Source of the DNA: Basidiobolus meristosporus CBS 931.73
Lineage: Eukaryota > Basidiobolomycota > Basidiobolomycetes > Basidiobolales > Basidiobolaceae
Length of the DNA stretch: 64,000 nucleotides
Assembly (NCBI GenBank): GCA_002104905.1
Contig: MCFE01000251.1
Location: 49,887-113,886, forward strand
Reading direction: 5' to 3'
Shown: positions 1-64,000 of the stretch, in pieces
Numbering within the stretch: position 1 is the stretch's first letter
Layout: each line of letters opens with the position of its first letter
The notes under the pieces: generated by a model
The model's database searches: none
What the model was told of the DNA's origin: nothing
What the model saw: the letters and a program-made list of their open reading frames with translations, nothing else
Program-made: the position numbers and the translations under genes

Positions 1-2
1 TA

Positions 3-2099
3 CGGAAGAGAAGCCGTACCGGACACAAAAGAGAAGAAGGCATCAAAAGACAGAGTCCCTTGCCAGGAGGCCAACAGGACTCAGTCAATCTAAGCCCTCC
101 AATCAGGACAATTGAAGTGCGGAAGAAGAAGCGTCAACATGATGCTTCTAGAGAGGAGGCAAAGGAACCTGTAGTAGAGGTTCCGTCAAAAGGAAAGAGC
201 GCGGAATTAGGTGAAGAAGTACGGAATGAACCTTGGGAAGAAGTGTTAAAGCGAACGAAGTACGCTAGCACGTCTTCCCATGGCCTATTCCCCATAATGA
301 AGGTACTAGAGCAAACCAAGGCAACCCTCCCAATAACCAATTTACTGGGACTGGCCCCGGCTCTAGTCAAGGAACTGATAGAGGGATTGAAGGAGATAAC
401 AACCCTCCATGTCAACCAGACGGTCCTGCAAAAACGGAATAAAGGTACATATGTAAAGGTACGTATAGAGAATAAGGAGATTCTTGCCCTTATCAACACA
501 GGATCCTCTATGTTCATCATGTCAGAGTCATTAGCAAAACGTCTAAAACTAAATATAGTCCCCAACGACACCATTTGAGTACGGCTAGCGAATGACCAAC
601 TGGATACAACGGTAGTTGTGGTGCCTAATTGCCCCATTCAGCTAGGCAACTTGATAATACGCCAAGATGTCGTGGTCCTACCCGTCGCAGCCAACAACTT
701 ACTCATTGGCGAGAGTTGGTTTATCCAACATAAGATGGATATACTTTACAGTGCATCTGAACTCAGGTGGGATACCAAGAGTATCCCACTGATTCATATC
801 ACCGATGAGAGCAAGGCGCGTAGCAACAGTGTGACAATCGAAGAGGTGAAACCATCGCACTCTCCGATCATCACACAAAAGGTGATAAAAATACCACCTG
901 CCAGTGAGACGGCGATCTCATTAGAAACACCAATAGCTTATTCAATGAGCGGAAGAATGATAACCGCAGCAAAAGCATCCGAGCAACTGGAAGGAATCTT
1001 GATCCCTAAAGTATGGATACCACCAAAATTTGAAACGCAAAGCCTGAAATGCTTAGTGGTTAACAACAGGCAACACATGGTGACATTGCCTAGAGGAGTG
1101 CCATTGTTAAACTTAGAGGAAGTTGACGGAAACGACCAAGGACCACCTCCAAACAAAGAACCAGAAGAAGAACTCCCCAAACTAGATGTGGACCCCGGTC
1201 TACCGCCTACGTTACAAGACAAATTCCTAGAAGGAATATGTCCGCTTGCCCAAGTATTCTCTAAGAACCAAGTAATTGGTCATATACCTGGGGTATATCA
1301 CCAAATCCACCTTGCCGACAAATACCCCATCAAGCAAAAAGCCTATAGGAATTTGAAAATTGACACAGACTATATCAAAGATACGATTGAAACTTTATTA
1401 AAAGACGACATCATTACAGAGAGCCAGTCTCCGTGGGCCTCCCCCGTAGTGATAGTCCCAAAGAAAGACGGAAAGCAATGCTTTTGCATCAACTACCGGA
1501 AATTGAACGCCGTCACCCAGAAGGACGTGTATCCGCTACCGCGAATAGACGACCTCTTGGACAGATTAATTGGAGCTAAATATTTTAGCTCTCTTGACTT
1601 AATCTCCAGGTATTGGCAAGTAGAAGTAGCCCCGGAAGATCGACCCAAAACCGCTTTTATAACATTGTTTGGATTATACAAATGGAACCAACTACCCTTT
1701 GGCTTGTGCAATGCCCCCGCTACGTTCCAAAGGATGATCGACAAAGTGCTAGGAAATCTACAATGGGAATGCGCCCTTGTGTATCTGGACAACATCACGA
1801 TATATTCCCCCAATGTAGAAGAACATATACACAATGTGCAACGTATCCTGACATCCCTCCTCGAGAACCAACTCAAACTACATCCCAAGAAGTGCCATTT
1901 CCTGTATACAAAATTGTTGTTCCTGGGCCACGAGATCTCGGCAGATGGAATATACCCATCTATGTCACTCCTGAAAGCCGTTCAAAATGCACCTGCACCA
2001 AAGGACATTAATGCAGTGTTGGGATTCCTAGGATTAGCCGGCTACTATCGCCGCTTTGTCAAAAACTTTGCGACGATAGCAGCCCCCTATACAAATTGA
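3..2099 (+). pseudogene. Ty3 pol fragment: aspartic protease and reverse transcriptase
   Basis: One frame stays open from the window edge, interrupted only by TGA at 576-578. The retropepsin motif is ILALINTGSS: the catalytic Asp of the usual DTG is Asn (codon 495-497). The RT follows, with the KKDGKQC block, SSLDL (motif A), LPFGLCNAPATFQ and YLDN in place of the YLDD active site (Asn codon 1791-1793). LGHEIS and GLAGYYRRF mark the end of RT and the connection domain. The frame ends at 2099 because one C appears missing from the run at 2083-2087; RNase H continues in another frame. Enzyme functions in the intact family are Gag/Pol processing and cDNA synthesis; this copy should have neither. 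Confidence 0.92.
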
Positions 2100-3256
2100 C
2101 GCAAAAGGGCCAGTGTTTTGTATGGTCGGAGCCTCAAAAGAGAGCATTTGATCAGCTGAAACATTCCCTGACGTCACCGCCAGTGTTACAATTTCCCAAT
2201 TGGGATGCGAGATTTTTTATTAACTGTGATGGAAGCCTCACCGGTATAGGCGCCGTACTGGGACAATACCACCAACCCGGCAAATTCCACCCGATCGGTT
2301 ACGTGAGCCGTTTGCTAAACAAACACAAACGCCACTACCCCGTTACCGAGATAGAATGTCTGGCTGTTGTTTATTCAATTAAACAATTCCATACATACAT
2401 ACATGGTTGCCGATTCACGATAGTAACGGACCACAGCGCACTGGTCTGGCTGATGAAAACTAAAGACTTTACCGGCCAACTAGCACATTGGGCCCTACAA
2501 CTACAGCAATACAACTTTGAAATAGTTCACCGCGCTGGCAAGAAACACCAGGACGCAGACTTCCTCAGTCGCTATCCCGTTTGCCAAATACGTGTCAGTG
2601 ATGAGTACAAGGACGTAATCTGCTTTAAAAAGAAAGGGAGGTATCCCAAACACGTCGTTACAAGCAAACAGAAGAGAGAATTTCGAAGGAAATGGTGTCA
2701 GTACAAAGTACAAGAAAATCAACTATGGTTCCTCCAAGGACAGTCCAGAGCCAAGGTACCCCCACTAGCAGCCCGTGAAGAAATCATACAAGAAAGACAT
2801 ATGTCATTAGGACACGCTAACCCCCTAACGACATATAAGATGTTAAGAAAAACGTTTTATTGGCGAAAAATGATGACCGACGTTACAAATACGTTACAAA
2901 GATGCACCACTTGCAAAAGATTCAACCGGAGTCAGAAGATAGGGACAACTGCACCAATACCGGTTGACCTGCCCTTCCACCAAGTAGGGATCGACTTTGT
3001 TGGCCCCTTTATGAAAACAAAGAAAGGAGAACAATACATAATAATTGCTACTGATTATTTCTCAAAATGGGTAGAAGCCCAAGCCGTCCGCAATAAAGAT
3101 CAGAAGACAACCGCCCGATTCATTCTAGAACACCTCATCTGCCGACATGGATATCCTCAGATACTCCTGTCCAACAATGGTGGTTCCTTCCTGAACAACA
3201 CCGTGGCCCACCTGTGCAAAATGATGGGCGTGAAACAAGTCTTCACGGCCGCGTAG
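2096..3256 (+). pseudogene. Ty3 pol fragment: RNase H and integrase N-terminal part
   Basis: The RNase H domain shows GIGAVLGQ, the ITEIECLAVV-like acidic helix (TEIECLAVVYSIKQF) and VTDHSALVWLM, then the HQDADFLSR end of the domain. It is followed by the HHCC zinc-binding module of integrase (H-x3-H at HMSLGH, C-x2-C at CTTC) and the start of the catalytic core with IDFVGPF. The second core Asp is Asn: LLSNNGGSF, codon 3173-3175. The frame stops at TAG just after FTAA, exactly where intact relatives continue into the Tyr-His-Pro stretch and the third catalytic acid. Part of the core has therefore been deleted here. Confidence 0.9.
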
Positions 3257-3615
3257 GTGTCCCCCTGACAACACATAACGACTATATAGAAAGGTTGATA
3301 CACCGTATCGCCCACCTATACATAAAAGTATTTGAAAATGTCGACAAGCACCTTCCCCCTCCACCCAAAAATGAGAAACTAACGAGACAAAAGTGGAAAC
3401 CAGGCAATAAGGTGTGGTACGACCAAACCGTTGCAGGCCTCAAGTTCCGCCCACGATTTACACCCCAATGGATTGGCCCATGCACCGTTATCAGTTTGGA
3501 CCACGGACCAAAGTACACCATCACCCTGAATAATAAGACAATCAGCAACGTAGCGCCAGCCCATCTGAAACCGTTTCATGATGATCCACCGATCATCACT
3601 GAGACCGAAGTGTGA
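3257..3615 (+). pseudogene. Ty3 integrase C-terminal (GPY/F) fragment
   Basis: After the deletion point, a shifted frame encodes the tail of integrase: KWKPGNKVWYDQT, then PQWIGPCTVISLDHGPKYTI, which is the GPY/F module found in the C-terminal domain of Ty3/gypsy integrases, then SNVAPAHLKPF. The frame closes with TGA at 3613-3615. No chromodomain is visible. In intact elements this module helps target-DNA binding. The fragment lies in series with the upstream integrase part and belongs to the same copy. Confidence 0.85.
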
Positions 3616-3720
3616 TTAAACGATTATCAGGACAAGGATAGAGGAAGACACGGGATACATTCAAAGTTTATTAGAGGAGATTTTAGTCAATATAGGTACA
3701 AATAATATGCGCGAGGGAGT

Positions 3721-4914
3721 TTGCCCAAAGGGGAGAACAAAAGAATGCATATGGAAAGCACCGAAGGAAACAGTTCACCCAAAACTGGCGATACCCCTCC
3801 CACTAGCAAGAACCAAGATGATATCGAAAACAAAACCGACCTGCAAGTGTTAAGAGATATGGTACGAGCGTTATGTACAACAAGAGCCACCTATGAAGAG
3901 TCGTTTGCCGGAGCAGTCACGCTAATACGAGACACAATCAGAGAGGGACAAGACAAGTTACCCACGCCAATACAAAGCATGGAGATACTACCCAAGAAGA
4001 CCGTGTACCACCTAAGAGGAGGTTCCTTGATCATTAAGGAGAAGGACACCGCGCTGATTCCCGTATCCATACTGGACACAGTCAGACAGAAGACACAAGG
4101 AATCAACTGTCGCGCCCTCACAAGACCTTGAGAGCCCCCCTGTTTCGTTGCATACTTGCCATTAATAGGTACCACGGTTGTTGAGGTATTCGCAGACCTG
4201 GTACGAGCTGCAAGAGCACCAGAAGTAGAACTCCCGATCAAAGGACTCCTCCGAGAAATTCGCGAACATCTCGAACCACATTTCCAAGAAGGAACCATCT
4301 TAGAGAAGATACGCGAACGGATTAAATACACCGGCCAGTTAACCCATGCAATCCACCAAGTTGCTGTGTTACAACTATTACAGTGGTTTACCATAGGACA
4401 ACTCAGGAATCAGTACAAAGTCCAACTCCAAGAAGCCGAAGAAACCGCCGCGGATTCTGTAGAAACCATGAGGCAAGTACGAAAGCGCCTCGATTGCACC
4501 ACAGTTTCTACGGAAGAACTACAATACGTCTTGGAAGAAGCAAAAACTCGTTATTGACAATGGGTGACTGCCAACCGAGTGTACGCCCTCTTCAAAAGGT
4601 CCCCCGCTGTCATATTGAACACAAAAAGGACAAGCCCCGATAACGTTTGCAAGATAATGAAGCAAGACTTTATCGCGCTATTGCACCTTTTCTTGTTCTC
4701 CAACCCTCCTGAGGAACTTACCCAGAACCCTATGGTTTGCCAACTATTTGGCTCTGTGGAAAACATCCCTCAAGCAACACAGGCCGCACCCCACTTGGCC
4801 GCCAAATGGTATCAGGTACTTGCCCGCGATCCCCTCGCAAGTGACAACCAGCAATGGTACTACGGTGACTCCCCATGCTCTGTAAACAAAATCGATCCTG
4901 GAGAAGCGAGTTAG
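3721..4914 (+). pseudogene. Extra ORF downstream of integrase in the Ty3 element, two in-frame TGA stops
   Basis: A single frame runs from about 3721 to a TAG at 4912-4914 and is broken only by TGA at 4129-4131 and 4555-4557. Its length, near 398 codons, and its position between integrase and the candidate 3' LTR are what an env-like or accessory third ORF would occupy. I see no signal peptide or transmembrane segment, so an envelope is not supported. The middle part is rich in Glu/Arg/Lys with likely coiled-coil (ADLVRAARAPEVELPIKGLL and following). I do not recognise the family. Both stops are preceded by T, consistent with TCGA turned into TTGA, as at position 576. Confidence 0.7.
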
Positions 4915-4958
4915 TCAAAGAACTTTGAGGACAAAGCTCCCACTTAACCCCCGGGATA

Positions 4959-5281
4959 TGTGAGTACTCAATGTAGTACCCACTCTTTGCCCAAGAGTTC
5001 TCCCAAGAGTTCCCTCCAGAGTCCTACCCAAAGTCCTCCAGTACCCTCCCTATGATTCCCCCACGCATCCTCCCCTCCTATCCCTGCCCTTATCTAGTTA
5101 GAACACTTACCATAACAGGAAGGTGTTCACACCCCTATTTTATAACACATTGTCTATTGTCTAAGCCCCCCCAAGTGATATATATATCTACCCAATTGAA
5201 CCAGGAAGAACAACGAGATTTGGACAAAATAAACAGAAGTCTTTATTACCTTGCTACCTTCTATCGGAAGCTATTCTGAAC
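4959..5281 (+). repeat. Candidate 3' LTR of the Ty3 element
   Basis: After the last ORF the sequence becomes non-coding and begins a TGTGAGTACTC block at about 4959. It contains a TATA-like stretch (GATATATATATC, about 5178-5189) and a Tyr-rich block, and passes through GCTATTCTGAACCA at about 5268-5281. Start (TG), promoter-like core and position after the last ORF fit an LTR of about 320 bp. The partner 5' LTR is outside the window, so the borders cannot be tested here. Confidence 0.4.
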
Positions 5282-6870
5282 CAAGTGGTACTGACTTGAC
5301 CTACAAGCTCTCCCACTCACCAAGTACAGTCAGTAATAACCCACACAGGGTACCTGATCTTTTGGTGAGATATATTGGGTAAATCCCAACAAAGAATATG
5401 GGCAGGATATTCTAGGATACATAGACTATGGCCTAGGCAACCAAGTCAATGGAGTGTTTAGGTATGGCTGCAGATTTTGTAACAGTATATTGGCGCCCAT
5501 AACCTGCTGTGAGAGTTCTGGGGGTAAGCATCAAGTTGATGGCACTATACTGGTGAGATACAACGGGGTATTATGTCAATATCCAGGTGTCAATTGGGTG
5601 ATGTCGATTGTATGTTGCCCACATGTATACACTGCCAATAATACAAGGGGTATAGCAACTTGGCAAGCATCTCCTCCTGAAACTGGGTGTCACCTTGATG
5701 GAGGTATGTCCATCTCAGCAGGTATGCCTGCATCTTGAGACAGATGCGCAATGAGCAATAGCAGCATTTGGCTTTCGAATCACCACACGTGAAACACCCG
5801 TGAGGAGGTTCATTTCATGGATTTTCAGAGATCATGCACTCATATCATCCTGTGGCATTGAGAGGAATACAAAGGTCCAGATGAACTTATGCAAACTACG
5901 ATCTGGTACCCAAGAAGATACCATGCCCGGGGCTAGTTGGATGAGTAGAAGGGATTCAATAACTCCCAGGACTGGACGAATTTGAGGGATTGGCCGATAG
6001 TGTGCCGACCAAACATCAAGTCCGTTATCCCAAAATCCAGGGGATTGCGAAGTGAAAACTGGGAGGACATACCAAAAATCCGGTAAATAATCCCTCCCCC
6101 CCCCCCAAAGGTTTGCGCCTCGGCTGGCCGGAACCAGATTCAAATGCAATCGGAAGGTCCTACCCGAACCTTGCTTTAGCCCGGTAAGGCAACCGGTGAA
6201 AACCGATGCAAGGGGAACTAGGATTTTGGAAACGTCTCGGAGTCATTGAAGGGTGCCAATTCTCTACCTGATTCGGCCAAGTCCAAACTCGGGCCAAACA
6301 ATAGAATACCACCCGGGGGCAATCCATTTGTTTCCAACAAAAACCACCACCATGTGGCTCCTGATCACCCTCAAGCACCCGGGTTCGTCACCTACCCTTA
6401 CTTGCCCCTCATTGTACTCGATGTACCATGAGTGGGAATCATGATGGTTGATGATTACAAGGCCAGCAGCACTTTTCGTTCGATTCGTACCTTGGCAAAA
6501 CCTCCATCTGTTGCTCGCTAATGTCATACCCTGTGCCAGACTTCTTAGCAAAGGGATTCGGCAAGTATTCGAAAGGATGTTGGAAACACGGGATTGTGCT
6601 TTCCAGCGATAAAATGTGGTGAGGAATGGGGATTTCCTACCCTGCCACGCCGCACCATATCTGGATATGTAAAAATTAGAGGAACCTTGAACTTTATCAA
6701 CTGCACCCGGATTTGGATTTGGTGAGTGTTGGATAATACGCTCCTTTCCTTTTAAATCTCATACTTTATGACAGATTAGGCTCAAAGCAATGCTCAATAA
6801 GTACATTCAGTGGAATATTTGGTCAAGTGATAGCAAATACAAAATTGTGGAGGCTGGATGGCCATCAAAC
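5282..6870. other. Non-coding stretch with a diverged dispersed repeat
   Basis: No convincing gene. About 5377-5500 is similar to 25769-25900 (shared blocks such as GTAAATCCC-ACAA-GAAT and TTTAGGT followed by CAACAGT-TAT), which suggests two old copies of a dispersed repeat. A run of 11 C lies at 6096-6106. Short ORFs (for example 5832-6149 on the minus strand) have no recognisable motif. Confidence 0.6.
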
Positions 6871-7615
6871 TTATTTGGAAGAAAGAGCTACAACACCAGG
6901 AAGTTCCTTACCCTCCAACAATTCCAAGGAGGCACCTCCACCAGTGGAGACGTGGCTAATGTTATCCACCTGTCCCCATTTCTTGGCAGCAGTAGCAGTA
7001 TCACCACCGCCAACAATGGTAGTGGCACCATTCTTGGTGGCTTCAACGACGGCATCAAGGGCAGCCTTGGTGCCCTTATCGAACTTCTCGAATTCGAACA
7101 CTCCGAGTGGGCCATTCCAGAGGATAGTCTTGGCTTCCAAGATAGCTTTGCGGTTGATTTCGTTACTCTTCTCACCGCAATCCAAACCTTGCCAGCCACT
7201 TGGGATACCGGTCTCGTCAGTAGCGTAGCCAGTGTTGGCATCCTTGTCGAATTTATCGGCAGTCACGTAGTCAACTGGAAGATAAAGTTGAACGTTGTTC
7301 TTCTTGGCCTTCTCAACAAGGTCCTTAACGATCTCAGCACCAGCTTTGTCGAACAAGGAGTTTCCGATTTCGACATTTTCGAGAGTTTTCTTGAAAGTAT
7401 ATGCCATGCCTCCACCAATGATCATGCCATCGACTTTGTCAAGCAAATTGTCAATCAACTGGATTTTGTCAGATACCTTGGCGCCACCAAGGATGGAAAG
7501 GAATGGACGTTCAGGGGATTCCAAGGCCTTGGAGAAGAAGTCCAACTCTTTCTTCATAAGGAAGCCAGCAGCGCGGACTGGGAGATCTACGCCGACCATA
7601 GAGCTGTGGGCACGG

Positions 7616-7646
<31 letters not shown>

Positions 7647-8127
7647 TCTCGCCGAGTTTGGTAAGAGAATCACGGAATGCTTTGACAGATTCAGAAGAGG
7701 CCTTGGTCTTATTGCCTTCCTTATCCTTGGAGGAACCTTCCTCCTCGATATGGAAACGAAGATTCTCCAAAAGAATGACCTTGCCGTCCTTGGCTTCGGT
7801 ACAGGTCTTCTCAACCTCGGCACCAACGCAGTCGTTGAGGAAGGTCACCTCACGATCCAAAAGCTTGCTGAGCTCTTCAGCAACAGGTTTCAAGGAGTAT
7901 TTGGAAACTGCTTGGCCATTAGGACGACCAAGATGGCTCATCAAGATAACTGCCGAGGCACCGTTGTCGAGAACATGCTTGATGGTAGGCAAGGCGGCAA
8001 CGATACGTTGATTGTTGCTAATTTTACCGTCGGCAAAGGGGACGTTGAAGTCAACACGAATCAAGACTCTCTTTCCCTTGACATCGACGTCAGTAACGCC
8101 AAGTTTGCTGCTAAGGTTATTGGACAT
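6871..8127 (-). CDS. PGK1: Phosphoglycerate kinase
   Basis: Catalyses the reversible transfer of phosphate from 1,3-bisphosphoglycerate to ADP in glycolysis (cytosol). The product is 418 aa, the usual length for fungal PGK, in a single exon. N-terminal RVDFNVP (24-30) and SHLGRP (64-69) bind the 3-phosphoglycerate side. [18 protein letters not shown] and GGGDTATA are the nucleotide-side motifs of the C-terminal lobe; the domain order and spacing are normal. The frame is open 25 codons upstream, but the Met at 8125-8127 gives the conserved N terminus ([13 protein letters not shown]). A pyrimidine-rich leader and a TATA box precede it. Absence of introns is notable beside intron-rich neighbours. 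Strong codon bias makes a 474-codon open frame on the other strand, which is not a gene. Confidence 0.98.
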
Positions 8128-8180
8128 GATAGGAAATTGTCGAAAAGGAGGATGGCTCACCCCATCGGGCCCTACGTTAG

Positions 8181-8187
8181 TTTTATA
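8181..8187 (-). promoter_or_regulatory. TATA box of the PGK gene
   Basis: TATAAAA on the minus strand, about 55 nt upstream of the PGK start codon. Between them lies a CT-rich leader (CCATCCTCCTTTTCG), typical of strongly expressed fungal glycolytic genes. Confidence 0.6.
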
Positions 8188-9752
8188 CCTGGATTGGGCC
8201 AATGGAGCCGGTAATTACCACGGCCTAGCATTGAAAGATCCGTTACAAGAAAGGAAACATAATATATAATCCGGATCGATTACTAGCATTGATGATTGAA
8301 ACGGCTCGCTATTTTCTAATGAATCTGCCACGCATAAATCTAGGCTGATCATAAATGCGCGGATTCACAGATATGATCAGCGATGAATAACACTCGGACT
8401 TGGTTGAAGTTGTCTGGGAGCAGCGGATGGGGTTGGTTTCATGACTCTCGAGAGAACCACGCAGGGATGTGCAGGTCTAATTGGACTGCCTAGCGATGAC
8501 GAGGTAAGCCACACCACCATTTTCTGTTGAGTAGCATTTGAATCTTCGCCGAACTAGTCTTGCGTCATGGAAGTTACTAGAAAGCGACTGATTTAGATCC
8601 ACTCATCTCCATGACGCGGATGTGGCGAGCAAGTTGCTGGGGACCGTAGAGCCTGATCACTGGAGCATTGTACAACATTAACTCCGCGAGAATGGGGTGG
8701 ATTTGAATCTAGGATTCACAAACACCCATCAAACGATTAGTGCCGGTAGATTCGGAATGTCGATGATTGAAGTTGAATCTGATTGAATTCGGTATAAACG
8801 CTTATCAATCATTGATAAGCTTGTGTGCTCATATTGGCCTGCATGTTCGAGATGTAGTCTTTTATAGTGTAGTGAATTGACCTGATTGTTGATGACGGTC
8901 CATATGGCTTAGGATATTCTCCGTACCACGAATCACGGCGCCAGTATTTTGATGAGCTGTAAACTATGATGGGTTATTTACAACGTTGATCAATGAATCT
9001 GGCTTCTCCATGTAGTTCATGCTCGTTATCATGCAGAGAATATGCCCTACGATTTTGCCAAGACGCAGTGGCTCCTTGGTTAGATACTGATGGATGGACA
9101 TGGTTACAATGGCCTGGTAGAGGAGTGTTCGAAAGCAAATCGGGACTTCTGGTAGCAAGTGAAGTGGAATTCGCTGGTAAGGTGTTTGAGCAGCAAAAGT
9201 GTGCTCAGAGACGTCTAAAGAGTTTGTATACGAGATCATTTGAGCACTGCATGACTTCAAACGGCAATACATCATGGAAATGCCAAACGTAGGGGGACAA
9301 TTGGTAGGTCTAAAGTTCCCTCCAACAGTTATGGATTGATATGTATGCATCGAGCGTCGCAAGACACATGCAGCCAACTGCTTACTTCTGGCAATACCGA
9401 AGGATAATAAATAAACCCCTTAGTGTAGTCAACAAAGCCCAGCAGCTTCGCGCCCACTTTCAAGGTTGGCGGCTTTACTAAAGCAATGTATTCGATTGGT
9501 ACTTGGTGTATTCTATTCATGGACGCGCAATAAGGCCGTGTCCAGATATTTACATTACAAAAGATGTCAACGATGGCACAAGCGAAGCTAAGTAAATATT
9601 CAGGATGGTTTTCGAAATGATTGCTTCGTAGAAATAGGTGAATGAAGCTATAGACAGTTCAGTGCAGATTGCCGAGCAAGCAACGACGCGAAATTGGTAT
9701 TACAATAGGATCGACGGGGCAGACGTAGGAAGTCAAGTGAAGCCACGAGATT
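8188..9752. other. Intergenic region between PGK and the PWWP gene
   Basis: No supported gene. It holds a perfect 21-bp palindrome at 8800-8820. An open frame on the minus strand (8964 to about 9350) has ATG codons inside it but no recognisable motif and no clear promoter, so it is left as unassigned. Confidence 0.5.
8800..8820. repeat. Perfect inverted repeat, 10-bp arms
   Basis: GCTTATCAAT, one spacer base, ATTGATAAGC. The arms match at every position. It lies in the shared upstream/downstream space of PGK and the PWWP gene and could be a dimeric protein binding site or a chance hairpin. Confidence 0.6.
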
Positions 9753-12430
9753 CTAATCATCCTCGTCCACGAAGAATCCGTGTTTTTCCCCCAGAGAAAT
9801 CCGGCCATCTACGAACGAGTGTCGAGCTGCCATAACCTGCTCAACCCATCTTGAATCTATGTAGCCGTGAAGCATCGCTTGCTCAGCCTCTCCATAATCC
9901 GATTTCTCCCGAGCCATGATCAACCGAATGATGACTTCCGGGTGCAACACATCGTCACAAAAGAGCTGTAGGATTTTGGGGTTGGAAAGGTCGGGATGAA
10001 TTGCCAGATGCTTTACTTTAACCTCCATGAAATCGAGCCCTTCGGAGCTCATTAGGTCGCCTTCGATATCATACTGTTCCAAGAACATCTGCTTTACCAC
10101 TCGCGAGATGAAATGGAAATCGTTGATTCCAAAGGGCCCTCGGCTGATGTAATGGGCCAGCGTTCTGCGCTCGCGAAGGCTCCTGAAAAACTTGTCGTAG
10201 CGCCAGCTGTTCTTGTCATCTCCACACATGATTCTGATCAGGTCATCCTCATACGACATGACCTGTCTCCTTAGCGATGGGTTCTCGTACTCGGGGTCTT
10301 CCTTTTCGAGGGTGAAGTCTCCCAGCTGGTCCAAAATCGCCGTTAGTAACACAGCTCCGGTCTTTCGGGTTCACGTGGCCATACTTACTGGGCAGGTCTG
10401 GAATTCAGGCTCGTAGATGGTAAAAAACTCGTTGCGCGACAGGGTTTTGCGTTGCCCATCATAGAGCTGGGCTTTGTATTTGTTTGGTCTCTTGTACGAA
10501 ATGATCTTGCCTGGGAAATAGGAGCGATTCGACTTCAGGTATGCCAAGCAAAGTTCCCCAGGGATCATAATACTTGCAATAAGATGGATCTTTAGTTGGA
10601 AGCAAGCAGGCGGTCATCAGGGCATACGTACCTAGTGTCCAGATCGAAATCAGGATCCTCGTTCAGAATCGCTTGGCTATATAAGCGTTAATAATGAGAG
10701 AGCTAAGTAGACAGAAGCTTTGTGTTACCTTTCAAATGAGAGTTCGCAAATTGGACTCTGTTGCGAGATGTCGGACCCTAAACCGCTGTCGTAGGTATGA
10801 GGGTTGTAGCTCTTCGGCGAAGCGTCTGTTGACTTCTTGGTTTCTGTGAGACGATAGGTGAGTATGGCGAGATCGAAGCACGCACGCAGGGAAACAGCTT
10901 ACTTGCTTCAGCCGAGCTGTTTGTGGAGCTGTTGTCAGCCAAAAACGCTTCATCCGACGGCTTTTTGTGTCTGATAACCCGTGGTTTGATGATGGTTCGG
11001 GGTTTGATTACTGTCTTCTCGGCTTCCGAGTCACTGTCCGAGAAGGCAGGTGTTCTTCTTTTGGAATGAGATGCTTCTGGATTGCCTGTTCGTGAAGGTC
11101 TCAACGACAACTCGTCACGATCGTCGCGTGTGGGTTTTCGAATTGAGCTCCGATTAGTGTGTAGACCGCCCTGCTTGCATCCTGCAGTGGGCGATCTATC
11201 TTCCGTGGTAGTGCCATCACGGCCATGTAGCTTTTTCTTCTTCTCTTTCTTGTTGTCGATTTTAGTTGAACCCTTCTCAAGACTCTTCAGTAGTCTACCT
11301 TTGATCCCATCATTCTCCTTGTTGTGGGGTTTCGATGACGATCTTGTCGAGCTGGCATTTGCTTTAGACTTTGCTTCAGATTTCTTGAGCGAAAACGAAG
11401 CAAAATCGTCGTCGTCGTCCTCGTCTGTGAGGTAAGATCTTGGTTTGGAGTCCCTACTCTTAGAGCTTGTCTCTCGTAGTTTCTTTTTGCTGCTTTTGGT
11501 CTGTGTTTCCGCGGGCAAAGGCTTGGAATACCTTGTGATGGATGTGGGTCCGTAGATATTGCGCCATTGCGCTACGTTAGTCTTTTCCTTCCTGCTAGGC
11601 TCGATATCCGTGAGCTCAGAAAGAGAAGGCATTCTGACCAAGCCCTCGATCTTTCGGATTTCTTGGTTTCCTTTGAGGATTCGGGTTCGTTGACTCCGCT
11701 CGACTCGGTTGGGCTTGGGTGGAGATACAAAGTCGTCATTTTCCTGGCTTTTCTGGCAGCTTTTGGAGGACAGTCTGAGAGCGCTGTCCATGGTGGGCAA
11801 ATCATCCTCGTCCAAGGTAGATAGCTCCGGCAAAAGAGTGGCAAGGTTTCCCTTGGTGCCAGCTTTTGACGAGCCTTTAGTCGAGCGAGGAATCGCTGTG
11901 TTCAATATGTCTACCATGGAGGGCAGCTCATCGCCATTAAGTGTCGCATCTCGTGCCAAAGATAGAGCGACTTTAAATTCCTTCTCTGCTTCGCAACCCT
12001 TCCACTGTTTGATGAACTCGTCTGCCTGCAAGCAGTGAAACGGCTGAATATTGTTCTTATTCGGGGCACCAAGACGTACGATTTCACCTCTGTGTTCGGT
12101 TTTGTGCAAAAGAGTAAGTTCAGGAGTGATTGGGGAAGGACCGTATATAAAACACCCACTTTCTATGGGAGAACTTCTGAATCTTCAAGGGCACTTTTGA
12201 TCGATCACCTAGTATCTAGTCGAAGTTGTGATATAGATGACTGCAGATAATGTGACAGTCGTCACTGGAGAATACACTACCTTTCCGGGCCACCATTTTC
12301 CTTTGCGTTCAACCCAGACGATGTCAGGCAAGTTGGAGGGCGTGATGGCATGGTATTTTGAAGTCAGTACCTCTGGAGGTGAAGTGGCACCTGCCTCGAA
12401 TTGGCGACCAAGTGTTCTGGAAGACGACAT
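9753..12430 (-). CDS. PWWP and Tudor-like domain chromatin protein
   Basis: Exons (minus strand): 12430-12281, 12162-10903, 10843-10729, 10676-10632, 10572-10389, 10325-9753. The last four junctions keep phase, and the 63-nt intron 10326-10388 has a TACTAAC branch site. About 775 aa. Residues 31-50 (DIVWVERKGKWWPGK) are the start of a PWWP domain. A central stretch of several hundred residues is basic, Ser-rich and low complexity, with an acidic DDDDD run. Near the C-terminal third, LCLAYLKSNRSYFPGKII...AQLYDGQ is Tudor-like. A helical C-terminal region ends at TGA. PWWP and Tudor folds read methylated histones or DNA in the nucleus, so a chromatin role is inferred. The first intron (about 12163-12280) does not phase as I read it, so that junction or the start may differ. 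Confidence 0.75.
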
Positions 12431-13706
12431 GAACACTCTGTTTGGATATTGCCAGAAAGATACGAAAACTGTATGTCAACCGAGTATTGGTCGCTCTTGG
12501 GCTCAGACACTTGATGTTTTAACCAATCTTTTGAGAGGGAATGAGCAAATTCAACATAAAAACAATAAAATTTCCATTTCATGATTTACGAAAATCAGCT
12601 GGCCAGATGCCTCATTGGTTGATGGGTGGAGTCCCAACAGGTGCTATTCTACTGCGATTCTTCCACCAAAATCATACACTGCGTAAATGATCTTCACCGG
12701 GGACCTTAATGCTGCTGAGACGGTTGGACATGGTCATTGTGTTGAACAGAGTTTTGCCTACCATCGGAGAACCTTCTCTGAGGTTCTGGGAAAACAAGGC
12801 CTCATATTCAATGCAGACTTCTTGATTGGTCAGCGCTTACCGGGGTGTTTGTTTATCCAACTCGACACCGCTATACCCGTTTTTGGCGACAAATGGAGGT
12901 GCAAACTGCGTATAAATCCACGAATGGTCACATAAATACTCATTGAGGTTGGATAACTTGGTTGGCACGGCCAGCCAGGAAGAGCACCCACGAAGGTTAT
13001 CTTGGCCAGCTTGGTGATGGAGCCTGAATCGCCCATCTGTGATACCTCATGGTGTGACAACTTGCGTTTAAGGGATCACGATGCTCCCATGCAGACACAA
13101 CGATGGTGGACTCTGCCGTGATGCACAGTGTGGCTAGCTGTTGGCTTCAAAGGTGCAAGCCAATGCTCAAGCCGCGTATCGTGAAGGTGGCAGGCGGATG
13201 CCAGCACGTTATAGGAGCATCCGCTATTTGGGGCTGCCCATCCCTCATATGTCTGTGGTCTTTGGCCGCTCCAATTACCATCAGGACTGGTCATTACAGT
13301 GTAGGCACAAAGCGTAACGCAAAGGTTTCATCCAGATTGGCACATGTACGCTTATGTTGCATGCACTGGCGTCTACACCCGAACTATCATCGCCCTAACA
13401 ACGAAATCTCTATCTCTTGATATCTAAGCCATTTACTCAATCGGAATCAAATTCATCTAGAATTGGTATCTAGTTAATCAGAACGTCAACTTCAAGTTCT
13501 TATTCTTCATTCAACGCTTTATATTAGGGTGTATAAATAAGGAATAGGGATTATTGGCACTACCAGAGCACCCAAAAGAGATGTATGTGGGTCACACCTT
13601 GTTAAATAGTCGAACACGATTTTTGGCCGCCCGTATCGGTTGCTTTTGGTTACTTGGCCGCTGTTTCTGTTGAGGAGTCTTCGTCAGAGAGACTCTGCGA
13701 TATAGT
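12431..13706. other. Intergenic region, no gene seen
   Basis: Short open frames on both strands without motifs. TATA-like TATAAATAAGG lies at about 13531-13541, roughly 170 nt before the next start codon, and could serve the downstream gene. Confidence 0.5.
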
Positions 13707-15185
13707 ATGGAATACTCCGGACAACCCACTGGCAACAATGTGCATGGCTCGATTACTTCGACAAATCACTACTTTGATGTGCGTTTCGAAGATGACCCTA
13801 GCACTCAGTTAAGGCAGCAGCTTGATGAACTTCAAGCAACCGTTCTCTCTCAAATAACCCTCGAATTCCGTACACTCCATGAGCGACTGGATACAGTCGA
13901 AAACAAGTTCAATGAAGTTTTGAGTTCGCCCCTAATCGGCACACGCATCTCTGGTTTGACACCACAGTATGGGGTGACACCCAGCACTAATGTTCCTCCA
14001 AGGCCTGTTCACCAAGGGATCAGCAATTCTATCAAGCAATACTCGGTTGTTCCGCAAGTCTCCACCCCAACTGTCTCCAGCCCTCTGGTGGCCTCCTCCA
14101 TACAGATAGTTCGGCCTCCGGTTGCTAGCGGAGCTGAAGCCCACACAGCCCTTACCCCTGGTATGTATCAAACCTATCCTTCCTTTGTCATCGATATTTG
14201 CTCCCTTGAATATTACCAAGAGCTCACGCATTCCCCAGTTTCTCAGCTTCCCTCCGAAGAAAGCGCCAAAGTCAAGGTGCTTCTTCGCCAGTTCGCGGCA
14301 CAGGCTATGGGATACATCGAGAAAAATGCCTCCTCCTATACCAACGTCAACAACAACACTGGAGGTAGGATTGCGCCAAAGTTCCTAGGATAGCATGCAT
14401 CTTCATAATTGATGGCGACCTCTCCTTCCACTCCATCCCCGTGTAGCCATCACCACCATGAAGAAGTTCGATATGTACGATTCAGCTTCTTGGGACCAGT
14501 TCGTCGAAACGCACTTTCCTCATGTCCAAAAATCGGACCTGAAGGAGGAGCTAGTCAAGATAGTTAGCGTCAAGGTGAAAAACACCAAAGCCAGGTTTAA
14601 GAAGGTGAGTCCAGCGTTTTCCATATCCTTGGAGATGGCGCGCAGTGAGAGGGGCCCAAACCAAACTCATACTGTTCTCCTTAGAAACTGTCCGAATCGC
14701 CGCAAACACATCGGAGTCTGCAGCAACCGCAGCATCATGTTGATCACGCCCAGAGAGTGAATAGACAGCAGCAGTCACCCCCTCTATCGGATGCTATGTC
14801 AGATGTAAGCTTCTATCAAGAGCAATAGCATAGCATTAGCCACACCAATCATGTTCTTGACCGTCATCCAATTGCAGGGAATTAGCACTCCGCCAGTGAA
14901 GCGATTCAATTCAGGAACGCTGTTAAAGATCGAGAAGTCGGCACTCGCACATTCCCAAGTAACACATCAAGTACCTGAGGCTGTGATTACATCAAGCGTC
15001 CACCACAACAGTAACTTTTCTTTGTTGTAGAGCAGCCCATTTATGACAACGCCTGTCTCGAATAGCCTGATCCCGGTGATAAAGACGGTAAACTGTCACC
15101 AAAGAACCACCGTTCTATGGGTTTGAAAGGGCATTTTGTGCTTATATTCTTTATCTAGATACCTCCAAGCCGAACCCAAATTTAA
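13707..15185 (+). CDS. Unknown 366-aa protein, six exons
   Basis: Model: 13707-14364, 14447-14604, 14685-14804, 14878-14958, 15031-15087, 15159-15185. All five introns have GT-AG ends and all exons join in phase to a TAA stop, which supports the model strongly. I do not recognise the family. Residues about 35-75 (LRQQLDELQATVLSQITLEF and on) look like a coiled coil, followed by a Pro/Ser/Thr/Val-rich linker to about residue 155, a conserved-looking globular block, then DSASWDQFVETHFP at about residue 230, and a Gln/Pro-rich, probably disordered tail (HRSLQQPQHHVDH). No signal peptide or membrane segment. Layout suggests a soluble scaffold or transcription-related protein, but that is inference. 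Confidence 0.75.
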
Positions 15186-15987
15186 GAAGGCCAAGCGGGC
15201 CATTGTATATCTAGTGAACTTCGTGGCAACCATTCAAGCCACCAAGGCTTTCATCAGCTTGTATGAATGCCTGTCTTCCAACGGTTATGCACTTCAAGAA
15301 TAGACACCAGAGCCTTTTCCTGGGGCCACCATGCAGTCCCTTCCATTCGTATATTTTTTTCGTTAGAGGTTGCCATCAAAATTATTAAAGTGTGGATTTG
15401 CTTAGTCCAGTGGTCGATAAACGAAACACTAACATACGCATCAGGAGAGGACTATTCTCATGTTCTTTGTTACACAATCGACTCGTCTAGTTGCTCACGG
15501 CATAGCGCCATTCCTTCACCCGATCCTGGGTTGCAGAGCCTTCAATTGATTTGGATGCCCTTGGTCTAGGCCATGGAATGGCAGATTTGGTTTGGGTGGT
15601 TCATCTATCGGGGAGTGGGATCATCCATGTGTAAATCGAAAGGCCTGGATGCGTTTTCGAGGAGTGCAACGATGAAATGGTTCTGTAGGGTGTTCCACAA
15701 ACACCGATCCATTTAGGTGATCTGCTGAACACCGAAATGGATGAATGTGCCCTGATCTGGTTCCAGCCTGCCAACACTGATACGAAGCAGTGCTGCAGTT
15801 GAATTAAAATACACGATTGTTTTATTAAAATTGAGTGGATATTGATCAACGTTGTTCTGGGTAGGATCCTACTGGTCGGGTTGTAAACTCCTCTTGATCG
15901 AGAAAAAACGGTTTATACAGGCCCTTCTAAAGACACGTTAGGGAAAATATAAATATGGGAGAATGGAGGAATCGATCAAGGGGCCGT
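15186..15987. other. Convergent intergenic region
   Basis: Sits between the 3' ends of the 366-aa gene (+) and the zinc-cluster gene (-). No supported gene. An alternative reading of the upstream gene's last exon would stay open to about 15303, but it does not phase with the preceding exon. Confidence 0.5.
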
Positions 15988-18473
15988 TCAGAGAATGGTT
16001 TGGTTCATAAATTGATTGACATAAGTGCTCCATTCCTCGAAATTGAAATCCATTTGCAGAGGGTTCAGCATGGTCTCGTTGGCCTGTTGGTGGGCAATCG
16101 GCGGACCACCCTGGCCAAAAACATAAGGCGGCTCATTGTTGGAAATAAATTCATTTTCTGGGAACAGAGTCACCTCTGAATTGGGGAACAGGCTGGAGGA
16201 ATTGTGTAGAGGGAATGCTTGGCTGGGATGGTTGTCTACTTGCAGGTTCATTGGAGGCGATGGATACAACGCATTTACAGCTCTGCCATGACTCATTGTG
16301 TGTGGCTGCGTTTGCTGGCTCGATTCTGGTGCAGATGCTTGGGATGCCGGAGATTCATATGTTTGATACGACGACGGCGAATCAACGGACTTCAGCGAGG
16401 ACCCGCTTGGCAATCGGTCGTTATTGATGTGGGCTCTAGTAGGCTCGGTTGATGACTGTGTCATCAATGAGCTAACTGGAGAAAGAATCGCTGACAAGGA
16501 AGGTGATGGTGAATTCGACGGGTTAGCCTGCAAAAATACTTGGTCGGCGAATTCGTCTGGGATGATTATCAGTGATTCCGAATCATGTCTCTGCATATGC
16601 TTGCTGAGTGCATTTATAGCATATCCAATGTTTGGTGGGTTGTACAGCTCGGGTTGCGCGGGCACATCGTCCAAATCAAGATTCTTTTGCGAATTAACAA
16701 GATCTTCAAGCAAAGCAAAGCAATGCTTGGCATCCAGAAAAATCTTGCCGGAGACTCTGAGACATTCGATACCCGCTTTCAAGTTTGTCTTGGAAATCCT
16801 AACCAATTCCGGGTCTTCGGATGTTATATTGATCAAGTGCACGCTGCTAGCAGTGAAAAGTGGCCCATTCTGGACATTAAGCGGTTGCGGGTTGTTTCGC
16901 GCATAGTGGTATGCACAAAAAGTGATCGTACTAGCCGCCTTGGCGCATAACAGCTGGGATGGGTGTGCCACTGTAGCCTTGCGGCCAATTTTAGGAAGGA
17001 AAGGTCGATTTAGAACAATCAATAGGTAGGAATGCAAAAAACAAAGCATTGTAGTGTACTGATCGTTTTGTGAAGGATCCTTGAAATTGTACTTGAACTC
17101 GTTGGGAAGAGAAACCTCCCACTGGATTAGCGCCTTGTTCAACTCTCGTAAGCTGTTCTTGATTTTCCCTTGAGAAGCATTCTCCGCAGTGTATATTTCC
17201 CGCAGTATACGTCCAGTAATATGAGCGAGACGAATATGTAAGATATAACTCTTCCCGGATCGCTGAGAGTACGCCAAATCTGCAACATCAATACCGGCCT
17301 CTTTGGCCAAATTTTCTGGAAGTAGCGGAAGTGATATATTGCAGTCAGACTCGTGAATTGCTAGCGGCCGACCCAAGAATGAGCTGATGCCTCTATCAAG
17401 TAGCATACAATTCCACCAAAGAAATTTCCTCTTTTCACGCTCGAGGGGTTCCAGCTTTTGAGAGTTTATTGTTCGATGAAGGCCTAGCTCTTGAGCAAGT
17501 CGAATCGCCATTCCCAAGTGCATCCACCCATTTTGTGGATGCATCCCCAGCAAAATCAACGCTTGAAGAAGTCCAATCGATGGGATCGAAACAAGCCTGT
17601 CAAGTATGAGCTTGGCCCTGGCGTGGAAAACTCTTGACACATAGTAGGCCTCCTCTGGGTTTGGAAACGAATCTCCGCAAGGAATCTGAACTGCAGTGAT
17701 TGCAAGTATAGAATTGTGCAAAAGCTCGGACACATCATCACCAGCGGTGAGATTCTTGTCATGGCGGCCTAACAGGAAGAGGGGGATTGTCGGATTTATG
17801 ACCTTGAAGTAGTAATCCAGAAGACTTTCACGAAGTTCGGGTGGCGGGAAGCTTGGGCCAAGTGATAATGGGCTTTCTCGATAGAGCTCCTCCTTACAGA
17901 GCAACTCGACAAAGTTTCGGAATCTACCTTGCTTATAATACGAGCCTCCATCAAGCAAATAAAAGCCTGAACTGCTTCCAATATATGAAAAATACTTTGG
18001 CTCTTCAATGGAAAGCTTGCTTATACCTTCTTCAATTGAATCATCGCTTTTCTACTCAAAAAGGAGGGTGAGTAAATTTCTTATTATGGTGGAAAATAGA
18101 GCTGTCAACTAACCTCATTGCTTTCATCGGATAATGATTGCTCTATAGAATGGAATTCCTCAACGATCTCAGAAGGTAGAGTACTATCTCGTTTCGCCAG
18201 ATTAGAAAGAACAGATTCTAATCGCTCCAAACGCTCCTCCAATCCCTTTGGGTAATTAGGTTGTGGTCCCCGTTTCTTCTGTTTCTCAAGGTAAGTACAC
18301 TCATACCCAAAAGAGAGGCAATTCGAGCAAGCAGGCTTTTCGTTGTCACATTTGACCTTCTTCTTACGACAGATGTCGCAAGCTCGCGAGGCTCTTGGCT
18401 TCTTCTTCAACATCCCGAAGGAGTTGGTACCACCATAATTGATTTCTTTGTAGTCATCAACATACGAGGACAT
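15988..18473 (-). CDS. Zn2Cys6 fungal-specific transcription factor
   Basis: Exons 18473-18114 and 18051-15988, joined in phase 0 across a 62-nt intron; 807 aa. Residues 32-59 form the binuclear zinc cluster C-x2-C-x6-C-x6-C-x2-C-x6-C (CDICRKKKVKC and on) within a basic context. It is followed by a linker and a Leu heptad stretch (LEERLERLESVLSNL, about 77-92) for dimerisation. Exon 2 starts in the fungal-specific transcription factor region with YIGSSSGFYLLDGG, then the helical middle homology region including WMHLGMAIRLAQELGLHR and WWNCMLLDR. The Ser/Pro/Gln-rich C terminus (about 600-800) is a likely activation domain. Nuclear, DNA-binding; the target pathway cannot be told, and neighbours do not suggest a cluster. 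Confidence 0.93.
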
Positions 18474-19204
18474 GATAAACTATTTCACGGCAGAGTAAGA
18501 ATTCTTCAAATGATTGACATGGGTTGGCAAGAGAAAGAGCATACAAATTTTAATTACAGTTGAGGAATTGTGCAGATTATATGTATTGTTCAACCAATAT
18601 TAATCGTTTGAATGCACGTCCAATCGAAATGGGGATTTATCATCGGTAATCCACAGTAAAGCGTTCGTGAACCAAATCCTGGTCCGCAGCAGCAATCCGC
18701 TGTTCGAGTGTAACATTGTTTAAGGCTGCTCCGATTTAGCGACGGCACTGGAAAAAACAGGAGATCCTGCATACCTACCCAACCTTAATCTAAAAGGCTA
18801 GTGGGCCTGGTCACAAACACCTGGCGGTAGCCAAGTGCTCTGCAGCCATTGTGTGTGGCAAATACAGAATTCTAGATGGCCTCCGGTTGATGGTTCGATC
18901 AGGATGTCGACTCATGCTACTGATCCGAATAGGTCAATCACCGAAATCACTTGGGTGTATAAATCCCGTGGCCTCCTATGGAAGCATTTATTCCCAAACA
19001 TAATTACGAGAGTGCAGCAATTGATAAACCTTAAATGCATTGTTAAGGGTCCATAGGTCAGCAGAGTTGTTGATGTGACAGGTGGCAGTTATTAAGAGGT
19101 ATAGGGCAGTACTAATTTGCAGGGTCGGATAGTGATAACAAGCTGATATCTCTGAAGGATCTAGATTAATTGCTCTATAGGGGTTCAGCAAATCATGACC
19201 AGCA
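18474..19204. other. Intergenic region upstream of the zinc-cluster gene
   Basis: Upstream of the zinc-cluster gene and downstream of the ceramide synthase. No gene supported. An open frame extending 3' of the ceramide synthase stop (down to about 18988) exists only if the last intron of that gene is ignored. Confidence 0.5.
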
Positions 19205-20439
19205 TTATTCTTCCCTATAGATAAGCAGTTAGTATCTGGTGTGGGCCGAGAGAAGAGACAACCATACTTATCGTCCTCAGAGTCGCTTCTGACATCCTCC
19301 GCATTGCTACCCCTCAGGACCTTCATGATTATGCGAATGATGGAGCTGAGCCAGAGCAGCATCAGTATCTGGAGTGCAGCGAACAGGCTGAGGAAGAACA
19401 TTTGAGCAGTTCTGTTAAAGTAGTGTCCTTTATCGGGATTCCAGCCGATGACACCGTAGATATCAGGGTCGGCCCAGATGCTATAAACAATATGGGCAAA
19501 GACATAGTGTCTAGAGAACAACCAGCCTACGACGAATATCCCAAATGTGACGTTGGGTGCCGTTTCCAGGCCACAGTAGCGCTGGACTTTGGCGAGCTGA
19601 AATTACAAGATAAGTAGCCGATCGGATGATTGAATATGCGCTTTGACCTTACCGAAAGCCATATATCCGTAAAATCCATCATACACAACACCGCATTGCC
19701 AATTCTGGTGAAATTGGTGAAATAGGAGCTTAACAAGAGAGCGCAAGTGATGCAGTGATGGATGGTCATTACAACGTGATCTTTGCGAGGCTTCTCAATA
19801 CCCAAGACAAAGAACTGCTGAAGCCAATAGCCAATTGTAACCAAGTAGTACCATTTCGTCAAGTATGGGATGTTGACATGTGGGTAATCGATCCAAAAGT
19901 ATCGAGGATTAAACCAATAGGCTGAATTGTACATGATATACTAAAGGTCATGAGGTTAGAGAGGTCCAGTGCTGGAGAATCATGGTAAACGGGCATACCA
20001 TCCCCAATGTCCAAGAGCATGCAAAATACGTCAGCTGCCAAGCTTGCTCGAGGAAGCGAGTGCGTCGCGAGCTGCCCGTTATTTTCAGTACTGTTGTGAG
20101 TGGTAGAAAGACGTATTTCATCACCGCGGCTCTCAAGAACGTAAACATTACAACCCAAAAGGCGACGGTATAGGCGTCATCCAATCCTTTTCCATAGGTG
20201 TTTTTTCCAGGAATGCGGTATTGTAGCCGCAGGAATTTAGCCGCGATGGGAACCTGAAATACATCTCCCAAGAGAATCCCAGTCAATATAGCCAAGGGGA
20301 GCTCTAAACCTCAAATTAGTGGATAATAACAACGCGAATGACGATGCCGTAAAATACCGATTTGTCGTTCAGCTGCAAAGGCAAGCAGCCGTCGGCCTGG
20401 GGTCATAATGGTGGAGAACGCCTTTGTGATGCTTTTCAT
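19205..20439 (-). CDS. Ceramide synthase, Lag1/Lac1 type (TLC domain)
   Basis: N-acylates sphingoid bases with fatty acyl-CoA in the ER membrane. Exons: 20439-20358, 20303-19999, 19940-19653, 19596-19268, 19214-19205; every junction phases, giving 337 aa. The last intron (53 nt) has a TACTAAC branch site and leaves a 10-nt final exon, so the protein ends DSEDDKEE, an acidic tail typical of the family. The Lag1 motif spans about 183-235: the catalytic pair His190-His191, SYFTNFTRIGN, then Asp218 and Asp221 in MDFTDIWL. Several hydrophobic helices flank it. At 337 aa it is shorter than yeast Lag1 (about 410), the N-terminal part being reduced. Gene symbol withheld because fungal paralogues cannot be separated here. 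Confidence 0.93.
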
Positions 20440-21545
20440 AGCTAGTGCCGGTAAGTGAGGATCAAGGATAAAAGGAGTGGAATGAAAGCTAGACGGAAAA
20501 TTGGCTGAAGGTGCCGAGAAGCATTGATATAGTAAATCATGGCCAGTCTAATCTGTGGGAATATCATATGATGGCGACAGATAAGGAAAATCAAATAGGC
20601 TTGTATTGCAAAGAACTCCTTTATTGAGACTGTGCATGGTTACTCCGTAAGTTGTGTTTTTCAAGATCTGGTTCCTCATCACTCAACCAGAGGCCAATAA
20701 AAACAGCTCAATGTAATTTGTTTCATGCCAGCCTTCAGTGGACACAGCTTAATAAAGCCACCTCAGCTAGGGAGTTGATCAGCCTGACCAGAGATGGGTC
20801 ACGTAACCCTGGTGATGATCATACATGTTCTCCAGTTAACGAAGGTGAACGGATTCGAATAATCATTGCAGGTGCACCTTATGAATCCTCCATCACTGAA
20901 TTCACCAGCCTGTGAGTTGGTTCTGTGTTGCCGCTTAGGAGCTGGTGTTTCTCCATGAGCTGCTGCACCACGACGATGAAACAACTGTAGAGTAATGTGA
21001 TTATATAGTATCGAATGTTGGACAAGATAACGGTCAGATTAATAGAGTTGGTGTGGGTGATAGCCTCTTTACAGCAAGTCGTGCTAGTGAGTGAGAGCTT
21101 GGGAAAGGGCAGTGTCTTGATGTCGCGTATGTTGATTTGGCTAACTAAATCGGTTTGTTGTGACTTTCCAAGAGAGGCTCAGAACTGGCCAGGCATCAAG
21201 AATCGCTATCAGATTCTCGATTCTCACATGTAGGTAATGGGATTTAGCTGGATTTGGCTTCCTGAAAGCACCAGTACCAGGAATGTTATATTTGACTCAG
21301 CACTGGGTTGTAGATCAATATTTATTATCGTGATGACATCTAGAAAGGGCCTAGATCTTTGAAGTTTTCACCAACCGCCTTGTCCTTTATTCATGCAAAT
21401 CCGGATACTCTACGGCAGAGGCGATTGGAGCCATGTAACGTTTAGAAGATTAATCAAAATACAGTACAGTGTGTAAGGTCCAACTCAAGCGTATAGTTAC
21501 AACAGCTGAACACCCACACATCGCTGATTATTTACAAAGGGTGGA
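20440..21545. other. Intergenic region, no gene seen
   Basis: Contains the promoter of the ceramide synthase gene and the 3' flank of the beta-helix gene. Only short motif-free open frames. Confidence 0.5.
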
Positions 21546-23357
21546 TCAAGAGCTGTTCTTCATTTTATATGTGTTAATCCGATCCTCGAGTTGCTTTAGG
21601 TACAGGCTTCGAGGCAGCACCGGCTTCTGAAAACTCTCCCACCACCCTTGCTCCGCTTGATTGGCAAAAGCCCCCTTATTTTGCCTACCAGTGGTACCTA
21701 CAGCAAAGTTCCATGCAGTTGGTGGCTTCTGGACTGTGTTATCTCCTTGAGTATTCCAGAGCACATAATTTGCACCGGACCATCCGTGCCCACTGCCATA
21801 ATACTCTCGGTTTTGGACTGCGATGTTCGATTTGACATTATCGTACAGACCACCAGTAGACCAGTGCATATGTGGTTCTAAGATGTAAATCAGTAAAGCG
21901 AACTCGCAGCTAGAATCAATAGATAGCTTTCACTTACCACTAGTGCTATACTCCCTTTCCGCTGTGCAATTATAAAAGACGTTGGGACCACTCACTCGAG
22001 AGCCGTAGCTGAACGCATGCCGACTCTCCGACGATGTAGAGTGGCGGACGAGGATTTGCTCCGCTCCACTGTTAATCAGATAAGGGTATCTGGCCCCCCC
22101 GGTGATGGTGGAGACTGGCTCGGAGTAGCTGCAAGAATCTACTGTAACCCATTTGGAGTTGCGGCCCAACTCGATGAAATGGTTGAAGTACTTTGCTGTG
22201 ACATGTTTGATCCAACCATTCATTACGCCTTCGAAAATAACCACTTTGTCCGCATGATTCTCATCATTCAGATACTCGGTGGATCTACCGACGGTGCTCT
22301 TTTTGCTAGGATCGAAGGTCGAAATTGCATTGATGTACTCTACACCGATGTTTTCCAATCGATTCAGTGAATATTTCTGGATGTAGCCACCGCCCCAGCG
22401 ACTATCGATACTGTTCGTCAATGGAACATCTATAGCAATCATACCTGAGCGATAATCCACTGCGGTAACTTTTCGAGTGAAAGTCAGCTCGAATGGCGTC
22501 CAATTGGTGGAATGGCGCCCTGGTGGATCTCTCTTGGAGAGGTCAGCCATATTAATCTCTTTAATCCAATCTTGATTTCCTTTGCGAGCGACGATCACAT
22601 CATCCCCAACCTTAAAGTTACGCGAATCACCTGACTTGATCGTGAATTGGAACGCCCCTAAGGGAACATAGGTTTGGGCTATATTGTACTTGGTAGAGCC
22701 GCTCAAACCGCCACTGGGGCCATTGGCTCTGATCAGCGTGTAAGTACGCGGGGACGTACCAATCAGTGTTGTGTTCCCATTAGGGTCGCCTCGAAGGACG
22801 ATTCCACTTGAAGATAGGGTTATGGTGTCGGCTAGGCGATATATACCGGAGGTGAGCAAAAGCGCTCCACGGAATCCGTTTTTATCCACCGATTTAGAGG
22901 CAACCGTGTTGATGGCTTCTTGAATCCGCCTGGTATCATCCCCACCGCCTGAATTGGGTGATATGGTGTGAACGACCGGAATATCCGATGGAATTTCTGC
23001 CAGACCGGCCCTATACCCGGTCCCAGAAAAGTCCGGAATAACATCGTAAAGGTTGTTTAACACCGAGTAACAAAGCCCTGTTGTGTTGGCATTTGCCGAA
23101 ACCAAATTACTAATGCCAGACCTACGTGATGGCTCCAGCTCGGATAAAGTCGTCGAAGTGGCGTTAGGGACTAGCGATATAGTTTCGTTCAAACCAGTGA
23201 TGCAAATGGTTGGCATCACGCCATCCGAACTCTTGCGCGTCAACACCACACCCAAAACAATACCTACAACGACTAATATTAAGAGGACAACACCTCCTAT
23301 AATATAGTACTTCCGCCGAGACTGGGGGGGCTTTTTTGTATCGAAATTCATGACCAT
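21546..23357 (-). CDS. Type II membrane-anchored beta-helix protein, pectate-lyase-like
   Basis: Exons 23357-21938 and 21877-21546, in phase across a 60-nt intron; 583 aa. The N terminus is short and basic (PPQSRRK), then one hydrophobic helix at about 19-42 (YYIIGGVVLLILVVVGIVLG), so a signal anchor with the rest outside the cell or in the secretory lumen. After a Ser/Thr-rich stalk with N-glycosylation sequons, residues about 130-190 carry GGGDDTRRIQEAIN and GIYRLADTITLSSSGIVLRG, the usual opening of pectin-lyase-fold parallel beta-helix proteins. Later turns include NGWIKHVTAKYFNHFIELG. Family is inferred from fold motifs; substrate (cell-wall polysaccharide) is a guess. An upstream in-frame non-ATG extension exists, but ATG 23355-23357 is the first Met. 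Confidence 0.85.
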
Positions 23358-25768
23358 GGAGCTCAATAGATATCCGCTGGCTAGTCTTCACCTTTCTCTT
23401 TATATGCCAAACGTGGGTAGATGGGATTTCCAAGGAAGCAACAGTGGGGTGTAAACCAAATAACATCGGAAGCATACAAGCGAAATTCGGAATATATACG
23501 AAAAGGTTAAAACGGTTTCCTAAAACGGTAGCAAGCAATTGCAAACTGATGCGGTGATGAATAATAATGCCAAGGATTCGCCTTGGATCGGAATACGCAG
23601 CATGTTATCAGACGTTGGTCAGCAATTTCAGGCTGCATAATGGAATTGGCCTGTAGATTTGCCTATGGCGATTGTAGAAATAGCAACTTACAATCCTGAA
23701 ACTACATCATTGGTGCCGTGGTTTGCGGCAATGAGGCAACCAACTTCCGTTTAAGGGTTGAACTAATGGGTGATAAGATCTGGTGGAAATCTGAAGAGAA
23801 CACATGTGAGAATGGTCAGGCAGAAAGCGGTCATGAATTCAGTCAAGCCCGAGTAACCTCCACAGCAGCGCCCACAGTTTTGGACGATTTCCAAGGAGAA
23901 TTCCCAACTTCCTCTTCCATAGAGTGGAGTGGGTCATGAACGGGTGCACATGCCACCGCTGGAATCCTGCTCTGGCTGAACCCGTATTACATAGGAATCC
24001 CTGTTGCAATCTTGCCCTCTGATAAGATCCAAGTAACTGATTCCTACTGTTTCCTACCCCATCCGATCTCCACCTTCCGTTGAGTTGAGCAGCGATGATT
24101 TGGGATGGATACATGTCATGATGATCATCCCACCTCCGAGATCGGTTTGCGGAAATATTCTCCTCAATGCAAATTATCCGACGCCCCAGTGATACATCAT
24201 GCAGCCAATGTGAGTCAGGCAATAAACTCCCCTTCGGCTCTGCCTAATATATGCAGACTCTTTCATTGCTATCTTCAATTTTGGCATCGCTTGGCAGATG
24301 CAAGGGATATTGCTGTTCGAGGTCGATGGCGCTTGGCCCTGTGGCTTGTTCACGACTTTAAGTTGAGGACTCACGGTATGCATAATTGCTTGGATCAGAA
24401 GGGAGATGGCATCATGCCTGAGCTAAGCTCCACCGATTAGTCGACCGCCCCTATTGTCTCCCGCGAACATAAAAAATGCACAGCATACACAGCCCGCCCA
24501 TTTTGCCCCATGGACTTGGTAATTCCGTGTTTTCCTGTACAGTGGTATTTCACCCAAGTTCTACTCGGGATACTCCAAGGGTTGAACGTCTCAAGCCACT
24601 CACCACGTGATTTCCCACGCCGCGCAATGAGATTGTGAATGGTGCTACGGTCGGTTTAACTGGGGTCTGGGAAATCCCAAGCCTCAGGATAGCACAGTTT
24701 GGATACAGGCCGCTTTTAGGCACCGAATCGTTTGAAGACAATATGGGTGTTGAGATTGTTGTAAGGATTGGGATTGCGCAGGAAAGAGAAAGCCGCTTCT
24801 GAATTGCACATTGCTCTCAAGAAACGCTGCTATTCATTGGCCAATGATTCCATCGGGTGCTCAGCAAATTGGTCTGATGGCTCATTAATTTTTCCAAACT
24901 CTTACTAATTGTTTCTGGATAGCAATCAAAGGTGTGTACACGAAGTAGGTGTCCCCTTATCAAATTGTGGTCTGAAATTAATGCTTTTGGCTGATCTATA
25001 CCGCTGATTCTGTTTGCAGAGCCGTGGAAGCCAATCACATATGATTGCTTTGGGAGTTCTAAGGTCGGGTTTGGGGTGTCTTTAGTTGTATTTTCACATT
25101 ACATAATACACATTGGTCATTTTTCAACCATGTGGATTAAACTTGGGTTGGTAACTAGTAATCAATATATGGCCATATGGAATAGTCTTACGTTTGTATC
25201 CATGCGTTACAATTGATGTTCAAGCTCAAAAAGTGCTATCCTGTACGAATCATATCTAAAGCAACGAGATAAATGGTCTGGTATTTAGGTAATTGTTTGG
25301 TGCAGTTGGGCTTGTTAGGGTCCATGAAATACTACAGTATTTATTATAGCTAAGCAGGCTGTCAAAGCATAGCATCTTATACAAGCTCAACAGGAATGCA
25401 TGAAAACTCATGAAAATTATTGCAACCAAATTATTCACAAATCATTTTCATTTCATACTTATCAATATCAAGGCAGTTGGCAAAATCTTTTGATTAAGTT
25501 TTTCAAAGTATCTAGCAGTTCAATATCACCGGAATTTGAAAGTTGCTCAACAAATCTTATGCAGAGTATTATCAAGCCCTAAATAGGTTTTGGAAGTGAT
25601 CTGGTGCACTTGATGATTTATTGAATGTAAAAGTAGCATTTATACTTTTACATGGTCTTGGCATAACAAACACGTAGTATAGGCTTAGGAAGGTCCCAAG
25701 AACATATGTGCAAAGTTTGGGGCTGTTTGGTCAACTTATCTAATTTTCATGTTCTGGGTAAATATTCT

Positions 25769-25900
25769 AAGTAAATCCCGACAAGGAATTTGGTCAGTAT
25801 TCTCTAAAATTTGTAGGTAATGATCTAAGTGACTAAGTTAGGTGAATATTTAGGTGGAATTCCGAATTTTTACAACAGTGTATACATTCACCTGGTAAGG
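25769..25900. repeat. Diverged dispersed repeat, partner at 5377-5500
   Basis: Blocks in the same order in both places: GTAAATCCC-ACAA-GAAT-TGG-CAG, CTA-G--AC-AAGT, TTTAGGT, ACAACAGT-TAT (with scattered mismatches). No coding potential. Likely a remnant of a transposable element; class unknown. Confidence 0.45.
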
Positions 25901-26251
25901 CTTCATAAAGTCAAAGGCAATCAAGTGGCCCATGTTATATATGGGTCCTTCTGTTAGTATCTATTTTTAAGAAAGGAAATCAACTAAAGGCCAACAGAAT
26001 ACCATCATAGTATCAGCAGAATTCCTAGTTTCACTATACCTACAATTATCAATATCTTAGGTTCTAGCTATTTGGCAGACATGAAGACATATTTAGAGGA
26101 GGCTAGGCTAAATAACATTCATATTAACTTTGGCAACAAGCTACTCACTACTCCCACAAAGATTTAAAAATAAAAATTTGAAGGAAAAAGCCAGCTGAAT
26201 GCCAGCAAAATACCATTGGAATACCGGCAGATTATCAGATGAATCCCAAGT

Positions 26252-26527
26252 ATGAGATTTTTCATAGGGCTATATTTTTTTATCTATGGCGCACTTTGCG
26301 AGCCTGGTAACGTATTACCAAACATCATGATATGCGAATTGTCATATACATTGACTACGTGCTCCACCATGCGCAAGTTGGGTACTGGCATGCTCCTATC
26401 AAAAGCTCTGAACTTCGACGATTTTTATAACGATGGTATTCCAACCCACCTACAACCAAACTTCTCTAGTGATCATAGCTTTTTCTTATCAGAAAGCCCA
26501 AGGCCAGATCTCGTAATTTATATATAA
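26252..26527 (+). CDS. Short ORF with hydrophobic N terminus, possible secreted peptide
   Basis: 91 codons from a true ATG to TAA in AT-rich DNA. The first 16 residues (MRFFIGLYFFIYGALC) look like a signal peptide, and the remainder has three Cys in the first 37 residues or so. No homologue is recognised. In AT-rich sequence, hydrophobic codons are over-represented by chance, so this may be spurious. Confidence 0.2.
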   Translation: MRFFIGLYFFIYGALCEPGNVLPNIMICELSYTLTTCSTMRKLGTGMLLSKALNFDDFYNDGIPTHLQPNFSSDHSFFLSESPRPDLVIYI

Positions 26528-27079
26528 AAAGGGTTGACAGGCGTGTGTATATTTCATATAGCAGCATTACGTTTATTTGGCCCTAACCCAAAATTTTAGA
26601 AGATTGCAGGCATAACCCAAGGTGGATTTTTGCTGTATTCATGTTGGTACCTCATTAGATAAGAGGCGTTTGCGTTGTGAAGATGCAATATACAAGCATA
26701 TTTACGGTATCTCCAATATCCTAGGGAATCATAATCTTACAAATCGACAGAGGTGTAAGATCGTGATGCAAGACATGATCGCTTTCTACAGTATAGGTAT
26801 CCAGGTTGAGGTTAGATGAAGTTTCCATACTAGAAAGACATTTACGGGGAGGATATCTACCACACATTTTGTATCCAACTAGCCAATACCTTGGATTTAA
26901 ACCGCATGCCTCAACGCGCAAGATTAATGGAATTCAAACCTACTAGCCAAGTATAGATTCCCACATCAATCAACAAGAAAACCAACAAAAGAGCTTCTAC
27001 AAGTTGAATATTTAATAAAGAGCGATAGATTAAAGGGATTCTGATGTGCGGCGATTACACTCTAAGGAATAGGTAAATC

Positions 27080-29213
27080 TCACTTGAGCTTGCTTTTCAA
27101 CTCATCGATCTCGTCCATTCCAAGATTCTCTCGATATTTCAAGATGCTAGCAACAGCCTCGGCAACGGACGTATGGATCAGGTCGGGCGTGATATCCTTG
27201 GAGTCCAAATCAATCACCTCCTCAGTTGCCTTGCCATCCTTCGTCTCCACTGTTGTGAAGTTCTGCTTAGATCCAAGAACTCCACATACCTTGATTCGCT
27301 TGGCGACGTTGGGGTTCATGGCGGCGAAATGGATTTGGAAAGTTTCATCCTGAGATTCATCTACTACACCGGCATATTTACAAAGTTCGAATTTGATGTC
27401 TAAAAGTCCCTGGATTCCAGAGTAGTCCACCTGATTGACGGCGCTCATATCAAAAATGACTGCTTCGAGTACTGGCAGGCCAAGGATATTCTCGTTCGTG
27501 CTAGCCTTTTTACTCTTAGGTTTGCATTCGTTCCATCGAAGCTCTTCGTTGATGGACACCGCTGGCCGAGTACGACGGCCAACAATCTTCATTATCTTAC
27601 GACGAGCGAACTCCACATTGGGGAAGAGCAACGATTCCTGAAGACGAACCACCACCACACCTGGTGGGACTTCGTTGGTGTCGTAGCCGATCATCTCGTA
27701 TCCTTGAATGACGGTTGGGAACTTGAGTCGGGGCCGGGCAACGCGATACAGTAATACAACAATTGAGCAGCAAACGGCCACCTCGATTCCGGTTTGGATG
27801 GCAACGAAGACGGTGATCAGGAATCCAAGAACTGACACCGCGAACTCCATCCTGTCAATGATCCAGAAATGGTGGAATACCTTGGGGCTGCTCACTACGC
27901 TAACCATACTGAATATGATGATGGAGGAGAGTGTGGCGTTCGGGATGTAGTAGAACAACGGTGGCAAGAAGATCAGGGCGAAAACGACGATCAACCCGGT
28001 CAAGACCCCGGAGAGCGGGGTTTTGACGCCCGACTGATCGTTCACCGCACCGCGAGAAAACGACCCGCTGACCGGAAATCCGGAGAAGATAGAGCAGACA
28101 ATGTTGCAAACACCAAGACCGACCAGCTCCTGGTTGCTATCAACGGTGTACTTGTTTTTCCGACCCAGGGATCTGCAAACACCGGTATGCTCGATTAGCC
28201 CCAACAGACAACTGATCAAGGCAGAGGCGGCAAGGCGGCCCATCATGATAGTATCGATGTTGGGTAGCCGTGGGGGCGCAATGCCTTTGGGAACCTCGCG
28301 AATGATACTTATCTTGGTCCCTGGGGCGGTTTTCAGGATCAAGAAGCTGGTCAGGGTGAAGATGATGATCACGATGGCATTCTTCGCGATGCCCAGGAAC
28401 CCGACGGCGAAATGCCTGCGGCCATAGCGCTTCTTGATCTGCTCAAGGGATACAAGGACCAGGATGGAGCAGACTCCAATCACAACATCTACCCAGGTGG
28501 CGTGCTGGATGTTCTTGAAGACGTTGATTATGATTTTGATGGCTGATTCACGCGTGTTTATCCCCTTCAGCCCGATGAAGCCCGGAATCTATGGAACATT
28601 TCGTAAAAACAATCAGTAACCGCCGCGCTCACAGCCAATTGTGGCCCGCATACCTGTGTGGTCATGATGGCAATTCCGGCGCCTGAAGTAAAGCCCACAA
28701 TGACAGGAACAGAGATGAAGTCAAGAACAATGCCCAGCCTCAGAACACCCAGTCCCAGGAGGATAAGACCGGTCATAAAGGACAATGCAACAGCAACGTC
28801 AATGTTATTATACCCATACTCCTCTACCATTTGACTGCACACCTGGCCGGTCAACATGGAAAGCATAGTAATTGGACCAACATTCACATCTTTGGATGTT
28901 CCAAACAAGCAGTATACCATGGCGCAGAACGTAGCACTATAAAGACCATACTGCACAGGGATTCCGACCACCTGGGCATATGCCAACACCTAATATAGTG
29001 AAATCGTTTAGCATCATGCAACGAGCTCAGTACGGGATATCGCTCATTCACCTGAGGGACCACCATCACACCGACAGTGATACCAGCAAGAGCATCGCCG
29101 AAGAGCCATTTCTTGTTATAGTATGGAAGCCAGCTTGCTATAGGTATACTTTTCAGTAGGAAAGTCTTGGTTTTCTGAGAAACACCTGAAAAGACATTTC
29201 TTTCTGTAGCCAT
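27080..29213 (-). CDS. SulP family sulfate permease with STAS domain
   Basis: Exons 29213-29052, 28989-28654, 28588-27080; both introns (62 and 65 nt) lie at phase 0; 668 aa. High-affinity sulfate uptake across the plasma membrane is the usual role of this family in fungi. The N-terminal signature region reads WLFGDALAGITVGVMVVPQ, then YGLYSATFCAMVYCLFGTSKDVNVGP, followed by about 10-14 hydrophobic helices. A cytoplasmic C-terminal STAS domain starts near residue 490 and includes AVIFDMSAVNQVDYSGIQGL. Start at 29211-29213 is the only Met before the conserved block. A slight oddity is that the usual Ala-Tyr junction is split by the first intron (VVPQ then VLAYAQ). Other anions cannot be excluded as substrate. 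Confidence 0.95.
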
Positions 29214-32200
29214 ATTATCTATCTACGCTTGGTGGGAGTTAACTGTGGAGTTGAGATGTCGTGACCAAGCCCAGGAGTTTATATAGAGGCTCGATGCAAA
29301 TCAAATGCTGCGTGTGGATGAGTGATAAAAATAGACGGCAGGATTCCAAGGAGAATATAAAGCGGAATACCTCTCCAACAGCCTAATTCCCCGATAATTG
29401 TGAGGCCACTTGGAGGTACTGAGTGCAAGGAGTGTAAATCCACTGCATCAGATAGCAGGCCCTTTTATGTCATGGCTTGCTGCTGAGGATGACCCATTGC
29501 CAATAAATCCACTAGTTGATAAATTTAGAAGGTGACTCCAAGTTAACACTAAAGCAAATTCCAAATCTGACTACCGTCGCTAATGGGGGAATGGACTAGC
29601 CAATTAGCTTTTCCAACGCTGGTTGGACAGCGCTCCCAACTCTATTTAGATATACGGTGGGTTATACTGACGAAATTAGAAACCAGCAATACAAACTCTC
29701 AGGAAGGAATGAAGCGAGTTTCTTATTAATGAGATTCGGGAACAACGGGATGGCAGAGTGTGATGTCCCAGCGAGCGAAGCCTATCATAGGGTTTGCACT
29801 CGATGTACGTAAAGCATCATGCTGGGTTCAGATTTGGTTCATGATTGGGGGCGTCGTTCCCCACAATATGATGAAACGCAGCAAGGCATGCATTGCCAGG
29901 TGGAGGAATATCAGAAATCCCATTAAGGTATATTGATCGTTGCGGGGATGCAAATGACGAGGAGCGTAGTTTGTTTTCCAAATCCTGCTCCTCATTGTCG
30001 AATCATGAACGACCCTATACATACTGGTGCTGTGCGGTTCAGATGCAGCAACGCATGTGCGATTTTCTCTTCGAAAATGCTACATGAAGCTTGCCAAAAT
30101 CATCGGATTTGAGGAAACAGCTGTCTCTACGTAGACACAAATCACCCCAGATGAAGGCTCCTTCATATAAGCTCAACGCTGTAAGACATTCGATTAACCT
30201 CTAGGCATGCGCACACGGCTCTAAACAAAAGCAGCCATTCGAAACTAGTCTTGTTTTGGCCTGTGTTTGGGCATTAAAGTTTTTTGCCACAACCATATAC
30301 GAAATAGACACTAGTGTCTGAAAACTCCATGATTCTACAAAACCCATTGTATCATGTCGTCACTTCTTGTACCTCTTGGCAACATCTCCACTAATCGCCG
30401 CATATAGAAATTCGCAATATATCTCCGTCCATTCATCCGGACAATAGTGGCAAGAGAACACCGAATGGGCCTTTTCTTCCCATAATATCCGCGAAAACCC
30501 CACCTCAGGGAGAATATGAACCAGCTCACATCGGCATCAGCTGAGCCACGCTGCCATTGGTGAGCTTGTGCCAGATGTGATTACATGCTGTCATAGCTAG
30601 CAATTAGAAAAACGGGCGCGACGACATCCTTATTAAACATGCAGCAATGTTGCAATATCACTGTTGGTTTAGGATATGGCAGGTTCCAGTCCATGGATAT
30701 TCGTTCGAGAAGTTCCAGAGCTAGATCCGGGAGAACCATCTGGATCCGGGTGGATGATGCTGCCTGGTAGATTGGTAAGTATGTGGTATACCTCAACTTC
30801 CTTCCTTTTCCTCTACGAACGGGCCAGAGTCTACGACACACGCCAACAGTGTTGGAAACTACCCAATCTTCCCAGTATGTGGCTACAGCGCAAGTTGGAA
30901 ATGCAACCCCCGACACCGTGCAGAAAGCCGTAAGAGATAACTCCCGTGGCCCAACTCTCTTTAACCAGAATAGAAGGAGAGCCAGAGGACTGGGTTAACA
31001 TCGTGCTGAATTTAATCAGTTTAGAAGGTGTCAGGGTGAATGAAATCGGGATTTCACCCACACGTTACCACTTTTCTAGTTATGGTAATTTTGGCATGAA
31101 TCCAATGATTGGATGGTGAACAATCTGAACCATCTCATCAGGGCATTTTTTGTGCACATTGCCTTAATGGGTAAATGATCCTTGATAGGCTTCATAGCGC
31201 CGCAACTGGTGCATTGAGAGTCGACGGCGAAGTTATTCATATGGAAGTGGTGGTTCAGTGCAGCACTCATGGAGTACGGAGTCACCAAACCCCTTAAATG
31301 GACCAATAATGTCGATGTATGACGCTTCAATCATCTTTCCAGAGGTGTGTTGGTTCCAGTCCGAGAGGTAAGGTCAGGGTAGGTACGCCCTGTAGGCTGC
31401 AAATATGGTGATGGGGAGCTGGATTCTCCGGATATAGTGACTTGGGGTAGGGGGACCCGCCACAGCCCACATCAGGCTATCCCACCGTCTTCAGGCCGTT
31501 GCTTGCCTTTTCAATGAGATCTGTCTAGCAACCCTACCTGATGATCTGTTTGTGCTAGGATAGCAACCGATCAGATCATTCGGTTGAATAAACCTCCGGT
31601 CAGGGAAATTACTCTAGGAAATACAAGTTTCTAACGTTAGATTCATCGGTTCCAACTCGCATGGGGTAGCAAAGTTGATGTTACTTTGAAGGCTGCTATA
31701 TCTGGGACAACCTTTTCGTTCTAAATCGGGAAAGTGCAGCTTAGGACAAATTGAATCTTTTCTGCAGTTATGGTGAGCATCCGCCTGAATGCGGTTTTTC
31801 TCAATACGTGTGCATGTGGGTATGGCAGGCTGGCGTTTTCAGATCACAAAGTTGTCTGGTTTGCTGGATACACAGCAGTATTTCTAGGTCGAGGTCGTGT
31901 GCATTCAGCCAAAATTGGTGCTTCATGTCACTAATATTGGGTGCAACATAATGTTCATACATATCATAACATCGTAATACAGCTTCATAATGTTCTTGCG
32001 TATTTCTTGGCAGGATTGTTAGATATTGAACGATGCAAGTGTTTTTACATCTCAGTTGTGCTAATCAGATATCTAATATCGAAAAGCTCTCCCAAACAGC
32101 TCTCAATGTCTGAAATGTCTAAATAAAGTTTGTGTGTTACTCTCATGCTACTAGGTTTGTTCGCAGTGCTTTACTTTTCAGTGATACACATTACATAAAA

Positions 32201-35200
32201 TGTAAGCAACTTCTGATTGCTCTGGATTATACATCAAGTCAGTATCTGCAAATATATACAATTATAGTGTTGATCCTGACTTTTTGACATGCTCGTACTT
32301 TTCTTAGTTTATTGAATGCTAGTATTCTATCGTTATCGCTGAAATACTTACTATGCATTTTAGGAATATGTGGATATTACTGCTGACGACCCAATATAAT
32401 GGATGACTTCGACAATTTGATAATTGTAAAACTGATGGTATTTATCATAATCTATGCAGGCATACTCACCCATCTTAGAGGTATTCGATTACTTGTTGGG
32501 CTTCCCATCAATTTCTACAACATATTTCCGTATTTAGCCTGACAAGGTTCTACCAGGAAGTTAATTAGTAACAGCGATTGTTGATGTTCAACTCCCATAG
32601 TCCAAATGTGCATTACAGAATACCAACCCAGAGAATACTTGAAATTTGTGGTCTTATGGCGGCAACATCAGTCTTTCTTCTTTTACCTCAACCACACTCT
32701 CTGTCCAATGAATGGTCGAACTACTTACGCCACACTTTCGTCTGTATCACGCAGTGCAAGGATTGTAATAGCAAATTTCAACAGCAGTCATTCTATATGG
32801 TAAGCTTTCCGTTATTTGTTCCCTAGAAGCCTAAGCTATAGCAGCATTTTCAAACTTTGAGGTTATATGCCTCTAGTACTCCTACTTCTTTAATTTACTG
32901 CTTGATATTATATTGCTAGTTTCTAATCACATTGTATATGATATCCTACTATTCCAACATTCACAATTTAAATATTTACATTAGCTTGACCACTTAAGTT
33001 CTAGCTTGTGAGCTCTATCACTCCCAGCCGATAGACAATCGCATGATTTACTTTGATTGTTTCATCAGAGGTCTTCTGCAGACCCTGTTATAGCTGGTTG
33101 TAAGAGCTTTGCCATATAAGATTTATCCTCTTTACAACCACTGTCATTATTGCTTTTTAAAGCTGTATAAAGTATTACATTAGATCCCAATATGCTAAAC
33201 TGATATATTTTCTGTGACAGTACTTGGGAAAATATTGAAAGTGATTTAGTGCCCTAGAGTACTTCCATGATATTTCATATGCTCCAAAGTGCCATTGATC
33301 AGAGTGCCAAATAGTGCTTTATATTATTTGCTTTATCAAGTTAAGGTTGAATGTAGGGGAACTCTATTCTGATCCAGCACTTTTTGGTGTTCAATGGCAC
33401 TGCCACACTATGCCCAGCCAGAATCGTGAAACATAATTAATTTGCTTGGCTGCTGCATTAGCCAGAAGCATTAATAAATTGTAATGAGCTTCAATGAGAT
33501 ATCTTATTTATGCCAAGATATTGACATTAATTTGGATGCTTGGGTCATATCGTATAAGCCTCCTCTATCCTGCCTAAGCACTTGGTGGAAGTACTTGGAA
33601 TATTCTTGCCACAATGCCTGGTGCTCAGAACATCAAAACTTGCAAAGTTGTTTCAAAGCCTCCATCCAAGCTTTGCGCCTACACTCTTACCATACTCTAC
33701 ATGTCTGTATATGCGTAAGTATTCCTTTTACACTCAAATATCTTTAGATGGAGCTCACACAACTGACTAGCTCTCTTGATCACTTCCAATAGGTCAGAAA
33801 TTCTCATATAAATTAATACAATCGGAACAGTCCCAAGAAAAGTTGCACTCTATTTTCATCTAATTAGCTGGGCCTGAGAATTTTCATAGCTTTTAGAACC
33901 CCACTCATTCATCAGGCTAGCCAACACATTGATGACTCAATTGAAAGTCACTCCTACATCCTGCTTACAAAATATGCAGTATCCAAGGAGATCATAGCAT
34001 TTATGGATAATTCCTGTACCAAGCTAAAAATCTCTACAGTATTTAGGATTACTTATTAGGGAAGATGTTGGCAGCCTTGGCTTTTTTAATATTTCCTAGT
34101 GTTGTACTCTATTACTCCAGCTTCACCCCACTAGTTGCATGATTATATGATGGCTTGAGGTTGAATCAGGAGTTTATTAGCTAATTCTAGAGTTGATAGA
34201 CACCCCTATATATTCAAGCTGACCCAAATATATATATATCAGAAGAAAGTGATAGTAGCACTATAAAGCATCTAAGCCACTTGACTATTGACTCTACGTA
34301 ACTTGAGAATTTGGAATACTATTGACACGCTGTTTATTCCTGGATATCATTAATTCCATACCCATTTCCGACTAATTGACTCATTTCAACATTCTAATAC
34401 TAGAGCAATTGTAGGTTACCCTCTCCATTGGGTACGCACGTGATACAATGGGTTGTGGATTAAAAGGACCTTATATGTCCAGCAATTTCAACAAGGCAAA
34501 CCAAAGGCTAAATACATATTTACCAAAGGCAAAAACACACCTTGAGGGCAGGGATATACGAGCTCCAACATTAAGACTACATTTGCTTCCAAGATTTGTT
34601 CTGTTGGCTCTTACTTAAGGTATGTGTTGCCAATGAAGTTTTGCTCGATATTACTTATAACTCTCACCATTGGGAGTCGGCATTTGGGTAGATCGTTGAT
34701 ATTTGGTTTTCCCACAACCTTTGCTATCCATCACCTCTGACAAAGCACTTATCTGGGCACTTTGCTACCGGTGATACCCTTGAGATAGCAGCACAAGATA
34801 CGACCTAATACACAGAGTTTATCGTCCATAAGATGCTTAGTAATGCTCTTGGAAGTGGGTGAGAGGTGTGGAGTATCTTTAGAGGCTTCATCGGCATTCT
34901 CAGATTCCCAATGAACATTAAAAGTAGATCGTACAAGTTAATCAAGTAAAAGCAATGCCATCGAAATGATAAGGCACACTGATTGGTGGATGGTGGTCCT
35001 GGCTGCAATGTGCCGATTTGGCGCCTGAATTCTTCATCTATAGCACACTCAAATAGAATCCTGAATGTTCCCTTGGGCTTTAGTTTGTGATGTAGCCGCT
35101 AATTCCATGAGTTATTAGGAGACCTGGCAATTACCCAACATCTCAAACCTGACCAGAAGGAGTCCCAAAATATTTCACCCAGCTTCCTGGGCCCTTGCTC

Positions 35201-36303
35201 AAAACATCTGGAACAATTGCTTTCACGAAGTTCACTCAGCAGTATATATACATTGCATCAACTCTGTAGATAAACAAGCGAAAGCCACGCTTTCACCTCA
35301 CAATTGCGAATCCCATCCAAGCTTGGAAAACCCTCTGGATGTGGTCACTCCACACTGCTTTCACGCTTTCTCTTCTACATGCTTCTGAGCTGACCAATTT
35401 TTCAGAGCTTTGCAATATGCTACAGTTTCGATCCCGTCATGCTGGGAAAGGAATAGAGGGTAGCCCCGAAGGGAGTTCAATCGAATCAACAGGTGAGATG
35501 CAGCAATCATGGCGTTTGTACATAATATATGGGACATTCATTAGTTCAGTCTTCCGATCATACTAACAAAGTTTCGGACACCCGTATCCGATGTCTGGAT
35601 ATAGTGTGTGGGAAGTAAGGGAGAGTTATGAGCATCGGGAGGGGGGTGATTGGAATTGTCAAATGTGGGATATTCACTTGATGATCTATCGACTCAGGGA
35701 TCATTTTGGTTAGGGGTACGTAGAAATAGCAATGGTGTTGTGTTGCATGAAGTCTGTATAATCAAACACTCTATCGTGTCTATACGGACCATTTCAACTG
35801 GAATTTAAATGGAGTTCTTGTGATTTCGCTAATAACACATATGTGTCACCGCGAAATGTGCCACCAATGTGGCTAACACGGAATAGAAGTCCAATCATGC
35901 GGTCACAGCTAGTTTTTAGATATCGAATGAGCCATTCCTGGTGATATACGGCTCATGATTTTGAAGGAATCGCCAGGTTGTTTCAACTTCCTGTGCTCAG
36001 AAAAATTCTCTACGGGGAGTTGGTGAATGTAATATCATAGTGACCGTTTGAGAAAATTTCCAATGGACGAGCAAAGGATTTGTCCTCGGGACTTGATGGT
36101 AGAGGCATTCTAGCACATTGGAGAGGTCATATTCTAGTTGGCAGCAAAGCAAAGGTTTTATGCACGTATCGAACACATATCAAATGAATTCCTGCGAGCC
36201 ATACATCCATTTCGTGCCTTGTATTCAAGGTGACAGACCTTCAAATGCCGGTCGAAAGGCCCGATGTACTTCCATCTCCATGGATAGGTGCAGCACAGCC
36301 TCT

Positions 36304-36579
36304 TCAATAGCCTAGTCCCACAGAATCCACCTTGCAAGGGATATCAGCAAAACCATCAAGTAACCCGTCGATACAAATAAATTTTGCACCTTCTGAAGGT
36401 TTGCAACATATGGTACAGGTATGCCCTACATTCAGGATACACAGGGAGCCAAGGTTGAAATCACAACCGAGACAAGCAGAGAAACCACAGTATCCGTAGC
36501 AGGATTCGGTTTGTGATACTGGATCAATGGTTGCATATAAGCCTACGAGTGGCAAATCAGGGCTACTGATACATTGCAT
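36304..36579 (-). CDS. Cysteine-rich small protein, possible secreted effector-like
   Basis: From ATG 36577-36579 to TGA 36304-36306, 91 aa with 11 Cys (12%), spaced through the whole length (SCYGYCGFSACLGC, then TCTICC). The codons just upstream in the same frame (KFLPVALLASA) would make a good signal-peptide core. That frame continues to an ATG, but a TAG sits between them. So either the leader is in a separate exon, the stop is a genuine break, or translation starts inside. Cys-rich secreted proteins are common in plant-associated fungi. Function is unknown. Confidence 0.4.
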   Translation of the reverse strand: MQCISSPDLPLVGLYATIDPVSQTESCYGYCGFSACLGCDFNLGSLCILNVGHTCTICCKPSEGAKFICIDGLLDGFADIPCKVDSVGLGY

Positions 36580-37972
36580 AGCCGATGCCAAGAGGGCGAC
36601 TGGCAGGAATTTGCGGTAGGAATCCCTCTAGGACCACCAAAATCCTGTATGCGCCATATCCATAAAATAAGACACAACTAAGATCAGGAGGTGTATCAAA
36701 TGTCTTTCAGATATTCATATACAGGGCTTGAGGAGTATTAGAATGGCGATGTTGTTTTAAGGCATGATTATTCTAGGATCTCTAGAACTCGCCCAAGTTT
36801 TGGCTTTAAGTATCAGAAAGAATCTTACTATAAATTGTATAAATTAAATTAACTTGTGCCCAACGCTCAGAATCCAGCATCAGCCTGCTAGTAGAAGACC
36901 GAGATTTCCAGCATGAACCCCTACCCTTCCCAGATGCCATAGAGTCGCGAATGATACGGGTTAAAGTTCGTACTGATTTTCAGCACTCAATGAGGATGTA
37001 CCAGTGTCAATTTGCCTCGATATACGCAGATATCCATAGGCAGTCTGAGCGCCCTATATGGTATCTGGGGCTAAACTGACTATTGTAGCGGATACCTATA
37101 CATACAAGTCTAATACCATCCGTGCCAAAATGACGTTGCATAGAAGTCAGCAATGTATTTCGTCTCCATAAACTGCAATTTGACATTTGCAATAGGGCGA
37201 CTAAGTGGTGTATATTTAGCAACTCATAGATCATTATCAGGCTCTCCAGACACCGTCAACCCTGAAATTACCTGAGGGCATCCTCCATATATGCTGGACA
37301 TAGTAGTATTGCTTCCAAGTCAAAAATCATCATGTGAAACCCGAATCTGCTTCCGGAATATCATCCCCTCTTCAAATTAACAGCAACACATCTTCCCAAG
37401 CTCAGCACAAGTTAAGACTACGCAAATCCATCGCACCGTGGTGGCGTTACAACCCACGAGAGTCCAGGTTCAATGATTACAGGTGCACCAGCTGGTAACA
37501 TATGTCAAAGTCCACATTTCCCGAGCGGGATGAATGATAATAATTCAGAGTGGGCTGACTTTTACTAAACACTGGGGATGGCGCTTTACTCCTGCATATG
37601 CCATATAGTCGCTAAGAGAGATGTAGAGTCAAGTACGTTAACCACCTCATCATAACTACATTGGTCTCCGTACTCCATATGCTCGATTGCCACCATGCTC
37701 ATGAGTGCTGGACGTCCTCCAAAATGAAGTCCATAACAAGAATGGATTGTTCGCAATATGTCATTCATCAGGTGATTTAAATATCGTTTATTCTTCGTAA
37801 TATGACATTCAGCATCTGCTTGAAATATGTGAAATAAATTATGCACTTGTCATAGCGGATTCCATAATCTGCATTTCGCTACATATCAAGCCATCCTTCC
37901 GCCCTCGTATTCTTTCTACGTGCCTTGCATCCAAGTTGCGAGCACTCTGGGCATTGTATGTTGGAGGCGATT

Positions 37973-38257
37973 CTACGCCAGTGGAATGGTCGGTGGTGCA
38001 GAGAGGCCATCGATTAACGAAGCATTGGGTGTTGAAGAAGACTTCACTGCTTCTGGGACCTCTTTTGCTTGATTAATGGGTTCCGAATCCACCCCCAGAC
38101 CCAGGAAATTCTTGATACCATTGAATAACCCAAGAGAGCCAAAGTTTGGATTGATTTTAGGAGAAATCAACAGACTCGGGCTCAACTCCAACAGCGGCGC
38201 ACCAGAGACAACATTCAAAAGAACAATGAATGTGCTGATCAGGGATAAGAAGTTCAT
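37973..38257 (-). CDS. Small secreted protein candidate
   Basis: 94 aa from ATG 38255-38257. The N terminus MNFLSLISTFIVLLNVVSGA has a short polar start, a hydrophobic core and an SGA cleavage-like site, followed by APLLELSPSLL. The mature part is Ser/Pro/Leu-rich with a GLFNGIKNFLGLG stretch and no Cys. An AT-rich TATA-like element (ATAAATATT) lies about 100 nt upstream. No homologue recognised. The signal peptide is the main support. Confidence 0.45.
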   Translation of the reverse strand: MNFLSLISTFIVLLNVVSGAPLLELSPSLLISPKINPNFGSLGLFNGIKNFLGLGVDSEPINQAKEVPEAVKSSSTPNASLIDGLSAPPTIPLA

Positions 38258-41200
38258 GCTGATATCTAGCGTCCCGTTCGGAGCAGTGCGGATGGATGGG
38301 AGAAGATGGAGCGAATGCAGATGGATGGGATTGTGTTGTCTTCCAACCCGAATATTTATCTAGGAGATAACACCTGGGAAGCCAGGAGTTTCACCATGTT
38401 TGCTGCTGTTTCGAACATTACCTTTACCAGGAGACAAAACTGTTACATTTAGCAGGCTCGGCGAGTTCTCACGATTACATTACTGATTGGTATTGCAGTG
38501 TTTGTAGAAATACCTCAAAAGACACCCGTTGAAACGCCTCAAGTTGCCACATCCCAGGAGTGAAGCATATGGAGGTGGGGTCCGGCACGAGCACCGTGGT
38601 CGGCTAATGACCTGAGTGAACCAGATGATAAGATTGCACGTTTGAGTATCTACCATATAATGCCCAAGGCTGACCCATATAGGCATTGGAAATGGTCATA
38701 AACCCACCTTGCACACTTCGATACAAATACAGATCGAAGTGTTTCATCTATCAGAAATCCATGCCCAAGTCTACTCAATCTCACCATCCAATCAACCCTC
38801 ATCCCATCAACTGATCTGTGGAGGATTAGATGCCACGTGCGATCTGGATACCATCCTGCTGGTTTGAAACGCAATCCAAGCTGCACTTACTCTTGGATAA
38901 TTTCCGATGACTACCAAGGCGGCCATATCCAGTAGCATCCAATGGACAAGTCCAAACTGGAATCGGTCCTGCCAGTGATATCATCATACACATTTGGCCA
39001 TAATGGCGGGAATTTCGAGGGAAAAAATACCGCATCTTCATTGCCCCATTGTTTGTGCCATGATTTACATCCAATATGTCTACGATATGCATCCCTCCAA
39101 CAGAACACCAGAATGATCGGTCATTCAATCACTAACCCCATCTCATATGAAACCATTCGTTTGGCGCCGACTCATTGATGGGCCCTTACATGGATTCTGT
39201 GCATTCCAAGTTGAAAGCACAGATGCGGCGATTGCTCGAGATTTGAAGTCAAGCCATCAGCAAAGTATCTGCAGACTGGGTCGAAATTCTCCGACTGACG
39301 ATGATCATCTGGTAGATTAGACCAACCACACAACTTGATTGAGTACTGAAGCATGATTCAGTGCTAAATACTCCGTGACTAATACTATGGCATGATCATT
39401 ACCTGATACAGGTGGGGAGAAGCCAGTGGATACCAGAGCCATGTCGTGATTGCACTGTTACCAATCGAGATTATGGAGTAGAGCACTGATTTGCAGAGTA
39501 CTCCATATACGCATACTGGAAATTTGAGAGATAAGCCGAGTGTACAGACCATCTTGGTGAGGTGTTCCTGTCAGATGAGCCTCGAGACAAGAGGCCCCGG
39601 AACGGCTGGGCACCAAAGGGATGGTAGGAGTGAGGGGTTTACTTTGGGAGAGTGAGGAGCTATTAAGACCGAGATGGTCTTATTGCTGACAAGACAGCAT
39701 TCCGTTTTGGTTGGCGCAGTGTGGCGTATAGGTTGCCCCTGGAGATGCTGGATATGTGGGCGAGGATTCATGATCCGAAAGATGGATATCCAATCTCGAT
39801 GGTCTGAGCCAGTCGGCATCAATGGTATCTCCTATGGTATCATTAAGGTGAGTACAGCTAACCCATGATGGGGAGAGAAAGCCTCAAGTGCATCAAAGTG
39901 ACCAGGAATGTGAAATTGTTGGGGAGATTTACATATCTGTCTTGTGTCAGACCTCTACATCGAAACAGAGTATGGATTGATTGGCTTGCCACCACTCTTC
40001 AAGCCAAGTTGGCATGACTTTCATCTGAGAACATTCTAGGTAATTTTTGATGGCTCGAATAAGACCGCCCATGACACCCTTCAATCTCAATTGATTCCAT
40101 TAAGCGTATATCGCACCACAGTTTTTAATTAATTCTCCGTTTGTATCGGTGCTTGGTGTGAGCATATTGATTTTCAGAGAGTGGTACACGCACTATAAAC
40201 ACACCATTTCACAACTGATTTCCAATCCTCTTCATTCCAATGCCATATATGGAATCTCAGCATTTAGCTAGCTTTGTGCTTCATTAGGTGTCGGGGTACT
40301 TGTCAATCTAGTGATCTGTGGTGTGAGATATTACCACCCACCAACCATGTTAGCGCGGTGATGTTTTGGAAGATTAATATCCTCAACACCAGGTCAATAT
40401 CCCTCAAAAGCGGCATTCTGTTCGACTGGTGAGCCCCCTAGACACCATTCCGAAGTCCGTTGCCACGCGTGGAAATCATCCTGTGCAAATGCAAGACTAG
40501 AGGTGGGGGCCGTAGCTCTAGATGAAGTTCCAAGATTGTTTTACTATGCAAGTAACTAGATCGTGTTTAACCGCCGTATATCACCATAAATAAATGCCCA
40601 CCAGATTGCATCAAAGAGATCAGCTGCATTGGCAACACTGCTCACCCTCTCATTGGCTTGGAATCATGATCGCTCTCCGTGAAAAGATATATCGATAACC
40701 CCTCTTTACTCCGATCTGTGAGCATCGACATAGTAGGATTTGAGCGAGATCCATCAAGCCAGAATTTGGTAGTATTGGAGCTCAGGTGTGAAAAGGACAA
40801 AGTAAATGAGATCCTCGCTGTCATGGCCGAAAGAACCTAATTGTCAGAGCACCAATGGGTGCATATCTGGTAACGTTTTCACGGCCCTTGGATCAAACGG
40901 GTGGCAGAGATGAGGGGTACACAAACAGTACTTGATGATTCCTGCGCCGAATGATCAGTGATATTACCAGCTGTTTACAGAATCAGTAGCAGGGAAGAGG
41001 TGGCCATAACCCTCCTCCCACTACCTCATCTCAACCTGAATTATCATTATAACGCGTGCAATTCCTTATTCTCTGGAAAGGGTTTGATATTGGTGATAAG
41101 ATAGTCTATCTCTAAGGATTTCCTATCTCAGGATCCTTGGATGGAGCATAAGCTTGCTGATGCACCATTGTAATACTCGGTTTTGGCCGACTATTTTGAT

Positions 41201-44200
41201 GAGCCCTCTTTCTTAACACATGAGTAGATCGAAATATATCATGAATCTTGAGCAATCAGTGGTGAATGTGTCTCTAACTTACTTCAACCTGTACCGCGTT
41301 ATGTTACGTAACCCTAGAATATGCTACCCACAAGCCCAACCTGGTGCTCATGGTATGTGATAGGGATCCATTGAGTTGAATCGAATTGTCGGAAATCAAG
41401 TGATGCTCACTTCAAAATATGGGGTATGGTTAGGGCTGGCTCATTGGCAAGTCCTCCGAAGATCATCTTGACTACAGAAAGCTGGAGCCATATATGACAC
41501 AGAGTAGGAACTAGAAATCTGCGGTAACCACTTCAATACTACTAACCGCTCCAGAACGGATCCATGGGCTTGATTCGATCCTTTAGGAGCACCTGTAGTA
41601 CCCATCTGGTCATGAACACAATCCTTGTTCTGGGCTAACGGAGAGCAAGGGATAATGAAAATAGCGAAGAGATTGCGATTTACTGCTCACTTCACTAACT
41701 CTAAATCTAGCTGTGTTAGTGAGCCAATAATGACGTATTCGCTGGATCCGTGAGTATGGCCATCATTGATGAAATTCTGCATGTGTCGGTGATGAACTAC
41801 AGATCATGATGATCTTTTGATTGGAATGAAACGTGGCCATGAGATATGATATATGTGCTTTGTTTTGCTCTATCCAGGATCACAATAAATGATCGAGTCG
41901 CCAGCGCCTATTGTCGATTGATCATGTGCTGTTGTCAACTGCGAAGAAAATCAGTAGATAAGAATCATGTCTCATTCCCTTGTGAAATAGAACAAAAGGG
42001 TTCCCGGAATCAATCACTGCATGGGCTTCTAAATATGTTGGTGGAGTTCGTGTTCGGGGGTTATTCTTTAAAGGGTAATCTGTGGAATCTTTGGTGACCA
42101 ATCCTAGATTCGATTTGTATGCAGGAATTTGACTTACGGGGGTATAGCAGCGCAACTCTTTGACCGCTTGTTAGGGCTCCTTCCAGTTAAGTGGACCACT
42201 TACGTACATCTAATAAAACTATGATCACGCTTGTCTGGTATAGGACATGATCAGAATAGACTAGATAAAATAATCCAAATTATGATGCATCTTAAAACAT
42301 CACTGTATCATTTTCAAGCTGGATATTTGGCATCCATCACTTACGAGTTCATTGATTTCCGCCATTTCATCTCAAAAACACTTAAGGTTGCTTCGCCAAT
42401 CAGTCCATGAATCAATCCATCGGCAATCCCAGTTTACGGCTTATTGTGGGAAGCATCATTCAGGTTTTTCTTGGGAAAGAGCATTGGTATTCCAAGCACT
42501 AAAAGCAACTCTACTGGACACCGTAGTTTATTTGGAATAAGAATTTCTATGTACAGCTGAGGGATGGATTCAACAGAAGCCAAGGTGCATCAGCATTTCA
42601 CCACAGATTGCCCAAGAAAATACATTGGGGGCTCAGCCACGATTTCTCGCTCTATGCCCGAAGCTCTGGACCTGAACAGCATTGGCCAGGAAGCCTTACG
42701 AATGCTGCCCGGAGGTTATCTGAAGGGAGGAATATTTCATTGAACGAACCAATGTTCGCCTGCCTCATATATAGTCACTACTTGTCTGACGATAGCAAGG
42801 GCGCGAAGATATGACGGCTTCAAATTTGCTGCCATGACGAGTATGAAATGATCAAACAAGAAATTCGGAAGCCATTCTTGTGGATATCCACGTACCGTAT
42901 ACCTTTTTTCAGCGTGGGCATTAATCATGCATTCGAAATATCTGTGCATAGTGTAACAACCGACATAGGTGTTATAAGGGATAGGCCAATATAACGGCTG
43001 AACTTTCACGCCTCTTTGGGTGGCTTTCGAATTCAGATACGTGCGGCATAAAAGGTGTGCACATGGTCTGAATAGATTCCCTAGCCTATATGCACACCAG
43101 CGCTGCCAACAGCAGGCAGGTCGATTCACAAACATAAACAGCATGGATGATACGTAGCCTTAATTCCAAAGATGCATCGGAGGTAGATGATCATGTATGG
43201 AAAAGGAAACTGGAGTGATGGGTACGCGATATCAGCTTAAATTGATACATCGATTATATCCTACTCCACTTCAGAGCCTAAACGGCTTTCCATAATGTGC
43301 TGTATCGTGCCAATGCAATGTTACACGATGGTGTTGCTATAGTCGTATCAAAAATAATACGATCGCATGGCTGTCTATTGGGTTACAAATCTCTTCCTTC
43401 AGTTAGGTTTGCAGATATACTGGCAGGTGTGTTGTCGTCTCAAAAGAGTAGTCACAACGCCTGTTGCGAAATCAAATTTGGGCAATCAGCAAAGGGGGTG
43501 AGTCTTTGTAGGTAGCTGGTCTGTACAATCAGCAAGAGTTCTTTTTAGAAACCACTAATGATTGCAGTGACACGATCTCCATTTGAAGTTAATAAATATG
43601 CATTCAGTGGTGCATATGGGTATTTTTATTGATCCGACACTCACCAGTTGCCATGCCCGAGCACATGTGTGGAGTAGTAAAGGAGGCCGGAATATAATTC
43701 ATATACTGATCCTCAAGTACGGTGCTCGGATCAAACATCCTGATTTGATGATGAGGATGAACCGGAATACTTGAAGAGTGGTTACAACGGTGATATTGCA
43801 AATGGCAACGGCATTGGTCCGCAAGTAATATCTATAGATACAAGGCATGCTCTATATTATAATACCTCATGGCATTACCCAATCACACCTGGCCATCACA
43901 GATACCGAGAAATTAAAGCCGGAGTCAGTATTTATCGACACAATAGCCATGCTGGTCTTTGTACCTCAGCACTATACGCGTCCATCATACATATGGAGTC
44001 AAACACTATCAGCCGACTCATCATTAATCACACAGCAGATTCCCCAAGCTCGCCGGCAGAGACAAGCCATGTTTATGAGGGAGTGGCACGGAATAGCTGC
44101 TACAACAGAGGCCTGAGATAGCTAATGAATATGCACTAGCATGAATCTAAGATGACTTCATTCAATAAAGACAAATCTGGGAGCCTTGTCGGAATTAAAT

Positions 44201-44363
44201 GGGAAATCATTACAACGGATTCGACGTAGACTAAATAAACAAAGGAGAAATTCTCATCACTGCCTAATTATGGCTGACTATAAACAAATCCAGCCACGAT
44301 TGGCCAAGCCATTAGCAGTAGAGTTCAATCACTGGCATCGTAATTAAATTGATATTATTCTGT

Positions 44364-44487
44364 TTTCCTGTAATTCCAATTTTTCCCTATTAGTGTCGAG
44401 TCATTCTGATTTCCTGTAATTTCAGCATTTCCCTATAAGTTGCTTTCCTGTAATTCCAAATATTCCCTATATATGTCGAGTCATTTA
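44364..44487 (+). repeat. Three imperfect direct repeats upstream of the cyclin gene
   Basis: The block TTCCTGTAATT-CA followed by TTCCCTAT occurs at about 44365, 44411 and 44445. Copies 1 and 3 also carry TGTCGAGTCATT, which copy 2 lacks. They lie 290-410 nt upstream of the cyclin start codon and just upstream of its TATA box. They could be multiple binding sites for one regulator. Confidence 0.6.
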
Positions 44488-44581
44488 GTTGGGTGGCTAA
44501 AAAAACGGTGAAACCATTCTGGGAGAAGCCGTTTGTACTGTTTAAATCAAGCGGAGGGCACAGGTGAGCCCAGTTGTCACG

Positions 44582-44589
44582 TATATAAG
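44582..44589 (+). promoter_or_regulatory. TATA box of the cyclin gene
   Basis: TATATAAG about 190 nt upstream of the ATG. A pyrimidine-rich leader follows. The three direct repeats end about 95 nt further upstream. Confidence 0.5.
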
Positions 44590-44775
44590 GGCTCGCGAAT
44601 GCCGAATTGGCCTCATCCAGCAAATCCGCCTGACCGGATTTTAAAAGAGATCAACACTCGACTGCTTTCTTTTCAATTTTCCTTTACCAGCGAATTTATC
44701 GACGGAAGTTCAACATCAACCTGTCCAATCGCTCCTTCTATTTCAATCCTGCCCACAAATTCTACTCAGCGCATC

Positions 44776-45759
44776 ATGGTTTACACTAAACAGAATACCA
44801 CCCAACCAGTATATAGCCATCAACGACCTGGCCTGAAGCGACCCAACAATCGCCTTCCAAGGAGCGCTAGCACGAATCATCTGCAGAATGGGTCGCATTC
44901 GTTGCGCCAGCCACAACAAACCCCGGTGCCACATAATCGCACTCGCGTGTCTCCTCGAGACAAGATGGTTGCCGCTTATGCCTCGGTTTACTTGCCTAGT
45001 GCTCATTCAAAGCAAACCTATTTGTTCAGAAGGCTGACTGCTATCCCTGGGCTGCAACTGAATCTTCGAGTCATCAACGTGACTGCTAATAGGATCCAGG
45101 CCCATTGGGAAGGTTTAGAGACTGGCGACACTCATGCTGTTGCCGAGCCCTCTGCTCGAGCCGGCAGAGCTGTCCAACTCTCCACCTACGTCTCCACCAT
45201 CCTTACTCGTACTTCGATGACTTCCATAGGCAATCCTGCGCTTCCTTCGATCTTTCCGTCTTATGCGTGCGTTGCGCTTATCTTGGCGCTGATCTATGTT
45301 GATCGACTGAAGAAGATGCACCCTAGTGCCAAAGGTGAAGCTGGATGTGGCCACCGCCTTTTCCTTGTTTCCTATATGGTTGCCACAAAATACGTCCAGG
45401 CCCATTTCAATTCGCGACCAACACATTCCCGCCCGGATTGCCGTGGTGCAGATGTGGGAGCTGCATCCAATGGATATGAGTCTGCTTCTGCCACTCCATT
45501 TTCATCTTTGATATCGCCTAATGAGCAGTGGGCTCGCCTTAGTACGATATTTTCCACGCCTGAGCTCACTCGCATGGAGCTAGAGCTATTGAGTTTCTTG
45601 CAGTTCAATCTATATGTGTCATACGAGGATTTCATTTACTACTGGAACGTGTACATGGAAATCAACCAAGCGGTTCCAGATGAGAAACCATCCGCTGCCT
45701 ACGAACCCTATGGCGATGAGGAGTGCATCGATGAGGATGCTAGTGTTCCAGATATATGA
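44776..45759 (+). CDS. Pho80/PCL-type cyclin
   Basis: 327 aa in one exon, from ATG 44776 to TGA 45757-45759. Cyclins of this group bind a Pho85-type kinase and control cell-cycle entry, polarity or phosphate response. The N-terminal third is basic, Asn/Gln/Pro-rich and probably disordered. The cyclin box covers about 130-290: STYVSTILTRT, then PSYACVALILALIYVDRLKK, GCGHRLFLVSYMVATKYVQ, and the long insert before PNEQWARLSTIFSTPELTRM and LELLSFLQFNLYVSYEDFIYYW. The acidic tail ends EDASVPDI. The frame is open upstream of the ATG to 44533, but the conserved-looking start and TATA position favour 44776. The exact subclass (Pcl1/2-like or Pho80-like) is not resolved. Confidence 0.9.
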   Translation: MVYTKQNTTQPVYSHQRPGLKRPNNRLPRSASTNHLQNGSHSLRQPQQTPVPHNRTRVSPRDKMVAAYASVYLPSAHSKQTYLFRRLTAIPGLQLNLRVINVTANRIQAHWEGLETGDTHAVAEPSARAGRAVQLSTYVSTILTRTSMTSIGNPALPSIFPSYACVALILALIYVDRLKKMHPSAKGEAGCGHRLFLVSYMVATKYVQAHFNSRPTHSRPDCRGADVGAASNGYESASATPFSSLISPNEQWARLSTIFSTPELTRMELELLSFLQFNLYVSYEDFIYYWNVYMEINQAVPDEKPSAAYEPYGDEECIDEDASVPDI

Positions 45760-48700
45760 ATCCTCACACTTCAACGCTGATGATTGTGTGACCAGTCTTG
45801 TAGATTTATCCCTCCAGCATGTTTATTTCTCCTCCACCTCTTTTCCTCTGATATATCGCATTCTAGATAGCCTCACGAAACCTTTGAACTTTCTTCTGAT
45901 AGAGTTGAGCTTCTTTATTTGTAAACTAGACGACATCCCATCTTTCTGTACTGATATGAAGATAGTAAAAATTTCCATTCATGACAAAAGTGCTTTGAAC
46001 CACCGGACAAACCCGGCATACTCTTGACTCAAGCTCTGTACTCGACCACCCGTCGGGGTGCTGGACGGATTACAGGGATACAGTGTGGCTGCTCGGAGGC
46101 GTGCTTACGGAAAACGATGTCCTTGTGCTTGGTGAAACCCTATGGGACACCATCGCTCGGAATATCCGTGGCAATGACCAAGCAAATTGAATCAATCCAA
46201 TTTCTCTGGACAAACCCACGCGAAGACCCATGTAGATACTTGCTAAATTCACGTGTATTGTGTTAATATCAGATGCTTGTTACTCCGGTTCGTTGAATCA
46301 TATGAAGATTGGAAATGTCAGACGCGTCTACAGTCCATATATATCGAAGTTGTTTTTCTGCACCTCTATGGATGAGCTGTGCTCAATCAAGCTCGTCCAA
46401 ATCAGATACCATTTGATATGGAAATTTCAAGAAAATATAACGCCGAACAAATCTTGTTTGGCTACCGAACCGGATTATCTGGGAAATCAATGCATATCCC
46501 CTATGAAGTACACCTCATTGTACCCGACTTGTTGCGTAGTGAGGTTTTCATCGTTCGCTTCACGCCCAATGCTCAGACCGCAATGGAGGTGGAGTTTTTC
46601 GTGAGAGTTTGAGTGATCAGGTTCTAAGAGATGCTGATGGTTTCCCTTAAACTGGTGTCACTGTCGTTTTTGGAAAATCAAAGAGTAGATCACGCTGTCC
46701 AAAAGCGTCCATAAAACAACCCAGTCATATCAAATACTTACAGGTTAGCGTGTAACCACTAAGCGAGGTTACAGACTAGTGCTTGCTAAATAGTGTGCCG
46801 TGTTTGGGGAGGAAGATAGAGAACTGCCGCTCATATGAATAGAGACCAACCAGATTGTAGCAATCGAATGGTGGCTGCTATGGCTGTCTGCAATGTCGCT
46901 CTTACCTGTTTATTACAATTGTGGCCTTCACCTCCTCAGATCGATTGGCTGCTGCAAAGTTTGTCTTGCCTCAAAGCCAGCCTTGTTCTCCGGTGGAGAA
47001 GTGTTATGTAACCGAAGGTTGAGTTAGCATCATCGCCTATCTGCGGGAAGTGGCATCCTGATCTTAGTATATTGTTGTTGTGACTAAGACATTCCTCTCG
47101 GGATTGGGGTCGTTTAGGAATGCTTGTGGTTATCACCCAAAGTGTACTGGTTTGTAGTCGGTTTGGAGAATACTATAGGGGACAGGCCTTGATGTATTAC
47201 GGGAACACGAGAAAGAACCGAATTTGTCCCGTTGACAAATTGAATGTTGATGATTCCATTCTTGCCAGTTACTGGTCATACATTGCCAGGGTCATGGCAT
47301 TGATTTACTCATGAATATATCATTGGTTCGTGGCATTAATGAAGATGAGCCTATTCAACCAACGGAACAAGTAACTTCTCTGTGCATCGAATATGAATAA
47401 TTGTGTGGTGTGAATATCAGCGTCGTTCAAGTGTTTGAAGTGGAGTGCTCCTATAGTATAGTAGCTCCCAAATGATTGGTCGGCAGATTACCTTCTCGAT
47501 GGATTCCCACTGACTTGAGCGAATCCATGCAGCTTTCCAATGAGCCGCAACTTCGTCTTGTCGCTCCTTCCGGTTCCTATTCGCACAGTAGGGCTTTAGT
47601 TTCCGTTGGTGCACAATCTCATTGTAGCACGAACCCTGGTAGGGTAATCGCAACGCGCTCCAAAGCCCCGATATAGTTTGATTTAACTGCGTGAACTGGA
47701 TATAGGAATGTTTTAATTGGTCTTGGAAGTAGACATCGCACAAAATCTTTGATTATAGCTCAGATCGACTTGAACGCAACGTAGTGGTAGGTCTGTTACA
47801 ACACAAACAGTAATATGTCGTAGTTTCCTGCTGCTGCCGGAAATGTTGTAAAAGGGGTGCGCTATGGTGGACTGACGGATGACTATAGACCGCATCAACC
47901 TAGTGAGGGTGAGGTGCAGGCGGAGTCAAGAGCTGGGAATCATCACAGGTCCGTTGCAAGCTAACAGAAAATCTCGTGGAAAATGGGGATCAAGTAACAA
48001 TTTCACCGGAGAGTAGATTTGACACTTATCAAGCCATGCAGTAGTCAGCCCTTCTGATGTGAATGTGTAAGCACGCAAGGAAGGGTGCGTTCGGCATTGA
48101 CTGTCCATCTGTAGATGGACTGCAGAAATGAAAGCATCCACATCGGCAGTCGGAATCATCTGGGTGAGAGCCCCTATTTTGATTTCTATTTGAGTCCAAG
48201 GTTTCAAGAGTAATCAGTAACGTAATTATTGTGTGGCTCATCATGGCTGACTACCAGGAAGAGGTTGATGCCGGGTCGTATTGTCGGTACTACTACAAGT
48301 CTGAGCATGTTGTTGGAGCTGGAAGGCATCTGGCTGGCGCTACCTGCCCTTCTTGTTCCTGGCATCCCTGGGCGCAGGCACCAGGTGAAAACCTATCGAC
48401 AACTGCATTGCGTTTAGGTTGATGGAATGGTGAGCTGATTGCATGCATATCGTGCACTCATCCCACCTCACACACGGCTAGCTCATTCGCTACCCATTGA
48501 TTCACCAAGCTGTGAGACAGAGATTTGGTGTGGCACCTGCACCCTCTTGTCGCTAGCCTATATTGATACAGTAGCCAGATCAAATCAATCATCCACCGTG
48601 TGTTGGTTGCACACCCTGAGGTACCTGGTAAATTCGTGGTGTTGGAAAAATTCATACTGGGCCCCGGGCTCGTACTGGAGGATCTGAGCATGTCGTTCTC

Positions 48701-49708
48701 CATCCGCGGTTATGCCCACATTCTTTTCCGTAGGATCTTGCCAATAGTGCATCACTGTAAAATGAAGGCTGGGTTTCGTTGTCCCGGTGACTCTGATCCT
48801 CCTGCAATCATTCGGGTGTTGATGCCATCTTGTACAAATCGAAGCCCAATCGCAGAAGGCTCCATGGCTTACCCCATCACTGGCACACCTGATGATCACG
48901 ATTTTAGGTAGGGCCGCACTAAGGTTTGGGTGGGCGCCGCCTGGCTAGGCGCATAGAGCAGCAGCTGGATGGTCCGCTGCATCAGAGTTGAGAACCTGAA
49001 ATGGAAATGGACACTGGACCGCTGAATTCTGGCAACGCCATCATGTTGGTTTGCTCAGTCTAGTTGGCCGTGGATAGTGGAGATTGGTGATTGAGCATTG
49101 TATTATCCTCCAGAACAGCTGTAGTTCGTTATGTGGAATCTCCTGATGGCTAAATGAAATCATGTTTCCCATTAGCATGCAGAGCATCTGATCCTCGCGA
49201 TCTCTAACCACCCCAATTATCATAGTCTCAGCAAGGCTCCATTTGTAGTGAATCTTTTCATGCATGGTTTTTTGTAGTATTCATCCTCAATAATATCGAC
49301 ATTCTCGTACAAACGTATAATTGCGCCCTGCTCGATCATTAAATATCGCCTTACTCGCTTTCAAGTGCTAAAGCCGAATTGGTCATGAGGAAAGGAGACT
49401 GTATCATTATACGTATTACCTAAATGCAGATGTCCTGATCTAAATCAGTTGCGGTCTTTATATTGATTTCTTTGTTGAGTTAGCTAGACTAAAATAATCG
49501 AGACATCTTATAAGACCGTCACAAGCACTTCAACACTTTGCTTTAGATATTATTTGTAATTTATTGCAACATTACAGCATACCAAGTGGCCTGATAGACA
49601 CCATTTCTCACCGGTCTTTGGTTAAAAAGAAACTTGACCCCCTTCGACTGTTCCCTATTCCTTGGGGTGTTCATTTCCTTCATCCACATTGCTATCATTC
49701 CTGCTTCA
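45760..49708. other. Intergenic stretch, no gene firmly supported
   Basis: Possible fragments only. 46379-46615 (+) has a frame reading MEISRKYNAEQILFGYR and on, with a coding-like composition but no usable upstream start. 48242 onward (+) opens MADYQEEVDAGSYCRYYY with a possible donor after about 60 codons. 48585-48899 (-) contains QILQYEPGAQYEFFQHHEF, faintly like the prolyl 4-hydroxylase metal-site region. None forms a complete gene in my reading. Confidence 0.5.
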
Positions 49709-51151
49709 ATGAGTGACTGGAGCAACCACCTAAATGATGGCCGTATGTACCAGCAACCCGAAGTGGTCTCCATGTACTCTAGTTCAGCAGCTAGCATAGA
49801 TAATTATGCGCTATCTTATCATCCCAATTCTATTCCTCAGCTACAGTCTTCAATCTTATCCGGCAACGCAAGCCATCATGAGCTTACCTACTCTCCTAAT
49901 GACTTCCTTGGCATTATGCCGATGCTTCCAACAACAGCAGCAACATCATTTGCAAGCAATATAGCTCCATTCCAATTTCATGGTAAGTAGCTCAAGTGTG
50001 TTTTTGTTGGCTTCTCCACTTCTTAAATACCATACGGTAAACCGCCTCTCCAGCCGTTTTGTCGGTTATTGTGTTTGCCGAAGTATTACAAAAGCTAAGA
50101 ATAAGCGCACTCTATCCACACATACAAAGATGTTTAGAAGAGGATGTTCGAAGGAAAATAGAGCAACTCATCGATGGTAGTTTTCCAACGCTCTTCATCC
50201 AATCAAGTATTTCAAGGGCATGGATTGAGTGGAGACTCTTAAAAAAGTTGCCAATAGATAAGCAAGCAGATGGAACAAGAGTTAACTCGACGGAATTTCC
50301 GAAACATCACGGTTGGCATCTTGCTTCTCGACTCGGTTACGTAATGGCAAACACAATATTGGAGAGGCAGCCTCAGTGCTCGCACACTGATACTACTATC
50401 TGTGTGTTAAATCACCGCATGCCGTTTTATTTCTACAAGCTAGATGCAGCGACTCGTACTGACTCTTTTACTTCTGTATAAACTTGCTGAACAAATTGTG
50501 CGATTCTTCGCTACGTTATCATAAACCAGACGCACCTCTAGGCCATGACGTGAGAAATTTTACTGAGGAACAACTAGAGCGGCTAGAGGACATCTATCTC
50601 ACTTCAGGACGATATGGGTGCCCTTCTAGTCAGACACAGTATATTCTTGCTCATTCGTTTGGTTGCTCAGAGACTCAGGTATGCGGCATATCAATGCCTG
50701 CTGGCATGCTGTATTCATCTTTCTGTCTACATAGATCAACGCATGGTTTACAAGGCGTAGAGAGAGGGAGTCTCAAGTTAAAATTCAAACCGGCTATGCT
50801 GGCGGTAATTCATAAGAAGTGTCATCAATTCGTGTAGATTGCTCATCTTGCAAATTTCTTTTGGCAGCGCAAGGGGACCGCCGATTCAATGTTCTAGGTA
50901 ACTCTAGTAGTTAGATGTCAAAACGTAATCCTTACCTAACGGAAAGTACATTTGGATTGACTAGGGTGGCCATCGTTGGGCTCGATCGTGAATCCGGTCG
51001 TTGAAAGAGCAAGCAATGGTAATATTTAAAGTTCTAGCAGTCAAGCGTCCGATAAATGTGCTCAATAGCTTTGGGCAGTTCAAAGCGCCCTTCAATTTCG
51101 CGAGCCATTAAATCGACCGAATCCAATACACCACAAGGATCAGATCAATGA
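49709..51151 (+). CDS. Homeodomain protein, seven exons
   Basis: Model: 49709-49982, 50054-50455, 50530-50678, 50735-50804, 50868-50897, 50965-51018, 51069-51151. All seven exons phase to a TGA, total 353 aa. The DNA-binding domain spans about 231-289: FTEEQLERLEDIY (helix 1), an insert-like RYGCPSS, QTQYILAHSFGCSETQ (helix 2 and turn), and INAWFTRRRER (recognition helix), with an intron between Gln275 and Ile276. From helix 1 to the WF pair there are three residues more than in typical homeodomains, as in the TALE class. The residue expected to be Asn51 is Arg282. The first 225 residues have Ser/Pro/Asn-rich and helical parts. The exon 2 donor (GTACTG) is weak. This could be a mating-type (HD) gene or another fungal homeodomain regulator. 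Confidence 0.75.
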
Positions 51152-51222
51152 CTGTAAGATTTCACAGTCATTAATATACGCATCCGGAAATGCTCACTTC
51201 CTACTCAGTAGATTGGCCTTCT

Positions 51223-54200
51223 ATGATGGACTTGGCTCCTATAAAAGCCGACAACATACTGAATGCGGAACGTAAGATCATCAATTTGGATCCCTTGCAT
51301 TTTTCCTATTACAGAACTGTTCGGCTGAAACTTGTGGAAATTGTTAGCTTTGAGTAGCAGCGCCTTTAGTGGATTTGAATTGAACTATCCCAGCGATTTG
51401 CCCAAAGACAACGACTCGCAAGATGCCTCCAATTTGGGCGACTTTCTGGCGGGGATAGAAACTTGTTCGTATTACATTCATTTCAACAAGACGTTTGTAC
51501 TAACCCAGATTTCTGACGTATCTTTGTTATGCTATTCTCAGTGGAAGGTATACTTGTGAGCATAATGGCCATGTTGTAGCAAAAATTCATCCCGTTATAT
51601 TTATTAAGCCCAGTGTAATTCTCAAGGAGCAATGCGTATGGAAGGTAAGATCTCAAAAAGTGGATTTGTGTGCGCTTTGCTTAATTTTTAATTTAGAGCT
51701 TTCAGGGATGCCGAGTGGTAAGTTTACTGAATCTCATGCGCCCCGACTAGCACATCGATGATTGACTCCACGTACCTCTAGTTGGCTACGGCTTGCTTGC
51801 ATCGCCTGGTGGGTATTTCTCAACATATTGATGTTAAATCCATTTCTTTCACAAACTACAAGGAGGCTAAACTGCAGTCTTGGCTCATAGGTAACCCACA
51901 TACGCCAACAACTCTACAAGGTAACCATCTGTTGGGTGGACAGCTCTATTGGATATTAGATTCTTATACAACTCTAGACTGGCCCTTACTAGCCCCACTA
52001 TCGAATAGCAGTAGCCATTGTAAGTATTTTCTGGTATTCCTGGATTAATTGGTGCGATACAGTCATCAATCAAACTTCCACTGTAGCAAACATTTTCACG
52101 CCGACGACAACCTTTGAATCAAGTATGCAGTCATAGTTTGTAGAATGCACTTGCCATAATACTGACAAATACAATAGGTACTCTCCATACCGACCTAAGC
52201 GTCAATGCGAGCTGCGTACCATCCAAATTGGATTCATTTCCAACCGGTGACGCAGATACGGAAGCTGTGACCTTCTCTAAGAGCTTCGAGATTAGTCCAC
52301 AAAGTGGTTTGTGTATTTAATCTTAGCAAGCGAAGTTAAGCGCATGCCATTTATTCATGAACTTAAGACCTTCAGAAATGCACGAGCAATATCCCTTTCT
52401 CACGACTACCGGGATCAGCAACCTCTACTGGTTCTGCATCGCAATTAGGTAAACTACCTGTTTTTGAAAGTGCACACACACTCCTACTCACTATGGCGAC
52501 TGATACCGCGTCTGAGTTACAGTCGATACCTCTGGAGCAAGATCCACTATCAATGGATTGGCATTTGCTCCTATCACCCCTCATCACCGCGCAGCCCTTG
52601 CGTTCAATGCAGAATTTTCCAATTATCCTGGCGCGGTCTTTGGTTTTCCTTACAACTGGGGAAATCCAAGCTTGATCCATCAAGTGGTACCAGGGATGCT
52701 GCAAAGCTACCAGCACACGGCGAACAGTGAGTGTAATTTACACCTGGATTCGGCCACCGTTAACGAAAACATCCGTATTTTTAGCATTTTCCCAAGGTTA
52801 TCATAAAAGCGTCCGCGGCACTCCAGGTACGTAGATTCTGTCCAGCTATCAAGAATCGAGCTTGGATGCAGTACTCACCCTTAAAAAATGGTAGGGCGTC
52901 CAAAGTATGTGATTGAAGTTGTTGTCCCGCCTCCCCGAAGTTGGTAAATCCCCCTCGAATTCGTGCCAAGCTCACTACTAACAGCACCATGCCAGAGGAT
53001 TTGCCGTTAGATGATGACCCAGGCATCGATGAAGAAAGCGTTGATGACTTGATGCATCTACTCACTCCCCTCGTTAACAAGGATTGGGGACTGGGCCACG
53101 TTGATCATATTCCCAAGTTCGTGAAGTTTATGCGAAGCGAAGAGAAATCGTCGCGTCGTTCCCTTCTGTTGACGGTCCTAGTGAACACAACTGATCGTAC
53201 AACGCTAAGATCGTAAGTCCAGCTGAGCCACTACTTCGTGACCGTTGCTAACTTGGGCTTGTTACATATATAGGTTCTCGTATTCAAGGGGTCTTACCGT
53301 ATTGCGAATGTGGATAGTTCAGGCCCAGAAAGAGAACAGCCCATTGCTCATCAAATCGCTAGAGGTGATTTCGAAAAGCTTGTTTACTCTGATTTAGAAT
53401 TGAGCTGATACGCGATTTCGTAAGGCATTGAAAAACATTCCAATGGAAATTAATGTTCTCAAAGAATCCATGCTTGGCCGTGTGATCAGAGCACTGAAGA
53501 ATTCAGAAGAAAAAGGTAAGTGCAAACTATCTGCAGAGAGTATAGCGGCCGTGTGATAATTTGTGTATTTCTAGACATCAAAGCACTTGCTACAGAGCTG
53601 ATGAATCGATGGACTAAACTGATTCAACAAGAACGTACGTGGGTTCATAACAAATCACTCATGGAAATACTGACACGAATTATCTATTCTCTTTGGTAGC
53701 TACACCACCCCTGACGAAGAATACTCAGCCAAGGTAACATACCCTCTACCATCATGCATAATAATTTGGAATACTGAGCTGTTGTTTCGAAAGTAGTGAG
53801 AATATCGAGACTAAGCGAGTAGCTCCATCCCGCGGAGAACCGCAAAAGCCATTACGCCCTGAAAAGACGTCTAGCCCTGACGTGGTATGTTTGTAGAAAT
53901 TCATCAATATGTGGAGTATTTTTACTCAACAGTATCGTCATTGCAGAAGAATGAGAGGCCGGCTTACTCTGAGATGCTCAGAACCGGGCCAATGGAGATA
54001 CACAAGGTTACTAATTCCAACAAGAGGAAAAGCCCTCCTGGAGCAAGCACCGACTTTTTTGTAGATAAACCTGCCTCCTCGTTACCGAGAGCCACCAAAT
54101 CCAACTCGATATTTAAACTTAGCGCACAATCAACCTCGAAGGAGAAGAGGAATACATTCTCGCCATTGGACGCCCTGCTGCCGAAAATACTCTCCAAAGG

Positions 54201-55471
54201 AGGGAATAGGCAAGAGATTTGGCAAATTCCTCCACACTGCCTAGCATGCACTAAACTTGATTTCTAATTGTAGCTTGAAGCGTAAGCACGGGCAGGGATA
54301 CAAGCTTTCTAGTACGGCCATCACAACATCAGAGCCACATCCTTCCACTAGGCCTGACACCGAAAGCCTCCTGAAGCCAGGGACCAAGAAGAAGCGCGTT
54401 ACATTTGCACCCAGCTCTTCACTCTTGCAAATTAGAGAATTCAAAACTATCTTGGTAAGTCTTTGTATAGCTATTCCATTAGGGTGGAATATTCAATTGC
54501 CACCGGACCTCACAGGAAGAGCCATACATGCCGGTATCAAAAGATTGGGAAAGCCCGAAAAAGATCCACTTTGCTGTTGATATTGTTCAAAGAGGAGGCA
54601 ATAGCTCTGAGGTTTCCGCACAGCAGGCGCGCGAATCCCAATTCCCTTCTATAATTTATGTAAGTGAAGGTAAAATCCCGAGTACTCCGCAAGAGCCGGA
54701 CGAGCTTCCCGTTGACGGCCTTTCCCACGAACCAAAAGTGATCCCCCTCTACGATGTTGGGAGCGAGGCCTTCCAGTTGTCACAGCTATTGTCGCAAGTA
54801 TCAGTTGCAAGCTTTTTAGCTCCCGAATTGTCATCCAATCAAACCACAGATTGCAAGCTACAACCCAGCAGCCCTTCAGGGCCACGGGAATGCTCAGTGG
54901 AAACTCAGGATCCTCCGTATGACCCAGACAACCCTGAGCCTGACATGCTGAACTCAAGTCACACGAGTCAGTATAGAGGGCAGTATAGGTTGGTTTTAGA
55001 ATATGTTAGAGTTGACGATTGGCTGCTAAAATATCACCTGCACATTCTAGTGAGGCCGGAGAAGAATCATACAGTACATTTCAAGGCTACTCTCAGGTAA
55101 CATCCAATGAACTGTCTGCGCGGTCGTCTGATTTTAATAGCGTTTAGAATTCGCAAGAGCAGTATGATACATATCAGCCGTATTACAGTAATTATGACCA
55201 ATATCAGGGCAATGAATACGATTCTGAATGGGACCGTGGTTTGAGCTATGATGAGCGCCAAGGAAGGTGCACTCCTGGGAAGAAATCGCATAAGCGAGGT
55301 AGAAGTCGCGGAAGAACCGGCCCAAACCTCAATAATAATCGCTGGAAGTCGGGGGATGATTTGGCAACGAACACTAGGTCCGCATCTGCACCATGTAAAT
55401 TCTATGCGGAGGGAAACTGTCGATATGGAGAAAAGTGCCGCTTTTCGCATCAGCTTGGTAGAGATCGTTGA
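51223..55471 (+). CDS. PNUTS/Ppn1-like nuclear PP1-docking protein (TFIIS N-terminal and CCCH zinc finger)
   Basis: From 52523 to the stop the exons phase: 52523-52726, 52785-52826, 52895-52943, 52985-53212, 53274-53364, 53425-53515, 53575-53634, 53700-53733, 53797-53884, 53947-54209, 54274-54454, 54516-54988, 55051-55096, 55148-55471. Upstream exons to an ATG near 51223 look coding but I could not phase the junction at about 52300-52376. Parts in order: a GRPK AT-hook-like motif, the TFIIS N-terminal (LW) helical domain (53.0-53.6 kb), a disordered basic region, KKKRVTF (54395-54406 encodes RVTF, the PP1 RVxF docking motif) with LLQIREF after it, a Tyr/Gln-rich stretch, and a C-terminal CCCH finger C-x7-C-x5-C-x3-H (55394-55450). 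Human PNUTS has the same three landmarks in this order. In that family the protein recruits PP1 to the cleavage/polyadenylation and transcription termination machinery. Confidence 0.82.
54210..54273 (+). other. GC-AG intron in the PNUTS-like gene
   Basis: The exon ending AATAG is followed by GCAAGAG, and the acceptor is AATTGTAG, 64 nt apart, with a CTAA-type branch region before it. The flanking exons join in phase 2. No GT donor exists in the interval that would restore the frame. Confidence 0.65.
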
Positions 55472-56059
55472 TTAGACAGTATGGACGGTTTTGCTTGATT
55501 GAGTTTTGGATACTGGGAAGATTTTATTATTGTGCCGGAATGCAAACCAATAATTCTCGTAGTACATGTAGTGGGATTAATTTTGGCAATGACGTGGCTT
55601 TATGCATAAGTAGATTCTGATATGAAATGCCACAACAGTGATGATCTAGTCACATGATTTATTTGAATGCCGTTCTTGAGATGTATATTAGGCTTGATTT
55701 TACATGCGATCAAGTTGGTGTACCATCACTATGCGCGCAGATACACCATAATAATACACTATGCCCCTGGACCTACCTATTTCACACATACTTTCGGTTA
55801 ACATAGCTTATATGCTAACTGAATCCCATCATTTTTACCATTAAACAGGCATAGTGGATCTTAACAGAGCGTATATTTGGGTTGACTCCTAATTAACTTG
55901 ACAACAAACAGGGAAACAGCCATTGGAACTTGGATATAAAACGGATTAATTTTTGATTTACATATAGTATAATTGACGACTACATAATCATTGGATATTT
56001 TACAAATTTCAGGCAATCAAGAGTCGACGTTTCTACAGATGTAATGGCTGAGTTATTCA
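55472..56059. other. Convergent intergenic region
   Basis: Lies between the 3' ends of the PNUTS-like gene (+) and the coiled-coil gene (-). No coding signal seen; AT-rich with likely polyadenylation regions of both genes. Confidence 0.6.
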
Positions 56060-57739
56060 TTAATTCTCCAAGTAGCCCACGCTGATGTTTACCTTGACCT
56101 GACTCTTTGGGACCGAGGGTTTTTTCTTACTGTTTTTCACCATGAGCGTGACTGGAACGGATGTTTCGTGGTCTTAAATTCAAGGTCGAGCTGAGCCACT
56201 AGCTTTCTACATGTGTAAATGTCGTGGAATGATTACCATTTTCTCTGCCTCCCGTTTCCTTACTATTTGATGCGCTTGACGTAGGTACGGCTGCTTCTTG
56301 GCAACCTATTACTTCGTCTAGAAATGATATTAGGAGCTTGATTCGAATACTTTCGGTGATTATCACCTATCGAATATATCGAACGTTACCTGTGTTGTTC
56401 AAGGAGGCTGTTGCAGATGTGGTGGGAATATCCTTGGCTAACTGAGAGCTGTTACATAAGTTGATAAGAATATTGTTATATGTGGCCTTTTTTCTAGGTA
56501 CACGATTCAAGCCTACTTTTTACACAACTCGTTTAGGGATTCTTGATTTGTTAACTGGGCACTCTGAAGGGATATATTAATTTTAATGCAAAAACACTAG
56601 AAAATTTGATTTCTTACCAATACGCTGCCACATTTTTTCTCTAACTCCTTCAAACAATTTATGACTTGGCCAACCTGTTCTGAAACATTCTTTGTAATGG
56701 TTAGATGTGATATAAAAGATATATCATTATTGTCTTTAAAACCGTAATATTTTGCTGCATTCGGGTCACTTCGATGTTCAGTTGTTGCTCTACTTTGGCC
56801 TCCATGGAGTCCACTTTGCGCACAACCGCTTTCACTGGATATTCAAAATATTAGAACGTGAATTTTTCATGGATACATATATGTCGTACAAATCTCCTCA
56901 GAAATAGCTTCGCAGATCTCTGCGGTCATTTCTTTGCTCCTAGTCATAATTCCGTCAAAAAGGTCTTGCTGGTGTTCGCTAAACTCCAACGTCAACTGTT
57001 TGCATTTTTCATGATATACTAGAGTAGTGCATAGCATATCAGAACAGACGGCATCGAATTCCCGTACGCGACTTTTCAAGTGTCGAATATCGGTGGAGGG
57101 AAATTTATCACTCTCCTCGGAGTATAAGCTGTAGTCCAGGGCTACCTTTGAGCTCAGTATCTCCTTTTCTTCTTGCGTATCGCTTTTCTTTGCTTTCTCT
57201 GCTTCGTCAAGAGTGGCCTTCAGAGATGGTAGTGAAATGTACCGCTTAAAAATTGCTTTGACATCTGCATTGTTACTATTCAGCTTGGTGAATTCTTTTA
57301 GTCTTTGTGGTCAGAAATATTAAATCAACTGATATTGATATATACATTGTTGTTGTTCTCTGATAATTCAGCATTATGGTGTTTGTCGTGGGCAATAAGG
57401 TGATTTCCTTCATGATCTGATATTGCAGTACAATCACTATCGAACTCGTTCTCTTCCATACTTGCTGAGAATTGGGGCTAATGTATGTAAGTTAAGAGTG
57501 CTAGTTAAGAAATAAAAAAACGAAATATTATTAATTACCAATGCGGTTTGCTGTGTGGAGTTTAATATACCACTTGCCTCACGTGGGCCACTGATTACTT
57601 TTCTATTACTACATCCCTTATGGTGTAGACTTGGCATCGGCTGAGGGGAATCAAATATTGTAGAGGACAATGATGAGGGATTTTCGCTAATAGACGATGG
57701 AGAGGGTAGCGGATACGACTTGCTTAATCTACTGACCAT
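56060..57739 (-). CDS. Unknown coiled-coil protein, nine exons
   Basis: Exons (minus): 57739-57539, 57477-57346, about 57302-56890, 56834-56743, 56689-56618, 56563-56517, 56448-56390, 56317-56237, 56172-56060 (TAA). All junctions from exon 3 onward keep phase; the exon 2/3 junction near 57300-57346 does not, so one boundary there is wrong or a small exon is missed. About 400 aa. The start is Ser/Pro-rich (PLPSPSSISENPSSLSSTIF), suggestive of CDK-type phosphorylation sites. The middle is helical with long coiled-coil stretches (LKATLDEAEKAKK, KAVVRKVDSMEAKVEQQL, GQVINCLKELEKK). Then comes a Ser/Thr linker and a basic-to-beta tail ending VKVNISVGYLEN. I do not recognise it; the layout would suit a kinetochore, spindle-pole or meiotic protein, but this is a guess. 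Confidence 0.65.
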
Positions 57740-59107
57740 AATTTTAATGTTGAAGTCAAATTTTCCAGTTCCAATTTACTTGCCTTTCAGCTTTAATACC
57801 TTCACCTGCATATACACAGAAATGCATCATCGCTGTTGTGCACCTAGTTGATATTAATCTCAAACACAGTTATATGCTAAATGCTCATTCATGGCAATTT
57901 ATTCGTCGTAACAATTTACCAAACTTGATGGCATATCATGAACGAGAGTTACTGCGGTATGCTCATTGCAGATGTATATCACTCTCTTCACATGTATGGA
58001 TAGGATTTACACATATTTGCAATGGCTTAGAAATATTAAGGATAGATAAAAGTATTGATTTGTGTGGTTGAATAACAATCATACCCTTGGTATAATCCAA
58101 GCACATAAGAGCATCATATAGAAATTAAACTCCATCACTAAGAATAATGAGTTTGTAGTATATTTGAGGTATATGACTGCTTTGTGGTTGAGGAGTAATA
58201 TGATTAATTCAGTATGCACATTCGTTTGTTGCGGACTTCAAATTACAGCAAATATCGGAACCTCAGTAAATCTAGTACATAGTTTTACTTGACTTTTGAA
58301 CCATCGCCGAAACTTAGAAGTTTGAGCTAGGCCTAAATGCGCAACTTTGTAGAGCATAATGAGTACTGCCATGTTTGTGACTTCGGTTAATCTACACTCA
58401 AGTTTGTATTTACTGATCAGCATGTTCTTAAGTGCATGTCCAGACGAGCTGCATAATGCCACTCTTATCTCATCACAAAGCTACAGGTACTTATTGCCAG
58501 TACATGTGAACACAAAAATATACCACTGCATCATAGCTGCTAAAAATAAAGAGATGGCCCTATCCGCTTTCATCACTTAACTTTAATTATGCTAAACATT
58601 CGTGGACCAGTGAATTGCTGGTACTAGACCTGGTTTACATATACACTAAATGTTTCTGGATAAAGTTACTTGATCGGAGCGGGATATCCATATAGAGGCG
58701 TATGAGAAGCTGAAAGCGTTTGGTTTCAACATCGTATCTAGAGTTGCCCTATACATAGGTGAATGTAAGGTTGAATACACATTATATATTTGGTTGCTTC
58801 ATGCTAGCTATTTGTCCAGTGATCCTCTAAATCACTTGTGCTGGAACATAACCTGATTAACTAATCGGAAATTAGCTCCGCTACCAGGATAACTGACCTT
58901 GTTTACGTAGGTTCCCCACGCCTAGAACGATGCCCTCTACAATACTACTACTTCTGAATAGATGTTTCTGTTTCCTAGTCACCCAACCTATTAGTATCCG
59001 CTTCTTGATGATTTATCACTCTGAAGGCAAACAACTGCTTTACCAAAATCCAAGCACCTTGGCTATGGGACTGAAACACAATATAAATACTGCGCAGTTT
59101 ACAATTA
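57740..59107. other. Subtelomeric non-coding stretch
   Basis: AT-rich, no gene seen. It ends at ATTAGGGAGG (59104-59113), where a telomere-like TTAGGG unit meets the G-run (C tail on the minus strand) of the first LINE remnant. Confidence 0.5.
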
Positions 59108-59503
59108 GGGAGGGGGGGGGTAACATCTCCATTATAGTGAAATCTTTATTTTGCTAAGTAGCCAGAAAAATCACTAGCTAAAAAATAAAGTAGCTAACCA
59201 AGAGTTTCCAAATGTCTTAAGTATATATTCTAACTTGAACTGAATTTCTTGGGTACTATTACACCAAATTAAATGGAGTTTTACTTGAGAGAAGAGAAAG
59301 GTGAGGGGTTTTGGGGAAGCTGAAAGTTGTAAGTGATGCTTGTCTATATAATAAATATCTCTATGAGAAATAATTGTCAAGGTATAATCCAAAGGCCATC
59401 ACAAAATTAAAGTCCTGTGACAATGATGTATTGATCCTGTCAGGACACCATACAAAGACTATTGTGAAGTAATTGCACCCCAGATCTCACAAAAAACTTA
59501 GTT
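59108..59503 (-). mobile_element. LINE remnant C, about 0.4 kb, 3' end only
   Basis: The minus-strand frame 59392-59174 reads YYIDKHHLQLSASPKPLTFLF and on to EYILKTF, clearly related to the C terminus of the LINE copy at 61660 (DYIDQKHLQFVLPPKPLNFIF ... DYLLERF). It is followed by the shared 3' tail (GGCTACTT, AATAAAGATTTCAC, then a C run). It is 5'-truncated at about 59503 where the C tail of copy B begins. The terminal hairpin is degenerate here, so this is the oldest copy by appearance, as expected for the one furthest from the telomere. Confidence 0.8.
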
Positions 59504-61574
59504 GGGGGGGAGACAGTCACCAACAGGTGAAATCTTTATTTCAGTTGAAACAAAGAAGCCAGTGCTACTGTTGTAGCTTTGATACAAGGGTGTGCAGCTG
59601 AGGGGAATTTGTAGGGAGGTTTACAAGAAGTGATGATAGTTCTTCAGTGCTCAAGACACTGTTCAGTGGGAAGGGTGATAGCAAGAGAGGTAAGAATGAC
59701 TTGTGAACAACATTAATGAGGGGAATGTGATAAGGATTGATATTCATCATAAAGGGAGTGTGCTGCTGCAGATATTGCTGCCAAAGGTCTGTCAAGTACT
59801 TCAGGTAGGCCAGCTTGGGTTTTTCTGACTGCCAAATATAGTGAACAAAACTTCTTGACTTCAGGATCTCCAAGTATAGTTCTCCAGCAGGAGCCAGGTG
59901 TAGTGTGATGTGTTCTCTTCCAGGCCTTAATCAGTGGGTTGTTGCAGTGGTGAAGTCTGAGATATAATCTGGTTCTAAGGTAGAGAAGTCTGATCTTATA
60001 GGGCATAAACCCAAAAGCACCAAGAATAGCATGTCTGTAGGGGCATTCAGGCAAATGAGGCACCAAGGAGGTAATGCACCATACTGCAAACTTGTCAAGC
60101 TTAGTGCAGTCTTGAGAAGTAAGAGAGAGAAGTGGTAAGCCAATTCCAGGACAGGGAAGACAAACTGCTTGAGTAGAAGGAGGCAGCTGGGAGCTGAAGT
60201 TGTAGGAGGAGTAACAGCCAGTAGCTTGTGGAGTGCCTGTCTTGCCAGGATAATTCTCTTCTTCAGGTGTGCTCCAGAGTCTAGTCCAGTAGGAAGGAAA
60301 GGAAAGCCAAGATATGTAGCAAAAACCTGAGCAGGTAGAGTGGAGTTCTCCAAGTTGATGGGAGAGCCCAAAGGTACTGTCTTTGCAATGGAAAGCTGGA
60401 GATTATTCTTCTGCAGATACTGGTGGATGGTCTGGGAGTCTTGTTGCACATTGGAGGAGGATATTCTGATGTCATCAGCAAAGAGAGTGACCAGGCAGTC
60501 AGCTGAGAGTCTTGGGAAATCATTCAGGAAGATGGCAAACAGTGTAGGACCAAGCACAGAGCCTTGAACCACTCCATTAGGAACTGGGAACACAGCGGAT
60601 TGCTCACCTGGGTGCAGAATTCTTGCTTGTGGATCCAGAAACAGAGACCTGACAAGGAGGGTGAGAGAGGTACTGTAGAAGCATTGCAACTTGGACCAAA
60701 GCAGATTTCTGTCAACTGAATCAAAGGCCTTAGTAATATCAAACAGAACAGAGGGATACTTGCACTGGAGAGAGTGATCTTGGCTAAGTATGACTGCATA
60801 TTCCAAGGAGAGGCCAGGAACAAAGCCAAACTGTGCAGGATGAAACTTGAGGGAGTCAGAGTAGAGCTCCTGAGCAAGCAGAAGCTCAAACACCTTTCTG
60901 CAGGTGGGCAGCAGAGATATTGGCCTGTAGGAGCTAGGATCCAGGTGCTTTCCTTTACCCTTGTACAGTGGCAGAACATTTGCAAAGGACCATTCCTCAG
61001 GAGTAGAAAGCTGGGCTGAGCATTGCTGAAACAGTGGAAGCAGAAGTGCAGACATGGCCTTGGTACTAGTCTTCATAAGCTCATAAGAGATTGTGTCCAC
61101 ACCTGGAGCAGTAGAGTTGGGAAGCCTCTTGAGCACATTATAGATTCTCCTTTGATCAAGTGCAAGTGGGATGGGCAGAGTCTTGAAGTCAGGATGAAAG
61201 CCAGGAGTTGAGTACTGCTTTGTAGAGAAGAAGATGTTAGCCAGCTGTTCTGTTGAAGGTAACTTCCTGGAAGAGGGCCTCATTGCCCTGTAGAGTCTTG
61301 ATACTGCTCTTGTTATAGAGTTGGAAGATTGCAGAGGCAAAGAACTCATAATATGATCCCAGAGCTGAGTATGCAGAGTGTGGTGAATTGCCTTGGAGTG
61401 GTGTATTGCTGTCAGGAGGAGTTTCTCTGTTTTTGGGTTAGGGAAACTCAGGTAGCTTTGTTGCAGGGCTGAAACAATGGATTCCCATTTTCTTGAGGTA
61501 ACAGCAGTAGTCTTGCATGGCAGTGAGAGGGAGGCAGACACCAGAATCAGATGCTTCACAAAGAGCCAGGCATA
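59504..61574 (-). mobile_element. LINE copy B, 5'-truncated, frameshifted
   Basis: Non-LTR retrotransposon copy, 3' end toward lower coordinates. The reading frame is open right to the 61574 junction, where it is cut, so the start and any endonuclease are missing. At the 3' end: GGCTTCTTTG, AATAAAGATTTCACC, hairpin CACC-AACA-GGTG, then a C tail joined to the broken end of copy C. Confidence 0.9.
59565..61572 (-). pseudogene. LINE reverse transcriptase of copy B
   Basis: The 542-codon frame (61559-59931) holds the RT domain: FANVLPLYKGKGKHLDPSSYRPISLL, FDITKAFDSVDR (motif A Asp), GVVQGSVLGP, and FADD at the active site. It then shifts frame twice. The sequence related to copy A continues in 60066-59713 (SLVPHLPECPYRHAILGAFGF-like) and again in 59873-59565 (SEKPKLAYLKYLTDLWQQYL to the TGA). 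The C-terminal parts align in order with copy A, so these are two indels in one former ORF, at about 60.08 and 59.86 kb. Confidence 0.88.
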
Positions 61575-61587
61575 GGGGAGGGAAAGT

Positions 61588-61600
61588 CACCAAGTTGGTG
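61588..61600 (-). repeat. Terminal hairpin in the LINE 3' tail
   Basis: CACCAA, C, TTGGTG (minus strand), perfect 6-bp arms in copy A. Related hairpins at 63260-63271 (CACCA-CT-TGGTG, outermost element) and about 59518-59529 (CACC-TGTT-GGTG, copy B). It sits immediately after AATAAAGATTT and before the C tail. In stringent LINEs such 3' stem-loops are what RT recognises. Confidence 0.75.
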
Positions 61601-61659
61601 AAATCTTTATTTGAGTTAAGAACTAATCTAAGTACAAATAAAGAAGCCAATTCAGAGGT

Positions 61660-63240
61660 CTAGAACCTCTCTAATAAGTAATCTAATTTATGTTTTGTTT
61701 CATCTCTAATGTTTGTTTCAATAAAGTAAAGCTCATCAGGGGTAAATATAAAATTCAGGGGTTTTGGGGGGAGTACAAATTGTAGATGTTTCTGATCAAT
61801 ATAATCCAAGACTGGAACCCAGCCTGGGATTAGGTGCAGTAGGAAAGGTGTATGGACTTGTAAGTAGCTCTGCCACATAGATCTTATATGGTCCTGAGCC
61901 AGTAGTCTTGGTTTCTCAGCTTTTTGAAGTTTTGAAGCAAGCTCTGTTACTACAGCAGAGCCAACCAGGGTGTGCCAGCAAGAAGATTTCAGGGAGGATT
62001 CAGATTGAAGCCATTGTTGGATGGAGGGGTTATGTGATTTCTGAAGTTTGACTAGGAAGGAAGCACGGAGATAGATCATTCGGATTTGGTATGGGTAGAA
62101 CCCAAAGGCTCCATTAGTTGCATGGATATAGGGAGATACTGGAAGATAAGGTACCAAGGATCTGATACACTGATGGAGAAATTTATCCAGGTGGTGAAGT
62201 TCTCTGGAGGTTAGGGGTATAATGTGGAGACCAAATTCAAGTACTGGCAGCACATACTGCTTCAGAAGTATAGGGATCTTTTGAATTGGAGTGTCTGGAG
62301 TGACTACTACCAGAAGCTTTTTGAGAGCCTGTTGGGCAAGACGGATCCTATTATTCAGGTGGAGCTTGGAGTCAATCCCATGTTGACAAAACGGCAGACC
62401 TAGATATATTGCAGTTTGTTGTGGCAGAATGCTAGTGTTCTGTATAGTTGTAGTGCATCCTATTGGGACTGTCTTGGAAATTGAGAGTGAGAGGTTGTTG
62501 GCAGCCAAGTACTTCTCAATGATGGCAGTGTCTGCTATGGGATTAGGAGTAGCAATCTTGATATCATCCGCATAGAGAGTTAGTAGTGGATAGGGAGAAT
62601 CTGGTGAGGGGCCTTTTGGAAATAAAGGAAAGTCATGTAGGAATATCACAAATAATAAGGGACCTAGTACAGATCCTTGGACTACTCCATTTGGAACCTC
62701 ATAAGTCTCTGATGTACAACTTGGATGCAAAATTTTGGCTGAGTTCTCACAAAATAGAGAACGTACAAGAAGGGTCATTGGTAGTGTGGTAACTGCTAAT
62801 AGCTTTCTCCAAAGCAGAGCTCTGTCCACAGAGTCAAAGGCTTTAGTAATGTCAAACAGAATGGTTGGCAATGAGAATTGAAGTGAATGATCATGGCTTA
62901 GCACTACAGCCATATCCAAGGAGAGTTTGGGCAAGAAGCCAAACTGAGAAGGATGGAATGGATATAGTTGAGATTGCAAGGATTTTGCTATTATAAGCTC
63001 AAAGATTTTCTGGCAGGTTGGTAGGAGTGAAACTGGCCGGTAAGAACCTGGGAGTGAGTGTTTCCCCTTCCCTTTGTATAAGGGTATTACATTTGCCTGT
63101 GACCAGGCCTTTGGGGTAGTCAATTGTTGGGCACAAATAGAGTAGAATGGGAGAAGTAAGTGACTCATTTTGGAGTAGCACACCCGGAGTAGATTGTAGG
63201 TAATCAAGTCATGTCCAGGTGCAGTATTTGCAGGAAGCTT
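61660..63240 (-). CDS. LINE reverse transcriptase, N-terminally truncated
   Basis: At least 515 codons. RT motifs: NVIPLYKGKGKHSLPGSYRP, FDITKAFDSVDR, VPNGVVQGSVLGP, and YADD at the active site, all intact. The C-terminal half (LKQYVLPVLEFGLH and on, with HLDKFLHQCIRSL) is shared with copy B; I see no RNase H motif or C-terminal CCHC knuckle. The N-terminal part, including any endonuclease, is missing. Enzyme activity is possible from the motifs, but a start codon and promoter are lost. Percent identity to copy B looks moderate, so the copies are not recent duplicates. Confidence 0.9.
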   Translation of the reverse strand, partial: KLPANTAPGHDLITYNLLRVCYSKMSHLLLPFYSICAQQLTTPKAWSQANVIPLYKGKGKHSLPGSYRPVSLLPTCQKIFELIIAKSLQSQLYPFHPSQFGFLPKLSLDMAVVLSHDHSLQFSLPTILFDITKAFDSVDRALLWRKLLAVTTLPMTLLVRSLFCENSAKILHPSCTSETYEVPNGVVQGSVLGPLLFVIFLHDFPLFPKGPSPDSPYPLLTLYADDIKIATPNPIADTAIIEKYLAANNLSLSISKTVPIGCTTTIQNTSILPQQTAIYLGLPFCQHGIDSKLHLNNRIRLAQQALKKLLVVVTPDTPIQKIPILLKQYVLPVLEFGLHIIPLTSRELHHLDKFLHQCIRSLVPYLPVSPYIHATNGAFGFYPYQIRMIYLRASFLVKLQKSHNPSIQQWLQSESSLKSSCWHTLVGSAVVTELASKLQKAEKPRLLAQDHIRSMWQSYLQVHTPFLLHLIPGWVPVLDYIDQKHLQFVLPPKPLNFIFTPDELYFIETNIRDETKHKLDYLLERF

Positions 63241-63328
63241 CTTAGGGGGGGAGGAAAGTCACCAAGTGGTGAAATCTTTATTTACTTATAACAAGTATCT
63301 AAAGAAGCCAAGTTAATCTGAAGTTATT

Positions 63329-63447
63329 CCTAGAAAGCTAGGTCTGGGAGATATCTTCCTGGTAAGCCAGGTCTGAGAGTTGAGAAGCTGAGTGGTACTA
63401 TATTTCCTAGTTAGCTAGGTCTGAGAGAGGTTTCCTGGAAAGCCAGG
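63329..63447. repeat. Four short hairpins with co-varying stems
   Basis: CCTAGAAAGCTAGG (63329-63342), CCTGGTAAGCCAGG (63358-63371), CCTAGTTAGCTAGG (63406-63419), CCTGGAAAGCCAGG (63434-63447). Each has a perfect 5-bp stem and a 4-nt loop. The fourth stem pair alternates A-T, G-C, A-T, G-C, with both sides changing together. Each is followed by TCTG-GAG or CCTGAGA, so the array probably arose as a duplicated two-hairpin unit. Confidence 0.8.
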
Positions 63448-63705
63448 CCTGAGAAGTGAGAATCTGAATATATCTGAGCTAAGTTATACTGGTTTGCGGT
63501 AGCTGAATTGTAGCCGGAATGGCCAGTAGACTGGGGGAACTGAGATGAATTTCTGGGCGATCACTGGCCAAATTTACTAGGCAAATCTGGCCATTAGCAT
63601 TTCAAGGATTTCAGCCAATCAGAGCCTTTACTTTGCCCGATGGTTGATCAAGCCATCTCCCAATGAGCACACATCAATTTATTAATCAAATTTTTGCTGG
63701 ATCCA

Positions 63706-63759
63706 GGATTTGAACCCACAACCATGGGTATGGAAGGGTTAGGGATAACCACAAGGCTA
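63706..63759 (-). other. tRNA-like pol III promoter (A and B boxes)
   Basis: Minus strand: TAGCCTTGTGGTTA (63759-63746) matches a pol III A box, and GGTTCAAATCC (63716-63706) matches the B box (consensus GGTTCGANNCC), about 30 nt apart as in tRNAs. Acceptor and T stems do not pair properly, so it is not a working tRNA gene. It is best explained as the head of the SINE candidate. Confidence 0.7.
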
Positions 63760-63770
63760 AGTGTTCTTGG

Positions 63771-64000
63771 TTAGGGTTAGGGTTAGGGTTAGGGTTAGGG
63801 TTAGGGTTAGGGTTAGGGTTAGGGTTAGGGTTAGGGTTAGGGTTAGGGTTAGGGTTAGGGTTAGGGTTAGGGTTAGGGTTAGGGTTAGGGTTAGGGTTAG
63901 GGTTAGGGTTAGGGTTAGGGTTAGGGTTAGGGTTAGGGTTAGGGTTAGGGTTAGGGTTAGGGTTAGGGTTAGGGTTAGGGTTAGGGTTAGGGTTAGGGTT
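63771..64000 (+). repeat. Telomere, TTAGGG repeats
   Basis: About 38 uninterrupted TTAGGG units running off the window. G-rich strand is 5' to 3' toward the end of the window, the right polarity for a right-hand chromosome end. The array starts immediately after GTGTTCTTGG, the 5' flank of the tRNA-like head. Confidence 0.99.

Follow-up and report, generated by a model that had tools for sequence, protein, structure and literature searches.

The HeT-A, TART and TAHRE elements of Drosophila form head-to-tail arrays of 5'-truncated units whose 3' ends lie toward the centromere, and Zepp of Chlorella is an L1-like element. Zepp and the Athena elements of bdelloid rotifers, which are Penelope-like, are located at telomeres in species where telomerase also makes short repeats (PMC10088271), and the telomeric Athena elements are described as endonuclease-deficient (PMC3846280). 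SART1 and TRAS1 of Bombyx, both of the R1 clade, have two open reading frames and an APE-type endonuclease and are specific for the telomere repeat. According to PMC7265360, the insertion site of SART lies between the T and A of TTAGG and that of TRAS on the opposite strand between C and T, and SART1 carries a terminal poly(A). In fungi, MoTeR1 and MoTeR2 of Magnaporthe/Pyricularia and FoTeR of Fusarium are telomeric LINEs found with TTAGGG repeats, their 5' ends toward the chromosome end. They are grouped with CRE/SLACS/Cnl1, with a restriction-like endonuclease domain (PMC12857005), and in the literature that we surveyed the fungal telomere-targeted LINEs were of this REL/CRE lineage.

Results

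Structure of the array at one contig end

The 64,000 nt analysed here (the window) come from Basidiobolus meristosporus CBS 931.73, where they form the right end of a contig. An initial annotation had described four 5'-truncated LINEs in the same orientation, with 3' ends toward the centromere, followed by telomeric TTAGGG repeats. By reading of the sequence and by alignment, we observed that the array is real and that its four units have this orientation and precede such repeats, with boundaries at 59105, 59498-59504, 61573-61575 and 63242-63248. The description as truncated LINEs held for units 2 and 3; unit 1 is old and has diverged, and unit 4 is a complete SINE-like element.

59105..59110, + strand: single TTAGGG at the junction of single-copy subtelomere and unit 1 (sequence)
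59111..59497, - strand: unit 1, an old copy, diverged, its C-rich tail degenerate (tail alignment and outside matches)
59498..59503, + strand: unit 1/unit 2 junction, TTAGTT as a remnant of the telomere repeat (sequence)
59504..61572, - strand: unit 2, 5'-truncated LINEb (98.3% over 2059 bp against the LINEb of locus L041)
61575..63241, - strand: unit 3, 5'-truncated LINEc (98.1% and 99.3% over 1660 bp against two LINEc copies of locus L043)
63242..63247, + strand: unit 3/unit 4 junction, one TTAGGG (sequence)
63248..63768, - strand: unit 4, complete SINE-like element of ~520 bp (body recurs complete at other contig ends)
63769..64000, + strand: terminal TTAGGG array, 38.7 perfect copies, period 6, start phase GG (repeat analysis)

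The tails had also been said to touch the cut 5' ends of their neighbours directly, but a TTAGGG or a remnant of it lies in between (TTAGGG, TTAGTT, ATAGGG and TTAGGG in order, the ATAGGG of the unit 2/unit 3 junction being at 61572); the 5' end of unit 4 abuts the terminal array. To the left of the array, the 1.2-kb subtelomeric segment at 57900-59100 had itself as its sole match in the genome; with no second copy of that segment, we rejected the idea that this chromosome end has an allelic or an empty counterpart. Among the loci fetched, unit 1 matched outside its own contig at 76% over 151 bp (L155) and 79% over 48 bp (L059). The reverse transcriptase frame of unit 2 (59931-61586; RVT_1, E=6.8e-25) extends slightly beyond the unit, and that of unit 3 (61660-63258; RVT_1, E=1.5e-21) enters unit 4 by a few codons.

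Distribution in the genome

We observed that exact tails of the LINEb (592) and SINE (388) types together number about a thousand, at many ends; LINEc and a third tail type, labelled LINEd, occur besides LINEb. For location, the first 100 places per pattern were examined. Among the matches listed on contigs longer than 40 kb, every copy lay near a contig end with its 5' side facing that end, as the subtelomeric position proposed for copies elsewhere had predicted: 81 of 81 LINEc-type tails within 22 kb of the faced end, 66 of 66 reverse transcriptase copies within 12 kb, and 50 of 50 SINE and 41 of 41 LINEb tails within 25 kb. Some contig sizes were interpolated from a size ranking that was monotone on 119 known contigs. 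The DNA search scored 40 of 388 candidates and the protein search 79 of 1552. The window array is thus one instance of a genome-wide pattern, and confinement to ends, a single orientation and a 3' junction on the telomere repeat place these elements in the functional class of telomere-targeted non-LTR retrotransposons.

Telomerase (TERT) motifs were present in the genome by pattern search. Forward arrays of at least 10 repeats numbered 319 by difference of counts, these being perfect stretches of which one end may contribute several, and backward controls gave 0 forward and 7 and 6 reverse; the mean array was ~25 repeats. The identification of telomere-ended contigs covered two array phases out of six.

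Junctions with the telomere repeat

We sampled 140 junctions, comprising 60 LINEc places out of 100 listed (batches one to three of five) and, at fixed steps, 40 of 100 listed SINE and 40 of 100 listed LINEb places. TTA with a G-run of at least three directly preceded the tail in 108, where TTA alone is expected at about 1 in 64 by chance, so that junctions with the telomere repeat exceed chance. An A preceded the G-run in 136. The length of the G-run between TTA and tail varied within and between families, with modes of 4 (LINEc), 5 (LINEb) and 6 (SINE). Counts of perfect TTAGGG ranged from 0 to 4, mostly 0-2, in a distribution narrower than Poisson or geometric; exactly one repeat was the commonest state (83 of 140), and 32 junctions had none, 19 of these carrying TAGGG. 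With irregular repeats allowed, a measure that can swallow tail bases, 23 of 140 tracts were at least 19 nt long, to a maximum of 39, and 12 of the 32 zero-repeat junctions had tracts of at least 12 nt. Arrays of at least five repeats directly preceded an element on contigs C95, C291, C337, C424 and C683.

Left flanks were distinct at 129 of the 140 junctions, and one segmental duplication therefore does not explain the arrays; we rejected it as sole cause. We tested the identity of the left neighbour at 134 junctions, skipping 6 that had no A before a G-run of three. All 71 neighbours that could be matched were head-to-tail, extending to other ends the orientation claimed for the window, and 63 flanks had no library match. 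The checks proposed with the initial annotation, on location, orientation and segmental duplication, thus gave nothing that refuted it; target-site duplications would be masked, the target being itself a repeat. Truncated 5' ends joined TTAGGG with excess microhomology in 46 truncated junctions (overlap of at least 0), the mean being taken over 46 of the 71 matched after 13 gapped and 12 full-length ends were left out; it was also computed with 10 truncated gap cases set to zero. LINEb was 5'-truncated at many, scattered positions.

The SINE-like element and the 3' tail

The body of unit 4 gave at least 63 matches on 37 contigs (40 of 388 candidates scored). Its likeness to the LINEs was confined to 27-32 tail bases at 90-97%, within which the SINE and its partner LINEs have the same hairpin stem. 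Neighbours of the SINE class ended at the unit-4 5' end in 12 of 20 cases, 11 of the 12 as ...GTTCTT followed directly by GGTTAGGG. We consider unit 4 SINE-like because of this tail-only match, the complete body at other contig ends and the recurrent 5' end.

59517..59530, - strand: LINEb 3' hairpin, UCACC-loop-GGUGA, then the C-run (fold z -4.1 and alignment)
61587..61601, - strand: LINEc 3' hairpin, same UCACC/GGUGA stem (fold z -1.8 and alignment)
63259..63272, - strand: SINE 3' hairpin, same UCACC/GGUGA stem (fold z -2.0 and alignment)
63707..63715, - strand: B box of the SINE, GTTCAAATC (pattern test against the consensus)
63749..63759, - strand: A-box-like sequence of the SINE, TAGCCTTGTGG (pattern test; one mismatch to the consensus, strict pattern unmatched)

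The hairpin folds were modest, in that 9, 11, 0 and 7 of 200 shuffles folded at least as well. ARAGORN and Rfam gave no match that would identify the SINE head with a tRNA or small RNA, and there were no tRNA genes in the whole window.

The LINE protein

ORF2 combines an N-terminal APE-type endonuclease fold with a LINE reverse transcriptase, as in APE-type LINEs, and the best fold matches were tied among TRAS1, R1Bm and cellular AP endonucleases. A scan with Pfam profiles found no restriction-like endonuclease domain. The NCN, GDLN, VDW and SDH motifs were all present in 18 of 29 surveyed ORFs (L020 and L041 being the same copy), and in ORFs with all motifs the presumed catalytic Glu is conservatively replaced by Asp. 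LINEb copies were nearly identical, and LINEb is recent and constrained. Between LINEb and LINEc, synonymous sites were saturated for dN/dS; pairs with L012, L013 or L016 gave 0.14-0.69, values perhaps inflated by the frame-shifted C-termini of these copies and therefore set aside from the dN/dS range. Outside the genome, five relatives (P0001-P0005) matched at 48-80% identity and the other 73 of 78 at 21-39%.

Discussion

We propose, with a probability of about two in three, that these elements form a telomere-confined LINE/SINE-like system in which chromosome ends with almost no telomere offer a telomeric GGG on which the C-run primes. The LINE protein would bind the 3' hairpin of the LINE or SINE RNA, the C-run of the RNA would pair with the 3' GGG of a chromosome end on which telomere repeats are few or absent, and the element would be reverse-transcribed outward from that end. 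The new end would then be truncated or eroded, a few matching bases might let telomerase extend it, and the process could start again, so that older units would lie nearer the centromere. Several observations count against end priming: the age gradient along arrays was weak (not significant when the SINE is taken by itself: n=22, rho -0.29, p=0.20), irregular tracts reach 39 nt, elements can follow arrays of five or more repeats, and 63 of 134 left flanks had no library match. Also, L1-type 5' junction microhomology can arise at double-stranded insertions, and a retained endonuclease makes more sense if cutting is required for insertion. Such cutting is central to a possible, if rather unlikely, course of events, namely endonuclease-dependent insertion into double-stranded repeats as for SART1/TRAS1 and MoTeR, in which the APE endonuclease would nick the G-strand after GGG, the C-run would pair there, and later breaks with telomerase healing would give truncated units and short tracts. 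The retained APE fold and conserved catalytic motifs would fit these events, as would the near-fixed register of the 3' junctions (A before the G-run and TTA in 136 and 108 of 140), the single register of complete SINE 5' ends (11 of 12) and the example of MoTeR, whose arrays are described as having interstitial tracts 1-10 repeats long and, in 17 of 23 truncated ends, telomeric seeds (PMC7367193). However, random insertion into arrays of ~25 repeats predicts a wide spread of tracts, whereas we saw 0-4 perfect repeats and irregular tracts of at most 39 nt; SART1 requires at least three repeats (PMC7265360); and 14 of 200 array starts among the matches listed were scored as distant from contig ends, in some cases on interpolated contig sizes.

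A variant of end priming, with odds that overlap those of the main proposal but are themselves low, would have the transcript end in ...CCCCUAA, with the element's reverse transcriptase and not telomerase writing the single TTAGGG on a broken end. The 83 junctions with exactly one perfect repeat and the TAGGG in 19 of the 32 without one are consistent with such templating, but the variable G-run fits C-run priming better than a fixed tail, and tracts of 2-4 repeats would need longer tails. We regard it as very improbable that the arrays spread mainly by recombination or break-induced copying between ends and not by retrotransposition: one truncated junction is common to two places on contig C130 (L052 and L165), and MoTeR arrays also grow by such events (PMC7367193), but the predominance of distinct left flanks and the scatter of LINEb truncation points argue otherwise. 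Almost no weight falls on an effect of assembly, whereby repeats break contigs and hence look terminal. The first loci reached 15 contig ends, of which only one (at L037) stops in a telomere array and the rest in other sequence, yet the uniform end-ward orientation, the telomere repeats at junctions and the telomere-ended contigs all oppose this effect, and we rejected an assembly artefact on the grounds of orientation and of contig C424, which has an array at both ends, mirrored.

End priming on nearly bare ends would allow a further step, which we advance as a rather doubtful suggestion: that LINE and SINE provide a second, routine extension of chromosome ends beside telomerase, using a bare 3' end of about one TTAGGG as primer without cutting, with the SINE as a ready cap and alternating layers at most ends. 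The initial annotation had inferred two modes of end maintenance. The coexistence of a telomerase gene bears out one part of this claim; maintenance by the elements, or alternation with telomerase, was unsupported as written.

The initial annotation had likened the geometry to HeT-A/TART, and the Basidiobolus arrays are likewise head-to-tail, truncated and with 3' ends toward the centromere. However, Drosophila is described as lacking telomeric repeats and telomerase activity (PMC7265360), whereas Basidiobolus has both repeat arrays and TERT patterns. Since the units sit on telomeric TTAGGG, telomere-repeat targeting of the MoTeR/SART type is the closer analogue, and not HeT-A/TART on a telomerase-free end. 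With MoTeR and FoTeR, the Basidiobolus LINEs have in common a fungal host, TTAGGG repeats, end-ward 5' ends, short interstitial tracts and truncated ends with telomeric seeds (PMC7367193 for MoTeR), and the shorter MoTeR2 may be compared with the SINE-like partner. They differ in the endonuclease, which is restriction-like in MoTeR/FoTeR (PMC12857005) and of APE type here. FoTeR 3' sides are reported to have 3-8 repeats (PMC12857005), as against mostly 0-2 perfect ones in Basidiobolus, and MoTeR2 is reported to have sequence in common with MoTeR1 at both ends (PMC7367193), whereas the SINE matches the LINEs at the 3' tail only. SART1/TRAS1 are similar in endonuclease type, telomere-repeat specificity and two ORFs, and TRAS1 is among the tied fold matches, but site and tail are different, the Basidiobolus 3' junction being at GGG, after an A in nearly all junctions, and the tail a C-run. 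Zepp and Athena are likewise telomere-located beside telomerase-made repeats; Basidiobolus differs in having a SINE-like partner and in keeping an APE-type fold with conserved motifs, unlike the endonuclease-deficient Athena type.

We found no precedent in the literature searched for a SINE-like partner of a telomere-targeted LINE. In an early-diverging fungus, a telomere system of APE type would represent an independent origin. About a thousand exact tails in one genome allow counts of tract length, seeds and age order, and retroelement end extension in telomerase-bearing cells is therefore open to direct test.

Structure of the array in the window

The window corresponds to bases 49,887-113,886 of contig C482 and reaches the right end of that contig; the assembly that we searched comprises 89,006,234 bases in 1,311 contigs. 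Near the contig end we observed a head-to-tail array of four units, flanked on the inside by DNA that is single-copy in the genome and on the outside by 38.7 perfect TTAGGG copies. Numbered from the centromere side outward, the units are as follows.

Unit 1, minus strand: an old copy
Unit 2, minus strand: 98.3% identical over 2,059 bp to the LINE family LINEb
Unit 3, minus strand: 98.1% and 99.3% identical to two copies of the LINE family LINEc
Unit 4, minus strand: a complete short element, SINE-like

The sequence AAATAAAGATTTCAC is present in all four tails (3' ends). In units 2-4 a C-run comes after a retained TCACC-loop-GGTGA hairpin, whose fold z-scores are -4.1, -1.8 and -2.0, respectively. 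TTAGGG, or a remnant of it, was found at the junctions of the array.

The sense strand of the SINE-like unit opens with CCAAGAACAC, and its motifs TAGCCTTGTGG (position 12) and GTTCAAATC (position 56) are spaced as in a tRNA; 27-32 bases of its 3' end are common to the LINEs. Neither ARAGORN nor Rfam detected a tRNA in this unit, and for this reason tRNA origin is a lead and not a result. Within the SINE body, at window positions 63327-63456, a 25-base sequence that contains palindromes of the form CCTAG..CTAGG or CCTGG..CCAGG occurs four times.

Placement of copies in the genome

Exact LINEb tails number 556 on the forward and 36 on the reverse strand, exact SINE tails 367 and 21, and LINEc-like tails (up to 3 mismatches) 215 and 31; the backward control gave 0 in each case. 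We examined placement among the matches listed (the first 100 per tail type) on contigs longer than 40 kb, some contig sizes being interpolated from ranking, since contig numbering follows the text order of names that are ranked by length. Among these matches, the contig end faced by the 5' side lay within 12 kb in 77 of 81 LINEc tails (within 22 kb in 81/81) and in 66 of 66 reverse transcriptase copies, against an expected share of 11.5%. The corresponding values, also for the matches listed, were 49/50 for SINE tails and 37/41 for LINEb tails (50/50 and 41/41 within 25 kb), against an expectation of about 24%. A search with the SINE body, in which 40 of 388 candidates were scored, returned at least 63 matches, which are spread over 37 contigs and lie no farther than 10 kb from the faced end.

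Across contigs C1-C313, a range in which every exact tail of LINEb, SINE and LINEc is listed as far as the final contig, 36 contigs were found to end in a telomere array, as sought with two of the six array phases. An exact tail is present on 30 of these 36, and on 71 of the 313 overall (Fisher p about 1e-16). The terminal array begins directly after the last SINE-match base in C458 (at 232,407) and C835 (at 195,314), and likewise directly follows the SINE match in the window contig, at 113,654.

Outside this genome, relatives of LINEb ORF2 (P0001-P0005, 48-80% identity) lie on contigs shorter than 6 kb. Window positions 579-3256 hold two long, overlapping ORFs, judged by eye to be a candidate Ty3/gypsy pol.

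Junctions between elements and telomere repeats

We read 140 tail junctions, namely the first 60 of 100 listed for LINEc, and 40 of 100 each for SINE and LINEb at fixed steps. Perfect TTAGGG copies directly at the tail numbered 0 in 32 junctions, 1 in 83, 2 in 20, 3 in 4 and 4 in 1 (mean 0.99, variance 0.55), and TAGGG was retained in 19 of the 32 that have no perfect copy. With irregular repeats allowed, the tracts measured up to 12 nt in 82 cases, 13-18 nt in 35, 19-24 nt in 11 and 25-39 nt in 12; such repeats, for example TTAGGTAGGG or TAGGGTAGGG, occur in some tracts (loci L054, L106, L123 and L124). The G-run at the 3' junction is family-specific (modes 4, 5 and 6), and its GGG register is near-constant.

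Left flanks were distinct in 129 of the 140 junctions. A library element matched 71 of the 134 tested, in the same orientation in all 71, and 63 gave no match. Break points in LINEb (n=40) spread from 46 to 4,552. Of 20 SINE neighbours, 12 reach the complete 5' end, 11 of these 12 reading GTTCTT|GGTTAGGG. At 46 truncated junctions the overlap between element and telomere averaged 2.26 bases, compared with 0.77 simulated, and was 2 bases or more in 26 (p=3e-8); with 10 truncated gap cases entered as zero, the mean was 1.86 (p=5e-6).

Mechanism and known systems

MoTeR and FoTeR have the same geometry as the Basidiobolus arrays, and they group with CRE-type elements having a restriction-like endonuclease, according to PMC12857005. 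SART/TRAS, like the Basidiobolus LINE, have an APE domain, but PMC7265360 describes different target sites for them and a poly(A) tail for SART1, unlike in the Basidiobolus elements. In literature searches covering few subscription journals, we found neither this system nor a SINE at telomeres described.

With regard to telomerase, PF12009 scored above cut-off on contig C880, in two pieces, one of which contains a TAG. Near these pieces, in two frames, the telomerase motif patterns (1, A, C) matched RLLPKENGVRPI, KVDIKGAFDSIN and RLVDDFLYIS, and the T-motif pattern gave no match there.

Two mechanisms were weighed, priming on chromosome ends and endonuclease-dependent insertion into telomere repeats, and we favor the former by about two to one. 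Under end priming, the element C-run would pair with GGG of the telomere strand, which fits the near-constant GGG register and the family-specific G-run. The elements would join ends nearly bare of telomere, and the mode at one repeat agrees with this more closely than with elements landing at random in arrays of ~25 repeats. Two points count against end priming: the endonuclease has been kept, and arrays of at least 5 repeats stand directly before an element on contigs C95, C291, C337, C424 and C683. After end priming, truncated ends would be extended by telomerase, which fits the variable starts with excess microhomology; such extension was earlier proposed for one MoTeR truncation, in PMC7367193. 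A weak age gradient, with rho -0.37 (p=0.018) in LINEb and no significance in the SINE, fits outward growth of the arrays.

By difference of counts, perfect arrays of at least 10 repeats number 319 forward and 3 reverse, and among the matches listed such stretches lie mostly at right contig ends; this bias is probably a habit of the assembly. Both ends of contig C424 (312,558 bp, second by size) carry telomere arrays, together with SINEs in mirrored orientation, and the contig therefore apparently represents an entire chromosome of about 313 kb. Together with some 300 perfect telomere stretches, this suggests that the fungus has many small chromosomes.
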